A stretch of DNA of 64,000 nt from Mucilaginibacter rubeus (GTDB lineage: Bacteria > Bacteroidota > Bacteroidia > Sphingobacteriales > Sphingobacteriaceae): NCBI RefSeq assembly GCF_014643835.1, contig NZ_BMKD01000001.1, forward strand, positions 124,001 to 188,000. Direction: 5' to 3'. The notes beneath the pieces were generated by a model. It saw only the letters and a list, made by a program, of their open reading frames with translations, was not told where the DNA came from and did not search any database. The translations under genes were made by a program, and so were the position numbers. This document shows, one piece after another, positions 1 through 64,000 of this stretch; within the stretch, counting starts at the first letter, position 1, and each line of letters begins with the position of its first letter.

Positions 1-811
1 GGATCATGCCCAATTCTTTGTATTGAACATCTTTAATGGTGATTTCAGAACCGGTCATGGCTGCAAGGCCGATAAATGAACCAATCTCGATCATATCGGG
101 CAGTAAACGGTGTTCTGTACCGCCCAGTTTTTCAACACCTTCAATGGTTAACAGGTTTGAACCGATACCGCTGATTTTAGCACCCATACGGCTCAGCATT
201 TTACAAAGCTGCTGCAGGTAAGGCTCGCAGGCGGCGTTGTAAATAGTGGTGGTGCCTTTAGCTAATACCGCGGCCATTACCACGTTGGCTGTTCCTGTTA
301 CAGAGGCTTCATCAAGCAGGATATAGGTACCTTGCAGGTTGGAGGCATCTACATTAAAGAAACCATTTTCGGGATTGTAATTAAATTGGGCCCCCAGTTT
401 CTCGAAACCCAGGAAGTGGGTATCCAACCTGCGGCGACCAATTTTATCGCCACCCGGTTTAGGGATAGATGCTTTGCCAAAACGTGCCAGCAAGGGGCCA
501 ACTATCATGATAGAACCACGTAAGCCGCCGCCCTTTGATTTAAAAGCTTCAGACAAGAAAAAATCCTGGTTGATATCTTTGGCCTCAAAGGTGTAAGTAT
601 GCTCGTTGATACGTTCAACAATAACGCCCATATCGCCAAGCAGCTCTATCAGTTTGTTTACATCCTTTATATCGGGGATGTTGCTGATGGTTACTTTTTC
701 TTCAGTAAGCAATACGGCAGATATAACCTGTAAAGCTTCGTTTTTTGCACCCTGCGGGGTTATTTCACCTTTTAGCGGTTTGCCGCCATTTATTACAAAT
801 GCGTTAGTCAT
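1..811 (-). CDS. murA: UDP-N-acetylglucosamine 1-carboxyvinyltransferase (MurA), 3' end outside window
   Basis: This cytoplasmic enzyme makes the first committed step of peptidoglycan synthesis by transferring enolpyruvate from PEP to UDP-GlcNAc. About 270 N-terminal residues are present, starting [17 protein letters not shown], with the family's KNEALQ segment near residue 23. The window edge cuts off the rest (full length is usually 420-440). The active-site loop reads [10 protein letters not shown], so the position that is Cys115 in E. coli is Asp (about residue 122, codon GAT at 448-446). Cys-to-Asp at this position is known to make MurA insensitive to fosfomycin in other bacteria. Its neighbour upstream is a DUF4290 gene on the same strand, an arrangement common in Bacteroidota. 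Identity is secure; the resistance consequence is inferred from the family. Confidence 0.95.
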
Positions 812-985
812 GCGGAGTTTCGGATAATTGATATAATCACCAATGATAAACTGTAAAAGCTATGATCGGTTTTGCCAAATAATTTATATGGGGCAAAGAT
901 TAGAAAATTAATGGAAAAACCTTGCTAAATATCCTGTACCAAAAGATACTTTTATGAAAGAGGGAAAGCAGAAGAAAAGCAAAAG

Positions 986-1017
986 CCCTCCCCTGAAGGG
1001 GAGGGTTGGGTGGGGTT
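986..1017 (-). terminator. GC-rich palindrome acting as likely terminator after the DUF4290 gene
   Basis: The segment holds a perfect 9-bp stem (CCCTCCCCT / AGGGGAGGG) with a two-base loop, immediately past the DUF4290 stop codon. Read on the minus strand it is followed by CTTTTGCTTTTC, a usable though interrupted U tract. The same palindrome family, with the accompanying TTGGGTGGGG, recurs between other genes in the window, so it is also a dispersed repeat. Confidence 0.6.
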
Positions 1018-1756
1018 AATATTTTTTTGCGCCGCCGTTGTTACGGTTGCGGTTTTGGTTGTTGTTGCGGTTTTGATTATTGTTTTGCCTGCCGCCATTA
1101 CCGCCGCCACGGTTTTGATTGTTTTGGTTATTGTTGCGGCCGCGGTTGTTATTATTGGTATTGTTTTGCTGAAAGTTATTAGGGCGGAAATCAACACGGT
1201 TAAGGTTGATGTTCTCTTCCAGTTTCAATGTACCGCCCGATAAAGCATACAGATCAGACAGGATGCTTTCGTCGCTCACGGAGTCTTTGTTCCATTGTAC
1301 ATAGGCCATTTTCATGAAATTGGCTATAGCCTGGATCATGTGGCGCTTACGTTCAGGTTCCTCAATGGCTTTAGCTTTTTCAATCATCAGCTCAATGGTT
1401 TTGCCATAGTGCTTGTATTTGATACGCTGATGAGGATAGTTTAACGGTGCTGGTTTAATATGCACAGCATCCGGCGATGGTTTGGGATACGGTGAATCCA
1501 CATCAATCTGGTAATCAGATATGATATGCAGGTGGTCCCAAAGTTTGTGCTTAAAATCGGCTACATCGCGCAGGTGGGGGTTAAGGAAACCCATCAGGTC
1601 AATAACTACCTGTGCGTAGCGGTTACGTTCTTCTTTAGTTGGCAGCGCTACAATATATTTAACCATATTTTGTACGTTACGGCCATATTCAGACAGGATC
1701 AGTTTATTCCTGGTTGAGTTATAATCAAAATTTGCAGGCGTGTTTTCTTTAGCCAT
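1016..1756 (-). CDS. DUF4290 family protein with Asn/Arg/Gly-rich C-terminal tail
   Basis: A 246-residue cytoplasmic protein of unknown function, with no signal peptide or membrane segment. Residues 1-190 match the Bacteroidota DUF4290 family as I remember it (MAKENTPANFDYNSTRNKL start, then a helical body). From about residue 193 the protein is low-complexity, made almost only of Asn, Arg, Gly and Gln, and ends in GGAKKY. Such tails are typical of RNA-binding or disordered regions, but no function is shown. A well-formed Bacteroidota promoter lies about 100 bp upstream (1859-1889). The gene lies upstream of murA with roughly 200 bp between them, including a palindrome, so co-transcription is uncertain. 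Confidence 0.85.
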   Translation of the reverse strand: MAKENTPANFDYNSTRNKLILSEYGRNVQNMVKYIVALPTKEERNRYAQVVIDLMGFLNPHLRDVADFKHKLWDHLHIISDYQIDVDSPYPKPSPDAVHIKPAPLNYPHQRIKYKHYGKTIELMIEKAKAIEEPERKRHMIQAIANFMKMAYVQWNKDSVSDESILSDLYALSGGTLKLEENINLNRVDFRPNNFQQNNTNNNNRGRNNNQNNQNRGGGNGGRQNNNQNRNNNQNRNRNNGGAKKY

Positions 1757-1858
1757 GGTAATAATTTTTTAAGAAAGTTGAAAGTTAGCCAGGCAAATTT
1801 CCCTGATTGGAAGGGCAAAAGAGGCTAAAATTGAATTGTTACTTGTATTGAAGTAGTG

Positions 1859-1889
1859 CAAATATAAACTAATACTTATAATACGCAAA
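1859..1889 (-). promoter_or_regulatory. Bacteroidota-type promoter for the DUF4290 gene
   Basis: On the minus strand a -33 box TTTG (1889-1886) and a -7 box TATATTTG (1866-1859) are separated by exactly 19 bases. This matches the Bacteroidota primary sigma-factor consensus TTTG-N19-TAnnTTTG at every defined position. It predicts a transcript starting near 1852 with a leader of roughly 95 bases before the DUF4290 start codon. Confidence 0.7.
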
Positions 1890-1947
1890 TTACGTTGGTT
1901 AATTGTTGCAAATATTTGTTTTATTTTAGCTTTTAAACATCTACAAT

Positions 1948-3060
1948 TTGGAAAATCAGCAAATTACTATCACGCATACAGAGATCTACCGCTTCAGCAT
2001 CCCGATGGAGCCCTTTACCATTGCCACCGGAACATTATCTCACGCCCAAAATGTTTTTATCCGTGTGCATACCGATGCCGGTTTTTACGGTGTAGGGGAA
2101 TGCTCGGCTTTCCCGATGATTGTTGGCGAAACGCAGGATACCTGCCTGATTATGGCGCGTGAGTTTGCCCGCTTATGGAAAGGCAAAGATGCGCTTGATA
2201 TCGAAGCCCGGCTTGGCGAACTTCACAGTTTTACTGCCGGTAATACCACTATAAAAAGCGCCTTTGATAACGCCCTGTTTGATATAGCAGCAAAAAACGC
2301 GGGCTCGCCATTATACCAGTTTTTGGGCGGCGAAAGACGTGTTGTTGAATCAGATATTACGATAGGGATTGCCGGGCATCATACCATGGCTTTAAAAGCG
2401 CTTGATTTTAAAGCTTCCGGGGCTAATATATTAAAGGTGAAGCTGGGCAAAAACGCCGTTGAGGATGTAGAGCGCATTAAACAGATCCGTGAAGCCGTTG
2501 GCCCGGGTATGAAGATCCGTATTGATGCCAACCAGGGCTGGACTTTTAACGAAGCGGTTTTTGCCTTGCAGTCAATTGCGCAATATGATATTGAATTTTG
2601 CGAGCAGCCTATACGTACCTGGTATGATGACCGGCTGCCTGAACTTATGCAGTTGTCGCCGGTTAAGATCATGGCCGACGAAAGTGTGTATAATCATCAT
2701 GATGCCCGCAAACAAATCAACGCCGGGGCGTGCCATTATATCAATATTAAAATGGCCAAGTCTGGAGGTATTTATGAGGCTAAAAGGATTCACGACGTTG
2801 CTGCTTCATACGGGATACCCTGTATGATGGGAGGGATGCTGGAAAGCCGGATAGCATTAAGCGCCAAATTACACTTTGTATATGCCAGCCCCAATATCCG
2901 GTTTTATGACATGGATACCTGTAAACTGGGGCATTTGGTTGACCCGTGTGTTGGCGGGGCCATATATGATGGATATCATTTAACCATCGACGACGCGCCA
3001 GGCATAGGCGCCGATGCCGATGAAGTATTTTTGGCCGATTGCGAACGATTTACTATTTAA
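1948..3060 (+). CDS. Dipeptide epimerase (L-Ala-D/L-Glu epimerase-like, enolase superfamily)
   Basis: A 370-residue enolase-superfamily enzyme, probably racemising the second residue of L-Ala-D-Glu released from murein. The residues needed are visible: the Lys-x-Lys acid/base pair at 163-165 (KVKLG), metal ligands Asp193 (DANQGW), Glu219 (EQPI) and Asp244 (ADES), the opposing Lys268, and the Asp-x-Asp substrate-ammonium motif at 321-323. The numbering is very close to that of the characterised Bacillus enzyme, and Asp-x-Asp is the feature that marks dipeptide epimerases. The start is TTG; no nearer in-frame ATG would keep the N-terminal strand. A GNAT gene follows after 5 bases. Substrate range is inferred. 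Confidence 0.88.
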   Translation: MENQQITITHTEIYRFSIPMEPFTIATGTLSHAQNVFIRVHTDAGFYGVGECSAFPMIVGETQDTCLIMAREFARLWKGKDALDIEARLGELHSFTAGNTTIKSAFDNALFDIAAKNAGSPLYQFLGGERRVVESDITIGIAGHHTMALKALDFKASGANILKVKLGKNAVEDVERIKQIREAVGPGMKIRIDANQGWTFNEAVFALQSIAQYDIEFCEQPIRTWYDDRLPELMQLSPVKIMADESVYNHHDARKQINAGACHYINIKMAKSGGIYEAKRIHDVAASYGIPCMMGGMLESRIALSAKLHFVYASPNIRFYDMDTCKLGHLVDPCVGGAIYDGYHLTIDDAPGIGADADEVFLADCERFTI

Positions 3061-3065
3061 CAAAT

Positions 3066-3521
3066 ATGCTGATCAGAAAAGCTACCATTGAAGACCTGCC
3101 CGTATTGCTTCAATTTGAGCAGGGTATAATTACTGCCGAACGCCCTTTTGATAGCACGCTTAAACCCGATCCTATCAGTTATTATGATTTGAAGGCGTTC
3201 ATAACCTCAACAGATGTGCAGGTTTTGGTAGCCGAAATTGACGGGGAGATAGCGGGCAGCGGATATGCCCGAATTAAAAAGAACCCGGACGCGTACTATG
3301 ACTTTGAAAAATATGCTTACCTGGGTTTTATGTATGTGCTGCCTGAATACCGGGGTATGGGAGTAAACCAGGCCATAATAGAAGAATTGAAGAAATGGAC
3401 AGTTGAGCAGGGGTTGACCGAAATAAGGCTCGAGGTATATAATGATAATATTGGAGCCATTAAAGCCTATGAAAAGGCAGGATTTAAAAAACGTATGATC
3501 GAAATGCGGATAAGGCTGTAA
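3066..3521 (+). CDS. GNAT-family N-acetyltransferase
   Basis: A 151-residue cytoplasmic acetyltransferase of the GNAT fold, which moves acetyl from acetyl-CoA to an amine. The acetyl-CoA loop is readable near residues 100-110 (PEYRGMGVNQAIIEEL, the R/Q-x-x-G-x-G/A motif) and the family's C-terminal NIGAIKAYEKAGFKK segment is intact. I chose the ATG at 3066, giving MLIRKATIEDLP, the usual GNAT beginning. A longer frame would overlap the epimerase gene. It follows the epimerase by 5 bases, so the two are probably co-transcribed. The substrate cannot be told from sequence. Confidence 0.85.
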   Translation: MLIRKATIEDLPVLLQFEQGIITAERPFDSTLKPDPISYYDLKAFITSTDVQVLVAEIDGEIAGSGYARIKKNPDAYYDFEKYAYLGFMYVLPEYRGMGVNQAIIEELKKWTVEQGLTEIRLEVYNDNIGAIKAYEKAGFKKRMIEMRIRL

Positions 3522-3536
3522 TTGAATTATATAAAA

Positions 3537-3565
3537 CGAGCCGGTAAGTTTCCCTTGCCGGCTCG
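3537..3565. terminator. Bidirectional hairpin between convergent genes
   Basis: A 12-bp stem (3537-3548 with 3554-3565, one G-T wobble) with a 5-base loop sits between the GNAT gene and the convergent 45-residue gene. On the minus strand it is followed by TTTTAT, making it a reasonable intrinsic terminator there. On the plus strand the tail is G-rich, so termination in that direction is less certain. Confidence 0.65.
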
Positions 3566-3584
3566 TGGGGGTGTTATACATATT

Positions 3585-3722
3585 TTATAACAGAGGCTTT
3601 CGCTTCATTTTATTTTCGCTTAAGGCTTTAGCTGTTTTTGTTTTTTCCTGTTTTGATGATTTTAGATCGCGCAACTGCTTAGATGCATCGGTCTTTTCTT
3701 TGTCCAATTCTTTAGTTGCCAT
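3585..3722 (-). CDS. Small basic hypothetical protein (45 aa)
   Basis: This reading frame encodes a lysine-rich, strongly hydrophilic 45-residue peptide beginning MATKELDKEKTDASKQ and ending NKMKRKPLL, with no signal peptide or membrane segment. I preferred the internal ATG at 3722, because the upstream extension is hydrophobic and unlike the rest and the internal start has A-rich DNA before it. The stop is followed by a hairpin with a T tract. I do not recognise the family. Small helical basic proteins of this kind occur in Bacteroidota, but no role can be assigned. Confidence 0.5.
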   Translation of the reverse strand: MATKELDKEKTDASKQLRDLKSSKQEKTKTAKALSENKMKRKPLL

Positions 3723-3825
3723 GTTTTTGATTTTTGTATAGTTAGATAATATCATAAATATATTATTTGTTTTACCCAAATCAAAAAATAACTGCCGTTA
3801 TCGCGCAAATTAAAGCTTCATGACA

Positions 3826-5196
3826 TTAGTTTGATAACTCCGCAAAGTATTTGTGAAACAGCGGAATGGTTTCTATGCCTTTATAATAATTGTAAATATC
3901 ATATTTCTCATTAGGCGAGTGCAGGGCATCGCTATCAAGCCCGAAACCCATCAATACAGTTTTTAAACCAAGCTCGGCTTCAAACAAAGCAACAATTGGG
4001 ATACTACCCCCACCCCGGGTTGGGATAGGCTCTTTACCAAATGATTCGGCAATGGCTTTTTGAGCAGCACGGTAAGCCACACTGTCGGTTGGGGTTACAG
4101 CCGGTTCGCCGCCATGATGCGGGGTTACCTTAACCTTAACATAGGGAGGTGCAATACTTAAAAAATGGTCGGTAAAGAGTTTGGTTATAGCTTCTGACGT
4201 TTGGTTGGGCACTAAACGCATAGAGATTTTGGCATTGGCTTTTGAAGGCAACACTGTTTTGGCGCCTTCGCCTATATAGCCGCCCCAAATGCCGTTTAGC
4301 TCAAGAGTAGGACGGGTGCCTGTACGTTCAAAAGTACTGTAGCCCTTTTCGCCCCAAAGCTCGGCTACATCAAGGTCTTGTTTGTATCCGGCTTCATCAT
4401 AAGGCGCTCTGTTAAGGGCTTTGCGTTCTGCTTCGCTAAGCGGTACCACATCGTTATAAAAACCGGGAATGGTGATATGATTGTTTTCATCATGCAGACT
4501 GGCAATCATCTGGGCCAGGATGGTGATAGGGTTAGCTACAGCGCCGCCGTAAACACCCGAATGCAGGTCGCGGTTAGGGCCGGTTACTTCTACCTCAAGA
4601 TAGGAAAGGCCGCGTAAACCTGTTTCAAGTGAAGGATGTTCCATGCTGATCATCGAAGTATCAGAGATCAGCACCACATCGGCTTTCAACTTTTCCTTGT
4701 TGGCTTTCACAAAGATGCCCAGGTTGGATGAACCCACTTCTTCTTCGCCCTCAATCATAAACTTAATATTGCAAGGAAGTGTACCGGTTTGCATCATCAG
4801 CTCAAAGGCTTTTACATGCATGTAAAACTGTCCTTTATCATCGCAGGCACCGCGGGCGTATATTTTTCCATCCCGAACAGTTGGTTCAAAAGGAGGTGTT
4901 TTCCACAGTTCCAACGGATCTGGCGGTTGTACATCGTAGTGCCCATAAACCAATACGGTAGGTTTGGAAGCATCTATGATCTTTTCGCCGTATACAATAG
5001 GGTAGCCGGCGGTTTGGCATATTTCAACATTATCAGCTCCGGCATCGCGGAGCTTTGCTGCCACATAATCGGCAGTTTTTAATACTTCAGGTTTGTATTT
5101 TGGATCGGCACTAACCGATGCTAAACGTAACAGGTCAAATAACTCATCAAGTAAACGCTGTTTGTTTTGCTCAACATATTGCTTTATGTGCTGCAT
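3826..5196 (-). CDS. M20-family dipeptidase (metallopeptidase)
   Basis: A 456-residue cytoplasmic zinc peptidase of the M20 group, cleaving dipeptides or short peptides. Di-metal-site residues are visible: His86 and Asp88 (YGHYDVQP), bridging Asp119 (ACDDKG), the Glu151/Glu152 pair (EGEEEVGS), Asp179 and His426 (ALHSPNE). The inserted dimerisation (lid) domain spans about 195-345 and contains the DLHSGVYGG motif. Length is normal for M20 dipeptidases. It lies downstream of the KRDLGSAD peptide cluster on the same strand, separated by 122 bp, so read-through is possible. A role in cleaving those peptides would be speculation; peptide nutrition or murein dipeptide turnover fits equally. Confidence 0.92.
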   Translation of the reverse strand: MQHIKQYVEQNKQRLLDELFDLLRLASVSADPKYKPEVLKTADYVAAKLRDAGADNVEICQTAGYPIVYGEKIIDASKPTVLVYGHYDVQPPDPLELWKTPPFEPTVRDGKIYARGACDDKGQFYMHVKAFELMMQTGTLPCNIKFMIEGEEEVGSSNLGIFVKANKEKLKADVVLISDTSMISMEHPSLETGLRGLSYLEVEVTGPNRDLHSGVYGGAVANPITILAQMIASLHDENNHITIPGFYNDVVPLSEAERKALNRAPYDEAGYKQDLDVAELWGEKGYSTFERTGTRPTLELNGIWGGYIGEGAKTVLPSKANAKISMRLVPNQTSEAITKLFTDHFLSIAPPYVKVKVTPHHGGEPAVTPTDSVAYRAAQKAIAESFGKEPIPTRGGGSIPIVALFEAELGLKTVLMGFGLDSDALHSPNEKYDIYNYYKGIETIPLFHKYFAELSN

Positions 5197-5318
5197 AATA
5201 TTATTGTTTGCAGCAAATATAGTTAGTTCATTGGTTCACTCGTTCATTAGTTTATTGGTGAATGAAATTAACCGCGAAAACCAGTAATTCACCAATTCAA
5301 TAATTCCCAAATTGATTA

Positions 5319-5486
5319 TTAATCTGCCGAACCCAGATCTGATTTTGGTGTATTGACAGCCTTAGTGGCAAACTCAACTTTCTCGACTTTTATTTTAGCT
5401 TCTTGTTTAGGCGCTTTATGAGTTAATGATACAGCGGTAAGGCCTGTAGCTATTAAAACCGCTGCTGCAATGATGAATTTCTTCAT
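5319..5486 (-). CDS. Small exported protein ending in KSDLGSAD (55 aa), member of KRDLGSAD family
   Basis: A 55-residue protein with an N-terminal signal peptide (MKKFIIAAAVLIATGLTAVS), a charged middle segment (residues 24-45) and the C-terminus PKSDLGSAD directly before the stop. This tail matches the repeat of the adjacent 333-residue protein, with Arg changed to Ser. Its codons for LGSAD differ from those in the neighbouring genes, so the match is kept at protein level. It is the last of five same-strand genes with the tail, 60 bases after the multi-copy gene. I know no named family. Export is inferred from the signal peptide; a role as peptide precursor is a hypothesis. Confidence 0.75.
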   Translation of the reverse strand: MKKFIIAAAVLIATGLTAVSLTHKAPKQEAKIKVEKVEFATKAVNTPKSDLGSAD

Positions 5487-5546
5487 GTTGTCAACTATTC
5501 AAATTTTAGTTTATAACATATGATTTTATAATAGAAGAGTTGTTGA

Positions 5547-6548
5547 TTATGCCATAAAATCAGCAGAGCCTAAATCTCTTTTTGGACCAGGACCAGACAT
5601 AGCAAAATCAGCAGAGCCTAAATCTCTTTTTGGACCAGGACCAGACATAGCGAAATCAGCAGAACCTAAGTCTCTTTTTGGACCAGGACCAGACATAGCA
5701 AAATCAGCAGAGCCTAAATCTCTTTTTGGACCAGGACCAGACATAGCAAAATCAGCAGAGCCTAAATCTCTTTTTGGACCAGGGCCAGACATAGCAAAAT
5801 CAGCAGAGCCTAAATCTCTTTTTGGACCAGGACCAGACATAGCAAAATCAGCAGAGCCTAAATCTCTTTTTGGACCAGGACCAGACATAGCAAAATCAGC
5901 AGAACCTAAATCTCTTTTTGGACCAGGGCCAGACATAGCGAAGTCAGCAGAACCTAAGTCGCGTTTTGGCTGAGGACCGAAAGCGAAATCAGCAGAACCA
6001 AGATCACGTTTTGGCTGAGGACCGAAGGCGAAATCAGCAGAACCTAAGTCGCGTTTTGGCTGAGGACCGAAAGCGAAATCAGCAGAACCAAGATCACGTT
6101 TTGGTTGAGGACCGAAGGCGAAATCAGCAGAACCTAAGTCGCGTTTTGGCTGAGGACCGAAGGCGAAATCAGCAGAACCAAGATCACGTTTTGGCTGAGG
6201 GCCACAGGCGAAATCAGCGGAACCAAGATCACGTTTTGGTTGAGGACCGAAAGCAAAATCAGCAGAACCTAAGTCGCGTTTTGGCTGAGGACCGAAGGCG
6301 AAATCAGCAGAACCTAAGTCACGTTTTGGCTGAGGACCGAAAGCAAAATCAGCAGAACCAAGATCACGTTTTGGCTGAGGACCACGGGCAAAATCAGCGG
6401 AACCAAGATCTCGTTTTGGTTGAGGGCCACGAGCATCAGCAGAACCTAAGTCACGTTTTGGTTGAGGGCCGTTAGCGGCATTTGCTAATGTGGTGGCCGA
6501 TAATATGGTGCTTAATGCTAAAGTTGCTATTAGTGTTAAATTTTTCAT
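5547..6548 (-). CDS. Exported multi-copy repeat protein: 20 tandem KRDLGSAD units (333 aa)
   Basis: A signal peptide of about 25 residues (MKNLTLIATLALSTILSATT, then LANAAN) is followed only by repeats. Residues 27-204 hold 12 units of the form GPQPKRDLGSADFAF, with small linker variants (AR, FAR, FAC). Residues 205-333 hold 8 units of the form MSGPGPKRDLGSADFA, the last ending FMA. The core KRDLGSAD is invariant in all 20 copies, whereas the two linker residues vary. There is a single Cys, in the FAC linker. No globular domain, membrane anchor or sorting signal is visible. The layout, a signal peptide plus many identical short peptides, is that of a multi-copy peptide precursor such as yeast pro-alpha-factor. 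The four flanking genes carry the same peptide once. Function is unproven. Confidence 0.85.
   Translation of the reverse strand: MKNLTLIATLALSTILSATTLANAANGPQPKRDLGSADARGPQPKRDLGSADFARGPQPKRDLGSADFAFGPQPKRDLGSADFAFGPQPKRDLGSADFAFGPQPKRDLGSADFACGPQPKRDLGSADFAFGPQPKRDLGSADFAFGPQPKRDLGSADFAFGPQPKRDLGSADFAFGPQPKRDLGSADFAFGPQPKRDLGSADFAMSGPGPKRDLGSADFAMSGPGPKRDLGSADFAMSGPGPKRDLGSADFAMSGPGPKRDLGSADFAMSGPGPKRDLGSADFAMSGPGPKRDLGSADFAMSGPGPKRDLGSADFAMSGPGPKRDLGSADFMA
5550..6470. repeat. In-frame tandem repeat: 12 x 45-bp and 8 x 48-bp units
   Basis: The coding repeat falls in two blocks. The block at 5550-5936 has eight nearly identical 48-bp units, pointing to recent expansion. The block at 5937-6470 has twelve units of 45 bp (the first coding unit is 42 bp). 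There, two codon versions of the same peptide alternate (CGTGATCTTGGT and CGCGACTTAGGT for RDLG), making a 90-bp higher-order unit over at least six copies. Copies differ mainly at synonymous positions. Confidence 0.95.
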
Positions 6549-6617
6549 GATGTTTTTAATGTGGGGGTACGTAAATATTTTTTGTTTATTAAATCTCTTG
6601 TTCGTTAATGTCTTTTT

Positions 6618-6770
6618 TTAGTCGGCGCTGCCTAAGTCTCTTTTAAAACCGGTTGTCAGCGAGTTCACTGGTGCAATCACCATTTTGGTTTTGTTTTCAT
6701 TTTTGTTTGTAGCTGATGATAATGCACCTGCACTAAGGGCTACTGTTGCTATGAGGATGAATTTTTTCAT
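6618..6770 (-). CDS. Small exported protein ending in GFKRDLGSAD (50 aa)
   Basis: A 50-residue product with a signal peptide (MKKFILIATVALSAGALSSA), a short polar region (residues 21-38) and the exact C-terminus TTGFKRDLGSAD, then TAA. The tail is spelled AAAAGAGACTTAGGC followed by AGCGCCGAC, different from its neighbours. It lies 69 bases upstream of the multi-copy gene and 35 bases downstream of the next member, all on one strand, so one transcript is likely. No Cys, so no lipidation. Not a family I recognise. Its small size means automated annotation could miss it. Confidence 0.78.
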   Translation of the reverse strand: MKKFILIATVALSAGALSSATNKNENKTKMVIAPVNSLTTGFKRDLGSAD

Positions 6771-6805
6771 GTTGTTTTATGTTTTATTGATCTTGAATAG
6801 ATAAA

Positions 6806-6949
6806 TCAGTCCGCACTTCCCAGGTCTCTTTTGTAACCGGTTGCGAATAAGTGAAGGTTAGCAAACTCAGCTTTTGGTCTTTCCTTTTTGCAGGATGAAA
6901 TGACCCCGGTGAACAGAATTGCTAAAGCGATGGTGATTATCTTTTTCAT
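6806..6949 (-). CDS. Small lipoprotein-like protein ending in GYKRDLGSAD (47 aa)
   Basis: This 47-residue product has a signal sequence ending in a lipobox, TGVISSC with Cys20, so it is probably cleaved by signal peptidase II and lipidated, unlike the other members. The mature part is only 28 residues: a charged KKERPKAEFAN segment, then ATGYKRDLGSAD directly before TGA. The tail uses AAAAGAGACCTGGGA and AGTGCGGAC. Gene spacing is 50 bases from the upstream member and 35 from the downstream one. In Gram-positive bacteria some peptide pheromones are cut from lipoprotein signal peptides, but here the conserved part is the C-terminus. Confidence 0.78.
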   Translation of the reverse strand: MKKIITIALAILFTGVISSCKKERPKAEFANLHLFATGYKRDLGSAD

Positions 6950-6999
6950 GATCGTGTTATATTATCGATGTGGAACTTCCTGTATGATTTAATTGGATT

Positions 7000-7161
7000 T
7001 CAGTCGGCGCTTCCCAGGTCGCGTTTAAAACCTGCCGGCGTTTTGTTGAAATTGACAGCTGTTGGCTGTACGTCTTTTTTTGCCGATGATGACAAAACTG
7101 ATGACGATGAGAGCACTCCGGCGCCTATGGTAAGGAGTACAAAAAACACTGCTTTTTTCAT
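7000..7161 (-). CDS. Small exported protein ending in GFKRDLGSAD (53 aa), first gene of the cluster
   Basis: A 53-residue protein with a hydrophobic signal (MKKAVFFVLLTIGAGVLSSS), a serine-rich stretch, a short linker (KKDVQPTAVNFNKTPA) and the terminal GFKRDLGSAD followed by TGA. The tail is encoded AAACGCGACCTGGGA and AGCGCCGAC. It is the promoter-proximal member of the five-gene set, lying next to the long AT-rich divergent region shared with the TPR sensor gene. Only A/T-rich DNA precedes the ATG, as usual for Bacteroidota. Family unknown to me; secretion is inferred from the signal peptide. Confidence 0.78.
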   Translation of the reverse strand: MKKAVFFVLLTIGAGVLSSSSVLSSSAKKDVQPTAVNFNKTPAGFKRDLGSAD

Positions 7162-7728
7162 ATTGATTAATTATTGTATTTAATATTCTATTTTTTAAAT
7201 TAATACGATATATAATATTTATTAAAATCCGTTAAGCTTATTTAAAGCTTATCACAAATATTTTAAAAGTTTGATTTTACTCTCTGTTTTTTAAAAACTC
7301 TGTTTTTCTAAAATTTTAAAAAAGATTCTCTGTTTCGTATTTTTATACTGTTAATTATGGCGTTAAATTACTAATTTTAAATGTAATATCATCTGGATTA
7401 ATTACCGGTATGGTATACAATTTATTGCACGATTTTCACATTATTTCATTTATTTGATATACAAACTGTAATTATATTGTAAATCTCAGGATATATGTTG
7501 CAATATTATTGTAATTGCCTGCAATTTATTTGAAGTGATATTGTATAGGGTGTTTTTTTATTTAATATATTGTTTTTCAGATATTTAACAATGCAAATAT
7601 AAATATGTTTTTAATAGGAGTAAAAAACATATGAAAATAATTTTCCACAATGTTTTTTATTCTTAACATTAAATATAATTCAGCATTATTTTATAACTTT
7701 CACCCCAACAGAACGTAGAAGTGTTTCA
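7162..7728. promoter_or_regulatory. AT-rich divergent control region between the KRDLGSAD genes and the TPR sensor
   Basis: No gene is visible in these 567 bases, which are much richer in A+T than the neighbouring coding DNA. The stretch contains three direct copies of CTCTGTTT (7282, 7298, 7328), a 7-bp inverted repeat TAAGCTT/AAGCTTA with a 5-base loop (7233-7251), and several TTGTAAT/TTGCAAT-like words at 7460-7530. It must carry the start signals for both the peptide genes and the divergent sensor gene. I found no full-match TTTG/TAnnTTTG promoter, so the exact promoters are not assigned. Confidence 0.45.
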
Positions 7729-9159
7729 ATGAAAAAAATCGGCACATTTATATTATTCTTTTTATTATCGCTGTCGGTATACGCGAATGATATAATTGAT
7801 GTTGCTGCAAAAGACACTAATGAGGTAATAAGCCTGAATACCAGCGCTTATTCAAACAGGCTGACAAATCCGGAGCAAACCGTTGAAGATGCCACCAGGG
7901 CGCTGAAGCTATCTACCAAACTCAATTATATTAATGGTATTGCAGAAGCTTACCGTGTTATAGGTATTGGTAAATACTACCTTGATCAGCCTGAAAAGGC
8001 TATTGAAAATTATCTGAACTCCCTTTCATATTTTACCCGCAACAATAACCTGAGGGGCGAAGCCAAGGTTTATAATAATATCGGCATCCTGTTTCGTGAC
8101 CACGACTACGAACGCTCCCTTACCTATCTTAACCGATCGCTGGAGATAGCACAAAAAATAAATGATACCAAGTTGGTGGGCTCATTGTATTTAAATATAG
8201 GCAACGTTTACACGCGTAAAAATAACCTGTATATGGCGCTTAAGTTTTATGATAAAAGCTTTCCTATATTTCAGAAACTGAGCGATTCGGTAAACCTGAT
8301 CCAGTGTTTGCAAAATCGTGGTGTTATTTATTTTAAACTTAAAGATTACGATAAGGCCCTGGGTTTACTACTGGAGGCTAATACCGGTGCAAAAGCACGT
8401 GACCTGAACGAGTCAGTAGCCAGTGTTGACCTTACGCTGGCAGCGCTTTACATGACCAAAGGCGATTTTAAAAATGCGGAAAAGATGGTACGGGAGGGGA
8501 CCGCTTATACACAATTAGTAAAGGACCCTAAGCTTGACTACGATTACAAATACACCACATACGAACTGGAGTACAACAAAAAGAATTTTGCCCGTGCGGT
8601 AAATTTACTAAGGGAAATATATACCCAGGATAGTGTTACCTATAAAACCAACGTATCGGCGCAAATGAACCTGGTTGAGGCCAAACGCAGGCAGGAAGAG
8701 CAACTGAAAGAAAACGAAAGGATTGCAGAACGGCAGGCTTACGACCGGTCGAAATTTTGGGCGGTAACGGTAGTTGCCGGTTTGATGCTTGTGGTAATTG
8801 GTTTGCTGATCAGCAATGTAAAACGTAAAGCCAAAACCAATGCACAGCTTACATTGCTAAACGGTGAGGTATCCCGGCAAAAAGATAACCTTGATAGGAT
8901 CAATCATCATCTTGAAGAGATCATTGATGAACGTACCAAGGATCTGCAGTTAAAAAATAAAAAGCTTTCTGAGCATTCGTCATACCTGTCACATCAAATC
9001 AGGGGGCCTATAGCTACGTTACGCGGTTTGATCAACCTTGAAAAAGAAGGCCTGGTTGACCAGGCCGAATGTTTGGATATGATGGACAAATGTGTATCTG
9101 AAATTGATGAAAAGATCATCGAAATGAGCGACATGCTACATAACCCGCCAAGAGTTTAA
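7729..9159 (+). CDS. Membrane TPR protein with histidine-kinase phosphoacceptor box but no ATPase domain
   Basis: A 476-residue protein laid out as signal peptide (1-20), about six tetratricopeptide repeats (roughly 36-320, e.g. AKVYNNIGILFRD and GSLYLNIGNVYTRK), one membrane segment (about 343-363), a coiled coil, and a phosphoacceptor-helix motif SHQIRGPIATLRGL with His422. It stops about 54 residues later, so the ATP-binding domain of a histidine kinase is absent. The 24 bases to the next, convergent gene leave no room for a frameshifted remnant. The TPR part should be periplasmic. TPR domains bind peptides in Gram-positive pheromone receptors, and this gene is divergent from the exported KRDLGSAD peptide genes, so a receptor role is an attractive inference but unproven. 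Confidence 0.85.
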   Translation: MKKIGTFILFFLLSLSVYANDIIDVAAKDTNEVISLNTSAYSNRLTNPEQTVEDATRALKLSTKLNYINGIAEAYRVIGIGKYYLDQPEKAIENYLNSLSYFTRNNNLRGEAKVYNNIGILFRDHDYERSLTYLNRSLEIAQKINDTKLVGSLYLNIGNVYTRKNNLYMALKFYDKSFPIFQKLSDSVNLIQCLQNRGVIYFKLKDYDKALGLLLEANTGAKARDLNESVASVDLTLAALYMTKGDFKNAEKMVREGTAYTQLVKDPKLDYDYKYTTYELEYNKKNFARAVNLLREIYTQDSVTYKTNVSAQMNLVEAKRRQEEQLKENERIAERQAYDRSKFWAVTVVAGLMLVVIGLLISNVKRKAKTNAQLTLLNGEVSRQKDNLDRINHHLEEIIDERTKDLQLKNKKLSEHSSYLSHQIRGPIATLRGLINLEKEGLVDQAECLDMMDKCVSEIDEKIIEMSDMLHNPPRV

Positions 9160-9183
9160 CCGGCGCCCGGTCCTCCTTCAGGT

Positions 9184-9483
9184 TTAACTAAAGTGTACAG
9201 GCAGGCTGGAGTGGATCTGTGCTTCTATAAGCCCCAGGTAAATACAATACCACGATATCATTTGTAAAACCAGCAGCTGCCTGTGTTTATTATAGCCCTG
9301 TGTTTCAAAAGCCAGTGTTGTTTCATCGCCGGCAGTTACAAAAAACCTTACTTCGCCTTTACTCGGTTTAAAACGTGCCCGCAGCAAATCAAACGCCTTA
9401 ACTTTTAGCTTACTTTTAGGATCATGGATGATACCGTCGCTCGAGGTTTCGTTTTTTGATATGGAAATAAGATAATTTGACAT
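9184..9483 (-). CDS. Hypothetical protein (99 aa)
   Basis: A 99-residue product starting MSNYLISISKNETSSDGI, predicted cytoplasmic. I selected the internal ATG at 9483 because the upstream extension is short and unlike a conserved start. The middle (about 35-70) has alternating strands (KVKAFDLLRARF, EVRFFVTAGDETTLAF), suggesting a small beta-rich fold. The C-terminal third is aromatic and hydrophobic (LLVLQMISWYCIYLGL). I do not recognise a family. It converges on the TPR sensor gene with 24 bases between the stops. Confidence 0.55.
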   Translation of the reverse strand: MSNYLISISKNETSSDGIIHDPKSKLKVKAFDLLRARFKPSKGEVRFFVTAGDETTLAFETQGYNKHRQLLVLQMISWYCIYLGLIEAQIHSSLPVHFS

Positions 9484-9717
9484 ACAATTTGCTTTAGTAA
9501 TCTGCACGCCACAATTATTACTCCAAAATCGCTATAAAACGCTCATTATGGATAAATTAGCTAATACACCGGGAAGCTTTTTTGTCTGAATTTCCTTTTG
9601 TTAAATATTGTTAACTACTATTTAATGTAGTGGGTGGAACAGGCCACTGATGCGAAGCAAACAATGTACACTATCGGTAAATTGTAATGTTTACTGCACA
9701 CCTTTAGATAGCTACAC

Positions 9718-10086
9718 TTAGATAGCCACACTGGCCTTATTGCGCAGCTCTTCATAAAGTAATATTACCTTACGTTGTAAACTGGCTATTTCTGATTCGC
9801 GGTCTATCAATTTTTTCTGTGCAAGGCTTAAACTCGACGGCTTCATATCAGTTTCGTCAGTATCAAGGGCCAGTATGTTTACCACGTTTACATCAAAAAT
9901 ATTGGCAATTTGTTCAAGACGCGAGAGGTTTATATCGGTTACTCCTGTTTCAATTTTTGAAAACGCAGGAATAGAGATGCCCAAACGGTTAGCCACATCT
10001 TCCTGGCTCCATCCATGCTGATGGCGTAATGCCCGGATGTTTTTACCAACGGATTTGTTTGTTTGTTTTTTAATAGTATCGCTCAT
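9718..10086 (-). CDS. XRE-family transcriptional regulator with C-terminal coiled coil
   Basis: A 122-residue DNA-binding protein. Residues 13-70 form a helix-turn-helix of the Cro/CI (XRE) type, with WSQEDVANRLGISIPAFSKI covering the recognition region and ETGVTDINLSRLEQIANIF completing the fold. After a linker, residues 88-117 form a probable coiled coil (REIDxxL-like heptads, ending YEELRNKASVAI), typical of a dimerisation tail in Bacteroidota XRE proteins. A 12-bp inverted repeat lies 55-105 bp upstream (10141-10191) and could be its own operator. Targets are unknown. Confidence 0.85.
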   Translation of the reverse strand: MSDTIKKQTNKSVGKNIRALRHQHGWSQEDVANRLGISIPAFSKIETGVTDINLSRLEQIANIFDVNVVNILALDTDETDMKPSSLSLAQKKLIDRESEIASLQRKVILLYEELRNKASVAI

Positions 10087-10140
10087 ATCAATTAAATATT
10101 AATTAAGGAAAGGGGATACTTATGCAATCCAAATGGTATG

Positions 10141-10191
10141 CCATCATTAAATTACCTTTAAATTAGTGTTATTAAGGCGATTTAATGATGG
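10141..10191. repeat. 12-bp perfect inverted repeat upstream of the XRE gene
   Basis: CCATCATTAAAT (10141-10152) is repeated inverted as ATTTAATGATGG (10180-10191) with a 27-base spacer. The element sits between the helicase stop and the XRE start. No T tract follows, so a terminator is less likely than an operator or a structured leader. Regulatory function is a guess. Confidence 0.45.
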
Positions 10192-10252
10192 ACTGTGGCG
10201 AGGCTTGGGGAATCATTTCCTCAAAGTAGGGATTTTAACTCTTGGTTTATGT

Positions 10253-12538
10253 TTACTGAACTATGTAAAGTTTCGCAAATTTTAATAGCAACTGCTTTTG
10301 ACCAATCTCCTTAAAGAAGATTGTGGCTTTTATATCGGGCTTATTACCCTCAAGAGCGAGTACTTTGCCAAAGCCAAAACGTTCGTGTTCAACCTCCATG
10401 CCCACTTGTAAACCGGATGTATCAGAAGGTTTGAAATTGGCCGAAGGTACATGCGCCTTGGCCAGTATCGAAGTGGTTTTTACCGGTGCTGCAGCTGCCG
10501 GTTTTGGTCGCGAAAATGTGTCGGGCTGCTTATCTCTGCTCCATGCTTTACGCTCATCATCAAAAAATGGATTATTGCCCGAAGCGGGTTTGGCAGTGTA
10601 GTCGAGCTCGAGATATTTTGCGTCAATTTCGTCCAAAAAGCGGCTTGGCTCGCAATTAATCAGTGTTCCAAACTTAAAACGCGAGGTGGCGTAACTGATA
10701 TGGAGCTTACTTTCGGCACGCGTAACGGCTACATAAAACAGGCGTCGCTCTTCTTCAAGATCGCTGCGTGAGTTAAGCGACATCTGCGAAGGAAAAAGGT
10801 TTTCTTCCAGTCCTACAACATAAACCTGCGGAAACTCAAGCCCTTTTGACGAGTGGATGGTCATGAGCGATACCGTATCGGCATCTTTGTTTTTGTCATT
10901 ATCATCGTTGGTTAACAGGGCCACATCCTGCATGAAAACATCAAGGCCTTTTTCTTCAATATCTTCCCGCTCTGAAAACTCTTTGATCCCGTTTAAAAGC
11001 TCCTGGATATTTTCGTAACGGTTAAGCCCCTCTACCGATTTATCTTCATAAAGGTCCTTCAATAAGCCCGAATGCTGCGCGATATACAAAGCCGACTCAT
11101 AGGCAGACTTGGTTTTGGTAAGCACCTGGAAGCTTTGGATCATGGTAGCAAAAGTGGACACTGCCCCCGATATTTTACCCTCGAGGTATTTGCCCGGCTC
11201 AACAATAACTTCCCAGGGCGTTATACCATGCTGATCGGCAGCTACAATGATCTTATCAACCGAGGTATCGCCAATACCGCGTTTAGGATAATTGATAACG
11301 CGTTTTAAAGCTTCTTCATCATTAGGGTTAAAGGTGAGCCTGAAATAAGCTATCAGGTCCTTAATTTCCTTACGCTGATAAAACGAAAGCCCACCATATA
11401 TTTTATAGGGGATGCCCAGCTTGCGCAAAGCCTCCTCCATAGAACGCGACTGCGCATTGGTGCGGTAAAGGATAGCAAATGCCGACCATTTAAGCCCGTT
11501 TGAGCTGCGGTCTTGCATAATAGCTTCGGCTACTATTTTGCCTTCCTCGTTATCGCTGAAAGCCCGCATCACCTTGATCTTATCGCCCGATTCTTTTTCG
11601 GAGAATACATTCTTTTTAAGCTGGTCTTTATTATTGCGGATGATGCTGTTGGCTACATTCACAATGTTTTGAGTTGAGCGATAATTTTGCTCCAGCTTAA
11701 ACACCTTCAGGTCCGGGTAATCCTTCTCAAAGTTTAAGATGTTTTGAATGTTGGCACCGCGGAAAGCATAGATACTTTGGGCATCATCACCTACTACGCA
11801 CAGGTTTTCGTTAACAGCGGCAAGCTTTTTAACAATCAGGTACTGCGAAAAGTTGGTATCCTGATACTCATCAACCATAAGGTATTTAAACTTGTGCTGG
11901 TATTTGTTGAGCACGTCGGGGTGCAGTTTCAGGAGCTCGTTGGTTTTATACAGCAAATCGTCAAAATCCATGGCACCGGCGCGGTAGCAGCGGGTGGCAT
12001 ACATCTCATAGATCTTACCCATTTGCCCGCGGCCGCTCGAAAAGTCGTCGGCCTGGATCTGCTCGTTCTTGTTATATTCCTGCCACGAGATCAGGTTATT
12101 TTTTGATGCCGAGATGCGGTTAAGTACAAAGTTTACATTGTACAGCTTATCATCAAGGTTCATCTCTTTTAAAATGGCCCTTAAAACGCTCTTGCTATCG
12201 TCGGTATCGTAGATGGTAAAGTTGCTTGGATAACCGATTTTTTCGGCCTCAACTCGTAATATTTTCGCAAACACCGAGTGGAAGGTACCCATCCAAATAT
12301 TTTTAGCTTCGGTACCAACAACGTGGGTAATACGCTCGCGCATTTCACGGGCGGCCTTATTGGTAAAGGTAAGTACCAGTATGTTAAATGAATCAACACC
12401 CTTGCGTATCAAATGCGCCACGCGATAGGTAATAACCCGTGTTTTGCCCGATCCTGCACCGGCAATAATCATTACCGGCCCCTCAGTTTGTTCAACCGCT
12501 GCCCTTTGTTCGGGGTTTAATCCCTGTAAGTAATCCAA
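10253..12538 (-). CDS. pcrA: ATP-dependent DNA helicase, UvrD/PcrA type
   Basis: A 761-residue superfamily-1A 3'-5' helicase for DNA repair and replication-fork clearance. Motifs in order: Q-motif region near 8-12 (NPEQR), Walker A AGAGSGKT at 26-33, motif Ia FTNKAAREMRER, Walker B/II VDEYQDTN, motif III GDDAQSIYAFRGA, motif IV QNYRST, motif V TIHSSKGLEFPQVY and motif VI YVAVTRA. The C-terminal part (about 710-761) has the Tudor-like VGMEVEHERFGFGKVLALEG segment that in PcrA contacts RNA polymerase. Length is usual for the family. Whether it should be called uvrD or pcrA is a naming matter; the presence of the Tudor region favours pcrA. Confidence 0.93.
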   Translation of the reverse strand: MDYLQGLNPEQRAAVEQTEGPVMIIAGAGSGKTRVITYRVAHLIRKGVDSFNILVLTFTNKAAREMRERITHVVGTEAKNIWMGTFHSVFAKILRVEAEKIGYPSNFTIYDTDDSKSVLRAILKEMNLDDKLYNVNFVLNRISASKNNLISWQEYNKNEQIQADDFSSGRGQMGKIYEMYATRCYRAGAMDFDDLLYKTNELLKLHPDVLNKYQHKFKYLMVDEYQDTNFSQYLIVKKLAAVNENLCVVGDDAQSIYAFRGANIQNILNFEKDYPDLKVFKLEQNYRSTQNIVNVANSIIRNNKDQLKKNVFSEKESGDKIKVMRAFSDNEEGKIVAEAIMQDRSSNGLKWSAFAILYRTNAQSRSMEEALRKLGIPYKIYGGLSFYQRKEIKDLIAYFRLTFNPNDEEALKRVINYPKRGIGDTSVDKIIVAADQHGITPWEVIVEPGKYLEGKISGAVSTFATMIQSFQVLTKTKSAYESALYIAQHSGLLKDLYEDKSVEGLNRYENIQELLNGIKEFSEREDIEEKGLDVFMQDVALLTNDDNDKNKDADTVSLMTIHSSKGLEFPQVYVVGLEENLFPSQMSLNSRSDLEEERRLFYVAVTRAESKLHISYATSRFKFGTLINCEPSRFLDEIDAKYLELDYTAKPASGNNPFFDDERKAWSRDKQPDTFSRPKPAAAAPVKTTSILAKAHVPSANFKPSDTSGLQVGMEVEHERFGFGKVLALEGNKPDIKATIFFKEIGQKQLLLKFAKLYIVQ

Positions 12539-12650
12539 AATCTTTTCCTCTTTGCTATGAGCCAGCGAAATTAAGGTTTTGGGGCGAAAGGGTGAAAAAT
12601 TTCGGATATCGAATTTGAGATTTCGGAATTGGATTCATTATAATTGAATA

Positions 12651-13148
12651 ATGAAGTTTGATAATTTAAAATGGATTGTAGTTACAATAGTAGCGTTGTT
12701 TTGGGCTATTGTTTTAACCTGCGACGCACTGACTACTGATTTTAATGCGGATAACGTTGTTGTTAATGTTTTGCATCTGAGCGCTATAAAGAAAAATACT
12801 GGAGGGAGAGGGAGTTTAAATTATGACCTTTATGTGCAAGAAAATGATAAGCATTATAAAATTGGTGCCGATTGGACTGACTGTTTTTACTACGATATCT
12901 TTGTTGATAACGTAAAGCCAGGACATGTTATAAGATTGTCTGTTTTAAAGACCAATGGTTTGATTAAGAATAATGATTTGTTGGAGGTTGTAGGCATACA
13001 AGTAGATGGGGTAACTTACTTAAATCATGATTGTGTAATAAATAGTGTGAAGGATCAGAGAAAAATATTACCATTTGCATGGCTTTTGGTAATTGGCCTT
13101 GTTGCGTATTGGTATTTTAAAATATCTCGTATAAATAAAATAAAGTAA
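12651..13148 (+). CDS. Hypothetical membrane protein (165 aa)
   Basis: A 165-residue product with an N-terminal hydrophobic segment (WIVVTIVALFWAIVLTCDAL, about 8-27) and a C-terminal one (ILPFAWLLVIGLVAYWYF, about 138-156) on either side of a beta-rich, probably periplasmic domain of roughly 105 residues with three Cys. No known domain is recognised. The DNA is richer in A+T than adjacent genes, suggesting a lineage-specific or recently gained gene. It is divergent from the helicase gene and convergent with the response-regulator gene. Confidence 0.6.
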   Translation: MKFDNLKWIVVTIVALFWAIVLTCDALTTDFNADNVVVNVLHLSAIKKNTGGRGSLNYDLYVQENDKHYKIGADWTDCFYYDIFVDNVKPGHVIRLSVLKTNGLIKNNDLLEVVGIQVDGVTYLNHDCVINSVKDQRKILPFAWLLVIGLVAYWYFKISRINKIK

Positions 13149-13207
13149 GTCATCCTGCAGTTAATACTGCAATTAAGGTTCTATAAACGTATAAAGATAG
13201 TATAATG

Positions 13208-13567
13208 TTAATTCAAAAACCTGTTAATGGTCTTTACCAGTTTATTCACATCAAAGGGCTTGGGTACAAAAGCGTCATAACCAAAGTTAACCAGGGCAAT
13301 GGCCTGTTCATGGTAAGCCGAAATCAGGATCACCGGAATATGCCGGGTATCTTCGTTGCCTTTAATAAGCTGGCAAATGCGGCCGCCGTTGAGACCGGGC
13401 AGCATATAGTCGGTTAATACAAGATCGGGGTTGTACGCTTTTACAGCACCAATAATATCATCAGTACGGTCAAGACCGGTAACCTCAAAATCATGAAAGG
13501 TGAGCACTGTTTCAAGTACCCGCAAAATTTCAGCGTCATCTTCAATTATGAGTATATTTCTTGCCAT
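13208..13567 (-). CDS. Single-domain response regulator (CheY-like receiver)
   Basis: A 119-residue receiver domain with no output domain. The acidic pocket is IEDD at 8-11, the phosphoacceptor is Asp53 (LVLTDYMLPG), followed by Ser/Thr ILISAY and Lys VPKPF near the end. It therefore accepts phosphate from an unknown kinase and acts by protein contact. I started at the ATG at 13567 (MARNILIIEDD), since an ATG 9 bases upstream would only add MLT. No kinase gene adjoins it. Confidence 0.88.
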   Translation of the reverse strand: MARNILIIEDDAEILRVLETVLTFHDFEVTGLDRTDDIIGAVKAYNPDLVLTDYMLPGLNGGRICQLIKGNEDTRHIPVILISAYHEQAIALVNFGYDAFVPKPFDVNKLVKTINRFLN

Positions 13568-13812
13568 AGTTAACATGCTAATTGTAATTTGCTATTAGCC
13601 TTTAATATTAAAAATAAACAAAATGTTTTATAATTAAAAATATTTTCCAGTGTTTAATTGAAGTCGATATAGGTTTGTATTAGTGGGTATATTGCTTATT
13701 AACAGTTGGATATAGTGTTTTTTTAAGGATATTTTATGGTTTTTTAAAGGGTGCATAATTTTACACTGACCGCGATAAAAACAACTCACAGTTAAGTAAA
13801 CACAATCATCAA

Positions 13813-13846
13813 AAAAAGCGATGAGCCCAAACACCCATCGCTTTTT
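13813..13846. terminator. Bidirectional intrinsic terminator
   Basis: An 11-bp stem AAAAAGCGATG / CATCGCTTTTT with a 12-base loop. It is flanked by A's on the left and T's on the right, so it gives a G/C-containing hairpin plus U tract in both directions. It lies between the M1 peptidase gene (minus) and the response-regulator side. Confidence 0.75.
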
Positions 13847-13854
13847 GAAGTTCC

Positions 13855-13917
13855 CTCTAATCTCTAATCTCTAATCTCTAATCTCTAATCTCTAATCTCT
13901 AATCTCTAATCTCTAAT
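13855..13917. repeat. Heptanucleotide microsatellite (CTCTAAT)9
   Basis: Nine perfect head-to-tail copies of CTCTAAT occupy 63 bases in the gap between the terminator and the end of the M1 peptidase gene, followed by a partial CTC. No reading frame crosses it. The rest of 13568-13962 is AT-rich with no gene that I can support. Confidence 0.95.
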
Positions 13918-13962
13918 CTCCTCACAAATCCGAAATCGAAATTCCCAAATCCCAAATCAAAA

Positions 13963-15927
13963 TCACTCTCCCCTGTAAACGTTGTTTTTCAGGTCAACGT
14001 CAGGTAGTTGACGATCAGGGTCTATTTCCATGCTTTTAATAGCCGATGTTGAGGGGTATTTAAATTTCCAAACGCCGTCGCGCTGCCAGATATTTACCGG
14101 CAGGTGAATAGTTTCGATTTTGCCGTTAGCCTGAACAATTTTAAGATCAACAGGCATAGCCATTTTTTCATTATTGGTAAGTGTGATCAGCGCACCTTCG
14201 GCCGGGTTACCTTTGATATAGCTTACCGAACTAATGGCCTGGTCAAGCTTCCAGGTGGTGAAGAACCATGATTTCCAGAACCAGTTCAGGTCCTCGCCGC
14301 TGGCATCATTCATAGCCCTGAAAAGATCGTAAGGAAGCGGGTGCTTAAACGCCCAGTTCTTAACATACTCGCGGAAAGCATAGTCAAAGCGCTCGGGGCC
14401 AAGCACTACGTTGCGCAATATATCCAAACCTAACGCGGTTTTGGTATAATACTGACCGTAATCATTGAGACCAATGGCTTCAGGAGCGGTCATGAGCGGG
14501 TCTTTGCTGTTGCGGTAGCCGGCTAGTACATTTTGCGCCGAACCACTTTTCTCAACATATTCGCCTTTATTAAATTGTTCGGTAGCGTACTCATTAATAA
14601 AGGTGTTAAAACCTTCGTCTTGCCACATGTATTTGCGCTCGTTTGAGCCTACAATCATCGGGAACCAGTTATGGCCTATCTCATGGGTAACATCACCCCA
14701 AAGCTGTCCTTTTTTCAGGTTGCTGAGGCAAAAGATAGCGCCCGGATATTCCATGCCTAATGCCACGCCCGATACGTTAACTGCCGAATTCCAGGGATAT
14801 TCAAAGTATAAGTTTGAATAGATCTCCATGCTGTTTTTCAGGTATTCGGTTGAGCGGCCCCAGCCGTCATTGCCCGAACTTTCAACCGGGTAGGCCGACA
14901 TGGCAATACCCTTGCGGCCCGATGGGAAATTAACCCTTGCCGCGTCCCAGATAAAAGCGTCAGAAGCGCCCCAGGCAATATCGCGGGTATTCTGCATTTT
15001 AAAATGCCAGGTAAGCGTACCTTTAAACGGCCGGGTCGAGCCTTTGCCAACTTCACCTGCACTGATGACGGTTACCGTTTTATCGCTGTTGCGGGCTTCT
15101 GCCAGCCTTTTTTGTTGTGCTGGAGTAAGTACATCTTCAGGGTTTTGCAAATCGCCCGAGCCAACTACTATTTTGTTGGCGGGAGCAGTGATATAATAGT
15201 CAAAATCGCCGTATTCGCAATAGAACTCGCCCAGTCCCATGTAGGGCAGGGTGTTCCAGCCTTCTACATCGTCATAAACGCACATGCGTGGGTACCATTG
15301 GGCAATTTCGTAAACATAGCCCTGTTTAAACTTTTTACGGCCCATACGGTCGGCGCCATAAAAGGGGATTGCAAAATCATAATTAACCTTGATCTCTATT
15401 TTTTCGCCTTTGCCATCCATTGGGGCATTAAGGCGTAACTGCATCCGTGCATCCGTAATGATAGGATCAACCTTGTAGGTTTCGCCTTTATAGGTAATCT
15501 CAACAGAAGCGATATGATAACCACCGCGACTAAATCCACGAACGTCAAACCTGTCGCCGGTGTATGGCGTTACCGCCGCTCCGCGCGAATCTGGTTTAAA
15601 CAGGTTTTGATCCAGTTGCAGCCACAGATAATCCAACTTATCAGGGCTGTTATTGGTGTAGGTAATGGTTACTTCGCCGGTTATGGTAGTATCCTTGCCT
15701 TCATTAAGAGCAGCTTTGATTTGGTAATCAGCGCGGTTTTGCCAGTAATTTGGTGAGGGCTTGCCTGCAGCCGAGCGTGTACCGCCACTGGTAACGGGCC
15801 AGGTAATTGGGCCAAAAAGGTCCTGGTGATTGTATTTTGTGGTGTCGGTAGTTTGGGCCGATGCCGGTCGCGTTAACGGCATCAGCGCCACGGCGCATAA
15901 TAAATAATTCAGTTTTAAACAGTTCAT
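13963..15927 (-). CDS. Exported M1-family zinc metallopeptidase
   Basis: A 654-residue aminopeptidase-like enzyme with a signal peptide ([20 protein letters not shown], cleaved after ASAQ). The zinc site is His415-Glu416-x-x-His419 ([10 protein letters not shown]) with the third ligand Glu438 exactly 18 residues further (QDEGFNTF). The exopeptidase substrate loop is present as GMEYPGAIF, a variant of GAMEN. The N-terminal beta-domain and the C-terminal helical part are of normal length. The chosen start at 15927 begins the signal peptide cleanly; a start 27 bases upstream would add a polar leader. It probably acts in the periplasm on peptides. Confidence 0.9.
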
Positions 15928-16126
15928 CTTAAATTTTTGATAACAAGGGGGCAAATAAAGGGAAATAATTTGTGAGTTTGATAATTTTTAGGACTGAAAG
16001 GGTTGGAGATAAGTGATTTTGACTTATTGGGGGCGGAGTGTTTTGGGGTTGTTGCTTCAATAAGGAAATTATAATTGTTGACTTGTCTTTAATTTAATAA
16101 AAGTATCTTTATCTATACCTAACATT

Positions 16127-17074
16127 ATGCCCCACCTTTTTAAGTGTTTCTCATTTCTATTGTTCTTCGTTATCGAAACTGCAGTTGTAAAAGCCAATAC
16201 GATTGACAAGTTGAAAACAGACAAAGATGTTTTTGATTTGCTCATAAATATGAAGGCTTTTGGCAGTAGTGACGCAATAGAAGTAGTGCCTTCAGATATG
16301 TTGCTCAAAAGACTGGACTGTAATGATGTTGCTATAAATTGGAAGGTAAAGTCCTGGGAAAAAGTTGATTTCAATCATGATAAACTCACCGATTTGATAG
16401 TTACCGTAAAAGACAACAACAGGTTGTTATTCATATTTGCTGTAATTGATAAAGGGAAAGGTGGACTTAAATGTCTTGAATTGTCTAATAACCGGGGTAG
16501 TTATTGCCAATTAGTTAAGCCTATAACGGTAGACGGTATACAAATGATCGCTTATTATTCTAAAAGGTTTAGGATGATTAACCAACAGCTTGAATTGAAC
16601 GAAACAGAGCAAACTGATACGCTAATTTATTTATTTGGTGGTTTTGTTGAATATAACCGCAAGCCACTTGATTATAACATCAAATCGATCTCTATAAAAG
16701 TTACTGATTCAATTAGGGTTACCAATCAGGGAAAAATATTTTATAGTCCGGGCTTGAGAAGAATGTTTCGCGATACGTTGGAAATGAATCTGGCAATTGA
16801 TAGCAGCCACAATACCTACGTTAGTGATGTGCCGCTAAATAAATTGAACAATATAAAAGCGCTGATAAATTATATTAATATCAAAAAAATGAAAACAAGC
16901 TACAGCGTTTTGTGGACTGACGACGCAGAGGCCAATTTAATAGTAGAATTTGCCGATGGAACCAAAAAGAGAATAAAAGACTATGGCATGATCGGCTCAT
17001 TTGGATTAACCCGTCTGTATCTTACATTACTTGATTTAAAGAATTCGTTGACGTGGAAGTTAGCCCGAAAGTAG
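16127..17074 (+). CDS. Hypothetical exported protein (315 aa)
   Basis: A 315-residue protein with a signal peptide (MPHLFKCFSFLLFFVIETAV, cleaved near VKA-N). Residues about 70-135 contain DFNHDKLTDLIVTVKD, which resembles the Ca-binding loop of FG-GAP/EF-hand-like secreted proteins, followed by a beta-rich region. The C-terminal part (about 205-300) has a second beta-rich domain. I do not recognise the family. Similar secreted proteins of unknown function are frequent in Sphingobacteriaceae. Base composition is A+T-rich compared with its neighbours. Confidence 0.6.
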   Translation: MPHLFKCFSFLLFFVIETAVVKANTIDKLKTDKDVFDLLINMKAFGSSDAIEVVPSDMLLKRLDCNDVAINWKVKSWEKVDFNHDKLTDLIVTVKDNNRLLFIFAVIDKGKGGLKCLELSNNRGSYCQLVKPITVDGIQMIAYYSKRFRMINQQLELNETEQTDTLIYLFGGFVEYNRKPLDYNIKSISIKVTDSIRVTNQGKIFYSPGLRRMFRDTLEMNLAIDSSHNTYVSDVPLNKLNNIKALINYINIKKMKTSYSVLWTDDAEANLIVEFADGTKKRIKDYGMIGSFGLTRLYLTLLDLKNSLTWKLARK

Positions 17075-17159
17075 TATTGTCCTAAAACTTTTCTAAATAA
17101 ATTCCATTTAACTTACAGGTGCAATTATATCTGCATTTTTGCAGCAAACACACAGCTAT

Positions 17160-19181
17160 ATGAATCGCCTGGCCAATTCCACATCGCCCTATTTATTACA
17201 ACATGCCAATAACCCGGTAAACTGGTACCCCTGGGGCAAAGAAGCCCTTGATAAAGCCAAAGCCGAAAATAAGCTTATCCTGGTAAGCATCGGCTACTCG
17301 GCCTGCCATTGGTGCCATGTTATGGAGCACGAAAGCTTTGAAGATGAAGCTGTAGCCGCCGTAATGAACGAATATTTTGTTTGTATTAAGGTTGATAGGG
17401 AAGAACGCCCCGATGTTGACCAGATTTATATGAGCGCCGTACAACTCATGAGCGGCAGGGGCGGATGGCCGTTAAACTGTATCTGCCTGCCCGATCAAAG
17501 GCCTATTTACGGTGGTACCTATTTCCGTAAAAATGATTGGACTTCGCTGCTCTTTAATCTGGCCGATTTCTACAAACAAAAGCCCGAAGAAGCCGAAGAC
17601 TATGCCGTTCGCCTTACCGAGGGCATTCAAAAATATGAGTCGATAGAATTTGTAGTGGCACAGGCAGAACATACGCGGGACGATCTGCAAGCCATCGTAA
17701 GCAACTGGAAACGATATTTTGATAAGCAGGAGGGTGGCACCGGCAACGCGCCCAAATTCCCGATGCCAAATAACTGGCAGGCTTTAATGCGCTATGGCTA
17801 TTTAATGAAAGATGATGAAGTAGCGGCGCAAGTGAAACTTACTTTGCATAAAATGGCTTTCGGGGGAATTTACGACCATGTTGGCGGTGGATTTGCCCGC
17901 TATTCGGTTGATGGGCACTGGCATGTACCGCATTTTGAAAAAATGCTGTATGATAACGCCCAGCTTATTAGCCTGTATGCCGAAGCTTACACCTGGCACC
18001 CGGATGAATTGTACAAACAGGTAGTTGACGAGATCATCACTTTCAGCACCCGCGAGCTGATGTCACCTGAGTATGGGTTTTATTCGGCGCTTGACGCGGA
18101 TAGTGAAGGAAAGGAAGGCAAGTTCTATATTTTTACCAAAAATGAGATTGAAGAGATTTTAGGCGATGATGCCGGTTTGTTCAGTATCTACTACAATATT
18201 ACGGAGGATGGCAACTGGGAAGAGGAGGAATCGAACGTATTGTTCCGGAAGGACAGCGATGAAGATCTGGCCGCAAAATTAGGGCTGCCTGTTCATGAAT
18301 TGCTTGCCAAAATAGCTGCATCCCGTCAAAAAGTTTTTGAAGCACGCAGTGTACGCGTACGGCCGGGATTGGATAACAAGATCCTGGCATCGTGGAATGG
18401 CCTTATGTTAAAAGGACTGACCGATGCTTACCGTACGTTTAATAAGCCGGAATACCTTGAACTTGCACTGAACAATGCCGGGTTTATTTTAAATAACCTG
18501 CTTGGTCAAAATGGCAGGCTATCACGGGTTTATGGTGTCACATCGTCGCAGGATAAGCCTGTTGCTTTTTTGGATGATTATGCCAATATCATTGATGGAC
18601 TTATTGCTTTGTATGAAGTTACCTTCAATGAGCATTGGCTGCAGCAGGCCAAAAGCCTTGCCGATACAGCCATAGCCCACTATTATGATGAAGCAAGGGG
18701 TATTTTCTTTTTTACGGCCGACGATGATGAGCAGCTGATTGCCCGCAAATCTGAAATTATGGATGGGGTGATCCCTGCCTCTAATTCGGTTATGGCACGG
18801 GTGCTTAAAAAGTTAGGCTTGCTTTTTGATAACGAAAGTTACATTGAGGTTTCGGCACAGTTATTACGTAATGTAATGCCGCAGCTGGCAAAATATGGTT
18901 CGGCCTATTCAAACTGGGTGATGCTTTTGCTGGATGAGGTGTTTGGAATAAACGAAATTGCGATAACGGGAGCCGGAGCGGAAACTTTCAGAAAGGAAAT
19001 GGAAAATAATTACATCCCCAATAAAATTATGTTGGGCGGTAATACAGGAAGTTTACCTTTGCTGCAGGATAAGTTTGGTGCATCAACGCAAATTTTCATT
19101 TGTAAAGATAAAACCTGCGGATTACCTGCTAATAACCCGGCAGATGCCCTTAATGAGGTAGAAGCCAGATTTTACAACTAA
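17160..19181 (+). CDS. DUF255 thioredoxin-domain protein (YyaL/SSP411 family)
   Basis: A 673-residue cytoplasmic protein. The N-terminal DUF255 domain (about 1-165) is thioredoxin-like, with [19 protein letters not shown] at the start and the CHWCHVM motif (Cys49 and Cys52). The rest is an alpha/alpha-barrel of the N-acylglucosamine-2-epimerase type, with [12 protein letters not shown] and [16 protein letters not shown]-like landmarks. The family is widespread and its chemistry is not settled. Start at ATG 17160 gives the conserved N-terminus; a TTG 21 bases earlier is possible. A SlyD-type gene follows after 12 bases, so they probably share a transcript. Confidence 0.9.
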
Positions 19182-19193
19182 AAACAATTTACA

Positions 19194-19697
19194 ATGAAGA
19201 TTGCACCACAACACGTAGTATCATTAACCTACGATTTGTACGTAGACCGTGAAAACACCGGTACCGAAACTTTGGTAGAAAGTACCACCCAGGAACAGCC
19301 GCTTACCTTTTTATTTGGTGCAGGACAGATGCTGCCTAAATTTGAGGATAACCTGAGCACACTTTCAACAGGTGATACCTACGAGTTTCGCTTATCTCCC
19401 GAAGATGCCTATGGCGTATATGATGAAGAAGCAGTAGCTAACCTGCCTAAAGAAATGTTCCAGGGTACTGAACTGCCTGAAATTGGCAGCATTTTGCCTT
19501 TACAGGATAACCAGGGCCACCGTTTCCAGGCTATGGTAGTTTCAATTGCCGAAGATGCCGTTATTGTTGATCTTAACCACCCGATGGCCGGTCAGGAACT
19601 GCACTTTAAAGGTAATATCCTTAACGTACGCCCTGCAACAGCCGAAGAGTTATCGCACGGCCACGCGCACGGCCCCGATGGTCATCACGCTCACTAA
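19194..19697 (+). CDS. slyD: SlyD-type FKBP peptidyl-prolyl isomerase
   Basis: A 167-residue cytoplasmic FKBP-family folding helper with proline isomerase activity. The FKBP domain is split by the IF (insert-in-flap) chaperone domain, about residues 70-125. Landmarks are PLTFLFGAGQMLPKFEDNL, the SPEDAYGVYDEE loop and DLNHPMAGQELHFKGNIL. The tail ends SHGHAHGPDGHHAH with six His, as in SlyD, which binds nickel and other metals there. It lies 12 bases after the DUF255 gene and before a strong terminator. Confidence 0.9.
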   Translation: MKIAPQHVVSLTYDLYVDRENTGTETLVESTTQEQPLTFLFGAGQMLPKFEDNLSTLSTGDTYEFRLSPEDAYGVYDEEAVANLPKEMFQGTELPEIGSILPLQDNQGHRFQAMVVSIAEDAVIVDLNHPMAGQELHFKGNILNVRPATAEELSHGHAHGPDGHHAH

Positions 19698-19737
19698 GCC
19701 CCACCCAACCCTCCCCTAAAGGGAGAGGGCTTTAAAT

Positions 19738-19776
19738 AAAAAGGTTCATTTTGGATAATGCAAAATGAACCTTTTT
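19738..19776. terminator. Strong intrinsic terminator after slyD
   Basis: A perfect 16-bp stem (19738-19753 with 19761-19776) with a 7-base loop, AAAAAGGTTCATTTTG paired to its complement, followed by TTATT. The T-rich right arm gives a U tract for the plus strand, and the left A-rich arm lets it work for the minus-strand gene too. A GC-rich intergenic palindrome (19701-19730) precedes it. Confidence 0.85.
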
Positions 19777-19796
19777 TATTTTGTTGCTATTAAAGT

Positions 19797-19828
19797 TTCC
19801 CCTTCCGGCGGAGATTTAGAGGGGGCTT
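19797..19828. repeat. Dispersed intergenic repeat, TCCCCTTCCGG..GGAGATTTAGAGGGGG family
   Basis: A partly palindromic GC-rich segment that recurs nearly identically at 52556-52585, upstream of the outer-membrane factor gene. Together with the CCCTCCCCT palindromes at 986, 19709 and 52510 it forms a family of short elements found only between genes. Confidence 0.65.
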
Positions 19829-19834
19829 GCCTGC

Positions 19835-20554
19835 TTAATAGAATTCCAGCCCCCCGTCGTTTCTGAATGCGCACTTAATAAGCACACGGCAACCAACTGC
19901 TTCGCCGTTTACAGTAGCCGGTACAAAGATTTTATCGGCAGGGTCGGGTACGTCAATGCTCATATTAAAGGTTTTTTTGTACGAACCGCTGTATACATGT
20001 ACCTTGAATGATGCAAGCCTCCCCAGCGGACTAATCAACAACTCCACTGCACCAAACGATACATTTGGATTAAGGTTCATTAAATCGGGCGGAAGCTTAA
20101 AGAGGTTCAGATAGGGGAGGTATCCAAAAAATCTGCCGCCTACTTTAAGTGGTTTGGTTGTTCTGGCCGAATCATTAAGTTTTACATCAACAAAATACTG
20201 CAGGTTTGAAGTACTGTCTTCAGGTGCTTCATAGGTGATCTGGTTGGTCCTGTAGTCGAAATTTTGTACCAGGTGTCCGCGGTTGTCGAAAAAGTGCCAA
20301 ACGCCCGTCCGTTTATCATTATCATAGTAACCGCTGGCCAGGGCATAGTTTTTTTGATAAAGGGCCTGGTATAGCCCCTGCCTTATGCCTCTGTTCGTTT
20401 TAAGCACGTTAAACCGTTCAACTACCGAATCGGTGAGGCGACGTTTTACAACAACGGTTTCCGGGGCAGTTTTTGCAGCGGCAGCATCCTTGGTTTGCGC
20501 AAATGTGCTGCCGATAAATATTATCGATATAAAGGTTAAAATAAGCTTTCTCAA
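19835..20554 (-). CDS. Exported hypothetical protein with YwqK/MORN-like repeat
   Basis: About 239 residues. I chose the TTG at 20554 because it yields a clean signal peptide (MRKLILTFISIIFIGSTFAQ); an upstream ATG would add a 14-residue extension. The middle contains YYDNDKRTGVWHFFDNRGHL, a MORN-type repeat as in YwqK-like proteins. The end (KIFVPATVNGEAVGCRVLI) resembles the C-terminal domain of TonB-type proteins. It begins about 70 bases downstream of an outer-membrane receptor gene on the same strand, so the two may be co-transcribed. Function is not known. Confidence 0.65.
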   Translation of the reverse strand: MRKLILTFISIIFIGSTFAQTKDAAAAKTAPETVVVKRRLTDSVVERFNVLKTNRGIRQGLYQALYQKNYALASGYYDNDKRTGVWHFFDNRGHLVQNFDYRTNQITYEAPEDSTSNLQYFVDVKLNDSARTTKPLKVGGRFFGYLPYLNLFKLPPDLMNLNPNVSFGAVELLISPLGRLASFKVHVYSGSYKKTFNMSIDVPDPADKIFVPATVNGEAVGCRVLIKCAFRNDGGLEFY

Positions 20555-20623
20555 TGCAGGAATATAGATTGTTGTAAATATATAACAGCGGCTCACGTAT
20601 CTCCAAAAAAAGCGGGATACAAA

Positions 20624-23407
20624 TTATCCTCTGCCACCACGACGACCGCCGCCAAAGCCACCAAAGCCCTTGCCGCCGCCGTTACGCCCGCCCTGCGGAC
20701 GGCTGCCGGTAAATTTTTGAAGCCGGAGCGTAAAGCTTAACATAAAATACCTGCCCAGCCGGTTGGTGCGCGTATCAATGATCTGGTTACCTACTGCTGT
20801 ACGGGTTATGCCTTTGTTCTGGTCAAAAATATCAAAAGCCTGGAACCTAAGCGAGGCTATATGTTTGTTTAAAAACTGGTATTCCAGGTAGCTGCTCAGC
20901 AGGGTAGGGTTCGCTTTCACGGTACTGCTGAAACCGTGATTGATGGTTTGAGTTAAGCTGTAACCGAGCACCCAACTGTAAAAAAAGTAATTGCGGCCGT
21001 CGAGCCCTAATGTCCAGGTTTGGGCATCGGTATTTAATGAGGATGGCAGGCTGTAACGGGTGGTGTTAATGCTGTAATTGGCGCTGATCTCGCTATCCAT
21101 AATGCTGTCAAGATCAACCCTAAGTTTAACACCCTGGTTAAGCACCCAGTTTTTTCCCTCATTGCGCTGATTTTCAATATATGAAATGTTGTTGTTGTAG
21201 CTTGCGCCGCCGTTTAAGGATACAGTGTACTTGCGTTCGGCAAATGGTTTTGAAAAGGAATAGTTGCCGTTTACATTATAAAAACCGTTGGTGTTAATAT
21301 AGCGGGTTGCCTGTATGGTATTGTTGCCTTTTGTGCTTTGGGTGCTATCGGTAACAGGGGCCGAATTGGTAACTATTTTATCCTGGGTTTCGGCAAATGA
21401 TAAACTGGCGAACAGTGAATTGCCGCTGGCAATATCAAACTGGTTATAACGCACATTAAAGCTGTTCGTGAATTCGGGTTTCAGGTCAGGGTTGCCATAA
21501 ACCCTGTTTTGAGGGTTTGAATAATCGGGCTGAAGCTGCAGCTGACTAAATGAAGGCTGGGCATTGGAGCCACTGTAATTAAGTGAAAACGAGTGGTTTT
21601 TTGAAAAGTTATAGATAAACCTCGCCGTAGGGATAATATTAAAGGTAGATGTGGAGGTATGAAAATTATGCGATTCCCCCTCGAGCTTTGAAGGCTGAAC
21701 AGCCAGGCCCAGCGTATAATTATATTTAGGTTGTATCCCGCGAAGGTTTAAACCGATACGATTGGTGATGAACTGGTAGTTATACAAAGTACTCAATGAA
21801 TCAACGTAGGTTTGATTGCCTGTTGCAGGATCAACCCGGTAGTTGTAGCGGTTATTATCAGTGTTCGAATAATTATAACTGTAATTGCTTTCCAGGTAAG
21901 TTGTTTTGCCAATTGGTTCGATATATGAAAAATGCAGGCTTACCCTTTGCGATTGATTATCAGAGTTGATCTGCTGAAACAATGGCGTTACCACAGTATC
22001 CTGCCGGGTGGTGTATTTATCGTTCAGGTCCTGATCGTTTTTAGAATAGCTTACATTGGCATTGACGCTGAAATTCCGTCCTTTTTTATGGAACTTGTGG
22101 TTATAAAGTACATTAAGGCTGCCTGTTTGTGATGAGTTATTGGTGAGGGCCAGCTCATTGCCGGTAACTAAACTTTGGTTACGGGTATTGCTGAAGGTAT
22201 CGGTACTCATGTTTTCAGCCGTAGCGTATGAAAAGCCCGGGTTTATTTTGATATAGTTGGATGTATCTATTTTGTACTCGATATTGAAATCAAAACGGTG
22301 ATTGATACCATGGTTATGGTTAGTGCTGTTATCCATATTAATGATATTACCCGATTGATAAAGATTTTGCTGCAGGGTTGTACTGTTGATATCCCTGTCT
22401 TTATCGGCAAAACTATAGCTGCCATAAACCGTTACTTTTTTGCCCCAGTCATCGCGGTAATTGGTGCCTATGGAGCGGTTGGTAGTAATACCGTTGGCCG
22501 TACTCACCCCGCCTGCGCTGCTGCCGCCACCCCCGCGCCCTGCCCGGCCTCCGCCGCCACCGCTGCTGCCAAGGTTGAAGCTATTGGTGTTATTGTTATT
22601 CCAGGTGCCGATAACCGCCAGCTGCCTTGCATCATAAAATGAATTGGCCGAAAGACGGGCCTGGTACCGGTCATCATTACCAACGCCAACGCTGCCCTGG
22701 CCAAAATTACCTTTGCTTTTTCCCTTTTGTATGGTGATGTTCAGGATCTTGTCTGGGTCGCCGGTTTTGATGCCGGTAAGATTGGCCTGGTCGCCGTAAT
22801 CGTCAATCACTTGTATGTTTTCCACAATATCGGCAGGCAGGTTCTGGGTGGCGGTTTGTACATCGCCGGTAAAATAATCCTTACCATTAACCCGCACCTT
22901 GGTAACCTGTTTGCCATGCGCGGTTACATTGCCGTCTTTATCAACACTTACGCCGGGCAGTTTTTTAAGTAAGTCTTCCACCGGCGATCCTTCCCGTACC
23001 TTATAGGCGCTGGCCTTATATTCTACGGTATCCTCCTTAATCGTGATAGGGATCACTGCCGAAACAACTACCGTATTTAGCATATTGGTTTGTACCTTTA
23101 CTTTGATGGGGTCGAGGTTAATGGGTTTGGTATCATTATCCATTACGTAACGGCGGGTAAAGGGCTGGTAACCGATACCGCTGATGGTAAGCTTAAAGTT
23201 TTTGGAGGCAACGGCGGGGAAATAAAATGCCCCGGCAGTGCTGGTTGCTACCACTACGCTGTCTTTGTCGGATATCAGTTTTACCGTAATTCCGGGTACG
23301 GCGCCCACGCTGTCAACTACCGTACCACGCACTTCGCGGGCTTGCTGGGCATAGGCAGTTGATAAAAAAAGAATACCGATAAACGCGAGCAGTAAGTGTT
23401 TTTTCAT
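20624..23407 (-). CDS. Outer-membrane beta-barrel protein, TonB-dependent-receptor-like
   Basis: A 927-residue protein with a signal peptide (MKKHLLLAFIGILFLSTAYA), a carboxypeptidase-regulatory-like beta-sandwich (about 21-105, REVRGTVVDSVGAVPGITV), a plug-like domain (about 110-215, with LLKKLPGVSVDKDGNVTAHG) and a long barrel with many aromatic beta strands. The last 30 residues are Gly/Arg-rich (GGRNGGGKGFGGFGGGRRGG), unusual for an outer-membrane protein. A second Gly-rich stretch (SSGGGGGRAGRGGGG, near 280) lies just after the plug. No TonB box or SusD partner is obvious. The cargo is unknown. Confidence 0.85.
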   Translation of the reverse strand: MKKHLLLAFIGILFLSTAYAQQAREVRGTVVDSVGAVPGITVKLISDKDSVVVATSTAGAFYFPAVASKNFKLTISGIGYQPFTRRYVMDNDTKPINLDPIKVKVQTNMLNTVVVSAVIPITIKEDTVEYKASAYKVREGSPVEDLLKKLPGVSVDKDGNVTAHGKQVTKVRVNGKDYFTGDVQTATQNLPADIVENIQVIDDYGDQANLTGIKTGDPDKILNITIQKGKSKGNFGQGSVGVGNDDRYQARLSANSFYDARQLAVIGTWNNNNTNSFNLGSSGGGGGRAGRGGGGSSAGGVSTANGITTNRSIGTNYRDDWGKKVTVYGSYSFADKDRDINSTTLQQNLYQSGNIINMDNSTNHNHGINHRFDFNIEYKIDTSNYIKINPGFSYATAENMSTDTFSNTRNQSLVTGNELALTNNSSQTGSLNVLYNHKFHKKGRNFSVNANVSYSKNDQDLNDKYTTRQDTVVTPLFQQINSDNQSQRVSLHFSYIEPIGKTTYLESNYSYNYSNTDNNRYNYRVDPATGNQTYVDSLSTLYNYQFITNRIGLNLRGIQPKYNYTLGLAVQPSKLEGESHNFHTSTSTFNIIPTARFIYNFSKNHSFSLNYSGSNAQPSFSQLQLQPDYSNPQNRVYGNPDLKPEFTNSFNVRYNQFDIASGNSLFASLSFAETQDKIVTNSAPVTDSTQSTKGNNTIQATRYINTNGFYNVNGNYSFSKPFAERKYTVSLNGGASYNNNISYIENQRNEGKNWVLNQGVKLRVDLDSIMDSEISANYSINTTRYSLPSSLNTDAQTWTLGLDGRNYFFYSWVLGYSLTQTINHGFSSTVKANPTLLSSYLEYQFLNKHIASLRFQAFDIFDQNKGITRTAVGNQIIDTRTNRLGRYFMLSFTLRLQKFTGSRPQGGRNGGGKGFGGFGGGRRGGRG

Positions 23408-23535
23408 AGTTTAGGGTCAATTTAGGTTATTGACCATTAAAGTTTAACGAAGGTTTAACTATTTAACCCTATGTAATACTAATGTTGCATATATTGTATT
23501 TTAGTGCTTAACCTTATACTATATTACCATATATT

Positions 23536-24102
23536 ATGAACCCCTTACCCGATATAGACGGCTATAAAAGCGTGGCATTTTCGCAGGCCACCATTACCGA
23601 ACTGATGATCCCTTCGTATTCCAATTTTGGCGGAAAGATCCATGGAGGGATCTTGCTTTCGCTCATGGACAAAGTAGCCTATGTATGTGCCGCCAAACAC
23701 GCCGGTAATTATTGTGTAACAGCATCTATCGACACTGTGGATTTTTTGCAGCCCGTGGAAGTAGGGGAACTGGTATCGCTTATGGCATCGGTAAACTATG
23801 TAGGCAATACTTCGCTGGTGGTAGGGATTCGGGTGATATCTGAAAATATCAAAAACCATTCGGTAAAACATACCAACACCAGCTATTTTACTATGGTAGC
23901 TAAAGATGATTTTAACAAGCCGGCCAAAGTGCCCGGCCTGGTTTTGGAAAACCGGGAACAGGTAAGGCGTTTTATTGAAGCCCGCCGCCGTAAAGAGATT
24001 AAGCAGAGTTATATGAAAGAGGTTGAACAAATTCAAATGCCCGATAACTACGAGAATTGTATTGAACTGCTGCAGGGCGAGCGGTGCATTGTTGCCGGAT
24101 AG
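23536..24102 (+). CDS. Acyl-CoA thioesterase (hotdog fold)
   Basis: A 188-residue cytoplasmic thioesterase of the YciA/ACOT type that hydrolyses acyl-CoA. The active-site segment is Asn30-Phe-Gly-Gly-x-Ile-His36-Gly-Gly followed by MDKVAYVCA with Asp45; Asn and Asp are the expected catalytic residues. The second half of the hotdog (VDFLQPVEVGELVSLMASV) is intact. After residue 135 there is an extended, Arg/Lys-rich helical tail of about 50 residues, longer than YciA. Chain-length preference is not readable. Confidence 0.88.
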   Translation: MNPLPDIDGYKSVAFSQATITELMIPSYSNFGGKIHGGILLSLMDKVAYVCAAKHAGNYCVTASIDTVDFLQPVEVGELVSLMASVNYVGNTSLVVGIRVISENIKNHSVKHTNTSYFTMVAKDDFNKPAKVPGLVLENREQVRRFIEARRRKEIKQSYMKEVEQIQMPDNYENCIELLQGERCIVAG

Positions 24103-24154
24103 CTATTGCCTATATTAAGTTTATTGTTAGATTGCAGTCTGAAACTGTTAGCGA

Positions 24155-26059
24155 ATGACAAGGCCCCTTGGTTTATTATTGCTGTTATTAATGCATAGTA
24201 CTGTTTATGCGCAAAAAACAAGCGGAATTGAGCCGGAAAAATCGCCGTCACTAATCAAAACCATCGACAGCCTTAACAAATTGGTTGAGGAAACCTATGT
24301 TGGTGCCCCCTACGAGGCAAGGGTAAGAGCTGAGCATGCCTTGCTGCTTTCGGAAAAAATAAAATATAATGAAGGTACTGGCGCCGCTTTTTTAAATTTA
24401 GGGCATGTGTACTGGTCGCAGTCATACTATCCTATCAGTTTGTTTTATTTTAATTCGGCTTTAAATTATCTGCCCAAAAACAAGCCGCTGTTATTGGCCC
24501 ACTGTTATAGTTCTGTTGGCAGGGCTTATACAGATTTGCAAAACTATAGCAAGGCTATAAAAAATTTAGACATCGCGGCCCGGTTTGCCGGTCATGATCC
24601 TAAAATGCTTGCCGAGGTTTATAACGAGCGTTCATTTGTTTACGCCAGGCTTAAACAATATGATAAAGGCATTGCGCTTGCCAAACTTGCCATGCAGCTT
24701 AGCCGTACGATAAATGACCGGCCTGCGATATGTATATTATATAGCCGGCTGGCTAATGCTTATCGCTTAAAGGGGCAATATCAACAGGCACTTTCTTATT
24801 CAGACACTGCCCTGCAAATGAGTTATATTGTTAATAACAGGCGTTTAAGGGCTATCTCATTTATTGAACGTGCTGTTATTTACAATTTGTTAAACCAGTT
24901 TGACAAAGCCATTAACCTTGCAAAAAAAGGTGCTGCTTTATCCGATAGCATCGGTGTTATGGATGGCATCTCGTCGGCTTACAAAACCATGGCCTACGGC
25001 TTTGAGCAAAAGCATGATATGGTACAGTCGTTAGCTTATCAGAAAAAGTACACCCAGGCGCTCGATAGCGTTAGCGCTGCCAATAAGCGTAAAAGCACCG
25101 AGCTCATCCAGAGTTATTTTGAGCTCAACAGCCGTCTTAATGCTATTGCCGCGGTTGAGGAAAAGGCAGGGCAATACCGCGAAAAAATTCATTTGCAAAA
25201 GGTTATAATCATTACACTGCTTATTTCATTGCTGGTTGTAATATTGGCTTTGTCGGTTACCTATTACCTTTATAAACAAAAGCGGGTTTTAAATAACCGG
25301 ATGCGCAAGCAGCATAAAGCCTTATTAATTCAAAAAGAACTGATAGAAGACCAATCGGCAAACCTGGCAAATATTAATAATCTTAAAGATAAGTTACTGG
25401 CTGTAATAGGGCATGACCTGCGTACACCGCTTGCTAATCTGAATTCTATATTACGTTTATACAACACCCGTGTTTTAAGCGATGATGAAGTTCAGGACCT
25501 GATGAAGGAAATAGAGCCGGTAGTACAGGGTGCCGAATTAACCCTTTCAAACCTGCTTGAATGGGCGGGCAGCCAAATCAAAGGTGTTAATCTTGAAGCA
25601 TCAGCAGTCGATATTTATTTAATTGGCAATGAAATCGGGAGGATTTTTAGTTACCTTTTTCAGCAAAAAAATATCAGGTTTGAAAACATGGCTCTACCCG
25701 GGATGTGTGTACAGGCCGATGAAAGGCATGTAAAAGTAGTTTTAAGTAACCTGGTTAGTAATGCTATTAAGTTTACGGGCAATTACGGTATTATTAGTTT
25801 GCTAAGCACCGTTGATGAAGGTATGGTGGTGATTAGTGTTAACGATACCGGCAACGGTATTCCTGCAGAAAAACTTGGTAAGTTATTTAGCTTTAATACG
25901 AAATATACAGCAACAGGTACTTCCGGCGAGAAAGGCACCGGCATTGGTTTGTTTTTATGCAAGGAGCTTATTGAGTTTAACGGCGGCAGGCTTTGGGTAA
26001 ATTCAGAATTGAACAGGGGCAGTACCTTCAGTTTTAGTCTTCCCTTGGTAACGGATTAA
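24155..26059 (+). CDS. TPR-containing sensor histidine kinase
   Basis: A 634-residue membrane kinase with signal peptide (MTRPLGLLLLLLMHSTVYA), periplasmic tetratricopeptide repeats (about 60-320), one membrane segment (about 350-373), a coiled coil, a phosphoacceptor helix with His420 (VIGHDLRTPLANL), and a complete ATPase domain (N box NLVSNAIKFT, G1 VNDTGNGIP, G2 GTGIGLFLCKELI). The layout up to the His equals that of the 476-residue protein at 7729 (His422), which lacks the ATPase. No response-regulator gene adjoins it, so it is an orphan kinase. The signal sensed by the repeats is unknown. Confidence 0.92.
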   Translation: MTRPLGLLLLLLMHSTVYAQKTSGIEPEKSPSLIKTIDSLNKLVEETYVGAPYEARVRAEHALLLSEKIKYNEGTGAAFLNLGHVYWSQSYYPISLFYFNSALNYLPKNKPLLLAHCYSSVGRAYTDLQNYSKAIKNLDIAARFAGHDPKMLAEVYNERSFVYARLKQYDKGIALAKLAMQLSRTINDRPAICILYSRLANAYRLKGQYQQALSYSDTALQMSYIVNNRRLRAISFIERAVIYNLLNQFDKAINLAKKGAALSDSIGVMDGISSAYKTMAYGFEQKHDMVQSLAYQKKYTQALDSVSAANKRKSTELIQSYFELNSRLNAIAAVEEKAGQYREKIHLQKVIIITLLISLLVVILALSVTYYLYKQKRVLNNRMRKQHKALLIQKELIEDQSANLANINNLKDKLLAVIGHDLRTPLANLNSILRLYNTRVLSDDEVQDLMKEIEPVVQGAELTLSNLLEWAGSQIKGVNLEASAVDIYLIGNEIGRIFSYLFQQKNIRFENMALPGMCVQADERHVKVVLSNLVSNAIKFTGNYGIISLLSTVDEGMVVISVNDTGNGIPAEKLGKLFSFNTKYTATGTSGEKGTGIGLFLCKELIEFNGGRLWVNSELNRGSTFSFSLPLVTD

Positions 26060-26317
26060 ACTTTCCTCAAAAATTATTCCTATTTTAAATTAATGGTCTG
26101 CTATACGATTAATGCTTATTAAGTAATATGTAGCTGATATTAACTTTTATAATTTCTTATAAAGAAATTTAATTATTTTGAAAAAGTTTTAATCATTTGT
26201 TGGGTAATTTAAATCTATTTATCCCGTTGTTACGTATAAGCAGTAGGTACTTTTTACTATATTGTGACAATTTATAACAATTCTCCGACAATTTTAAACT
26301 AATCTCCCAAACACTTA

Positions 26318-27388
26318 ATGGCATTTTTAAACACTGTGCTCGAACCACCTGCATATGGTTGGACAGATGGACTTGGCAACCTCTCAAAACCTACTAACAC
26401 ACAAATTGTAAAAGAATTTTTTAAACGGCTAAATGTATTCAGGGATAAAAAAAACTGGCTTTCGTTTTTAAGCTGGTCGCTGGTGCTGGCTTTAGTGCCG
26501 TTCCTGGGGCTGTTCATCTTTAAATATTTCAGTATCACAGGTCTCATTGTTGCCTTTGTGTATGGAATGATCATTATGGGTACCCATGGTACAATCTGGC
26601 ACCACCGGTATTGCACCCACGGAGCTTATAGTTTTAAAAATAATTTCTGGCGTTTTTTTACCCAGAACCTTACATTGAAGATCATCCCTGAAGAGATCTA
26701 CGCCGTATCGCACCATGTGCACCACGCTTTATCTGATCAGCCGGGCGATCCTTACAATGCACAAGGTGGTTTTATGTATTGCTTTTTAGCTGATGTTAAC
26801 CACCAGCCCATAGCACGAAACATGGACGAAGCCACTTACAAAAAATGTGTTAACCTGATGAAACACACCGGGGTAAATACAAATACTTACAAGCAGTATC
26901 AAAAATGGGGTACCCTGGCTAATCCAACCCGAACCATAATTGGTATTATACTGAACTGGGGCTTTTGGTTTACAGCTTTCTACCTTTTAGGCGGACCGGC
27001 ATTAGCCTGTGCTGTATTTGGCTCTGCCGGCATTTGGGCAGTTGGTGTACGTACATTTAACTACGAAGGTCATGGAAAAGGAAAAGATATGCGCCGTGAA
27101 GGTATCGACCATAACCGCGAGGATATGTCAATCAATCAGTTGTGGCCGGGTTATGTAGCAGGTGAGTGGCATAACAACCACCATTTATATCCTAAAAGTG
27201 CCCGCTCTGGCTTTAAGCCATATCAGTTTGATTTGGCTTGGTGTTATATTAAAATGATGAGTATGCTGGGAGCCGTAAGCTCATACCGCGATTCAAAAGC
27301 TGATTTTTTGAAGGAATATTGTACACCTGTTCCGGTAGCAGTACCTGCAGCTGTACAGGTTACCGAAATATTAGTAGCTGCGGAGTAA
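26318..27388 (+). CDS. Acyl-CoA / fatty acid desaturase
   Basis: A 356-residue integral-membrane di-iron desaturase. Three His boxes are present: HHRYCTH at 95-101, HHVHH at 132-136 and HNNHH at 285-289. Hydrophobic segments occur near 48-88 and 200-230. It introduces a double bond, likely at delta-9 given the HRxxTH..HxVHH..HxNHH pattern, to adjust membrane fluidity. It stands alone between the TPR kinase and a strong terminator. The last 20 residues are a Val/Pro-rich tail. Regioselectivity is inferred. Confidence 0.9.
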   Translation: MAFLNTVLEPPAYGWTDGLGNLSKPTNTQIVKEFFKRLNVFRDKKNWLSFLSWSLVLALVPFLGLFIFKYFSITGLIVAFVYGMIIMGTHGTIWHHRYCTHGAYSFKNNFWRFFTQNLTLKIIPEEIYAVSHHVHHALSDQPGDPYNAQGGFMYCFLADVNHQPIARNMDEATYKKCVNLMKHTGVNTNTYKQYQKWGTLANPTRTIIGIILNWGFWFTAFYLLGGPALACAVFGSAGIWAVGVRTFNYEGHGKGKDMRREGIDHNREDMSINQLWPGYVAGEWHNNHHLYPKSARSGFKPYQFDLAWCYIKMMSMLGAVSSYRDSKADFLKEYCTPVPVAVPAAVQVTEILVAAE

Positions 27389-27407
27389 GCTGTTATTAAA
27401 TACATTA

Positions 27408-27440
27408 AAAGGCCATAGCAAGATAAGTGCTGTGGCCTTT
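27408..27440 (+). terminator. Intrinsic terminator after the desaturase gene
   Basis: A 12-bp stem (27408-27419 with 27429-27440, one wobble) reading AAAGGCCATAGC / GCTGTGGCCTTT with a 9-base loop, followed by TTGTTT. It begins 20 bases after the desaturase stop. Confidence 0.8.
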
Positions 27441-27449
27441 TTGTTTGGT

Positions 27450-27800
27450 TTGCCGCCGCTTTGGCTGCTGTTAGTATTGTCATCGTCATCTTGTGGAAAG
27501 AAGAAAAGGCGTGGGATTGTGCGATTCCCTCCCCTGGGAGGGTGTAGGGAGGGGTTTCGTCGATGTGCCTATACCGGAAATAGCAGATGAACCCCTCCCT
27601 GCCATTACACATTTCCATCACACCCCTCCCAGGGGAGGGAATTGAAAAACTTTTGCCGTTGTTGGTGTTGTCACCAACAACTATGCGCTGTGCAATTCAA
27701 CTGGTGATCTCCGCTCTATGTCATCCGATGCGTTAACCTATCTGGTGGTTATTGGTGACAACACCAACAACGGCAATGTGACAATACCAATAACAACGGC
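27450..27800. repeat. Nested inverted-repeat element in a 569-bp gene-free gap
   Basis: Two pairs of inverted repeats lie side by side. The first is 27524-27545 with 27620-27642 (ATTCCCTCCCCTGGGAGGGT and its complement, one base inserted). The second is 27653-27677 with 27752-27776, a perfect 25-bp match built around TTGCCGTTGTTGGTG. The arms of the second pair are themselves palindromic (GTTGTTGGTG..CACCAACAAC). Outer flanks near 27460-27490 and 27776-27800 also match loosely in inverted orientation. No reading frame is supported, and the gap 27389-27957 otherwise holds only the desaturase terminator. Confidence 0.8.
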
Positions 27801-27957
27801 GTCCTGTTTTAACCTCCACTCCGTGTTGAAAATACACTTTGTAAAAATCTGGCTATATATCAAAAATGTGGAGAATTGTTAAAATAGTACTATCTTAATA
27901 GCGAATTGATTATATACCTTAGTGAACCGATTATAGTGTACACTAAACACCAAACCA

Positions 27958-29487
27958 ATGCGCTGTAAAATATTAAATGTTGTGTTATACATGGCTTGCA
28001 TTGCCTTGTTTTCTGCTCGCGTTAGTGCTCAGGGCGTAGGAATATTTGAAGGTCAAACCGATGTTGGTACGGTCAAGCATCAGGGCAGCGGTGTATATGA
28101 CGCTAAATTACAGCAATATACGCTTATTGGTTCAGGCCAGAATATCTGGGCTACGCATGATGATTTTCACTTTGTGTGGAAGAAAATGAAAGGCGATTTC
28201 ATTTTGCGCACCAACGCCGCATTTATAGGTAAAGGTGTTGAAGCGCATCGCAAGGTTGGACTAATGGTTCGCACCACGCTTGATTCAAATTCAAAACATA
28301 TCAATGCTGTTGTTCATGGCGATGGCTTAACCTCGTTGCAATACCGTAAAACGGTAAGCGGTATCACCGAAGAAAAGAAGGCATCCATTACCGCGGCCGA
28401 TGTGATCCAGTTGGAACGCAAAGGTAATACCTATACCATGTCGGTAGCACGAAAAGGTGATTTGTTTGTGAGCGAGGAGGTAACCGGTCTTGACCTGGGT
28501 GATGATGTTTATGTAGGCATCTTCATCTGCTCGCACAATGCTGATGTTACCGAGAAAGCGGTATTCAACAATACACGTATCGTCACACCCGCTCCGGCCA
28601 CATTGATACCTTATAAACAATACTTAGGCAGCGCCATTGAGTTACTTGACCTCGAAAGTCAGAACGCGACAGTGGTTTATCAGTCGCCAAAATCACTCCA
28701 GGCCCCAAACTGGACACTTGATGGCAAATCACTTATTTATAACAGCGAAGGTTCACTTTTTAAATTCGATCTTAAATTGCATACACCAACGGTACTCAAT
28801 ACCGGCATCGCTAAAAATAATAATAACGACCATGTGCTTTCCTTCGATGGCAAAATGCTGGCTATCAGCAGCGGCGATGGTGGCCCATCAATAGGATACA
28901 CAGTTTCGTCGGCCGGTGGCGAGGCTACACGGGTAACCCAAACCGGGCATGGGGCAAGTTATATGCATGGCTGGTCGCCCGATAATAAATACCTCGTTTT
29001 TTGTGGCGAGCGCAATAAGGAATTTGACGTTTACCGCATCCCGGCAGGAGGAGGGCCCGAAGAAAGGCTTACTACCACACCTGGTTTAGATGATGGTCCC
29101 GAATATTCGCCCGATGGAAAATACATCTACTTTAATTCGGTGCGCAGCGGCCTGATGCAGGTTTGGCGCATGAAAGCCGATGGCAGTGAGCAAACCCAGC
29201 TTACTAATGATGATTATAACAATTGGTTCCCGCATATCTCGCCCGATGGTAAATGGATAGTTTATATCACCTTTCTTAAAAGCGAAGTATCCCCCGGCGA
29301 CCATCCTTTTTATAAGCATGTATATTTAAGGCTGATGCCGGTAGGCGGAGGCCCTTCAAAAGTGGTAGCTTATTTATACGGTGGCCAGGGTACTATCAAC
29401 ACCCCGTCATGGGCGCCGGATAGCAAGCACCTGGCATTTGTAAGTAACTCTGATTTATTGTTCCCTGTATTTCCTATTGCAAAATAA
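27958..29487 (+). CDS. Exported TolB-like PD40 beta-propeller protein
   Basis: A 509-residue protein with a signal peptide ending VSAQG. Residues about 26-205 form a concanavalin-like sandwich (GSGVYDAKLQQYTLIGSGQ, with VGLMVRTTLD). From 235 to the end there are WD40-like PD40 units, recognised by the recurrent phrases SPDNKYLVF, SPDGKYIYFNS, SPDGKWIVYIT and APDSKHLAFVS. Such proteins are periplasmic binding or scaffold modules. It is the first gene of the catabolic island, and its stop overlaps nothing: the next start is 17 bases away. Ligand unknown. Confidence 0.82.
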   Translation: MRCKILNVVLYMACIALFSARVSAQGVGIFEGQTDVGTVKHQGSGVYDAKLQQYTLIGSGQNIWATHDDFHFVWKKMKGDFILRTNAAFIGKGVEAHRKVGLMVRTTLDSNSKHINAVVHGDGLTSLQYRKTVSGITEEKKASITAADVIQLERKGNTYTMSVARKGDLFVSEEVTGLDLGDDVYVGIFICSHNADVTEKAVFNNTRIVTPAPATLIPYKQYLGSAIELLDLESQNATVVYQSPKSLQAPNWTLDGKSLIYNSEGSLFKFDLKLHTPTVLNTGIAKNNNNDHVLSFDGKMLAISSGDGGPSIGYTVSSAGGEATRVTQTGHGASYMHGWSPDNKYLVFCGERNKEFDVYRIPAGGGPEERLTTTPGLDDGPEYSPDGKYIYFNSVRSGLMQVWRMKADGSEQTQLTNDDYNNWFPHISPDGKWIVYITFLKSEVSPGDHPFYKHVYLRLMPVGGGPSKVVAYLYGGQGTINTPSWAPDSKHLAFVSNSDLLFPVFPIAK

Positions 29488-29503
29488 CCTTAAACATATA
29501 ACC

Positions 29504-30418
29504 ATGTATACATCACGCAGATCATTTTTAAAAACCGGCGCAATGGCAGTAGCCGGGGCGGCGCTACTTCCTGATAGTTTATTTGCCGCTACGGATAATA
29601 AACTTAAACGGGTAGGGGTGCAGCTTTATAGTGTACGCGATGCCATGAAGGCCGATCCGCAGGGAACGCTTAAAAAGATAGCTGATGCAGGTTATGCACA
29701 TGTGGAGCATGCAAATTACATCGACAGAAAATTTTACGGCTATACCGCCAAAGAATTTAAAAAGATCCTGGCCGATCTTGACCTTAAAATGCCAAGCGGC
29801 CATACCGTAATGACACCTCAGCACTGGGATGCAGCCAAAAATGATTTTACCGATGCCTGGAAGTATACTGTTGAAGACGCGGCCACTATGGGGCAAAAGT
29901 TTGTGATAAGCCCCTGGCTTGATGAAAAGGTACGTACAGATACCGATGCCCTGAAACGCACTATGGAGCAGTTTAACAAATGCGGTGAGCTTTGCAAGCA
30001 ATCATCCATGATGTTTGGCTACCATAACCACAACTTTGAGATCAGTACCAAAGTAGGGGATATTACCCTTTATGATTATATCATCCAAAATACCGATCCG
30101 GCTTTGGTGGCCCAGCAAATAGATATCGGTAACATGTACACTACCGGTGGCAGGGCGTTGGAGTTTATCAATAAATATCCCGGCCGTTTCCAGTCCATGC
30201 ACGTAAAGGACGAAATTAAAGTACCGCCACACGGTGGCGATGATACTGAAAGCACCATTTTAGGTGCCGGGATCCTGCCAGTTAGGGATATTGTAAAGGC
30301 CGGGGCAAAAAAAGGCGGCACCTCTTTGTTCATTATTGAGCAGGAAGCATACCAGGGCAAAGACCCAATCGATTGTGTAAAAATTGATTTACAAATCATG
30401 AAAAAATGGGGCTATTAA
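29504..30418 (+). CDS. Tat-exported sugar phosphate isomerase/epimerase-like TIM-barrel protein
   Basis: A 304-residue protein with a twin-arginine signal (TSRRSFLKTGAMAVAGAALL). The AP-endonuclease-2/xylose-isomerase-like TIM barrel follows, with VGVQLYSVRDAM at strand 1, the metal-binding stretch GYHNHNFE (about 180), DIGNMYTTGG and MHVKDEIK near the C-terminus. In this family Glu/His/Asp residues bind a divalent metal and the enzymes isomerise or cleave keto-sugars. Context with 3-keto-forming dehydrogenases suggests a 3-ketoglycoside isomerase or lyase. I started at ATG 29504, not upstream, because the Arg-Arg motif then sits near the N-terminus. Confidence 0.85.
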   Translation: MYTSRRSFLKTGAMAVAGAALLPDSLFAATDNKLKRVGVQLYSVRDAMKADPQGTLKKIADAGYAHVEHANYIDRKFYGYTAKEFKKILADLDLKMPSGHTVMTPQHWDAAKNDFTDAWKYTVEDAATMGQKFVISPWLDEKVRTDTDALKRTMEQFNKCGELCKQSSMMFGYHNHNFEISTKVGDITLYDYIIQNTDPALVAQQIDIGNMYTTGGRALEFINKYPGRFQSMHVKDEIKVPPHGGDDTESTILGAGILPVRDIVKAGAKKGGTSLFIIEQEAYQGKDPIDCVKIDLQIMKKWGY

Positions 30419-30598
30419 TAGTATAAGACTAACTTACACCCGTGAAGATTTAATTTTTACAGCCTTTGATTTTGAATTGTAATTATTAAGTTTGGGAGCA
30501 CATTATAAATCATATTAAGCCTTTCTCGTTACCTGTTCAGTAAACTAAAAGTTTTGTGACAGATAAATGGGCTTCGCTAAAACAATTTAGTTTAAACA

Positions 30599-31210
30599 AT
30601 GGACCGGCGTACCGTCATCAAAAATCTGGCTTTGATAATAGGAGGGGCTGCATTGCTCCCGGCCTGTTCGCAGGATAAAGCAAAGTCGAAGGTTGCACTC
30701 AAAAATATTGATATCACTGCCGATCAGGAACAGTTGATAGGTGATGTTTCGGAAACTTTTATTCCTAAAACAACAACACCGGGCGCTAAAGACCTGCTAT
30801 TGCATTTATTTGTGTTGAAAATGGTGGATGACTGCTATAAAAAGGAAGATCAGCAGGCATTTGTAACTGGCATGGGCCATTTCGCAGATCAATCTCAAAA
30901 ATTATATAGTAAAACGTTTGACCAGCTTGATACTAAAACCCGCGAAGCATTTTTGCTGGATATAGAAAAGGAGGGCAAGGCGGAAGACGAGGCGGCCAGG
31001 AATAGTGGTGATAAAAAAGATGCTGCATCGGCCACGCCTCCTGCCGGCAAATATTCGCCCGAGCTTAAGAAGTTTTACGGCATGGTAAAAAGACAAACCA
31101 TAAACGGTTATACCAATTCAAAATATTTCATGACTAAAGAGGTGGTATATGAGCTTGTGCCGGGCAGGTACAATGCGCATTTCCCTTACAAACAAAAGCA
31201 AGCAGTATAA
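30599..31210 (+). CDS. Gluconate 2-dehydrogenase subunit-3-like lipoprotein, partner of GMC dehydrogenase
   Basis: A 203-residue small subunit. It starts MDRRTVIKNLALIIGG, an Arg-Arg signal, and has a lipobox LLPAC (Cys23). The body matches the gluconate_2-dh3 family (QEQLIGDVSETFIPKTTTPG near 45-64, the conserved ETxIPxTxTPGAK motif). In known glucoside 3-dehydrogenases this subunit carries the catalytic GMC subunit through the Tat system and is required for activity. The stop is 3 bases before the start of that subunit, so they are translationally close. Confidence 0.88.
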   Translation: MDRRTVIKNLALIIGGAALLPACSQDKAKSKVALKNIDITADQEQLIGDVSETFIPKTTTPGAKDLLLHLFVLKMVDDCYKKEDQQAFVTGMGHFADQSQKLYSKTFDQLDTKTREAFLLDIEKEGKAEDEAARNSGDKKDAASATPPAGKYSPELKKFYGMVKRQTINGYTNSKYFMTKEVVYELVPGRYNAHFPYKQKQAV

Positions 31211-31213
31211 GTA

Positions 31214-32932
31214 ATGGCTAATTTAAATATCGACAGCGTTAAAGAACGCACTTTCGACGCGATAGTAATTGGCTCGGGAATGAGCGGGGGATGGGCTGCT
31301 AAAGAGTTTGCGGACAAAGGACTCAAAACACTGATATTGGAGCGTGGCCGCGATGTTAAGCACATTAAGGATTACCCGACTACCAACATGTACCCCTGGG
31401 AGTTTGAACACCGGGGCGAATTGCCGATGGCGGTACAGGAAGCCAATCCTATTGTAAACCGCTGTTATGCTTTTGGAGAAAGCGCCGCGCATTTTTTTGT
31501 TAAAGATGCAGAGCACCCATATATTCAGGATAAACCCTTCGACTGGATCCGCGGATACCAGGTTGGCGGCAAATCCCTGCTTTGGGCACGTCAAACCCAG
31601 CGTTGGAGCGATTTTGATTTTGAAGGCCCCGCCCGCGATGGTTTCGCGGTAGACTGGCCTATCCGTTACAAAGATATTGCACCATGGTATAGTTATGTAG
31701 AGAAATTCGCCGGCATTTCGGGTAACCGTGATGGTATTGCCGAATTGCCGGATGGTGAGTTCCTACCCGCATTCCCATTAAATACTGTTGAAGAATATTT
31801 TAGAGATCACGTAAAAAGCAAATATAAAAACCGCCACGTGATCAGCGCACGTTGCGCCCACCTGTCAACCCCTAATCAAATCCACCTTGATCAGGGCAGG
31901 GTACAATGCCAAAGGAGAACGATCTGTGAGCGTGGCTGCCCCTTTGGTGGCTATTTCAGCGCTAACGCTACCACTATCCCCTGGGCTTTAAAATCTGGTC
32001 ACGCCACATTAAGGCCGTTTTCGGTAGTGGAATCTATTATATATGATGATAAGCTGGGTAAAGCTACCGGTGTGCGGGTTATTGATACCAATACCAAAGA
32101 AGCTATCGACTACTACGCCAAAGTAATATTTGTCAATGCAGCGGCGTTAAATACCAACCTGATATTGCTTAATTCTAAATCACACCGCTTCCCTAATGGT
32201 TTGGGCAATGACAGCGGTGTGCTGGGTAAATATGTAGCTTTCCATAATTATTCGGCCCATATTGGAGCCGAGTATGATGGCGCTAAAGAATGGACAACAG
32301 ATGGCCGTAACCCTGCCGGCGGGGGGTATATCCCAAGGTTCAGGAATGTGTACAAACAAGAAACCGACTTTTTACGCGGTTATGCTTCAGGCTTTGGCGC
32401 TTACAGATCCCCGCAGCGTAGTTGGGACGGCGTAGGTAGCAGTCTGAAAGATAACCTGGCTAACAAAGAGCTTGGCCCGTGGCGTGTAGGGTCGCACATG
32501 ATGGGCGAAACCATCCCGAAGGAAAGCAATTTTGTAAGTCTTGATGACAAGCAAAAAGATGCCTGGGGTGTGCCGTTATTAAAGATGAACATTGATTACG
32601 ACGATAACGACGAGAAGATGAAGAAGGATTATGTGGAGCAGTTAACTGAGATGTTCACCAGCGCGGGCTTTACTAACATTAAAGCAAGTACCGATAAACG
32701 AGCACCGGGGCTTGATATTCATGAAATGGGCGGTGCCCGTATGGGGAATGATCCTAAAACATCGATATTAAACAAATGGAACCAGGTGCATAGCGTTAAA
32801 AACGTATTTGTTACCGACGGCGCCAGCATGACATCAACCTCGTGCCAAAATCCGTCACTAACTTATATGGCCTTTACGGCAAGGGCCGCCGATTATGCCA
32901 TGAGCGAGATGAAGAAGGGGAACCTCTCCTAA
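31214..32932 (+). CDS. GMC-family FAD dehydrogenase with 3Fe-4S motif (glucoside 3-dehydrogenase-like)
   Basis: A 572-residue catalytic subunit. The FAD site is IGSGMSGGWAAKEF (about 19-32) with LERGRD. A C-x5-C-x3-C motif (Cys232, Cys238, Cys242) has exactly the spacing of the 3Fe-4S cluster ligands in bacterial FAD-glucose dehydrogenase. The C-terminal His503 (DIHEMGG) and Asn546 (CQNPSLTY) are the probable catalytic pair. It has no signal of its own and would be exported with the Tat partner encoded just upstream. Expected reaction: oxidation of a sugar C3 hydroxyl to a 3-keto group, with electrons leaving to a cytochrome c. Sugar specificity cannot be read. Confidence 0.88.
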   Translation: MANLNIDSVKERTFDAIVIGSGMSGGWAAKEFADKGLKTLILERGRDVKHIKDYPTTNMYPWEFEHRGELPMAVQEANPIVNRCYAFGESAAHFFVKDAEHPYIQDKPFDWIRGYQVGGKSLLWARQTQRWSDFDFEGPARDGFAVDWPIRYKDIAPWYSYVEKFAGISGNRDGIAELPDGEFLPAFPLNTVEEYFRDHVKSKYKNRHVISARCAHLSTPNQIHLDQGRVQCQRRTICERGCPFGGYFSANATTIPWALKSGHATLRPFSVVESIIYDDKLGKATGVRVIDTNTKEAIDYYAKVIFVNAAALNTNLILLNSKSHRFPNGLGNDSGVLGKYVAFHNYSAHIGAEYDGAKEWTTDGRNPAGGGYIPRFRNVYKQETDFLRGYASGFGAYRSPQRSWDGVGSSLKDNLANKELGPWRVGSHMMGETIPKESNFVSLDDKQKDAWGVPLLKMNIDYDDNDEKMKKDYVEQLTEMFTSAGFTNIKASTDKRAPGLDIHEMGGARMGNDPKTSILNKWNQVHSVKNVFVTDGASMTSTSCQNPSLTYMAFTARAADYAMSEMKKGNLS

Positions 32933-33020
32933 ATCCTCTCCAAAGGAGAGGACTTAAAAAGGGCGGCGTAAGGGGGGCTCCCTCTCCTTTGGAGAGGGCC
33001 GGGGTGAGGTCCTTCGTGTA
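32928..33020. repeat. Pair of GC-rich palindromes between the two GMC genes
   Basis: CCTCTCCAAAGGAGAGG and CCCTCTCCTTTGGAGAGGG, each a self-complementary hairpin, lie about 40 bases apart at the end of the first GMC gene. They also pair with each other across the spacer. They belong to the same intergenic palindrome class seen at 986, 27524, 52510 and 60006. Confidence 0.7.
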
Positions 33021-33116
33021 AAAAAAACACAATGTAATATTTGGAAAATGAATTTTATTCATACATTTAACGACACAACCAAGTACTAAACAAATTTAAC
33101 TAATCATATTATTCGT

Positions 33117-34796
33117 ATGTCTGCAAACACTTATGACGCAATAGTCATTGGCTCAGGAATTTCAGGCGGGTGGGCTGCCAAGGAACTAACACAAAAGGGT
33201 TTGAAAACCATCATGCTTGAGCGTGGCCGTAATATTGAGCACATTAAAGATTACGTAAACGCAACCAAAGATCCATGGGAATTTCCGCACAGAGGCGGCC
33301 GTACCCAGAAAATGATTGATGATTACCCGGTTCTTAAACGCGACTATCCGTTAAATGAAACCAACCTTGACTATTGGGCAAGTGATAAAGATAGTCCTTA
33401 TACAGAGATTAAACGTTTTGACTGGTTCCGTGGTTACCACGTGGGCGGCCGCTCGCTGATGTGGGGACGCCAATCGTACCGCTGGGCTGATGTTGATTTT
33501 GAAGCCAACTTAAAAGATGGCATCGCTGTCGACTGGCCTATCCGCTACAAAGACATCGCTCCGTGGTATAGCTACGCCGAGCAGTTTGCCGGGATCTCCG
33601 GTAATAAAGATGGTTTACCTATCCTTCCGGATGGCGATTTTATGCCGCCTATGGAAATGAACGTGGTTGAAAAAGACGTTTCAAAACGTTTGAAAGAATT
33701 TTATAAAGAAGCGCGTCACATGATCATCGGTCGTACGGCTAATATCACTGTACCGCATAACAACCGTACCAACTGCCAGTACCGTAACAAATGCTGGTTA
33801 GGTTGTCCGTTCGGTGCTTATTTCAGCACACAATCGGCTACATTGCCTGCGGCCATGGCTACCGGTAATTTAACCGTTCGCCCATGGTCTATCGTTACCA
33901 AAATATTGTACGATAAGGATACCAAAAAAGCCAAAGGCGTTGAGGTATTGGATGCTGAAACCAATAAAACTTATGAATACTTCGCTAAGATCGTATTCGT
34001 AAACGCATCAACCATTAACTCGGCCTGGATCCTGATGAATTCAGCTACCGACGTTTGGGAAGGCGGCTTGGGCAGCAGCAGCGGTGAGCTTGGCCACAAC
34101 CTGATGGACCACCACCTTAATGTTAGCGCTTATGGCAGGATTGAAGGTTATGAGGATAAATATTATTTCGGTCGCCGTGCAAATGGTTTCTATATCCCTC
34201 GCTACCGTAACCTTAACGGCGAAAAGCGTGATTACATCCGCGGTTTCGGTTACCAGGGCTCGGCAAGCCGCGAAGGCTGGAGCCGTGACATTGCCGAACT
34301 GAACATTGGCGGCGCGTTTAAGGATGCATTGACCGAGCCAGGTTCATGGCATATAGGTATGGGAGCTTTTGGTGAAACATTGCCTTACCACGAAAACAAG
34401 GTTACCATCGACAAAACCAAAAAAGATAAATGGGGCTTGCCTGTTGTTGCCATTGATGCCGAATTGAAAGCAAATGAGCTGAAAATGCGTATCGATATGG
34501 AAAAAGACGGCAAAGAAATGCTGGAAGCCATGGGTGCTAAAGACGTGCAAACTTCCAGTACTAATCCGTTCCTTGGCCGTGGCATCCATGAAATGGGTAC
34601 CGCGAGGATGGGCCGCGATCCGAAAACTTCAGTATTGAACGAGTGGAACCAGGTTTGGGATGCTAAGAACGTATTTGTTACCGATGGCTCATGTATGACT
34701 TCGGCTGCATGCCAAAACCCGTCGCTTACGTATATGGCATTAACCGCACGTGCGGCCAACCATGCTGTTGAGATACTAAAAAAAGGTGAAATTTAA
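33117..34796 (+). CDS. Second GMC-family FAD dehydrogenase with 3Fe-4S motif
   Basis: A 559-residue paralogue of the preceding gene. It has the FAD motif IGSGISGGWAAKEL, C-x5-C-x3-C at 220-226-230, and His491/Asn534 in HEMGTARMG and CQNPSLTYMA. It differs clearly in the substrate region (about 60-110 and 300-360), so the two enzymes probably oxidise different glycosides or positions. Its own subunit-3 partner is probably the gene at 36385, two genes downstream. Codon use is highly biased towards a few codons, suggesting strong expression. Confidence 0.88.
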   Translation: MSANTYDAIVIGSGISGGWAAKELTQKGLKTIMLERGRNIEHIKDYVNATKDPWEFPHRGGRTQKMIDDYPVLKRDYPLNETNLDYWASDKDSPYTEIKRFDWFRGYHVGGRSLMWGRQSYRWADVDFEANLKDGIAVDWPIRYKDIAPWYSYAEQFAGISGNKDGLPILPDGDFMPPMEMNVVEKDVSKRLKEFYKEARHMIIGRTANITVPHNNRTNCQYRNKCWLGCPFGAYFSTQSATLPAAMATGNLTVRPWSIVTKILYDKDTKKAKGVEVLDAETNKTYEYFAKIVFVNASTINSAWILMNSATDVWEGGLGSSSGELGHNLMDHHLNVSAYGRIEGYEDKYYFGRRANGFYIPRYRNLNGEKRDYIRGFGYQGSASREGWSRDIAELNIGGAFKDALTEPGSWHIGMGAFGETLPYHENKVTIDKTKKDKWGLPVVAIDAELKANELKMRIDMEKDGKEMLEAMGAKDVQTSSTNPFLGRGIHEMGTARMGRDPKTSVLNEWNQVWDAKNVFVTDGSCMTSAACQNPSLTYMALTARAANHAVEILKKGEI

Positions 34797-34832
34797 CCAA
34801 CATCACATAAAAACAACCTAATAAAAACACCT

Positions 34833-36260
34833 ATGACTGAAGAAAAGGACAAAACCCCAAACCCGTCGAGACGGCAATTTATTAAAAGCAGCGCCATAGC
34901 GGCCGCTGGTTTTATGATAGTTCCGCGCCATGTTTTGGGCGGTAAAGGTTTTATAGCTCCAAGCGACAAGTTATTGATTGCCGGCGTAGGTGCCGGTGGT
35001 AAAGGGCAAAGCGATATTGCTAATTTTTACAAAAGCGGCAAAGCCGAGATCGCCTTCTTGTGCGATGTTGACGACCGCAGAGCAGCAAGATCACGCAGCG
35101 ATTTTCCTAAGGCAAAGTATTATAAAGACTGGCGCGAAATGTTTGACAAAGAACACAAGCATTTTGACGCGGTATCGGTTTCAACACCCGATCACAACCA
35201 TGCCATTATTACCTATAATGCTATGCAGCTGAACAAACACGTTTATGTTCAAAAGCCGCTAACGCATGATATTTGGGAAGCTCGTTTATTGACAGAGGCT
35301 GCCAAAAAATATAAAGTGGTTACACAAATGGGTAACCAGGGTTCATCAAATGACGGTACACGCTTAATGTCGGAATGGTATGATGCCGATCTGATTGGCG
35401 ATGTACACACCGTTTACTGCTGGACAAACCGCCCTGTTTGGCCTCAAGGCATTGCATGGCCACCGCCACAACCAAATATTCCTAAAGAGTTGGATTGGGA
35501 CCTGTGGTTAGGAACAGCACCTAAAAAAGATTACGTTGATAAACTGGTACCATTTAACTGGCGCGGCTGGTGGGATTACGGTACCGGCGCCCTTGGCGAT
35601 ATGGGATGTCACCTGGTTGAAGCTCCTTTCCGCGTGTTGGGTATTCAGTATGCTAAGGATGTACAGGCCAGTGTTGGCAGTGTTTATGTAGATGAGTTTA
35701 AAGAAGGCCATTTCCCTGAAAGCTGCCCTCCATCAAGCCACATTACCTTAACATTCCCTAAAACTGAAAAAACTAAAGGCGATGTTACCCTGCACTGGAT
35801 GGACGGTGGTATCCAACCAGAAAGGCCTGCTGAATTATTAGCGAGCGAAGATTTTGGCGGTGAAGAAGGTAACGGTACACTGTTTATCGGTACAAAAGGT
35901 AAAATGTATGCGAGCACCTATTCTGATGCAGCGACATTATTGCCGAAATCGCTTACCAAAAGCGCTAAAGCTCCGCAGAAATGGGCACGTGTACCTGGCG
36001 GCGCTAACGGCCACTATGCACAGTGGGTTGAAGGCTGTATTGCTGGTTACGGTAAAACAGAGCTAAGCTCATCGTTTGATAAAGCTGGTCCGCTTACTGA
36101 GGCTTTATTGATGGCTAACCTTGCGGTTCGCGGTCATGAGCTAAATGGCGGCAGGGTAAAATTAGTTTGGGATAACCAGGCTATGAAAGTTACCAACTTT
36201 GATGCTGTTAATCAATATATTAAACGCGATTACCGCGAAGGTTTCGTGTTAAAAGCGTAA
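34833..36260 (+). CDS. Tat-exported Gfo/Idh/MocA-family oxidoreductase
   Basis: A 475-residue periplasmic NAD(P)-dependent oxidoreductase. The Tat motif is SRRQFIKSS (about 12-20). A Rossmann fold starts near residue 45 (LLIAGVGAGGKGQSDI), followed by VSVSTPDHNHAI and the catalytic EKP-like motif VQKPLTHDI. The substrate domain contains GDMGCHLVEAPF. Exported members of this family with a tightly held cofactor act on sugars without net NAD use, for example in glycoside cleavage by a redox-elimination route. The place between the dehydrogenase and its partner fits keto-sugar chemistry. Precise reaction unknown. Confidence 0.88.
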   Translation: MTEEKDKTPNPSRRQFIKSSAIAAAGFMIVPRHVLGGKGFIAPSDKLLIAGVGAGGKGQSDIANFYKSGKAEIAFLCDVDDRRAARSRSDFPKAKYYKDWREMFDKEHKHFDAVSVSTPDHNHAIITYNAMQLNKHVYVQKPLTHDIWEARLLTEAAKKYKVVTQMGNQGSSNDGTRLMSEWYDADLIGDVHTVYCWTNRPVWPQGIAWPPPQPNIPKELDWDLWLGTAPKKDYVDKLVPFNWRGWWDYGTGALGDMGCHLVEAPFRVLGIQYAKDVQASVGSVYVDEFKEGHFPESCPPSSHITLTFPKTEKTKGDVTLHWMDGGIQPERPAELLASEDFGGEEGNGTLFIGTKGKMYASTYSDAATLLPKSLTKSAKAPQKWARVPGGANGHYAQWVEGCIAGYGKTELSSSFDKAGPLTEALLMANLAVRGHELNGGRVKLVWDNQAMKVTNFDAVNQYIKRDYREGFVLKA

Positions 36261-36269
36261 ACAAAATAA

Positions 36270-36376
36270 TTAGTGAATTAGTGAGTTAGTGAATTAGTGA
36301 TTGAAAAATTGCTGTCACTAATTCTCTAATTCCTCAATTAATTAAAATCACTAATTCATTAATTCACTAAATCAAT
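36270..36376. repeat. Short TTAGTGAA/TTCACTAA repeats between genes
   Basis: The gap between the Gfo/Idh/MocA gene and the next subunit-3 gene is made largely of copies of TTAGTGAATTAGTGA on the left and their inverse (TCACTAATTCATTAATTCACTAA) on the right, able to form a long A/T-rich hairpin. Similar words occur at 5225-5300 and 54110-54150. Confidence 0.6.
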
Positions 36377-36384
36377 ACTAATTT

Positions 36385-36951
36385 ATGAATAGAAGAGAAG
36401 CGATAGGCAGGGTAGGTTTGATCCTTGGCGGTACCATCATCGGCGCCGAGTTTTTCATCTCCGGATGTAAACCATCTTCGCCGAAAGTAAACGACCTTTT
36501 TACACAGGATGATGTGGCCCTGATGGATGAAATCGGTGAAACCATTTTACCTGCAACTTCAACCCCGGGTGCTAAAGCTGCCGAAATTGGCAAATTTATG
36601 ACCGTAATGGTACAGGATTGCTATACTGCCGATGATCAGAAAATTTTCACTAAAGGCCTTAAAGACCTGAATGATGCGAGCGACAAAAAATTTGGCAAAA
36701 AGTTTTTAGAGGCTACACCTGAGCAACGTACAGAACTGTTAACCGAGCTTGACAAAGAGCAAAAAGCCTATACCAAAACAAAAAAACCGGAAGATCCTAA
36801 CCATTACTTCAGGATGCTGAAGGAATTAACCCTGCTGGGTTTCTTCACTTCAAAACCGGGTGCCACACAGGCCTTACGTTATATAGCCGTTCCTGGTAAA
36901 TATGACGGTAACCTGCCATACAAAAAAGGTGATAAAGCCTGGGCAACCTAA
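36385..36951 (+). CDS. Second gluconate 2-dehydrogenase subunit-3-like lipoprotein
   Basis: A 188-residue paralogue of the gene at 30599. It has an Arg-Arg start (MNRREAIGRVGLILGG), a lipobox FFISGC (Cys28) and the family motif MDEIGETILPATSTPGAKA. It is a probable small subunit and export chaperone for the GMC dehydrogenase at 33117. It is separated from it by the Gfo/Idh/MocA gene. It ends 54 bases before a strong hairpin terminator. Confidence 0.87.
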   Translation: MNRREAIGRVGLILGGTIIGAEFFISGCKPSSPKVNDLFTQDDVALMDEIGETILPATSTPGAKAAEIGKFMTVMVQDCYTADDQKIFTKGLKDLNDASDKKFGKKFLEATPEQRTELLTELDKEQKAYTKTKKPEDPNHYFRMLKELTLLGFFTSKPGATQALRYIAVPGKYDGNLPYKKGDKAWAT

Positions 36952-37005
36952 AAAATTGCAATATCAATTGATTATACCTTTGATTTTTATAAAATTTGAA
37001 TTGCT

Positions 37006-37042
37006 ATCAAAAACAGCATTATGTAATAATGCTGTTTTTGAT
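37006..37042. terminator. Perfect 16-bp hairpin, likely intrinsic terminator
   Basis: ATCAAAAACAGCATTA (37006-37021) pairs fully with 37027-37042 across a 5-base loop. The right arm is T-rich (GCTGTTTTTG), giving a partial U tract. It splits the island into two likely transcripts, since the following cytosolic oxidoreductase starts 60 bases later. Confidence 0.7.
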
Positions 37043-37101
37043 GTATACAATCGATTGAGAAGCGTTTAATCATCAAAAAACATCAACCCCAACAAAAACA
37101 A

Positions 37102-38253
37102 ATGAAATTAAGATTAGGAATGATAGGCGGCGGACAAGGTGCCTTTATTGGTGCCGTACACCGCATAGCTGCCCGTATTGATGGCGAATATGAACTGGTT
37201 TGCGGTGCTTTTAGCAGTAATGCCGAAAAATCGCAGGCCAGCGGTCTTTTGCTTGGTTTACCGGCAAGCCGCTCATATAGCTCATACCAGGAACTTATTG
37301 AAAAAGAAAAGCAACTGCCCGAGGATGAACGTGTGCAGGTGATCAGCATTGTAACGCCCAATCATGTGCATTTTGCCCCAACCAAAATGGCACTCGAAAA
37401 TGGTTTTCATGTGGTGCTTGATAAACCGATGACCTTTTCACTTGAAGAAGCTAAGGAACTGGAGAAAGTAGTAAGTGCATCGGGTAAACTTTTTTGCCTT
37501 ACGCATACTTACACCGGCTATCCAATGGTTAAAGAAGCCAAGCAACTGATCAAAGCAGGTAAGATAGGAACCGTTAGAAAAGTTTATGTTGAATATCCGC
37601 AGGGATGGTTGAGCAGCTTTTTAGAAGGAGAAGATAACAAGCAAGCCTCATGGCGTACCGATCCGGGTAAAAGCGGGATTGCAGGTGCCATGGGCGATAT
37701 CGGTACACACGCATTTAACCTGGCCGAGTATGTTACCGGCTTACAGGTTACTAAAATTTGTGCGGATATTAACATCGTAGTTGAAGGCCGCAAGCTTGAT
37801 GATGACGGCGCGGCGTTGTTAAAATTTAACAATGGTGCAAGCGGCGTGCTCACGGCTACCCAAATTGCAGCCGGCGAAGAAAATAATGTGAAGATAAGGG
37901 TTTATGGTGAAAAAGGCGGTTTGGAATGGCACCAGAGCGATGCTAACTCGCTTACGGTGATGTATACTGATAAACCTGCCGAAACCTGGCGCACCGGTGG
38001 TGGTTATACCAGCTCATTCGCGCAGCATAATACACGTACGCCTGCCGGTCACCCCGAAGGTTATCTGGAGGCATTCGCCAACCTGTACCGTAATTTTGCT
38101 TTGACTGTTAAAGCCGGTTTAGAAGGTAAGCAGGCCACTCCCGAAGAACTTGATTTTCCGGGTATCGAAGAAGGCGTTCGGGGAATGGCCTTTATCGAAA
38201 ATGTGATAGCATCAGGTAAATCGGACGTTAAATGGACTGATTTCACTATTTAA
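37102..38253 (+). CDS. Cytoplasmic Gfo/Idh/MocA-family oxidoreductase
   Basis: A 383-residue dehydrogenase without signal peptide. It has the Rossmann motif GMIGGGQGAFIGAVHR at the N-terminus, NAD contact VTPNHVHFAP and the catalytic LDKPMTF (EKP-equivalent). The C-terminal domain includes GAMGDIGTHAFNLAEY. It most likely reduces or oxidises a sugar or keto-sugar with NAD(P)H in the cytoplasm. It is followed after 26 bases by a TIM-barrel isomerase gene; the pair is a common combination in keto-sugar catabolism. Confidence 0.9.
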   Translation: MKLRLGMIGGGQGAFIGAVHRIAARIDGEYELVCGAFSSNAEKSQASGLLLGLPASRSYSSYQELIEKEKQLPEDERVQVISIVTPNHVHFAPTKMALENGFHVVLDKPMTFSLEEAKELEKVVSASGKLFCLTHTYTGYPMVKEAKQLIKAGKIGTVRKVYVEYPQGWLSSFLEGEDNKQASWRTDPGKSGIAGAMGDIGTHAFNLAEYVTGLQVTKICADINIVVEGRKLDDDGAALLKFNNGASGVLTATQIAAGEENNVKIRVYGEKGGLEWHQSDANSLTVMYTDKPAETWRTGGGYTSSFAQHNTRTPAGHPEGYLEAFANLYRNFALTVKAGLEGKQATPEELDFPGIEEGVRGMAFIENVIASGKSDVKWTDFTI

Positions 38254-38279
38254 TCCACCATCTATTTAAAACAAAAAAC

Positions 38280-39332
38280 ATGACTACTATAAAAGGACCT
38301 GGCATATTTATAGCACAGTTTATAGGCGACGCGGCACCATTTAACAGCCTGGAATCTATTTGCCAGTGGGCAGCGGGTTTAGGCTACAAAGGTGTGCAAC
38401 TGCCAACAAATGATACCCGTTTCATCGATTTGCAAAAAGCAGCCGAGAGCAAAACTTATGCTGACGAAATTAAAGGTATAGTTAATGCCGCGGGGTTAGA
38501 GATCACTGAGCTATCAACCCACCTTCAAGGCCAGCTGGTAGCGGTAAACCCGGTTTATGACGATCTGTTCGACGGTTTCGCACCCGAGCATTTACGTGGT
38601 AACCCGGCCGAAAGGCAAAAATGGGCTGTGCAGCAATTGAAATATGCTGCGCAGGCTTCAAAAAATTTAGGTTTAAATGCTTCGGTTACCTTTAGCGGCG
38701 CCCTGCTTTGGCCTATGGTATACCCATGGCCGCAACGCCCTGCCGGGATTGTTGAAACCGCTTTTGGTGAACTGGCTAAACGCTGGACACCGATACTGGA
38801 TGTGTACGAAGAAAACGGCATCGACCTTTGCTATGAAATTCACCCGGGCGAAGACCTGCATGACGGTATCACTTACGAAATGTTCCTTGATCATGTAAAA
38901 GGCCACAAGCGTGCTAACTTGCTGTATGATCCGTCGCACCTTGTATTGCAATGTTTGGATTACCTGGAATATATCGATCTGTACCATGAGCGCATAAAAA
39001 TGTTCCACGTTAAAGATGCTGAGTTTAACCCAACCGGGCGTCAGGGTGTTTACGGCGGCTACCAGAGCTGGGTTAACCGCGCCGGCCGTTTCCGCTCATT
39101 AGGTGATGGACAGGTTGATTTTAAATCGATATTTAGTAAATTAACGCAATATGATTATAAAGGATGGGCTGTGCTTGAATGGGAATGCGCGCTTAAACAT
39201 CCGGAAGATGGTGCAAGAGAAGGCGCTCCATTCATTAAAGATCATATTATCCGTGTAACTGAACGTGCTTTTGATGATTTCGCAGCATCAGGTTCTGATG
39301 ATGCTTTCAACAGGAAAACGTTAGGGATCTAA
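38280..39332 (+). CDS. Cytoplasmic sugar phosphate isomerase/epimerase-like TIM-barrel protein
   Basis: A 350-residue AP-endonuclease-2-type TIM barrel, without signal peptide. Metal-site residues are visible in CYEIHPGEDLHDG (Glu), LLYDPSHL (Asp/His), MFHVKDAEF (His/Lys/Asp) and VLEWECALKHP (Glu). It is probably a keto-sugar isomerase acting with the oxidoreductase upstream. Its substrate is not known from the sequence. Confidence 0.87.
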   Translation: MTTIKGPGIFIAQFIGDAAPFNSLESICQWAAGLGYKGVQLPTNDTRFIDLQKAAESKTYADEIKGIVNAAGLEITELSTHLQGQLVAVNPVYDDLFDGFAPEHLRGNPAERQKWAVQQLKYAAQASKNLGLNASVTFSGALLWPMVYPWPQRPAGIVETAFGELAKRWTPILDVYEENGIDLCYEIHPGEDLHDGITYEMFLDHVKGHKRANLLYDPSHLVLQCLDYLEYIDLYHERIKMFHVKDAEFNPTGRQGVYGGYQSWVNRAGRFRSLGDGQVDFKSIFSKLTQYDYKGWAVLEWECALKHPEDGAREGAPFIKDHIIRVTERAFDDFAASGSDDAFNRKTLGI

Positions 39333-39379
39333 TTTTCGATTTCGGAATTCGGATTTTCGATTTCGGATTTATTGAATTT

Positions 39380-39650
39380 AAAAAACGCGTCATGCCGAAC
39401 TTGTTTCGGCACCCCATAAGATAGGTATGCGAGTGCTTAGTATGGCTGCCTGGCAAGTGGGATGCTGAAGCAAGTTCAGCATGACGACATGAATTCAGAC
39501 TTACGAAGTTTTTAAAACTTCGTAAGTCTGGATCTACAAATGCCAGATCAAAAACGGGTGTCATGGGTAGCCTGTCGAAGCATAGTGGGTTAGGCCTCTG
39601 CGCACGACCCTTCGACAAGCTCAGGGTGACATGCCTGCGCCCTGGTGTAA
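39380..39650. repeat. Composite of dispersed repeats in a 438-bp gap
   Basis: The gap 39333-39770 has no gene and carries three repeat types. First, a loose inverted repeat pairs the CATGCCGAACTTGTTTCGGCA word at 39391 with TGAAGCAAGTTCAGCATGACG at 39464. Second, a 17-bp perfect palindrome lies at 39496-39530. Third, CCTGTCGAAGCATAG and ACCCTTCGACAAGCTCAGGG (39571-39625) form the CTTCGACAGGCT-type repeat that recurs at 62005-62165. All are of the kind that spreads between genes in bacterial genomes. Confidence 0.75.
39496..39530. repeat. Palindrome CAGACTTACGAAGTTTT (copy 1)
   Basis: Two 17-base arms (39496-39512 and 39514-39530) match perfectly with a single central T. The same palindrome with 16-bp arms occurs 22.7 kb away at 62265-62297. 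Two such long identical hairpins in one window mark a dispersed palindromic repeat family. Confidence 0.92.
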
Positions 39651-39770
39651 TTAATGATTCGGCCTGTAAAGATGGGATTTACCAACCGGCGAATACAGCT
39701 GAAACAATTCAGTAAAAGCATTTTGATACAGCCAATTAACCAATTATCAAATAACCTTAAATAATTTAAA

Positions 39771-41078
39771 ATGCAAACTATTAACCGTACACAGCTATTC
39801 AGGGCAAGCTGCCTGTCGTTGCTGGTAACCTCATTATCATTCGGTATCCGTGCCGGGATTTTGAATGACCAGGGCGTAAGATTTCATTTGAACGCTTCGC
39901 AACTGGGTACCATTGCAGCAACCGCTTTCTGGGGCTTTCCGCTGGCTATCATTGTAGGCGGCTTTATTGTCGATATCATTGGTATGAAAAAGCTGCTGGT
40001 GTCAGCCTTCGTATTTCACCTGGTGGGGATCCTGCTTACCATTTTTGCCAATGGCTACTGGACGCTGTTTCTTTCTACCTTAATGATTGGTATTGCTAAT
40101 GGTACGGTTGAGGCTTCATGTAACCCGCTTGTAGCTTCGCTATATACAGATAATAAAACTACAAAGCTTAATCACTTTCACCTCTGGTTTCCGGCAGGCA
40201 TAGTAATAGGTACTTTAATAGTATTCGGTCTGGATACCACTTTGGCCCATGGCGTATCGCCCAAACCATACTGGATCTCGCAGGTTGAAATTGCTTTGAT
40301 GCTGATCCCTACCATTGCTTATGGGTACCTGTTCTCGAAATTGGATTTCCCGGTTACCGAGCGTGTATCTGCCGGTGTAAGTACCGAGGATATGTATAAG
40401 GCATTGATCAATCCCTTGTTCCTGTTCATGATCATTTGTATGTTCGGAACAGCTATTACCGAATTATTCACCAACCAGTGGACTGACGTTTTATTCAAAA
40501 CAGTTACGGACAACGCCATCCTTATTTTAACTTTTGTTGCCTCGGTACAGGTATTGGGCCGCGCGTTTGCAAGCCCGATAGTTCATCGTTTGGCACCTCA
40601 GGGAGTGCTGCTAATCTCGGCCATATTATCGGCATTGGGCATTTATCTGATGGTACACCTGCATGGTGATGCTATTTACTTCGCAGCAGTAGTTTTTGGT
40701 TTAGGGGTAGCGTTCTTTTGGCCTTGCATGATAGGCTTTGTGGCCGAAAACCTGCCGCGTACCGGTGCTGTAGGCCTAAACCTGATGGGCGGCGCGGGCA
40801 TGTTCGGAGTGTCTATTTATATGATATTTATGGGCGGTTTTTACGATAAAATAATGGCTTCGAAATTACCGGCAGGTGCCAGTCTGGATGCTTACCGTTC
40901 GGCGCCGGCTGGCTCTGAAATGGCGAAGGCGTTCGATGCCGCACGGTCGGCGGCCGGTCCGGAAGTGTTAAACACAACCCTGATTATACCGGTTGTATTA
41001 ATCGTGGCATTTATAGGATTGGTAATTTACATGCGCTCACGTAAAAAAACTGCTTCATTAGGCGCTATATCGGTTTAA
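39771..41078 (+). CDS. MFS sugar transporter
   Basis: A 435-residue twelve-helix major-facilitator protein. It starts MQTINRTQLFRASCLSLLVTS and has the loop-2 motif VDIIGMKKLLV (the D-R/K-x-G-RR class), with glycine-rich helices throughout. A long loop (about 355-400) with many Ala/Ser separates the last helices. Placed in the keto-sugar island, it probably imports the sugar or keto-sugar product. Substrate not determined by sequence. The last residues are basic and cytoplasmic. Confidence 0.85.
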   Translation: MQTINRTQLFRASCLSLLVTSLSFGIRAGILNDQGVRFHLNASQLGTIAATAFWGFPLAIIVGGFIVDIIGMKKLLVSAFVFHLVGILLTIFANGYWTLFLSTLMIGIANGTVEASCNPLVASLYTDNKTTKLNHFHLWFPAGIVIGTLIVFGLDTTLAHGVSPKPYWISQVEIALMLIPTIAYGYLFSKLDFPVTERVSAGVSTEDMYKALINPLFLFMIICMFGTAITELFTNQWTDVLFKTVTDNAILILTFVASVQVLGRAFASPIVHRLAPQGVLLISAILSALGIYLMVHLHGDAIYFAAVVFGLGVAFFWPCMIGFVAENLPRTGAVGLNLMGGAGMFGVSIYMIFMGGFYDKIMASKLPAGASLDAYRSAPAGSEMAKAFDAARSAAGPEVLNTTLIIPVVLIVAFIGLVIYMRSRKKTASLGAISV

Positions 41079-41220
41079 TAGGGTTTTAATTATGATAAAA
41101 AATTGTAATTTTCGCCTCATTAACCAACCCAATTAAAATTACATGATGAAAAATAGCAGGAGCTTTGTTAAGGAACAGATTTTCTGTTAGGTTATCATCG
41201 AAAACAACAATTAAACTCTT

Positions 41221-41664
41221 ATGAAAAAAGTATTCGTTATTCTTTGTATCAGCGCGGCTTTTGCTGCCTGTGGCGGAAATTCATCAAAAAACACCGGTGG
41301 CAGCGACAGTACCCAGGGTGCAAATCAATCTGCTAAAGCGGCAAATTCTGATGCAGATACAGTTGTAGCTAAAACCGGTACCGAATCAACAGGCGGTTCT
41401 GCAGGTTCAGCAACCGGCGAAAAATTAATAGCAACGTTAGATTGCAGCACCTGTCATAAAGTTGATACCAAAGTTATCGGCCCTGCATTCCAGGATATCG
41501 CTAAAAAATATGATGCTTCACAGGCTAATATCGATATGCTTGCCAAAAAAATCATCAGTGGCGGCAGCGGTAACTGGGGCAACATAGCCATGACCCCGCA
41601 CCCTTCATTACCTGAAAGTGATGCCAAAGAAATTGTACAGTACATTTTATCATTAAAAAAATAA
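41221..41664 (+). CDS. Periplasmic c-type cytochrome lipoprotein
   Basis: A 147-residue lipoprotein (lipobox AAFAAC, Cys17) with a Gly/Ser/Thr-rich linker (18-68) and one haem c site, Cys75-x-x-Cys78-His79 (DCSTCHK). The likely axial Met is Met124 (AMTPHP). It is of cytochrome c551-type length. Its position among two flavin-FeS dehydrogenases makes it the probable electron acceptor, comparable to the cytochrome partner of characterised glucoside 3-dehydrogenases. Confidence 0.9.
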   Translation: MKKVFVILCISAAFAACGGNSSKNTGGSDSTQGANQSAKAANSDADTVVAKTGTESTGGSAGSATGEKLIATLDCSTCHKVDTKVIGPAFQDIAKKYDASQANIDMLAKKIISGGSGNWGNIAMTPHPSLPESDAKEIVQYILSLKK

Positions 41665-41698
41665 TAAGGGTAATTAAATCCGACCTTAAAGTATAATT

Positions 41699-42949
41699 AT
41701 GACTATCGGAATTAGGGTAAAACTTTCAACAATGATGTTCCTGGAGTTCTTTATCTGGGGCGCGTGGTTTGTAACAATGGGCACTTATTTAACGGTTACG
41801 TTAAAAGCTACCGGAACGCAAAATGCTGGTGCTTACGCAACGCAATCATTAGGTGCCATTATCGCTCCTTTTGTGATCGGACTTATTGCTGATAAATACT
41901 TTTCGGCACAAAGGATCCTGGGTGTACTGCACCTGTTGGGCGCTGCCTCACTTTATTATGCAACTACCATAGCTGATTTTGATAAGTTTTACCCTAATAT
42001 CCTGTTTTACATGATCATTTACATGCCAACACTGGCACTGGTAAATTCGGTTTCATTTAAGCAGATGCAAAACCCCAGTAAGGAGTTCCCTTTAATCAGG
42101 GTGTTCGGCACAGCCGGGTGGATCGTTGCAGGGATAGTTATCGGCTTATTAGGATGGGAGAAAAGCGGAACGCTTGTGCTCACCTTCAAAATGGCATCAA
42201 TAGCATCTCTCATATTGGGTTTATTGAGCTTTACATTGCCTGATACCCCTCCGGTAAAAAGAGGGCAGAAGACCACATTTGGCGATATCATTGGCTTAGA
42301 TTCAATCGGCTTGTTAAAAAACAGGTCGTATTTAATTTTCTTTTTGGCGTCGGTAGCTATATGTGTACCATTGGCGTTTTACTACAACTTTACCAACCCT
42401 TTTTTAAATGAAGTGGGCGTTAAAGCCGCTGCCGGTGTACAGGCCATGGGGCAGGTATCCGAGCTGGCGTTCATGGCAGCGATGCCTTTGTTTTTTGTGC
42501 GGTTCGGTGTAAAAAAAATGCTGGCTATCGGTATGCTGGCCTGGGTACTGCGGTATATATTCTTTGCCTACGGCGACGCAGGTTCAAGCTACTGGATGCT
42601 TATTGCGGGTATAGTAATGCATGGTATCTGTTACGATTTCTTCTTTGTAACCGGGCAGATCTATACCGATAATTTAGCGGGCGAGCGTTTTAAAAGCGCG
42701 GCCCAGGGCTTTATTACCTTAGCAACTTATGGCGTAGGAATGCTTATAGGTTCGTACATTTCAGGCCCTATTGTTGATCATTGGAAAGTATCAGATACAT
42801 CACATAACTGGCAAACCATTTGGCTTATACCGGCAGGTATTGCCGCTGTGGTATTGATATTATTCCTCGCTTTATTTAAAGATAAAACAAGCATGGCCAC
42901 AAAACCAGGTTTGGATATTCAGGAACCATCAGCACAAACCGAAATATAA
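41699..42949 (+). CDS. NupG-like MFS transporter
   Basis: A 416-residue integral-membrane transporter of the nucleoside:proton-symporter branch (NupG/XapB-like) of the MFS. It starts IRVKLSTMMFLEFFIWGAWF, which is the family's N-terminal signature, and includes the tail of ten to twelve helices. In Bacteroidota these genes sit in glycoside catabolic clusters, so a sugar or nucleoside substrate is likely. Start 34 bases after the cytochrome stop and a stop 2 bases before the next gene point to one operon. Confidence 0.86.
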   Translation: MTIGIRVKLSTMMFLEFFIWGAWFVTMGTYLTVTLKATGTQNAGAYATQSLGAIIAPFVIGLIADKYFSAQRILGVLHLLGAASLYYATTIADFDKFYPNILFYMIIYMPTLALVNSVSFKQMQNPSKEFPLIRVFGTAGWIVAGIVIGLLGWEKSGTLVLTFKMASIASLILGLLSFTLPDTPPVKRGQKTTFGDIIGLDSIGLLKNRSYLIFFLASVAICVPLAFYYNFTNPFLNEVGVKAAAGVQAMGQVSELAFMAAMPLFFVRFGVKKMLAIGMLAWVLRYIFFAYGDAGSSYWMLIAGIVMHGICYDFFFVTGQIYTDNLAGERFKSAAQGFITLATYGVGMLIGSYISGPIVDHWKVSDTSHNWQTIWLIPAGIAAVVLILFLALFKDKTSMATKPGLDIQEPSAQTEI

Positions 42950-42951
42950 TT

Positions 42952-43845
42952 ATGGCATCAAATCAAAACAGGCGGTCGGCTATTAAAAGCATGATCGCGG
43001 GCACGGCCGCAATTGGCGCGTCGGGTGTATTATCTTCATTTACCACCGAAACTGAAAAACATATGCAGGCTGATGATAAGCTCAAAGGCAATATTAACCA
43101 TGCTGTATGCCGCTGGTGTTACGGCGATTTTACGGTAGATCAGCTTTGTGCCGCCGCTAAGGATATCGGCATAAAAGGGATCGACCTGGTTGGCCCTTCA
43201 GACTGGCCTACACTAAAAAAATATGGCTTGTTCTCCTCAATGTGCAACGGTGCCGAGATCAACCTTACCGATGGTTTTGGCGATAAACAGTTTCATGCCA
43301 AGCTGCATGAAAACTATACCAAAATGATCCCGCTGGTGGCAGAAGCCGGTTATAAAAACCTGATCTGCTTTAGCGGCAGCCGTCGCGGTAAAACCGACGA
43401 GGAAGGCTGGAATAACTGCGTTGAAGGCCTTAAACCTATGGTAGCCCTTGCCGAAAAACACAACGTAATATTGGTAATGGAACTGCTGAACAGCAAAATT
43501 GACCATAAAGATTACCAGTGCGACAGGGTAGAGTGGGGCGCGGAACTTTGCCGCAGGCTCGGTTCGGAAAACTTTAAATTGCTGTATGATATTTATCACA
43601 TGCAAATTGATGAAGGCGATGTGATCCGCAATATCCGCGCTAATCATCAGTATATCGCTCATTACCATACCGGCGGTGTTCCCGGCCGTAACGAAATTGA
43701 TGAAACACAGGAACTTTACTATCCGGCCATTATGCGTGCCATTGTTGAGGTAGGGCATAAGGGTTTTGTAGCGCAGGAGTTCATCCCGAAACAGAAAGAT
43801 AAAATAGCTTCGCTTAAAAAGGCGGTGCATATTTGTGATGTTTAA
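42952..43845 (+). CDS. Tat-exported hydroxypyruvate isomerase-like TIM-barrel protein
   Basis: A 297-residue protein with an Arg-Arg export signal (NRRSAIKSMIAGTAAIGAS) and a TIM barrel of the hydroxypyruvate-isomerase group. Metal-binding residues are in LVMELLNSK (Glu), LLYDIYHMQ (Asp/His), YIAHYHTGG (His) and VAQEFIP (Glu). It begins 2 bases after the transporter stop, so the pair is co-translated. The substrate is likely a keto-sugar acid or ketose; hydroxypyruvate itself would be unusual in the periplasm. Confidence 0.85.
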   Translation: MASNQNRRSAIKSMIAGTAAIGASGVLSSFTTETEKHMQADDKLKGNINHAVCRWCYGDFTVDQLCAAAKDIGIKGIDLVGPSDWPTLKKYGLFSSMCNGAEINLTDGFGDKQFHAKLHENYTKMIPLVAEAGYKNLICFSGSRRGKTDEEGWNNCVEGLKPMVALAEKHNVILVMELLNSKIDHKDYQCDRVEWGAELCRRLGSENFKLLYDIYHMQIDEGDVIRNIRANHQYIAHYHTGGVPGRNEIDETQELYYPAIMRAIVEVGHKGFVAQEFIPKQKDKIASLKKAVHICDV

Positions 43846-43895
43846 ACCTTACATCACCTTATCACTCTAAAAAGCTAAACTAATAAAACAAATAC

Positions 43896-44771
43896 ATGAC
43901 AACCAGAAGAACATTTTTAGCACAAGCCGGATTAATGGCAGCAGGCGCAATGCTTGCACCGAAATTGGTATCGGCGAAAGCTTCAAATAAAGTGGGCCTG
44001 CAATTGTATAGCCTGCGCGATCAATTACCCAAAGATGTAAAAGGTGTTATTGCACAAGTGGCAAAAGCCGGTTATAATGAGGTTGAAACCTTTGGCTTTA
44101 ACAAAGAAACAGGATATTGGGGATTAAAAGGTAAAGAATTTAGTCAGCTATTAAAAGATAATGGCTTAACAACTCCAAGCGGTCATTACGGACTGGACGA
44201 ATACTTTGGCTCTGGTAAAACTGACGACCTGAACGCATACATTGAGGTTGCCAATACCATTGGCCAGTCGCACATTATTATCCCTTCTTTAAACCACAAC
44301 TTTATTAAAACGGTTGACGACTGCAAAGGCGTTGCCGAGAAAATGAATAAGATTGCCGAGATACTGAAAGCATCGGGCTTAAAATTAGGTTACCATAACC
44401 ACAACTTTGAGTGGGCGCCTGTCGGTGATACTACTTTTTACGATGTAGTACTTAACAACACCGACCCTAAACTGGTGGCCATGGAAATGGATCTTTACTG
44501 GGTAGTACGCGCCGGTAAAAACCCGGTTGAGATTTTTGAAAAACACCCCGGCCGTTTCGCTTTTGTGCATGTTAAAGACAGGGATAAAACCAATGCCGAA
44601 CTAAATACAGAAATAGGTAACGGTGATATCGACTTCAAAACCATATTGGGTAAAGCTAAACTTGCGGGCATTAAGCACTTTATTGTTGAGCAGGAAAACT
44701 ATACCAATATTGATCCGTATGTGAGCATTGCAAAAAGCGCTTCATATCTTAAAAATACGCTTCACGTTTAA
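43896..44771 (+). CDS. Tat-exported sugar phosphate isomerase/epimerase-like TIM-barrel protein
   Basis: A 291-residue protein with a twin-arginine leader (TTRRTFLAQAGLMAAGA) and the same fold as the gene at 29504. Landmarks are VGLQLYSLRDQLP, LGYHNHNFEWAP with metal-site His/Glu, EMDLYWVVRAG and FVHVKDRDK. Together with the neighbouring DUF1080 protein (next gene, 18 bases away) this is a frequent pair in Bacteroidota; both are linked to cleavage of 3-keto glycosides. Confidence 0.86.
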   Translation: MTTRRTFLAQAGLMAAGAMLAPKLVSAKASNKVGLQLYSLRDQLPKDVKGVIAQVAKAGYNEVETFGFNKETGYWGLKGKEFSQLLKDNGLTTPSGHYGLDEYFGSGKTDDLNAYIEVANTIGQSHIIIPSLNHNFIKTVDDCKGVAEKMNKIAEILKASGLKLGYHNHNFEWAPVGDTTFYDVVLNNTDPKLVAMEMDLYWVVRAGKNPVEIFEKHPGRFAFVHVKDRDKTNAELNTEIGNGDIDFKTILGKAKLAGIKHFIVEQENYTNIDPYVSIAKSASYLKNTLHV

Positions 44772-44789
44772 ACCAATTATTTTAGAGAG

Positions 44790-45560
44790 ATGAAATATCC
44801 ATTAATACTAACCGCCCTTTTAGCAGGAAGCTGCTTCATGGCAAACGCGCAAAATGCCAAACCTGAAGACACCGAGATTTGGGAACCGGTACCTAAAGTA
44901 GTTACGCCGGGCAAAAATTTAGGCGATGCCCCTTCAGACGCAATTATTTTGTTTAACGGTAAAGGCCTTGACGAGTGGGTTTCTGTTGAAGATAAAACCC
45001 CGGCTAAATGGCTGGTTAAAGGTGATGTACTTACCGTAAATAAAGCTACCGGTAATATTGAAACCAAAAGAACTTTCAGCAATTACCAATTGCATATTGA
45101 GTGGAAAGTGCCTGCTAACATTACAGGCAGCGGGCAGGCCCGTGGCAACAGCGGCGTGTTCTTAGCTTCGATAGGTAAAGGTGATGCAGGTTATGAGCTA
45201 CAGGTTTTAGATTCGTACGAAAACAAAACTTATGTTAACGGCATGGCAGGCAGCTTGTATAAGCAAGTGATCCCACTGGCAAACCCTGGTCGCAAACCCG
45301 GCGAGTGGAATGTTTATGATGTAATTTGGACCGCTCCTGTATTTAACGAAGACGGTTCATTGAAATCGGCAGCAAGGGCTACCGTATTTTTCAATGGCGT
45401 GTTGGTTGAAAACAACTTTGAGCTGCTTGGTCCTACTCAATACATCGGCAAACCATCTTATGAAGGTAAAAAACATGGCCCGTCGCCAATTAAGTTACAG
45501 GCCCATGGCGATAAGAGCGAGCCGCTTAGCTTCCGCAATATTTGGGTAAGAGAGCTGTAA
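44790..45560 (+). CDS. DUF1080 protein, 3-keto-disaccharide hydrolase-like
   Basis: A 256-residue exported protein (signal peptide MKYPLILTALLAGSCFMANA) of the DUF1080 family, a concanavalin-like beta sandwich. The family's LFNGKGLDEWVS, YQLHIEWKVP, NSGVFLAS and YELQVLDSYENKTY segments are all present. Family members hydrolyse 3-keto-glycosides, which fits this operon. Last gene before the strong terminator at 45591. It would release sugars in the periplasm after oxidation of the glycoside. Confidence 0.9.
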   Translation: MKYPLILTALLAGSCFMANAQNAKPEDTEIWEPVPKVVTPGKNLGDAPSDAIILFNGKGLDEWVSVEDKTPAKWLVKGDVLTVNKATGNIETKRTFSNYQLHIEWKVPANITGSGQARGNSGVFLASIGKGDAGYELQVLDSYENKTYVNGMAGSLYKQVIPLANPGRKPGEWNVYDVIWTAPVFNEDGSLKSAARATVFFNGVLVENNFELLGPTQYIGKPSYEGKKHGPSPIKLQAHGDKSEPLSFRNIWVREL

Positions 45561-45590
45561 ACAACGCTGCTATTGTTGAAAATATGATGA

Positions 45591-45620
45591 GCCTCCTGGT
45601 AATGCCGGGAGGCTTTTTTT
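45591..45620 (+). terminator. Strong intrinsic terminator closing the catabolic island
   Basis: GCCTCCTGG (45591-45599) pairs with CCGGGAGGC (45605-45613, one wobble) around a 5-base loop and runs into seven T's. It lies 31 bases past the DUF1080 stop. The rest of the 315-base gap to the next gene is AT-rich, and I see no gene or clear repeat in it. Confidence 0.9.
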
Positions 45621-45875
45621 ATGGTACCGTATTTAATATTCTAATGGCAGAATCTACGGTTGCTCAACGCTGTATTCGTTTTATATATAATCTATTTACT
45701 AATTAGCTTATTAGCTTTAGTTTGGCGCATTCCGCTTTCAGTTTTATATGATTGGTTTTTTTTGTCAACATTAAACTTATAAATATTATAGCCGTATAAG
45801 CTAACTATAAACCATTTCTGTTTCTCTTTTGGAGCGGATTTTCAGGAACATTAAAACTCAACACAGCCTGTTATT

Positions 45876-48800
45876 TTGAATATCTATAAATATTTGTTTG
45901 TTGTGGTTGCCTTGCTGAGTGCCCGAAATGGGTTTTCGCAGGATAGGAACCTTAAGTTTGAACATATCGGTACCCGGGAGGGCTTATCACAAATTAATGT
46001 AAGTACCATAATTCAGGATAGCCGGGGTTTTATGTGGATAGGTACCCGCGACGGCCTTAACCGGTATGACGGGTACGGCTTTGTGATATATAAGCACAGT
46101 ATCCAGGATGATAATTCATTAAGCAGTAACCTGATATCAGATATTGCCGAAGATAAAGAGGGCAACATATGGCTCGCTACACTTTTTGGCCTAAATAAAC
46201 TCGACCGTAAAACAGGTAAGTTTATACATTACTTTCATGACAGCGCCAATTCAAACAGCATCTCGAGTAATTTTGTAAACAGGCTGATATTTGATCATGA
46301 TGGTATTTTATGGATAGGCAGCCAAAAAGGCGGGCTCGACAGGTTTGATATCTACCAAAATAAATTTACCCATTACAAACACAACGAGGCCGACCTGTCG
46401 TCATTAAGTGACGATGATGTTACCGCGTTAAAGGAAGACTCCAAACACCGTTTATGGGTTGGTACCCTGAGCCACGGCCTTAACCTTTTTGACAGAAAGA
46501 AGGAAACTTTTACACGATATCAAAGCCAGCCGGGGGTAAATACCAGTATTTCAGGAGGGTATGTAAGTACTATTTATGAAGATATTGCGGGCAGGTTATG
46601 GGTAGGAACCGAAGATGGCGGGCTTAATTTATTTGACCCGGGAAAAGGCACATTTAAACATTACCTCCAGAATAAAAAAGATTCGGGCACCATCTCGGGC
46701 TATACTGTTTTGGCATTAAGCATGGACCTGAACGGTAATTTGTGGGTAGGTACCGAAAATAATGGCGTTAATATCCTGAACCCGGTTACCGGAAAAATAA
46801 CAGGCTATAAGCATGATGATATTGACAGGGGCAGTATGAATGGTAATTCCATTTACAGTATTTGCCGGGACAGGATGGGTAATATGTGGCTGGGGGCATT
46901 TAGTGGCGGTATTAACCTGTATAAGCGCAGTACCGAAAGCTTTTCGCATTTCAGGCATAGCTCATCGCCAAACAGCCTGGCCAATAATTTTGTACTTTGT
47001 CTGCATGAAGATCAGGATAGTAATATTTGGGTAGGTACCGACGGGGGCGGCGTTAATGTGTTTAACAAGGATGGTACTGTTAAACACTATGTGAATGATC
47101 CGGCTAATGCCAATAGTCTGGCAGGAAATTATGTATTGAACATCATCCAGGATTTTAAGGGTGACTTTTGGATAGGTACCTGGGCTGATGGCTTGTGCCG
47201 GTTTAATCCCACCACGGGCAAATTTACCGGCTTTAAACATGACCTGGCAAAACCCGGCAGCTTAAGTAATAATAATGTTTATGCCCTTACCCAAACCCGC
47301 GATAACCGCATTTGGGTAGGCACCTATAACGGCGGCCTCGACCTGTACGACGAAAAATCGGGTACATTTTCGGCTTTTAATTATGATCCTAATGATCCTA
47401 AAAGTATCAGCAGCGATAGGATCTATTCCCTGCTTGAGGATCATAACGGCAATTTTTGGGTCGGCACTTTTGATGCCGGCCTCAATTTGATGGATAGGAA
47501 AACAGGTACCTTCACCCGGTTTCAGCACGACGAGAGGCGTAACAGCATCAGCAATAACAGCGTCCCCGATTTGTTTGAGGATAGTAAAGGCCGCATCTGG
47601 ATTAGTACACTTTCGGGGCTTAATCTATTTAACCCGGTTACCAAACATTTTACGGCGTTTACAACCAAAAATGGCTTACCAAGCGATGTTATTTATGCTG
47701 TGCGCGAAGATAAGTTGGGCACCATATGGGTTAGCACCAATAATGGCTTATCCAACTATGATCCGGTTAAGAACACCTTTAAAAACTATACTATTGAAGA
47801 TGGTTTACAGGATGAAGAGTTTAAATCACATTCGGCCCTGCAAACTAAGGATGGCAGGATCTTTTTTGGGGGGATTAATGGTTTCAATTCCTTTACACCC
47901 GCACAGATCTTAAAACCATCCGCCTTTATGCCCCTGGTTATCACCAATTTTCAATTGTTCAATAAAACCGTGAAAATTGCTCTCGGCAAGGATGACCCAT
48001 CTCCCTTGAAACAAGATATAAGTGATACCAAATCAATCAAATTATCCTATACTCAATCTGTAATTACATTACAGTATGCGGCGCTTGATTACTCTTCATC
48101 GGATAAAAAGAAGTACAGTTACATACTCGAAAACTTCGACACAGACTGGAACAACGTGGGAAGCCGGAATACCGCTTCATACACCAATTTGCCACCGGGC
48201 GAGTATACATTTAAATTAAAGTATCAGAATACGTCAGGGTTATGGTCGCCGCCTTCAGCGGGATTAAAAATTACCATTGTGCCGCCGTTTTGGTTAACCT
48301 GGTGGTTTAAATTAATTGCCGCGGCAACCATAATTGCTTTGGTATACTTTATTTTTAAATACCGGATTAAATTTCTGAAGGCACAAAAAACCGTACTGGA
48401 GCGCCAGGTAAAGGAACGTACCGAAAGCCTGGTAAAAATGACAGCGAATGAACGCCTGGCCCGCGAGGCATCAGAAAAAGCCCGTGAAGAAGCCGAAAGC
48501 GCCAATAAGGCCAAGAGTATTTTCCTGGCTACCATGAGCCACGAAATCCGGACACCTATGAACGGGGTTATCGGTATGGCAACATTGCTGGCCAGTACCC
48601 GGCTTACCAGCGAGCAGGAGGAGTATACCGAAACTATAAAAAATTGCGGCGATGCCCTATTAACGGTTATCAATGACATTCTTGATTTCTCTAAAATTGA
48701 ATCGGGCAATATGGAGCTTGATGAAGAGGATTTTGACCTGCGTGATTGTATAGAAGGCGTTTTGGATGTTTTTGCCGAAAAGGCTTCGCGGTTAAATCTT

Positions 48801-50066
48801 GACCTGGTTTACCAGGTTGAACATAATGTGCCGGTACAAATTATTTCCGATTCGATACGTCTTCGACAGATCCTGATTAACCTGGTAGGCAATGCGGTGA
48901 AATTCACAACCCAGGGCGAAGTTTTTATACTGGTAGGGGTAAAAGAGCAAAAAGATGACGACCTTGAATTGATCTTTAAAATAAGGGACACAGGCATCGG
49001 CATTGCCGAGGATAAACTGGAGCGTTTGTTTAAGCCGTTTTCGCAGGTTGATTCAAGTACCACACGTAAGTATGGGGGCACCGGTTTGGGTTTGGCTATA
49101 AGCGAAAAACTGGTTAAGCTGATGGGTGGCGAAATCAGCGTACAAAGCGAAATAGGCAGGGGAACTACTTTCTCGTTCACCTTAAAATCAAAAGTGGGAC
49201 AAAAGGTAAAACGAAATTACGTTTACCTTAACCTTACCGAGCTTGAAAACAAGCGTATTTTATTTGTTGATGACAATGCTACCAATCGCGATATAATTGA
49301 CACGCAGCTGAGGCAGTGGAAATATGAGCCTGTAGTTGTGGCATCGGCAACTGAGGCATTGAAAGTGCTTAACGATCAGGATGAGCATGTTGACCTGCTG
49401 ATAACAGATATGAGCATGCCCGAAATGGATGGCCTGCAGCTGGCTAAAGAAGTAAAACGGAAATTTCCTGAAATGCCCATTGTATTATTAAGCTCGATAG
49501 GCAGTGAACAAAGTAAACGGGAAGACAACATATTTAATGCGGTATTGACTAAGCCTACAAAGCATAATCTGTTACATAAGCATATTGTTGAGCAGTTAAA
49601 AGCCGGCAGCGGTATTAAAACTGAGTACCAGCAGGTACAAACAGCGTTTTCTAAGGATTTTGCTAAAAATTACCCCATGAGCATTCTGATAGCCGAGGAT
49701 AATTTAATAAACCAGAAACTTGCTATGCATATGTTAAGTAAAATGGGCTATAGCGCTGATATTGCGGAAAATGGGCATGTTGCGTTAAATGCTATGGTAA
49801 CAAAACATTACAGCCTGATTTTGATGGATGTACAAATGCCCGATATGGATGGTTTGGAAGCAACGCGCTTTATCCGCAGTAACATGCAGGACCAGCCGGT
49901 AATTATTGCCATGACCGCAAACGCAATGCCTGAAGATAAGCAGGCATGTATTGACGCCGGGATGAATGACTATCTGAGCAAGCCCATGAAACTTTCTGAC
50001 TTAATGGAGATGCTTGAAAAATGGGGTAAATATATAAACGGACATAATGCAGGTTTAATGAATTGA
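45876..50066 (+). CDS. Hybrid two-component sensor kinase with propeller sensor and two receiver domains
   Basis: A 1396-residue membrane protein. A signal peptide ([20 protein letters not shown]) is followed by about 14 propeller repeats with the recurring W-x-G-T motif (24-690), a Y_Y_Y domain (about 720-790), one membrane segment (near 800), a coiled coil, the phosphoacceptor His889 ([12 protein letters not shown]), an ATPase domain ([22 protein letters not shown]), and two receivers with Asp1178 ([12 protein letters not shown]) and Asp1318 ([11 protein letters not shown]). Unlike classical HTCS regulators of polysaccharide loci it has no DNA-binding domain, so its output must pass to a separate protein. 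The start is TTG. It may sense a ligand of the island upstream. Confidence 0.93.
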
Positions 50067-50098
50067 CATTATATTTACTTCGAAAATATAACGCAGTT

Positions 50099-50881
50099 AT
50101 GAACCCTTTTGTTAAATCATCTATCGCTTTTTTTACCTGTTTATTTATCGCTGCAGTGGCATTGGCAAATGCACCGGCGCGTAATTATTATCAACTTAAA
50201 ATATACCATTACAAAACCCAGGCACAGGAAAATACCATTGAAAAGTATTTACAAAAGGCCTATATACCTGCGCTGCACCGGGCCGGTATTAAGAATGTGG
50301 GTGTGTTTAAGCCTGTAAGCCAGGTAGATACCGCGAAGCTGTTATATGTATTTACACCCTTTCAATCATGGGATAAGTTGATGGGTATCGATCAAAAGTT
50401 ACAGGCCGATGCGGCGTATCTTGCCGATGGAAAGGATTACATTGACGCCGCTTATAATGAGCAGCCTTATACCCGTTTGGAAACAATTATACTACAGGCG
50501 TTTCCGGGCATGCCTTCAACAGCGGTGCCTAATTTGACCGCTAAAAAAGCCGATAGGGTTTATGAATTGCGTAGTTATGAAAGTCCTACCGAAAAATATA
50601 ATGTCAATAAGGTAACCATGTTTAATGTGGGCGATGAAATAGGCCTGTTTAAACGGCTTGGTTTTAATGCCGTTTTTTATTCGGAGGTTATTGCGGGCAG
50701 CCATATGCCTAATTTAATGTACATGACCACTTTTAACAGTAAAGAAGACCGGGACAAGCATTGGGACACTTTTGGTAAAGATGCTTACTGGAAAACGCTT
50801 TCGGCTAAAGCTGAGTACCAGCATAACGTTTCCCATGCTGATATTATCTTTCTGCGCCCGGCAGATTATTCTGATTTTTAA
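50099..50881 (+). CDS. Exported NIPSNAP-family protein
   Basis: A 260-residue protein with a signal peptide (MNPFVKSSIAFFTCLFIAAV, cleaved after ALANA) and two NIPSNAP (dimeric alpha-beta barrel) domains, about residues 30-130 and 150-258. The family landmarks are YYQLKIYHYKTQAQENTI and YELRSYESPTEKYNVNKVTM, and HRAGIKNVGVFKPV. Role unknown; NIPSNAP proteins of Bacteroidota often lie near sugar-catabolism genes. It lies 32 bases past the hybrid kinase stop. Confidence 0.85.
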   Translation: MNPFVKSSIAFFTCLFIAAVALANAPARNYYQLKIYHYKTQAQENTIEKYLQKAYIPALHRAGIKNVGVFKPVSQVDTAKLLYVFTPFQSWDKLMGIDQKLQADAAYLADGKDYIDAAYNEQPYTRLETIILQAFPGMPSTAVPNLTAKKADRVYELRSYESPTEKYNVNKVTMFNVGDEIGLFKRLGFNAVFYSEVIAGSHMPNLMYMTTFNSKEDRDKHWDTFGKDAYWKTLSAKAEYQHNVSHADIIFLRPADYSDF

Positions 50882-50928
50882 GCGAACTTCTTGCTAATGA
50901 GCTTGATCTACAGGTGAATTTTTCGTCC

Positions 50929-50958
50929 CCTCAGGGTCTCTCGCAGAGGACCCTGAGG
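50929..50958. repeat. Perfect hairpin CCTCAGGGTC/GACCCTGAGG
   Basis: Ten-base arms with a 10-base loop (TCTCGCAGAG, which itself can pair CTC/GAG). It lies 48 bases after the NIPSNAP gene without a T tract, so it is a weak terminator candidate or a mobile palindrome. Confidence 0.6.
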
Positions 50959-51070
50959 TATACGCCATGCTTATTCGCCGTTCTGGATAATCAATCCGGT
51001 AGATATTTAAATTGCGGTGAATTGCATTTTTAGTGTGCCAGAGGTACACAACATCTCCGCCAGGAACAAC

Positions 51071-51125
51071 TCAACGGTATAAAAATAAATCAGCGGAATC
51101 AACGCGATCAAAAAAGAATCAACGG
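51071..51125 (+). promoter_or_regulatory. Candidate enhancer sites upstream of the sigma-54 promoter
   Basis: Four similar words, TCAACGG (51071), TCAGCGG (51090), TCAACGC (51099) and TCAACGG (51119), lie 85-140 bases upstream of the -24/-12 promoter, the usual distance for enhancer sites of an NtrC-type activator. The matches are short, so this is tentative. Confidence 0.3.
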
Positions 51126-51207
51126 TCGGTATTGAATATTTTGTCCGATATCGATCACTTTTTTAAAAGTTGAAAAATATAACTTATTGATATTTAATGT
51201 TTTAATA

Positions 51208-51224
51208 TTGGTATAGCTCTTGCA
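51208..51224 (+). promoter_or_regulatory. Sigma-54 (-24/-12) promoter for the export operon
   Basis: TTGG at 51208-51211 and TTGCA at 51220-51224 give GG-N10-GC spacing, the hallmark of sigma-54 promoters (consensus TGGCACN5TTGCW; here the -24 element is TTGGTAT). A transcript start near 51235, 13 bases before the adaptor ATG, is expected. A sigma-54 activator and its kinase are encoded at the end of the same operon (57327 and 58684), so the pieces fit. Confidence 0.7.
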
Positions 51225-51247
51225 AAACCTTATCCAAATTTATCACA

Positions 51248-52492
51248 ATGGATAAGGAAATTACACTTGAAGTTACAGCTGCCAAACGCAAAAAAAGCGC
51301 GGTTATCATCATTATCAGCATAGCTGTTTTGGTGCTTGCCGTAATGCTTTTGCGCGGATATATTAAATCAACCATTACCAGGGCCGAGATTACAACCGCC
51401 AAAGTTGAAATCGGCAATATCGAAAATACCATCAATGCTACCGGCGAGGTTTTGCCTGAGTTTGAAGAGATCATCACCAGCCCGATAAATGCATCTATCA
51501 AGAGTGCGCTGATGGATGCGGGTAATAAGGTCAAAGCCGGCCAATCGATATTAACGCTGGATAAATCGGCTACCCAAACCGATTTTGAAAAACAAAAGTT
51601 TCAGCTCGAAACCAAACGCACCGAGATCAGCAAACTCAAGCTTGATCTGAACAAAAGCTTCTACGACATTCAATCCAATAATGATATTAAACAACTCCAC
51701 ATCAGCAACCTTGCCGATGCCGTTGAAAATGCCAAACGCCTGTATAAAGCCGGCGGCGGTACCCGCGAAAATATTGAACAGGCCGAGCTGAACCTCAAAG
51801 TTGCACAGCTTGAAAAAAAACAGCTGGAAAACGAGATCAAAAGCAAGCAGCAAACCATGCAGCTGGAGATTAAAGAAGCTGAAATAGCGGCAGATATCCA
51901 GCAAAACGATTTGAAAGAATTACAACGTAAACTTGACCTGGCCAATGTGGTGGCAACACGGGCAGGAGTGATCACCTACGTAAACAAAAATATTGGCGCC
52001 AACATTCACGAAGGTGAAACCCTGGCACGGATTGCCGATCTGGGCAGTTTCAGGATCCAGGGCAGTATTTCTGATAACTCTGCCGATCAGCTGCATAGCG
52101 GCTTGCCGGTTATTGTACGGATCAATGATGCCCAGCTAAGGGGGCATGTAAGCAATATATCCCCATCGGTACAAAACAGCATCATTTCGTTTGACGTGCA
52201 GCTGGATGACCGGGCCAGCAAATTGCTCCGGCCCAACATGAAAGTCGACGTTTTTTTGGTGACGGCCACGCATAATAAGATCATGCGGGTATCCAACGGT
52301 CCGGCATTTAAAGGCCCTTCCGTTCAGGATATTTTTGTGCTGAACAATGGTAAAGCCGAACGCCGCACGGTACACATTGGTCTCACCAATTTTGACTATG
52401 TAGAGATCCGGGACGGCGTAAAACCCGATGATGTGATAATCACATCAGATATGAGCGAATATAAAAACTCGAAGGAAGTGACGGTAAAATAA
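51248..52492 (+). CDS. MacA/HlyD-type periplasmic adaptor subunit
   Basis: A 414-residue membrane-fusion protein. One N-terminal membrane anchor (about 18-38, AVIIIISIAVLVLAVMLLRG), a lipoyl/barrel-sandwich half (NTINATGEVLPEFEEIITSP), a long coiled-coil hairpin (about 110-230) and the second lipoyl half (VVATRAGVITYVNKNIGANI) followed by beta-barrel segments. It connects the inner-membrane ABC part to the outer-membrane TolC part. First gene after the sigma-54 promoter. Confidence 0.9.
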   Translation: MDKEITLEVTAAKRKKSAVIIIISIAVLVLAVMLLRGYIKSTITRAEITTAKVEIGNIENTINATGEVLPEFEEIITSPINASIKSALMDAGNKVKAGQSILTLDKSATQTDFEKQKFQLETKRTEISKLKLDLNKSFYDIQSNNDIKQLHISNLADAVENAKRLYKAGGGTRENIEQAELNLKVAQLEKKQLENEIKSKQQTMQLEIKEAEIAADIQQNDLKELQRKLDLANVVATRAGVITYVNKNIGANIHEGETLARIADLGSFRIQGSISDNSADQLHSGLPVIVRINDAQLRGHVSNISPSVQNSIISFDVQLDDRASKLLRPNMKVDVFLVTATHNKIMRVSNGPAFKGPSVQDIFVLNNGKAERRTVHIGLTNFDYVEIRDGVKPDDVIITSDMSEYKNSKEVTVK

Positions 52493-52501
52493 GCATCAGC
52501 A

Positions 52502-52590
52502 CCACCCAAACCCTCCCCAGAAGGGAGGGCTTAAAAGAGAGGGCTATAAAAAAGTCTCCCCTTCCGGGGGAGATTTAGAGGGGGTGGCTG
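52502..52590. repeat. Cluster of GC-rich intergenic palindromes
   Basis: CCCTCCCCAGAAGGGAGGG and TCCCCTTCCGGGGGAGATTTAGAGGGGG lie between the adaptor and the outer-membrane factor genes. They match the elements at 986, 19701 and 19797. They occur inside an operon, so they do not necessarily stop transcription. Confidence 0.7.
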
Positions 52591-52611
52591 TTTATTTAAA
52601 AAGATATTATC

Positions 52612-54069
52612 ATGAAATTTCTATACACCATATTATTATTAACCATAACCGCAGGAGCGTTGGCTCACAGTGGCACCGATACCCTGCGGCTAACGCTGCA
52701 GCAGGTGGTTGACATGGCCAAGGCCAACTCAATAGCTGCTAAGCAGGCTGCTACCGTACGCGAAACCAAGTATTGGGAATACCGCACTTATAAATCAAAC
52801 TACCAGCCGCAGCTGGCCTTAAGCGGTACTTTACCGGGCTATACCAAAACATTTTCGCAGGTGCAGCAGCCCGATGGCACTATACTTTTCCAGCCTATTC
52901 ATAATGACAACTCGTCGTTACAACTTAACTTTAGCCAAAGTATTACAGCTACCGGCGGTACTATTTATGGTACCACACAATTACAGCGGTTTGATGATTT
53001 TGACAGGCATAATGTATTGTATAACGGTATCCCTTACGGTATAAATTATTCACAGCCGCTGTTTCAGTTCAACAGCCTTAAATGGGATAAAAAAATTGAA
53101 CCTTTAAAGTTTAACGAAAGCAAGCAGGTTTACATTGAAGCCCAGGAAAAGATAGCGGTTGACGTGGAAGGGTACTTTTTTGACCTGCTGCTGGCCCAGG
53201 TAAACCTCAAGATTGCCGAAACCAACTTAACTAATACCCAGGGGATATTAAAGGTAGCCAACCTCAAGTATGAGTTAGGAAAAGTATCAAAAAACGAGAT
53301 CCTGCAACTACAACTGGAAAAGATCAACGCGCAGAAAGCCGTTGGTACAGCCAGGCGCGATATGGAGATTGCTACACTGAACCTGCGCAGTTTTACGGGG
53401 CAGGAGGGGAGTGAGCGGATAGTACTGGTAGTACCGAAAAATATTAGCCAGATGACCGTTTCATCAGATAAAGTGCTGGCCGAAGCTTACGCCAACCGCT
53501 CAGATGCCATCGCTTTTTCACGCCGTATTGCAGAAGCAAAACGCGATGTGGCTAAAGCCAAAGGGCAAAATGGTTTAACCGCCACGCTTACCGCCAGCCT
53601 GGGCTTTTCAAATACAGCTACCAATATTCCTGATGTATACAAGAACCCTCAAAACCAGCAATTGCTGCAGGTACAGCTTTCTATCCCGATACTGGATTGG
53701 GGCAGGTCCAAATCCCGTGCTAAAACGGCTTTAGCCAACCAGCAGTTTACCGAGTATGCTGTTGAGCAGGATAAACAAACTTTTAAACAGCAGATAGTAA
53801 CCCAGGTATCGCTTTTTAATGTAATGAAAGAGCAACTGGTTTATACCGCGCAGGCCGATAGCATAGCCGCCGAAAAATACCAGATAGCACGTGAACGCTA
53901 CGTTTTAGGCGATCTGAGCATTACCGATCTCGGCATCGCCTTCCGCGAAAATGACCAGGCCCAGCGCGATTATGTAGCCGCCCTCCGTGATTTTTGGGGT
54001 GCTTACTACCAGTTGCGTTACCTTTCGCTCTATGATTTTGAAACAAACAAAAAAATCACCTATAACTAA
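52612..54069 (+). CDS. TolC-family outer-membrane efflux protein
   Basis: A 485-residue outer-membrane factor with a signal peptide (MKFLYTILLLTITAGALAHS). Its two repeated halves each carry long helices (coiled coil; residues about 180-250 and 380-460) and strands of the barrel. Motifs typical of the family include LTLQQVVDMAKANSIAAKQA and VQLSIPILDWGRSKSRAKTA. It forms the exit duct for the substrate exported by the ABC genes. The next gene starts 88 bases away. Confidence 0.9.
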   Translation: MKFLYTILLLTITAGALAHSGTDTLRLTLQQVVDMAKANSIAAKQAATVRETKYWEYRTYKSNYQPQLALSGTLPGYTKTFSQVQQPDGTILFQPIHNDNSSLQLNFSQSITATGGTIYGTTQLQRFDDFDRHNVLYNGIPYGINYSQPLFQFNSLKWDKKIEPLKFNESKQVYIEAQEKIAVDVEGYFFDLLLAQVNLKIAETNLTNTQGILKVANLKYELGKVSKNEILQLQLEKINAQKAVGTARRDMEIATLNLRSFTGQEGSERIVLVVPKNISQMTVSSDKVLAEAYANRSDAIAFSRRIAEAKRDVAKAKGQNGLTATLTASLGFSNTATNIPDVYKNPQNQQLLQVQLSIPILDWGRSKSRAKTALANQQFTEYAVEQDKQTFKQQIVTQVSLFNVMKEQLVYTAQADSIAAEKYQIARERYVLGDLSITDLGIAFRENDQAQRDYVAALRDFWGAYYQLRYLSLYDFETNKKITYN

Positions 54070-54156
54070 TTCAATATTTATTTTAACAGAAATCTAAACA
54101 CATAAACGATAAAAATCACTAAATCACTAATTCATTAAATCAATAATTAATCACTC

Positions 54157-54822
54157 ATGATACGTTTACAAAACATTGAAAAGGTATACCGTACCGATAC
54201 CGTAGAAACCCTGGCCCTGAACAGCGTAAGCCTTGACATTGCCAAAGGCGAATTTTTATCCATCATGGGCCCCTCGGGCTGTGGCAAAAGCACCCTGCTT
54301 AACATCATGGGCCTGCTCGACGCGCCCTCAAAAGGACAGATCAGGATTGACGATCAAAAAACAGAAGGCATGAATGATAAGCAACTGGCAGCTTTCCGCA
54401 ATAAAAAGCTGGGTTTTATTTTCCAAAGCTATCATCTTATTAACGACCTGCAGGTGCTTGATAATGTAGAGCTGCCGTTGCTTTACCGGGATACCACCGC
54501 CAAACAGCGCCGTGAGCTGGCTGCCGAAGCACTGGAAAAGGTAGGGCTTGCTAACCGTTTGAAACATTTTCCTACACAACTGTCCGGCGGTCAGCGGCAG
54601 CGTGTGGCCATAGCCAGGGCCATTGTAGGCAAGCCCGAAATTATTTTGGCCGATGAGCCTACCGGTAACCTGGATAGCGCCATGGGCAACGAAATTATGG
54701 AGATCCTCCTTAACCTTAACCGTAACGATGGTACAACCATAGTAATGGTTACGCACGATGAAAATATGGCGCATAAAACCCACAGGCTGGTGCGCTTATT
54801 TGATGGTGCACAAGTTCAATAA
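54157..54822 (+). CDS. MacB/LolD-type ABC transporter ATPase
   Basis: A 221-residue ATP-binding subunit. Walker A GPSGCGKST (about 37-45), signature LSGGQRQRVAIARA, Walker B ILADEPTGNLDS and H-loop MVTHDEN are all intact. The NLDSAMG phrase is typical of the MacB/LolD/FtsE branch, which couples ATP use to a mechanical (non-channel) cycle of the permeases. It has no membrane segment of its own and works with the two permease proteins next to it. Confidence 0.93.
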   Translation: MIRLQNIEKVYRTDTVETLALNSVSLDIAKGEFLSIMGPSGCGKSTLLNIMGLLDAPSKGQIRIDDQKTEGMNDKQLAAFRNKKLGFIFQSYHLINDLQVLDNVELPLLYRDTTAKQRRELAAEALEKVGLANRLKHFPTQLSGGQRQRVAIARAIVGKPEIILADEPTGNLDSAMGNEIMEILLNLNRNDGTTIVMVTHDENMAHKTHRLVRLFDGAQVQ

Positions 54823-54847
54823 TTAACCGGTTTTAACATTAGAAGTT

Positions 54848-56083
54848 ATGCTTAAAAATTATTTAAAAATAGCCATAGCGGTACTCAAGCGCCGTAAGTT
54901 TTTTACGTTTATCAGCTTGTTTGGCATCAGCTTTACACTTACCATATTAATGGTAGTTACCTCTTTTGCCGATAAGATGTTTGGTCCTAATTACCCGGAT
55001 AACAAGCGCGATAGGTCGTTATATGTGATTGAACATGAGGAGTTTGATGATAAAACGCAGGGGATGAATAAAGGGCCCATGTCGTTTTACTTCCTCAATC
55101 ACTATGCGGCCAGTATGAAAACACCGGCAAAGGTCGCCATTTCATCAATGTTCACTTTTACCAATACGTATGTGAATAATAAAAAGATCAGTATCAGCCT
55201 GAAATTTGCCAACGCCGATTATTGGGATGTACTTGATTATCAATTTTTAGAAGGAAGACCCTTTACAAAACAGCAAATTGATAATGCCGAAAAGGTAGCA
55301 GTTATATCTGAAGATACACGGAGGGATTACTTTGGCGATATACCATCAGTAGTTGGTAAATACATCGAGGCAGATAATGTTAAATACCGGGTTTTAGGTG
55401 TGGTTAAAGATGTGCCTGCAACTTTGTTTACCCTTTATGCAGATATCTACCTGCCGTATACCGTATCTAAAAATGATTACAGGAATAAAGATTTCGGCGG
55501 CAACTATTCGGCTATTTTAATGGGAAATTCAAAAGACGATCTTCCTAAAATGAAAAGCGAGTTTGCAAATGTTATCTCCCGCATTTCGATGAAAGACAAG
55601 CAGTTTAACCACCTGTATTGTTATGCCGATAGTTATTTTAACACGCTTGTGCGTACTATGGCCGGTAGAAAGGAGAATTCCGGGATGGCCACGTTCGTTG
55701 TCATCATATCTATATTCGTTTTCCTGTTTTTACTGCTGCCAACCTTAAACCTGGTGAATATCAACATCACCCGCATTATGGAGCGTTCGTCGGAGATTGG
55801 TGTTCGTAAGGCATTTGGTGCTTCGTCAAAAACACTGGTTTACCAGTTTATTATCGAAAATATTATTCTTACATTTTTAGGTGGGCTTATCGGGGTGGTA
55901 TTATCTGTTATTGTTATAAAAATAATTAACGGGGCCAATCTTATAGCCCATCTTGAACTTACTTTAAACTTTACCGTGTTGTTTTACAGCCTGCTCACCT
56001 GTATTTTCTTCGGACTACTATCGGGCGTATATCCGGCCTGGCGCATGTCGCGGCTCAACGTGGTAACGGCTTTAAAGGCGTAA
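54848..56083 (+). CDS. MacB-like ABC transporter permease, first of two
   Basis: A 411-residue membrane protein with four helices: one N-terminal (about 16-38) and three C-terminal (about 280-305, 335-360 and 370-395). Between them is a large periplasmic domain (MacB_PCD). The C-terminal FtsX-like part includes RSSEIGVRKAFGASSKTLVYQ, a signature of the family. Together with the following paralogue it forms a heterodimer. It starts 25 bases after the ATPase stop. Confidence 0.9.
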   Translation: MLKNYLKIAIAVLKRRKFFTFISLFGISFTLTILMVVTSFADKMFGPNYPDNKRDRSLYVIEHEEFDDKTQGMNKGPMSFYFLNHYAASMKTPAKVAISSMFTFTNTYVNNKKISISLKFANADYWDVLDYQFLEGRPFTKQQIDNAEKVAVISEDTRRDYFGDIPSVVGKYIEADNVKYRVLGVVKDVPATLFTLYADIYLPYTVSKNDYRNKDFGGNYSAILMGNSKDDLPKMKSEFANVISRISMKDKQFNHLYCYADSYFNTLVRTMAGRKENSGMATFVVIISIFVFLFLLLPTLNLVNINITRIMERSSEIGVRKAFGASSKTLVYQFIIENIILTFLGGLIGVVLSVIVIKIINGANLIAHLELTLNFTVLFYSLLTCIFFGLLSGVYPAWRMSRLNVVTALKA

Positions 56084-56114
56084 TAAAATCAATTGACATT
56101 TTAATCAAAATATT

Positions 56115-57305
56115 ATGTTTAAGCACTTATTTAAACTAATCTGGAATAAAAAGAAACAAAACTTTCTACTTATTTCCGAGATGCTGATCTCCTTTATGGT
56201 GATTTTCGCAGTATTCACACTGGTTGTGTATTACTACAGTAACTACAAAAACGCTATGGGCTTTGACTATGACAAGGTTTGGGTAATTAATTATAGTAAT
56301 TCTGTCAAATCAACCCGTGCCGATTCATTGAGCTTGTTTTATGAAACTTTAAAGCAAACTATAAAATCAATGCCTCAAATTGAGGATGCGAGCTTTGTAA
56401 GCAGTAACTCGCCCTTTTCGTTTAACCAAAGCAATGGCGGAGTTGAATATAAAAAGAGACATCTTAATAGCGTTGATTTTTTTACAGCGGATAATGATTA
56501 TCCAAATGTTGTGAAAGTTAAAGTACTTGAAGGGCGTTGGTTTGGCAAACAGGATATAGTATACAAAAATAAGCCCGTGGTTATTAATCAATCGCTTAAG
56601 GAAGAGGTATTTGGAAAAGAAAGCGCTATAGGTAAGATTTTAGGTAATGAAAAAGATAAAGAAGCCGATAAAATGCGCATTATTGGCGTAGTGGCCGATA
56701 TGAAAATAAGAGGCGATTATAAACCTGCCGGCCTTGGCCTTTATAATAGACTGGATACCGGCTCATTCAAGTGGATAGGTACTATACTGGTAAAGGTGCG
56801 CCCTACTGCCGACGCTGCTTTTGAAAGCCGTTTGTACAAAACCGTATCGAACGCCATGAAAGAGTCAAATGTAGAAATAGAGCATTTAGATAATAAACTT
56901 AAAAAGATAAATCAGGTATCCATTGTACCGGCCATCATTTTGCTTGTAGTGGCTACTTTTTTGATTATCAATGTAGCTTTGGGTTTGTTTGGTGTGTTAT
57001 GGTATAATATTAACAAGCGCCGCTCGGAGATCGGGCTAAGGCGGGCAATTGGCGCAACTGGTAAATCGGTATCATGGCAACTGGTGAGCGAATCATTGAT
57101 ATTAGCTACAATATCATTAGTTGTGGGTTCGTTTTTCGCGGTGCAGTTCCCGCTGATGAATGTTTTTGATATGCCGGCCACCGTTTACATTATGGCTATT
57201 TTGTTGTCGGTTGTTTTTATTTATGCACTGGTGCTTCTTTGCTCATTGTATCCCGGCAAACAGGCTGCGGCTATTTACCCCGCTGTTGCTCTACACGAAG
57301 AATAA
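56115..57305 (+). CDS. MacB-like ABC transporter permease, second of two
   Basis: A 396-residue paralogue of the preceding gene: N-terminal helix (about 18-40), periplasmic domain and three C-terminal helices, with NINKRRSEIGLRRAIGATGKSV matching the FtsX signature. Pairing of two permeases with one soluble ATPase, an adaptor and TolC is a full MacAB-TolC-like exporter, here with the permease duty split between two chains. Cargo is unknown: peptides, toxins or drugs are all compatible with the family. Confidence 0.9.
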   Translation: MFKHLFKLIWNKKKQNFLLISEMLISFMVIFAVFTLVVYYYSNYKNAMGFDYDKVWVINYSNSVKSTRADSLSLFYETLKQTIKSMPQIEDASFVSSNSPFSFNQSNGGVEYKKRHLNSVDFFTADNDYPNVVKVKVLEGRWFGKQDIVYKNKPVVINQSLKEEVFGKESAIGKILGNEKDKEADKMRIIGVVADMKIRGDYKPAGLGLYNRLDTGSFKWIGTILVKVRPTADAAFESRLYKTVSNAMKESNVEIEHLDNKLKKINQVSIVPAIILLVVATFLIINVALGLFGVLWYNINKRRSEIGLRRAIGATGKSVSWQLVSESLILATISLVVGSFFAVQFPLMNVFDMPATVYIMAILLSVVFIYALVLLCSLYPGKQAAAIYPAVALHEE

Positions 57306-57326
57306 TTACGATATTAACCGCCTGTT

Positions 57327-58700
57327 ATGATATTGGTTATTGATGATGATATTGCTGTACGCACCTCGCTGATCCTGCTGTTAAAAAGCGAGGGGTATGA
57401 TGTTGCAGGTACCGATGAGCCTGCCGAAGCCTTGAAGATCATTAAGAAAAAGGCTCCTGAGTTGGTCATTTTAGATCTTAATTTTTCGATAGATACATCA
57501 GGACAGGAGGGAATGGAACTGCTTGCAAAGATCAAAGCTTTTAACAGCGCTATCCCCGTGATTCTTATCACCGGCTGGGGGAGCATTGAATTGGCAGTTA
57601 AAGGTATGAAACTGGGCGCCAATGATTTCATCAATAAGCCGTGGAATAACGAGTACCTTATTCAATCAGTTAAAACCCTGCTCGATCTGCAGGATAAAAA
57701 AAACGAGCACCATACCCGTAAGCAACTGGATAAAACCTACAACTTTGAAAATATTGTAGGCGAAGATCCCCGGATGCTCGATATCCTGGAAACCATTGGC
57801 CGGGTAGCCTCAACCGATGCATCGGTGCTGATTATGGGCGAAAGCGGTACAGGTAAAGAGCTGATAGCCGAGGCCATTCATCAAAACAGTCTCCGCCGTA
57901 ATAAGCCATTCATCAAGGTGAACCTTGGGGGGATTTCTACCTCTTTGTTTGAAAGCGAAATGTTCGGCCATATCCGCGGAGCGTTTACAGATGCCCGGTT
58001 TGACAGGGTAGGCCGCTTTGAAATGGCAAATAAAGGCACCATTTTTTTAGATGAAATAGGCGACCTGGATGCCGGCAGCCAGGTAAAGCTGCTCCGCGTA
58101 TTGCAGGACCGCACCTATGAAGTATTGGGCAGCAGCCGTACAAAAACGGTTGATACCCGTGTTGTTTGCGCCACAAATAAAAATCTTAACGAGATGGTGG
58201 CCCGGGGTACTTTTCGCGAGGATTTATTGTACCGGATCAACCTCATTACAGTTTACCTGCCGGCCCTGCGCGAGCGGCCAAAGGATATTCCATTGCTGGT
58301 TAGCTTTTTTATTAATAACTTGAAGCAGATCTATAACCGGCCCAATTTGTCGGTAGCACCATCGGCTATGAAGTGGTTACAGCAGTTGCCTTTACCGGGC
58401 AATATACGGCAGTTGAAAAACCTGGTGGAGCGCTCCATTTTGGTGAGCCGCAGGGATGAACTGAGTATCGATGACTTCCGGTCGCAGTTGGAAATGTCGC
58501 CCATAAAAAAGGGGAATATCCAGTTGCCGGGCGTAGGTACTTTAACTTTAGAAGAGGTTGAGGTAGAGATGATAAAACGGGCTTTAGATCATCATAAAAA
58601 CAAGATAAGCAAGGCGGCCGCTGCTTTGGGGCTTACGCGCAGCGCCCTGTACCGGCGGCTCGAGAAATACCAGATCCCGTACGATGAAGCTGAGGACTAA
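57327..58700 (+). CDS. Sigma-54-dependent response regulator (NtrC family)
   Basis: A 457-residue activator: receiver with acidic pocket DDD (6-8) and phosphoacceptor Asp50 (LVILDLNFSI), then an AAA+ domain with Walker A GESGTGKE (171-178), Walker B FLDEIGD and arginine fingers REDLLYRINL, and a Fis-type helix-turn-helix at the end (NKISKAAAALGLTRSALYRR). The sigma-54 contact loop is GAFTDA (218-223), with Asp in place of the second Gly of GAFTGA, as in other Bacteroidota regulators. It probably activates the sigma-54 promoter upstream of the exporter. Confidence 0.93.
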   Translation: MILVIDDDIAVRTSLILLLKSEGYDVAGTDEPAEALKIIKKKAPELVILDLNFSIDTSGQEGMELLAKIKAFNSAIPVILITGWGSIELAVKGMKLGANDFINKPWNNEYLIQSVKTLLDLQDKKNEHHTRKQLDKTYNFENIVGEDPRMLDILETIGRVASTDASVLIMGESGTGKELIAEAIHQNSLRRNKPFIKVNLGGISTSLFESEMFGHIRGAFTDARFDRVGRFEMANKGTIFLDEIGDLDAGSQVKLLRVLQDRTYEVLGSSRTKTVDTRVVCATNKNLNEMVARGTFREDLLYRINLITVYLPALRERPKDIPLLVSFFINNLKQIYNRPNLSVAPSAMKWLQQLPLPGNIRQLKNLVERSILVSRRDELSIDDFRSQLEMSPIKKGNIQLPGVGTLTLEEVEVEMIKRALDHHKNKISKAAAALGLTRSALYRRLEKYQIPYDEAED

Positions 58701-59982
58701 ATACATTTTATTCGTAGTGATCCTGCACCTGCTAACCCTGGTGCTTACTTATTTTATTTTCAACGATAACAAGATCTATTTTATCATATCGGAGGTGGTT
58801 GTGATCATCTCTTCGGTAATTGCCGTGCAGCTTTACCGGCAGCTCATTCAGCCACTAAAAATGCTGATGCAGGGCGTTGAGGCTATTAAAGACAAAGATT
58901 TTAATGTGAAATTCCTTTCAACCGGCAAGCACGAGGTTGACGCGCTGATTGATGTTTATAACCAAATGATGGACGAGCTAAGAACCGAACGGACACGACA
59001 AGAGCAGCAGCATTTCTTTTTAGAAAAGCTGATCCATACCTCGCCAACAGGTATCATCATCCTTGATTTTGATGACCGTGTGCAGCAAATAAACCCTAAA
59101 GCTTTGCAGGTTTTGGGTATTGATGAAAAAGCGGTGGTTGGTGAATTGATTGGTGAATTAACCAACCCGATTTTTGAACATATCAAAGCTCTTAAATCGG
59201 GCGAAACGGAGGTAGTTAAGCTGGACGGTATCAACTCATTCAAACTCCAAAAATCGCATTTTATCGACCGGGGATTTTCGCGCCATTTTATTATGCTGGA
59301 GGATTTGACCGCTGAGATCCTGGCAGCTGAGAAGAAGGTTTATGGCAAAGTGATCAGGATGATGGCACATGAGGTTAATAATACCATAGGCCCGGTAAAT
59401 TCCATCGTGCAATCGGCCATGAAAACCGATCAGCTTTGGGCCGGTCATGATTTCGACCCTATAAAAGATGCCCTGCAGGTTGCTATGGACAGGAACCAGA
59501 ACCTCAACCTGTTTATGCGCAATTTTGCCGATTTGGTGAAACTGCCGCCGGCCAACAAACAGCCTGTGGTATTGCAAAAGCTCTTAGCATCGGTAGTAAA
59601 GCTGATGAATATCCGTGCCAAAGAAAAAAATGTGGCATTAGTCCTTCATTTACCCGAAGAACCGGTTAATATCATGGCTGATGAACAACAACTGGAGCAG
59701 GCATTCATCAACATTGTAAAAAACGCCATTGAGGCTATTGATGGCCAGGGATTAGTAACCTTTACCATCAACCCAAAAGAAAAGAAGCTTATCATTACCG
59801 ACACAGGAAAAGGCATCTCGGCCGAACAAAACGCCAACCTGTTTACCCCATTCTTCAGCACCAAAAAAGACGGGCAGGGAATAGGCCTCACCCTGGTACG
59901 TGAGATCATGCTGAACCACGGTTTCGAGTTTTCACTGAAAACCGTGGCTGAACAGCAGACGGAGTTTGTGGTATATTTTTAA
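58684..59982 (+). CDS. NtrB/NtrY-like sensor histidine kinase
   Basis: A 432-residue membrane kinase overlapping the response-regulator gene by 17 bases. Two membrane helices (about 7-26 and 30-50), a HAMP-like segment, a PAS domain (about 108-210, HTSPTGIIILDFDDRVQQIN), the phosphoacceptor box MAHEVNNTIGPV and an ATPase domain (N box INIVKNAIEAI, G1 ITDTGKGIS, G2 GQGIGLTLVREI). The sensor loop between the helices is only a few residues, so it likely responds to a membrane or cytoplasmic cue. Its partner is the activator encoded immediately upstream. Confidence 0.92.
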   Translation: MKLRTKYILFVVILHLLTLVLTYFIFNDNKIYFIISEVVVIISSVIAVQLYRQLIQPLKMLMQGVEAIKDKDFNVKFLSTGKHEVDALIDVYNQMMDELRTERTRQEQQHFFLEKLIHTSPTGIIILDFDDRVQQINPKALQVLGIDEKAVVGELIGELTNPIFEHIKALKSGETEVVKLDGINSFKLQKSHFIDRGFSRHFIMLEDLTAEILAAEKKVYGKVIRMMAHEVNNTIGPVNSIVQSAMKTDQLWAGHDFDPIKDALQVAMDRNQNLNLFMRNFADLVKLPPANKQPVVLQKLLASVVKLMNIRAKEKNVALVLHLPEEPVNIMADEQQLEQAFINIVKNAIEAIDGQGLVTFTINPKEKKLIITDTGKGISAEQNANLFTPFFSTKKDGQGIGLTLVREIMLNHGFEFSLKTVAEQQTEFVVYF

Positions 59983-60005
59983 CAACGATTTAAATACCTT
60001 TTAGA

Positions 60006-60118
60006 GATTCCCCTCTTGAGAGGGGGCGCGAAGGGAAAGAGCGGTCGCAGGGGTGTGTTTCTGCGATTGGCTTATCAGAGCAGAAACACACCCCTCCGCC
60101 CCTCTCAAGAGGGGAATC
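60006..60118. repeat. Two nested perfect inverted repeats (20 bp and 16 bp)
   Basis: The outer arms 60006-60025 and 60099-60118 (GATTCCCCTCTTGAGAGGGG with complement) are identical over 20 bp. The inner arms 60049-60064 and 60080-60095 (AGGGGTGTGTTTCTGC) are identical over 16 bp. The whole 113-base unit can fold into one long hairpin. It resembles the element at 27524-27642 in layout and in outer-arm sequence. No reading frame is supported here. Confidence 0.85.
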
Positions 60119-60262
60119 GCGCAATCCCTTGCTTTAGATTACAGTGCTATATCCACGTCAACAAAAATAATAATTGTATTAGTTTTTGCTTAATCCTTTT
60201 AGTAATGTTGTAAACCAATTTAAATGTTACCTTAACAGATAATCACTGCAATTACATCTACT

Positions 60263-61933
60263 ATGCAAAGACGGCATTTTATCAAAATTTCTGCGGCTAC
60301 ATCGGCTGCCATGCTTTTCAGCAAACTTACTTATTCGGCCGCAAACGGTGCCGCGATGATGAACGCTCCCGATGAGGTTTGGGCTCAATCCGGTAGCGAT
60401 TGGGTTAAGCTTAACCCATCAAACGGCTCGCATTACAACTATAAAGAAATCAGCGTAACACTTAAAACTAATGGCAATGCGCTTGGTGTGTATGCTTCAT
60501 CGCCAAAACAGGAATTAAACGCGATAAGATTAAAATGGAAGCACAATACCCCCGCTTCAGCTAAATTCCTGGGCGATCATTGGGAACGCTCTTATGGCGA
60601 CCTGCAATGGAAAACTATAGCTGCCGGCATTAAAAATCCGTGGTATGTAATTATTCATGATGATAAGCAAACGGCCTGCTTCGGGGTAAAGACCGGTGCT
60701 AATAGTATTTGCTGGTGGGGCGTAAATAATGACAGCATTGAACTTACCCTGGAAACAACTTCGGGTGGAGTGGGAGTGCTGCTGGGCGACAGGCAATTGC
60801 ATGCTGCCGATATCATAACTACCAATGCTAAAACAGGAGAGAATACTTTTGCTGCAACCCATCGCTTTTGTAAAATGATGTGCGAAAAGCCGCGGATCCC
60901 CAAACAACCGGTATACGGGATTAACGACTGGTACTTTGCTTACGGAAACAACTCGGCCGAACTGATCAAAAAAACCACCGCTATGATGGCCGAACTGGTT
61001 ACCGATCACAGCAATAAACCTTTTTCGGTTATAGATGCCGGTTGGGCAACTTATTCGCCGTTATTACCCGGTGATGGTGGCTGGAATGATGACTTTTCAA
61101 AGCCAAACGATAAGTTTAAGGATATGCATGCGCTGGGCGATGAGATCAAAAAATTAGGTATGCGCCCAGGCTTATGGATGCGCCCGCTTTGCGCAAGGCA
61201 CGATGAAAAAGCCAGCTTGCTTTCGCCAAAGATTCCCGGCCGTGATGATCCTAAAAACCCAACGCTCGACCCTACCATCCCCGAAAATATAGCACGCATC
61301 CAACATAACTTCGATGTATACAAGCAATGGGGCTACGAAATGGTGAAGCACGATTTTTCAACTTATGATATCTCCGGTCGCTGGGGTTTTGATATGAAGG
61401 ATAGCTTTACTTCGCCGGGCTGGCATTTTAACGATAGGAGCAAGACCAATGCCGAGATCATCCTGCACCTGTACCGCTCCATCCGTGAAGCCGCGGGTGA
61501 TGGCATTTATGTGATTGGCTGTAATACGATGAGCCACCTGTCGGCCGGGGTGTTTGAACTTTGCCGTATCGGCGATGATACCAGTGGTCATGAATGGGCG
61601 CGTACCCGTAAAATGGGCGTTAATACGCTCGCTTTCCGCCTGCCGCAGCACAATGCCTTTTATGCGGTAGATGGCGATTGCGTAGGTCTTACTAAAGATA
61701 TTGAATGGAAAAGGAACAAGCAGTGGCTGCAACTATTAGCCGAAAGCGGCGCGCCGCTGTTCATCTCCGGTCAGCCCGAAGCCATGGGCGAAGAGCAAAA
61801 GAAAGCGGTAAAAACAGCCTTTGCACAAGCCGCCAAAGTACAGCCGCTTGGCCAGCCATTGGACTGGATGGAAACATTAACGCCTGCCAAATGGAAGCTA
61901 AACGGCAGGGTGGTGGATTTTGATTGGGCGTAA
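60263..61933 (+). CDS. Exported GH36-like alpha-galactosidase-family glycosidase
   Basis: A 556-residue protein with an Arg-Arg leader (MQRRHFIKISAATSAAMLFS), an N-terminal beta domain (about 40-180) and a TIM barrel with the family strand FSVIDAGWATYSPL. The catalytic nucleophile is probably Asp364 in VKHDFST (the K-x-D motif) and the acid Asp438 or Asp439 in RIGDDTSG. These point to clan GH-D (GH27/GH36). The activity on alpha-galactosides or related sugars is inferred. It stands alone after the regulator genes, with a hairpin upstream (60006-60118). Confidence 0.82.
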   Translation: MQRRHFIKISAATSAAMLFSKLTYSAANGAAMMNAPDEVWAQSGSDWVKLNPSNGSHYNYKEISVTLKTNGNALGVYASSPKQELNAIRLKWKHNTPASAKFLGDHWERSYGDLQWKTIAAGIKNPWYVIIHDDKQTACFGVKTGANSICWWGVNNDSIELTLETTSGGVGVLLGDRQLHAADIITTNAKTGENTFAATHRFCKMMCEKPRIPKQPVYGINDWYFAYGNNSAELIKKTTAMMAELVTDHSNKPFSVIDAGWATYSPLLPGDGGWNDDFSKPNDKFKDMHALGDEIKKLGMRPGLWMRPLCARHDEKASLLSPKIPGRDDPKNPTLDPTIPENIARIQHNFDVYKQWGYEMVKHDFSTYDISGRWGFDMKDSFTSPGWHFNDRSKTNAEIILHLYRSIREAAGDGIYVIGCNTMSHLSAGVFELCRIGDDTSGHEWARTRKMGVNTLAFRLPQHNAFYAVDGDCVGLTKDIEWKRNKQWLQLLAESGAPLFISGQPEAMGEEQKKAVKTAFAQAAKVQPLGQPLDWMETLTPAKWKLNGRVVDFDWA

Positions 61934-62264
61934 ACCAAGAGAGGGGCTTGTCACCCTGAGTGTTTAAATCCGGGGCCTTTGAAGGTGAAATGACAAAAGA
62001 GGGCCTGTCAGTCTGAGCCTGTCGAAGACTCGCGCGCAGAGGCCTGCCCGCCATACTTCGACGGGCTCAGTATGACACCCATTTTTTAAGTTGTCATAGG
62101 TAGCCAGTCGAAGGGTCGCGCGTGGAGGCCTTGCCCACCATGCTTCGACTGGCTATCCATGACATCTATTTTTTCTGAATAGCGAAGGATCTTCTTCAAT
62201 ATGCAGAACTGCTATACCGGGCAAGAACATGTTTTGTTATTACCCATAATAAGCTATAGAACCC

Positions 62265-62297
62265 AGACTTACGAAGTTTTCAAAACTTCGTAAGTCT
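62265..62297. repeat. Palindrome AGACTTACGAAGTTTT (copy 2)
   Basis: 16-base arms (62265-62280, 62282-62297) with one central C, perfectly complementary. Same arms as the copy at 39496-39530. Confidence 0.92.
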
Positions 62298-62511
62298 TTC
62301 CCCGTTTCACTTATTCACTTTTCAACCTGCCGAATTCCCAAACCCATGGCGATCATTTTTTTAACTTGTCTGGGGAATGCGCGAAGAAATCCCCTTATGT
62401 ATTCGTAACTCAAATTATTTGCAATTAACTGTTAATCGATTAAAAAAATATAACGATTATTGGCGCGTGATAATTGCAGCTTGATATGTGTTTACTGACA
62501 TGGCTGTGTCA

Positions 62512-62676
62512 GTGTTCAATTTTTAAAAAGAAAGTGTTCAACGAAATAAGCTGTTAAATGTTATTTTATTGATTATTAGCGTTTTAGTTATTTTGCTGTG
62601 ATATTTTGAACACTTAAGTGCTTGATTATCAATATTGGCTTTTTTTGAAGTGTTCAACCTTTCTAAAATTGAACAC
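62512..62676. promoter_or_regulatory. Five GTGTTCAA operator-like motifs upstream of uxuA
   Basis: GTGTTCAA occurs at 62512-62519, 62534-62541 and 62650-62657 on the plus strand, and as TTGAACAC at 62606-62613 and 62669-62676. The last pair is an inverted repeat TGTTCAA-N11-TTGAACA; the first two are spaced by 22 bases, two helical turns. The third overlaps a perfect CACTTAAGTG palindrome (62611-62620). The array ends 35 bases before the uxuA start codon, so it probably is the binding region of a regulator for that gene. Confidence 0.6.
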
Positions 62677-62711
62677 CCTGTTTTTGAATATTAAATCTAC
62701 TACTATATAAA

Positions 62712-63905
62712 ATGAGTGATACCAATACAAGCAATACCTTCAGCATGATCAATACCATGCGCTGGTATGGCCCTAATGACCCTGTAAGTTTGGCCGATAT
62801 CAGGCAGGCGGGTTGTACAGGCGTAGTAAGCGCACTGCACCAGGTACCCAACGGCCAGGTATGGACAGTTGAGGCCATTAACGAGCGCAAGGCGATCATT
62901 GAAGCTGCCGGGCTTACCTGGGACGTAGTTGAAAGCGTACCCGTGCATGAAGCCATCAAAACCCAAACCGGCGACTACCTGCAATACATCGAAAACTATA
63001 AACAAAGCCTGCAAAACCTGGCCGCCTGCGGGATCCATATCGTTACCTATAACTTTATGCCCGTGCTGGACTGGACACGTACTGATCTGGCTTTTACTGT
63101 TGAAGATGGTTCAAAAGCCCTGCGTTTTGAAAAAGCCGCTTTTATTGCCTTCGATGTATTTATGCTGAAAAGGGAAGGTGCCGAACAGGAATATACTGCC
63201 GATGAGCTTACCCGCGCCAAAGCCCGTTTTGATGGCATGAGCGATGATGACAAGCAACTGCTGCAGCGCAATATCATAGCTGGCTTACCAGGCAGTGAAG
63301 AAAGCTTTACGCTGGATAAATTCAGGGATGCCCTTGCTGCTTATGACGGCATTGATGCGGAAAGGCTGAGGCAAAACCTGATCTTCTTCCTACAGCAGGT
63401 TATCCCGGTTGCCGATGCCAATAATATAAAAATGGTTATCCACCCGGACGATCCGCCGTACGCCATTTTGGGCCTGCCAAGGGTAGTGAGCACCGCCGAA
63501 CATATCAACGCGCTTATTGAGGCTGTGCCTTCATTAAACAATGGTTTATGCTTCTGCACAGGTTCATACGGTGTAAGGCCGGATAATGACCTGCCGGCCA
63601 TGGTAAAACAATTTGGCGACAGGATCAATTTCATTCACCTGCGCAGCACCCGCCGCAATGAGTTTGGCGATTTTTATGAGGATAACCACCTGGAAGGTGA
63701 TGTGGATATGTACGCCGTGGTAAAAGAGTTGGTACAGGTAATGAAGCAACGTAAATTAAGTATCCCTATGCGCCCCGATCATGGTCACCAGATGCTTGAC
63801 GACCTTAAAAAGAAAACTAATCCCGGTTATTCGGCCATTGGCAGGCTTCGCGGTCTTGCCGAATTAAGAGGGCTTGAGCTGGGTATTATCCGCTCAATGG
63901 AATAG
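62712..63905 (+). CDS. uxuA: D-mannonate dehydratase
   Basis: A 397-residue UxuA-type enzyme that removes water from D-mannonate to give 2-keto-3-deoxygluconate in glucuronate degradation. Family landmarks are [16 protein letters not shown] at the start, [15 protein letters not shown], the metal-site [16 protein letters not shown] and the closing [12 protein letters not shown]. It is cytoplasmic and metal-dependent. The gene is followed by a terminator and preceded by an operator-like array. No uxaC or uxuB partner lies in the window. Start at the ATG at 62712. Confidence 0.95.
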
Positions 63906-63934
63906 TGATCTTTATTGCTCCGAAAATAAAAACA

Positions 63935-63963
63935 AAAGGCCTTTGCGGAGAGCGAAGGCCTTT
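63935..63963. terminator. Bidirectional hairpin after uxuA
   Basis: AAAGGCCTTTGC (63935-63946) pairs with GCGAAGGCCTTT (63952-63963, one wobble) around a 5-base loop. A and T runs on both sides allow it to stop transcription in both directions, which implies that the next gene may converge from the right. Confidence 0.75.
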
Positions 63964-63971
63964 GTCATTTA

Positions 63972-64000
63972 TTATTGGTTAGGTGCGCTTAGCCCATATT
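63972..64000 (-). CDS. Possible 3' end of a convergent gene, cut by the window edge
   Basis: On the minus strand a frame ending YGLSAPNQ followed by TAA fits after a bidirectional terminator. Only eight codons are visible, so the existence of the gene is a guess from its position and the absence of any other explanation for the right edge. Confidence 0.2.

Follow-up and report, generated by a model that had tools for sequence, protein, structure and literature searches.

Among described systems, the closest to the locus presented here are the RRNPPA systems of Bacillota (Rap-Phr, NprR, PlcR and AimR), whose features are taken from three sources (PMC9765709, PMC11343458 and PMC6458997). In these systems, a TPR protein is encoded beside Sec-exported precursors that carry the peptide at their C-terminal end. 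The receptor is cytoplasmic, and the peptide is re-imported by an oligopeptide permease. Multi-copy precursors and several adjoining precursor genes also occur, with up to six copies per propeptide reported in PMC9765709, and a conserved Asn is described as touching the peptide backbone in all RRNPP members (PMC6458997).

A second likeness is to two-component sensors with peptide ligands and to the TPR histidine kinases of Bacteroidota, such as FimS, which combine a signal peptide, TPRs, a TM helix and a DHp domain. The yeast precursors of the alpha-factor type, in which a signal peptide is followed by tandem, short, species-specific peptides placed after basic residues, can also be likened to one of the genes discussed below. 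We know of no RRNPP-like peptide-receptor pair described in Bacteroidota.

The locus was found in Mucilaginibacter rubeus, in a stretch of 64,000 nt (GCF_014643835.1, NZ_BMKD01000001.1, positions 124,001-188,000 of the forward strand), hereafter called the window. It is a module of small exported precursors with a common C-terminal tail and a divergently encoded TPR-DHp protein, the sensor. Unlike RRNPPA receptors, this protein lacks an HTH and carries a DHp domain, a TM helix and its own signal peptide, and it is predicted to be periplasmic rather than cytoplasmic, so that re-import would be unneeded. In addition, the hosts are Gram-negative, the precursor genes are more numerous, and up to 31 identical copies occur per locus, against up to six per propeptide reported for RRNPPA (PMC9765709). 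No sequence relation to RRNPPA was seen beyond the TPRs, as RNPP_C scores 17.4 bits on the sensor with a cut-off of 26.5. The module may work like Rap-Phr, but as a periplasmic, membrane-bound system of Gram-negative bacteria it would not be a member. FimS is the best NCBIfam match of the sensor (67.8 bits, far under the 600-bit cut-off); nevertheless, in contrast to FimS and the two-component sensors, no HATPase domain is present and no response regulator is adjacent in the window. With the yeast precursors there is no homology, and the receptor class is different.

The precursor cluster

All coordinates of the five exported minus-strand ORFs that a preliminary description had placed at 5319-7161 were reproduced (Table 1). 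The intergenic gaps measure 50, 35, 69 and 60 bases, within the claimed range of 35-69, and a recount of the octapeptide returned the 24 copies reported (three KRDLGSAD ends, one KSDLGSAD end and 20 array copies). Signal peptides were called by a crude hydrophobicity rule. In the array, the copies are separated by the spacers FAFGPQP and FAMSGPGP, eight times each, and by four more that occur once each, the final one being the end FMA.

Table 1. Features of the locus, in positions of the window
Feature	Position	Strand	Evidence
Precursor 1, small, exported, 53 aa, C-terminal KRDLGSAD	7000..7161	-	ORF; orthologues
Precursor 2, small, exported, 47 aa, lipobox-like signal (ISSC), C-terminal KRDLGSAD	6806..6949	-	ORF; orthologues
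Precursor 3, small, exported, 50 aa, C-terminal KRDLGSAD	6618..6770	-	ORF; orthologues
Array precursor, 333 aa, with a signal peptide and 20 copies of KRDLGSAD separated by short spacers	5547..6548	-	ORF; arrays in relatives
Last precursor, 55 aa, C-terminal KSDLGSAD	5319..5486	-	ORF; orthologues
Conserved promoter-like block AAAAACATATTTATATTTGC, toward precursors	7593..7612	-	near-invariance in 18 aligned loci; genus-wide matches
Candidate receptor, 476 aa: signal peptide, TPR superhelix, TM helix, coiled coil, DHp (HisKA), no ATPase domain	7729..9159	+	Pfam, alignments, AF2, Foldseek

The same peptide is written differently in each gene, as had been proposed: the four single-copy tails differ pairwise at 4 to 11 of their 24 bases, and the 20 array copies use 9 DNA spellings. 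The middle segments, said to be without clear similarity, share at most 24% in an ungapped comparison. Beyond the cluster, [KR]xDLGx[AG]D was not found in any of the six reading frames of the window. A literature search, thin in subscription papers and preprints, gave no match for KRDLGSAD.

Tail variants among relatives

A strict degenerate pattern of the tail occurs in 18 of 149 genus genomes, with up to 31 occurrences per genome, while the reversed pattern, used as a control, has 0 matches across the 149. One of the 18 genomes (G045) has a single match away from the locus, which leaves 17 of 149 as in-locus carriers. A chance or repeat artefact was excluded by this control together with the window recount and with the within-genome and orthologue data given below.

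KRDLGSAD is one species group's form of a variable tail, and most relatives examined differ at the same place. Thus, the claim of a constant tail holds inside the KRDLGSAD clade and fails across species, where the spelling changes but the genes of a genome match one another. Tails of other species include, for instance, TKKDIGTAD, NKKDVGTAD, DKNNLATAD, DKKDLGNGD, NKQDLGQAD, DKRDLGSYD and DKGNLGTWD.

The spread of the cluster was scored in 17 stretches at strict-pattern matches (18 less L040, discarded as the stray match of G045), 60 genus regions upstream of the sensor, 20 sister-genus regions and 80 named loci. The last were collected with the sensor as query, belong to Mucilaginibacter or to unclassified Bacteroidetes bins, and overlap in species with the genus set. 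A locus was scored only when 1.3 kb or more of sequence upstream of the sensor was available. To pass, it had to show, among its exported ORFs, the recurrence of a nine-residue word with Asp as its last residue; under a weaker rule, one exported ORF with a C-terminal Asp sufficed. By these rules, 73 of 76 genus loci pass (72 by recurrence and one by the weaker rule, with one of 77 dropped), as do 69 of 69 named loci (11 of 80 were too short and were dropped) and 18 of 18 sister-genus loci from nine genera (11 by recurrence and 7 by the weaker rule, with 2 of 20 dropped). In the sister genera, the precursors are near-identical copies of one another, so that the word that recurs is in many cases a part other than the tail; nevertheless, each of the 18 loci there has one or more exported ORFs with a C-terminal Asp. 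The expected clustering in relatives is therefore borne out, with small exported Asp-ended proteins at the equivalent place in the genus and its sister genera. In the three genus loci that fail (G144, G123 and G013), the small exported proteins have, close to their ends, stretches that resemble SADGGI or TGDGG. Among 59 loci, comprising the window and named loci with more than 3.5 kb upstream, the motif has a median of 19 copies per locus and a maximum of 34, including 31 identical ones. The arrays of relatives differ in length and spelling but are homogeneous inside one genome. The genus genome closest to the window is G001.

Selection on the tail and agreement within genomes

Orthologues were found in 18 loci, with 11 for precursor 1, 18 for precursor 2, 10 for precursor 3 and 9 for the last precursor. 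KRDLGSAD is terminal in 11/11 and 10/10 orthologues of precursors 1 and 3 and is present in 16/18 of precursor 2, and the orthologues of the last precursor end in KSDLGSAD, KKDLGSAD or KHDLGSAD. Over these four groups, the tail comprises 32 codons, of which 2 show amino-acid variation and 21 show silent variation. The corresponding values are 59/85 and 58/85 codons for the middle segments, and 41/88 and 49/88 for the signal peptides. Hence, the notion of a peptide held at the protein level while the rest is free is supported by the contrast between tail and middle codons, and the opposite case, a free tail beside other conserved parts, was looked for and not seen within the KRDLGSAD clade. The codon pattern indicates that purifying selection acts on the tail.

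A wider set of tails comprises 329 genes ending in Asp, with at least one in 83 of 101 units and at least two in 65. The identity of the last eight residues is 0.78 within a genome and 0.49 between genomes, and 0 of 300 shuffles reach the within-genome value; for the preceding 12 residues the figures are 0.27 and 0.10. Recent gene copies account for some of the likeness within genomes. In 82 of 574 same-genome pairs, from 23 genomes, the last eight residues are identical despite dissimilar preceding segments, and these pairs have on average 3.4 silent differences per 24 bases. Mere gene conversion is a poor explanation for such identity in dissimilar genes, which points rather to a reader that the tails have in common. 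An explanation by drift, with an array grown by slippage and tails spread by gene conversion, all of it functionless, would agree with arrays that are homogeneous in each genome and variable in length, but these 82 pairs and the orthologue codons make its probability practically negligible.

In the profile of the 329 tails, for which the terminal Asp is the selection criterion, 266 have K or R at -8, 281 have D, E or N at -6, 289 have L, I or V at -5, and 298 have A or W at -2. By reading, the -2 residue of the last precursor equals that of the other tails in 8 of 9 sister-genus genomes with a distinct last precursor, including Y in G202 and F in G221; the exception is G160 (M against W). The tail thus behaves as the recognised peptide that had been proposed, and the choice then offered between signal, processed product and binding tag is narrowed only.

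A lipobox-like signal is found in 99 of the 329 tail genes, and at least one such gene in 60 of 83 loci. This would suit a monitor of envelope trafficking, in which the tails of resident lipoproteins or periplasmic proteins report export or lipoprotein sorting to the inner-membrane TPR protein of the same cell, with no talk between cells. NlpE-Cpx and RcsF-Rcs are analogues of such an arrangement, internal copies would require no processing, and precursors and sensor share one envelope. Nevertheless, it leaves unexplained why tails differ by species yet agree in each genome and why a locus has up to 34 motif copies, and it is considered rather unlikely.

The divergent TPR-DHp gene

The gene for the candidate receptor diverges from the precursor cluster, with 567 bases between them; it had not been named as a partner in the preliminary description. 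In Pfam, the sensor matches TPR_12 (3e-24) and HisKA (7e-6, 26.4 bits, with a slightly higher curated cut-off of 26.9), and no HATPase domain is matched. The phospho-acceptor His of the DHp, H422, is invariant in 12/12 family members and in 52/52 genus sequences, R425 and P427 are invariant in the 12 family members, and the invariant columns of the 52 genus sequences lie mostly in the C-terminal half. Sensor length, with the start trimmed by homology, is 474-493 aa in 108/108 loci, with the end soon after the DHp; the absent ATPase domain is therefore a stable feature.

The invariant His, Arg and Pro of the DHp bear on a further explanation, under which a protease, a sorting machine or a scaffold would read the tail as a binding or sorting tag, and the TPR protein would be a platform for assembly rather than a sensor. 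Assembly is a frequent role of TPR domains, and the small genes do carry the tail C-terminally. The conserved DHp residues argue against a mere platform, and the middle segments are short and dissimilar, which would leave little cargo; this explanation is very unlikely.

The AF2 model of the sensor, made from 52 sequences, has a mean pLDDT of 83.1 and a pTM of 0.59. It places TPR-type helix pairs at about residues 48-283, mostly with pLDDT 83-96, followed by a long helix with a TM segment and then by the DHp hairpin. With a signal-like helix at the start and the TM segment after the TPRs, the TPRs are predicted to lie outside the inner membrane. In Foldseek, the top ranks are peptide-binding TPRs (LGN, E 4e-10; KLC1, about 4e-7) and RapF comes at rank 48 (4.7e-6), a result that assigns a class and not a function, as TPR folds match one another widely. 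N116, N117, N156 and N196, which are Asn residues in helix A of TPR2-4, are near-invariant in the 52 sequences. This is compatible with putative peptide binding in the TPR groove, but Asn is usual at that position in other TPRs also. Groove positions are less variable than helices B but not less than other helix-A positions, and their conservation does not clearly exceed that of random sets, of which 357 of 5000 were as low; this counts against the ligand reading.

At 1e-60, 138 of 149 genus genomes have the sensor; at 1e-50, it is present in 156 of 399 family-level genomes, from 11 of 25 genera. Of 295 genomes in a class-level sample, 19 have a match at 1e-45, and 13 of the 19 belong to other families. 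Among the 13, five matches (G482, G652, G554, G457 and G521) look full-length and without an ATPase domain, and no tail genes were found beside them within at most 1.5 kb on each side, which also counts against the ligand reading.

Joint presence and loss

Sensor and tail genes are present and absent together in the family. From the family genomes without a sensor match, 22 were taken, and the region upstream of M20 was readable in 21; no tail genes were seen there in any of the 21. Three Asp-ended ORFs in these regions overlap the M20 start or oppose larger ORFs and are unlike any tail. The M20 gene itself is kept in 22/22 and was therefore rejected as a part of the module. In these genomes, with the exception of G138 (see below), the module could sit outside the region read. 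A UvrD-helicase gene lies in the same few kb as M20 in 5 of the 22, and where the module is present it lies beyond the sensor in 27 of 30 sister-genus loci and 79 of 80 named loci; the copy in the window is UvrD by Pfam (2.7e-88).

In the clearest case, the genome G138, M20, an HTH gene and uvrD are consecutive, and sensor and peptide genes are absent. The HTH protein there has the C-terminus MAKRDKKDIGNGDFQVA, which resembles the end of an array and is absent from the HTH protein of the window. This gene order, with a relic tail, suggests that sensor and peptides were lost together in a single deletion through the module or, possibly, that the assembly is in error. The HTH gene (9718-10086 in the window) was also rejected as a module part, being present in 79/80 named but 0/30 sister-genus loci and remaining in G138.

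There are counter-cases. Genome G135 has two extra tandem sensor genes with no tail genes in 12 kb, which counts against the ligand reading; one ORF there, picked up by the filter, is cut by the end of the stretch and does not resemble a tail gene. Four sister-genus genomes have TPR sensors of greater length (607-638 aa), near which the filter gave no tail genes either, picking up one unrelated ORF of 190 aa.

Coevolution of tail and sensor

Tests of coevolution gave mixed results overall. In a partial Mantel test on 61 genomes, the correlation between tail and TPR is 0.03 given M20 and DHp, with 173 of 500 permutations as high; for tail and DHp it is 0.15 (10/500, weak) and for tail and M20 0.08 (72/500). 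This distance-based result gives no support to the claim of a receptor. By contrast, in a branch-wise test on the 61 genomes, the partial correlation of tail and TPR beyond M20 and DHp is 0.40 on the M20 tree and 0.34 on the concatenated tree, and it is still 0.36 and 0.31 when TPR sites are thinned to the M20 change count. Given TPR, the branch-wise values for M20 and DHp are -0.06 and 0.13, or -0.07 and 0.06. In a comparison of single TPR sites with M20 sites, none stands out and no individual site is convincing. The changes of the tail thus seem to track those of the TPRs along branches, a suggestive result only, since no other part of the locus evolves as fast as the TPR domain and a clock effect may underlie it.

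Control region and neighbouring genes

Between the two divergent parts of the module, AAAAACATATTTATATTTGC is almost invariant in 18 aligned loci amid drifting AT-rich DNA. It contains TATATTTG, which we take to fit the Bacteroidota -7 box consensus TAnnTTTG; as a -7 box, it would give the transcript a leader of about 400 bases. Compared over 20 bases, the best match to the block is 17 or higher in 51 of 97 loci and no higher than 16 in the 20 sister-genus loci, against at most 15 in an opposite-strand control. A degenerate form of the block has 59 matches in 55 of 149 genus genomes, of which 51 lie at the locus, 5 elsewhere and 3 are unresolved. With 51 of 59 matches at this locus, a regulon operator was rejected, and the block looks like the module's own putative promoter.

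Other identities were also rejected. There are 0 Rfam matches at the gathering threshold in positions 5000-9300 of the window. As for a phage or defence system, PHROGs and PADLOC gave nothing for the two precursors scanned; the sensor had only TPR-type and weak holin-like matches, and the HTH gene HTH-type ones. The adhesin Lcl reaches 14.2 bits on the array, against a cut-off of 500.

No RiPP maturation enzyme was found among the neighbours scanned, namely the M20 dipeptidase, the TPR-DHp, the HTH and the UvrD-helicase genes. An antagonistic peptide, that is, a bacteriocin or RiPP made from the precursors with the TPR protein serving immunity or regulation, would account for exported peptides that are multi-copy and species-specific. 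It is nonetheless highly improbable, as those neighbours include no maturase, dedicated exporter or toxin family, the Sec signals are ordinary, and M20 and UvrD are of the housekeeping type.

A candidate peptide signal

The best explanation, with a probability of about 0.6, is a self-contained peptide-signal module, in which exported tails are bound by the adjacent TPR-DHp membrane sensor and thereby alter a phosphorelay. The tails are probably its ligands, in a pheromone-like role. One promoter would give several small precursors and a tandem-array precursor, and Sec signal peptides, in part lipoprotein signals, would take them across the inner membrane. The tail that they share, which has a basic residue at -8 and Asp as its last residue, may then be presented whole or as a short peptide after proteolytic release; the basic residue followed by seven others would allow a heptapeptide to be cut out by a trypsin-like protease. 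Within the array, however, the copies do not stand at the C-terminus, and further cuts would be required to free a terminal Asp, which counts against this scheme. Precursors with lipobox signals could remain in the envelope for local reporting, and arrays could furnish bulk peptide or a multivalent ligand.

Once outside, the tail would bind in the groove of the TPRs, which are predicted to face the periplasm. Binding may change the TM segment, the coiled coil and the DHp inside the cell, and a phosphorelay would be altered in trans because the sensor has no ATPase domain of its own. The DHp would have to be phosphorylated by another kinase, drain another pathway, as Rap does with its targets, or act through dimer geometry. 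As the tail is species-specific, the presumed purpose is a signal that is probably read by kin.

It may be, with the odds leaning slightly against it, that such pherotype systems of Gram-negative bacteria extend through the family. In that case, Sphingobacteria would signal to their own species by peptides of about 7-9 residues from multi-gene, multi-copy precursors, using a periplasmic TPR receptor and an ATPase-less DHp that diverts or drains a phosphorelay, as an independent parallel of Rap-Phr across the membrane.

Implications

Among the matches listed, as titles and abstracts, by searches on Mucilaginibacter and on Bacteroidetes TPR, kinase and pheromone systems, the module is not described, and it looks like an undescribed bacterial peptide signal in Mucilaginibacter and its relatives. 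Periplasmic TPR sensors are common in Bacteroidota and their ligands are mostly unknown; the module proposes a ligand for one of them. Natural variants of the peptide are available at this locus by the dozen, each paired with a presumed receptor, which would make specificity and coevolution directly testable in culturable soil bacteria.

Additional sensor genes and repeats

In sister genera, three loci encode a longer TPR sensor, followed by a gene with a response-regulator-like start (IVDDEEYS), and no tail genes (small exported ORFs ending in an Asp-ended peptide) are found there. G138, a genome that lacks both the sensor and the precursor cluster, encodes an HTH protein whose C-terminal extension, DKKDIGNGD, resembles the end of a peptide array and is likely a deletion scar.

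Further features
Feature	Location	Strand
Longer TPR sensors (607-622 aa) and the gene that follows	L368:4144-7076; L370:4852-7726; L372:4633-7530	
Extended HTH protein, G138	L358:1458-1868	-
74-base head-to-tail repeat, G152	L348:861-1474	
169-aa ORF	window 5966-6475	+
CTCTAAT repeat (7-base unit, 9.4 copies)	window 13855-13920	
Tandem TPR-DHp genes, G135	L366:110-3212	

Upstream of the M20 dipeptidase gene of G152, which is devoid of the module, a DNA repeat generates overlapping 31-aa ORFs that are probably non-coding. The window itself contains a perfect tandem repeat and an ORF antisense to the KRDLGSAD array, the latter ORF an expected by-product of the array repeat. Finally, no tail genes adjoin the two TPR-DHp genes located outside the usual locus in G135, whose products are possible eavesdropping receptors.
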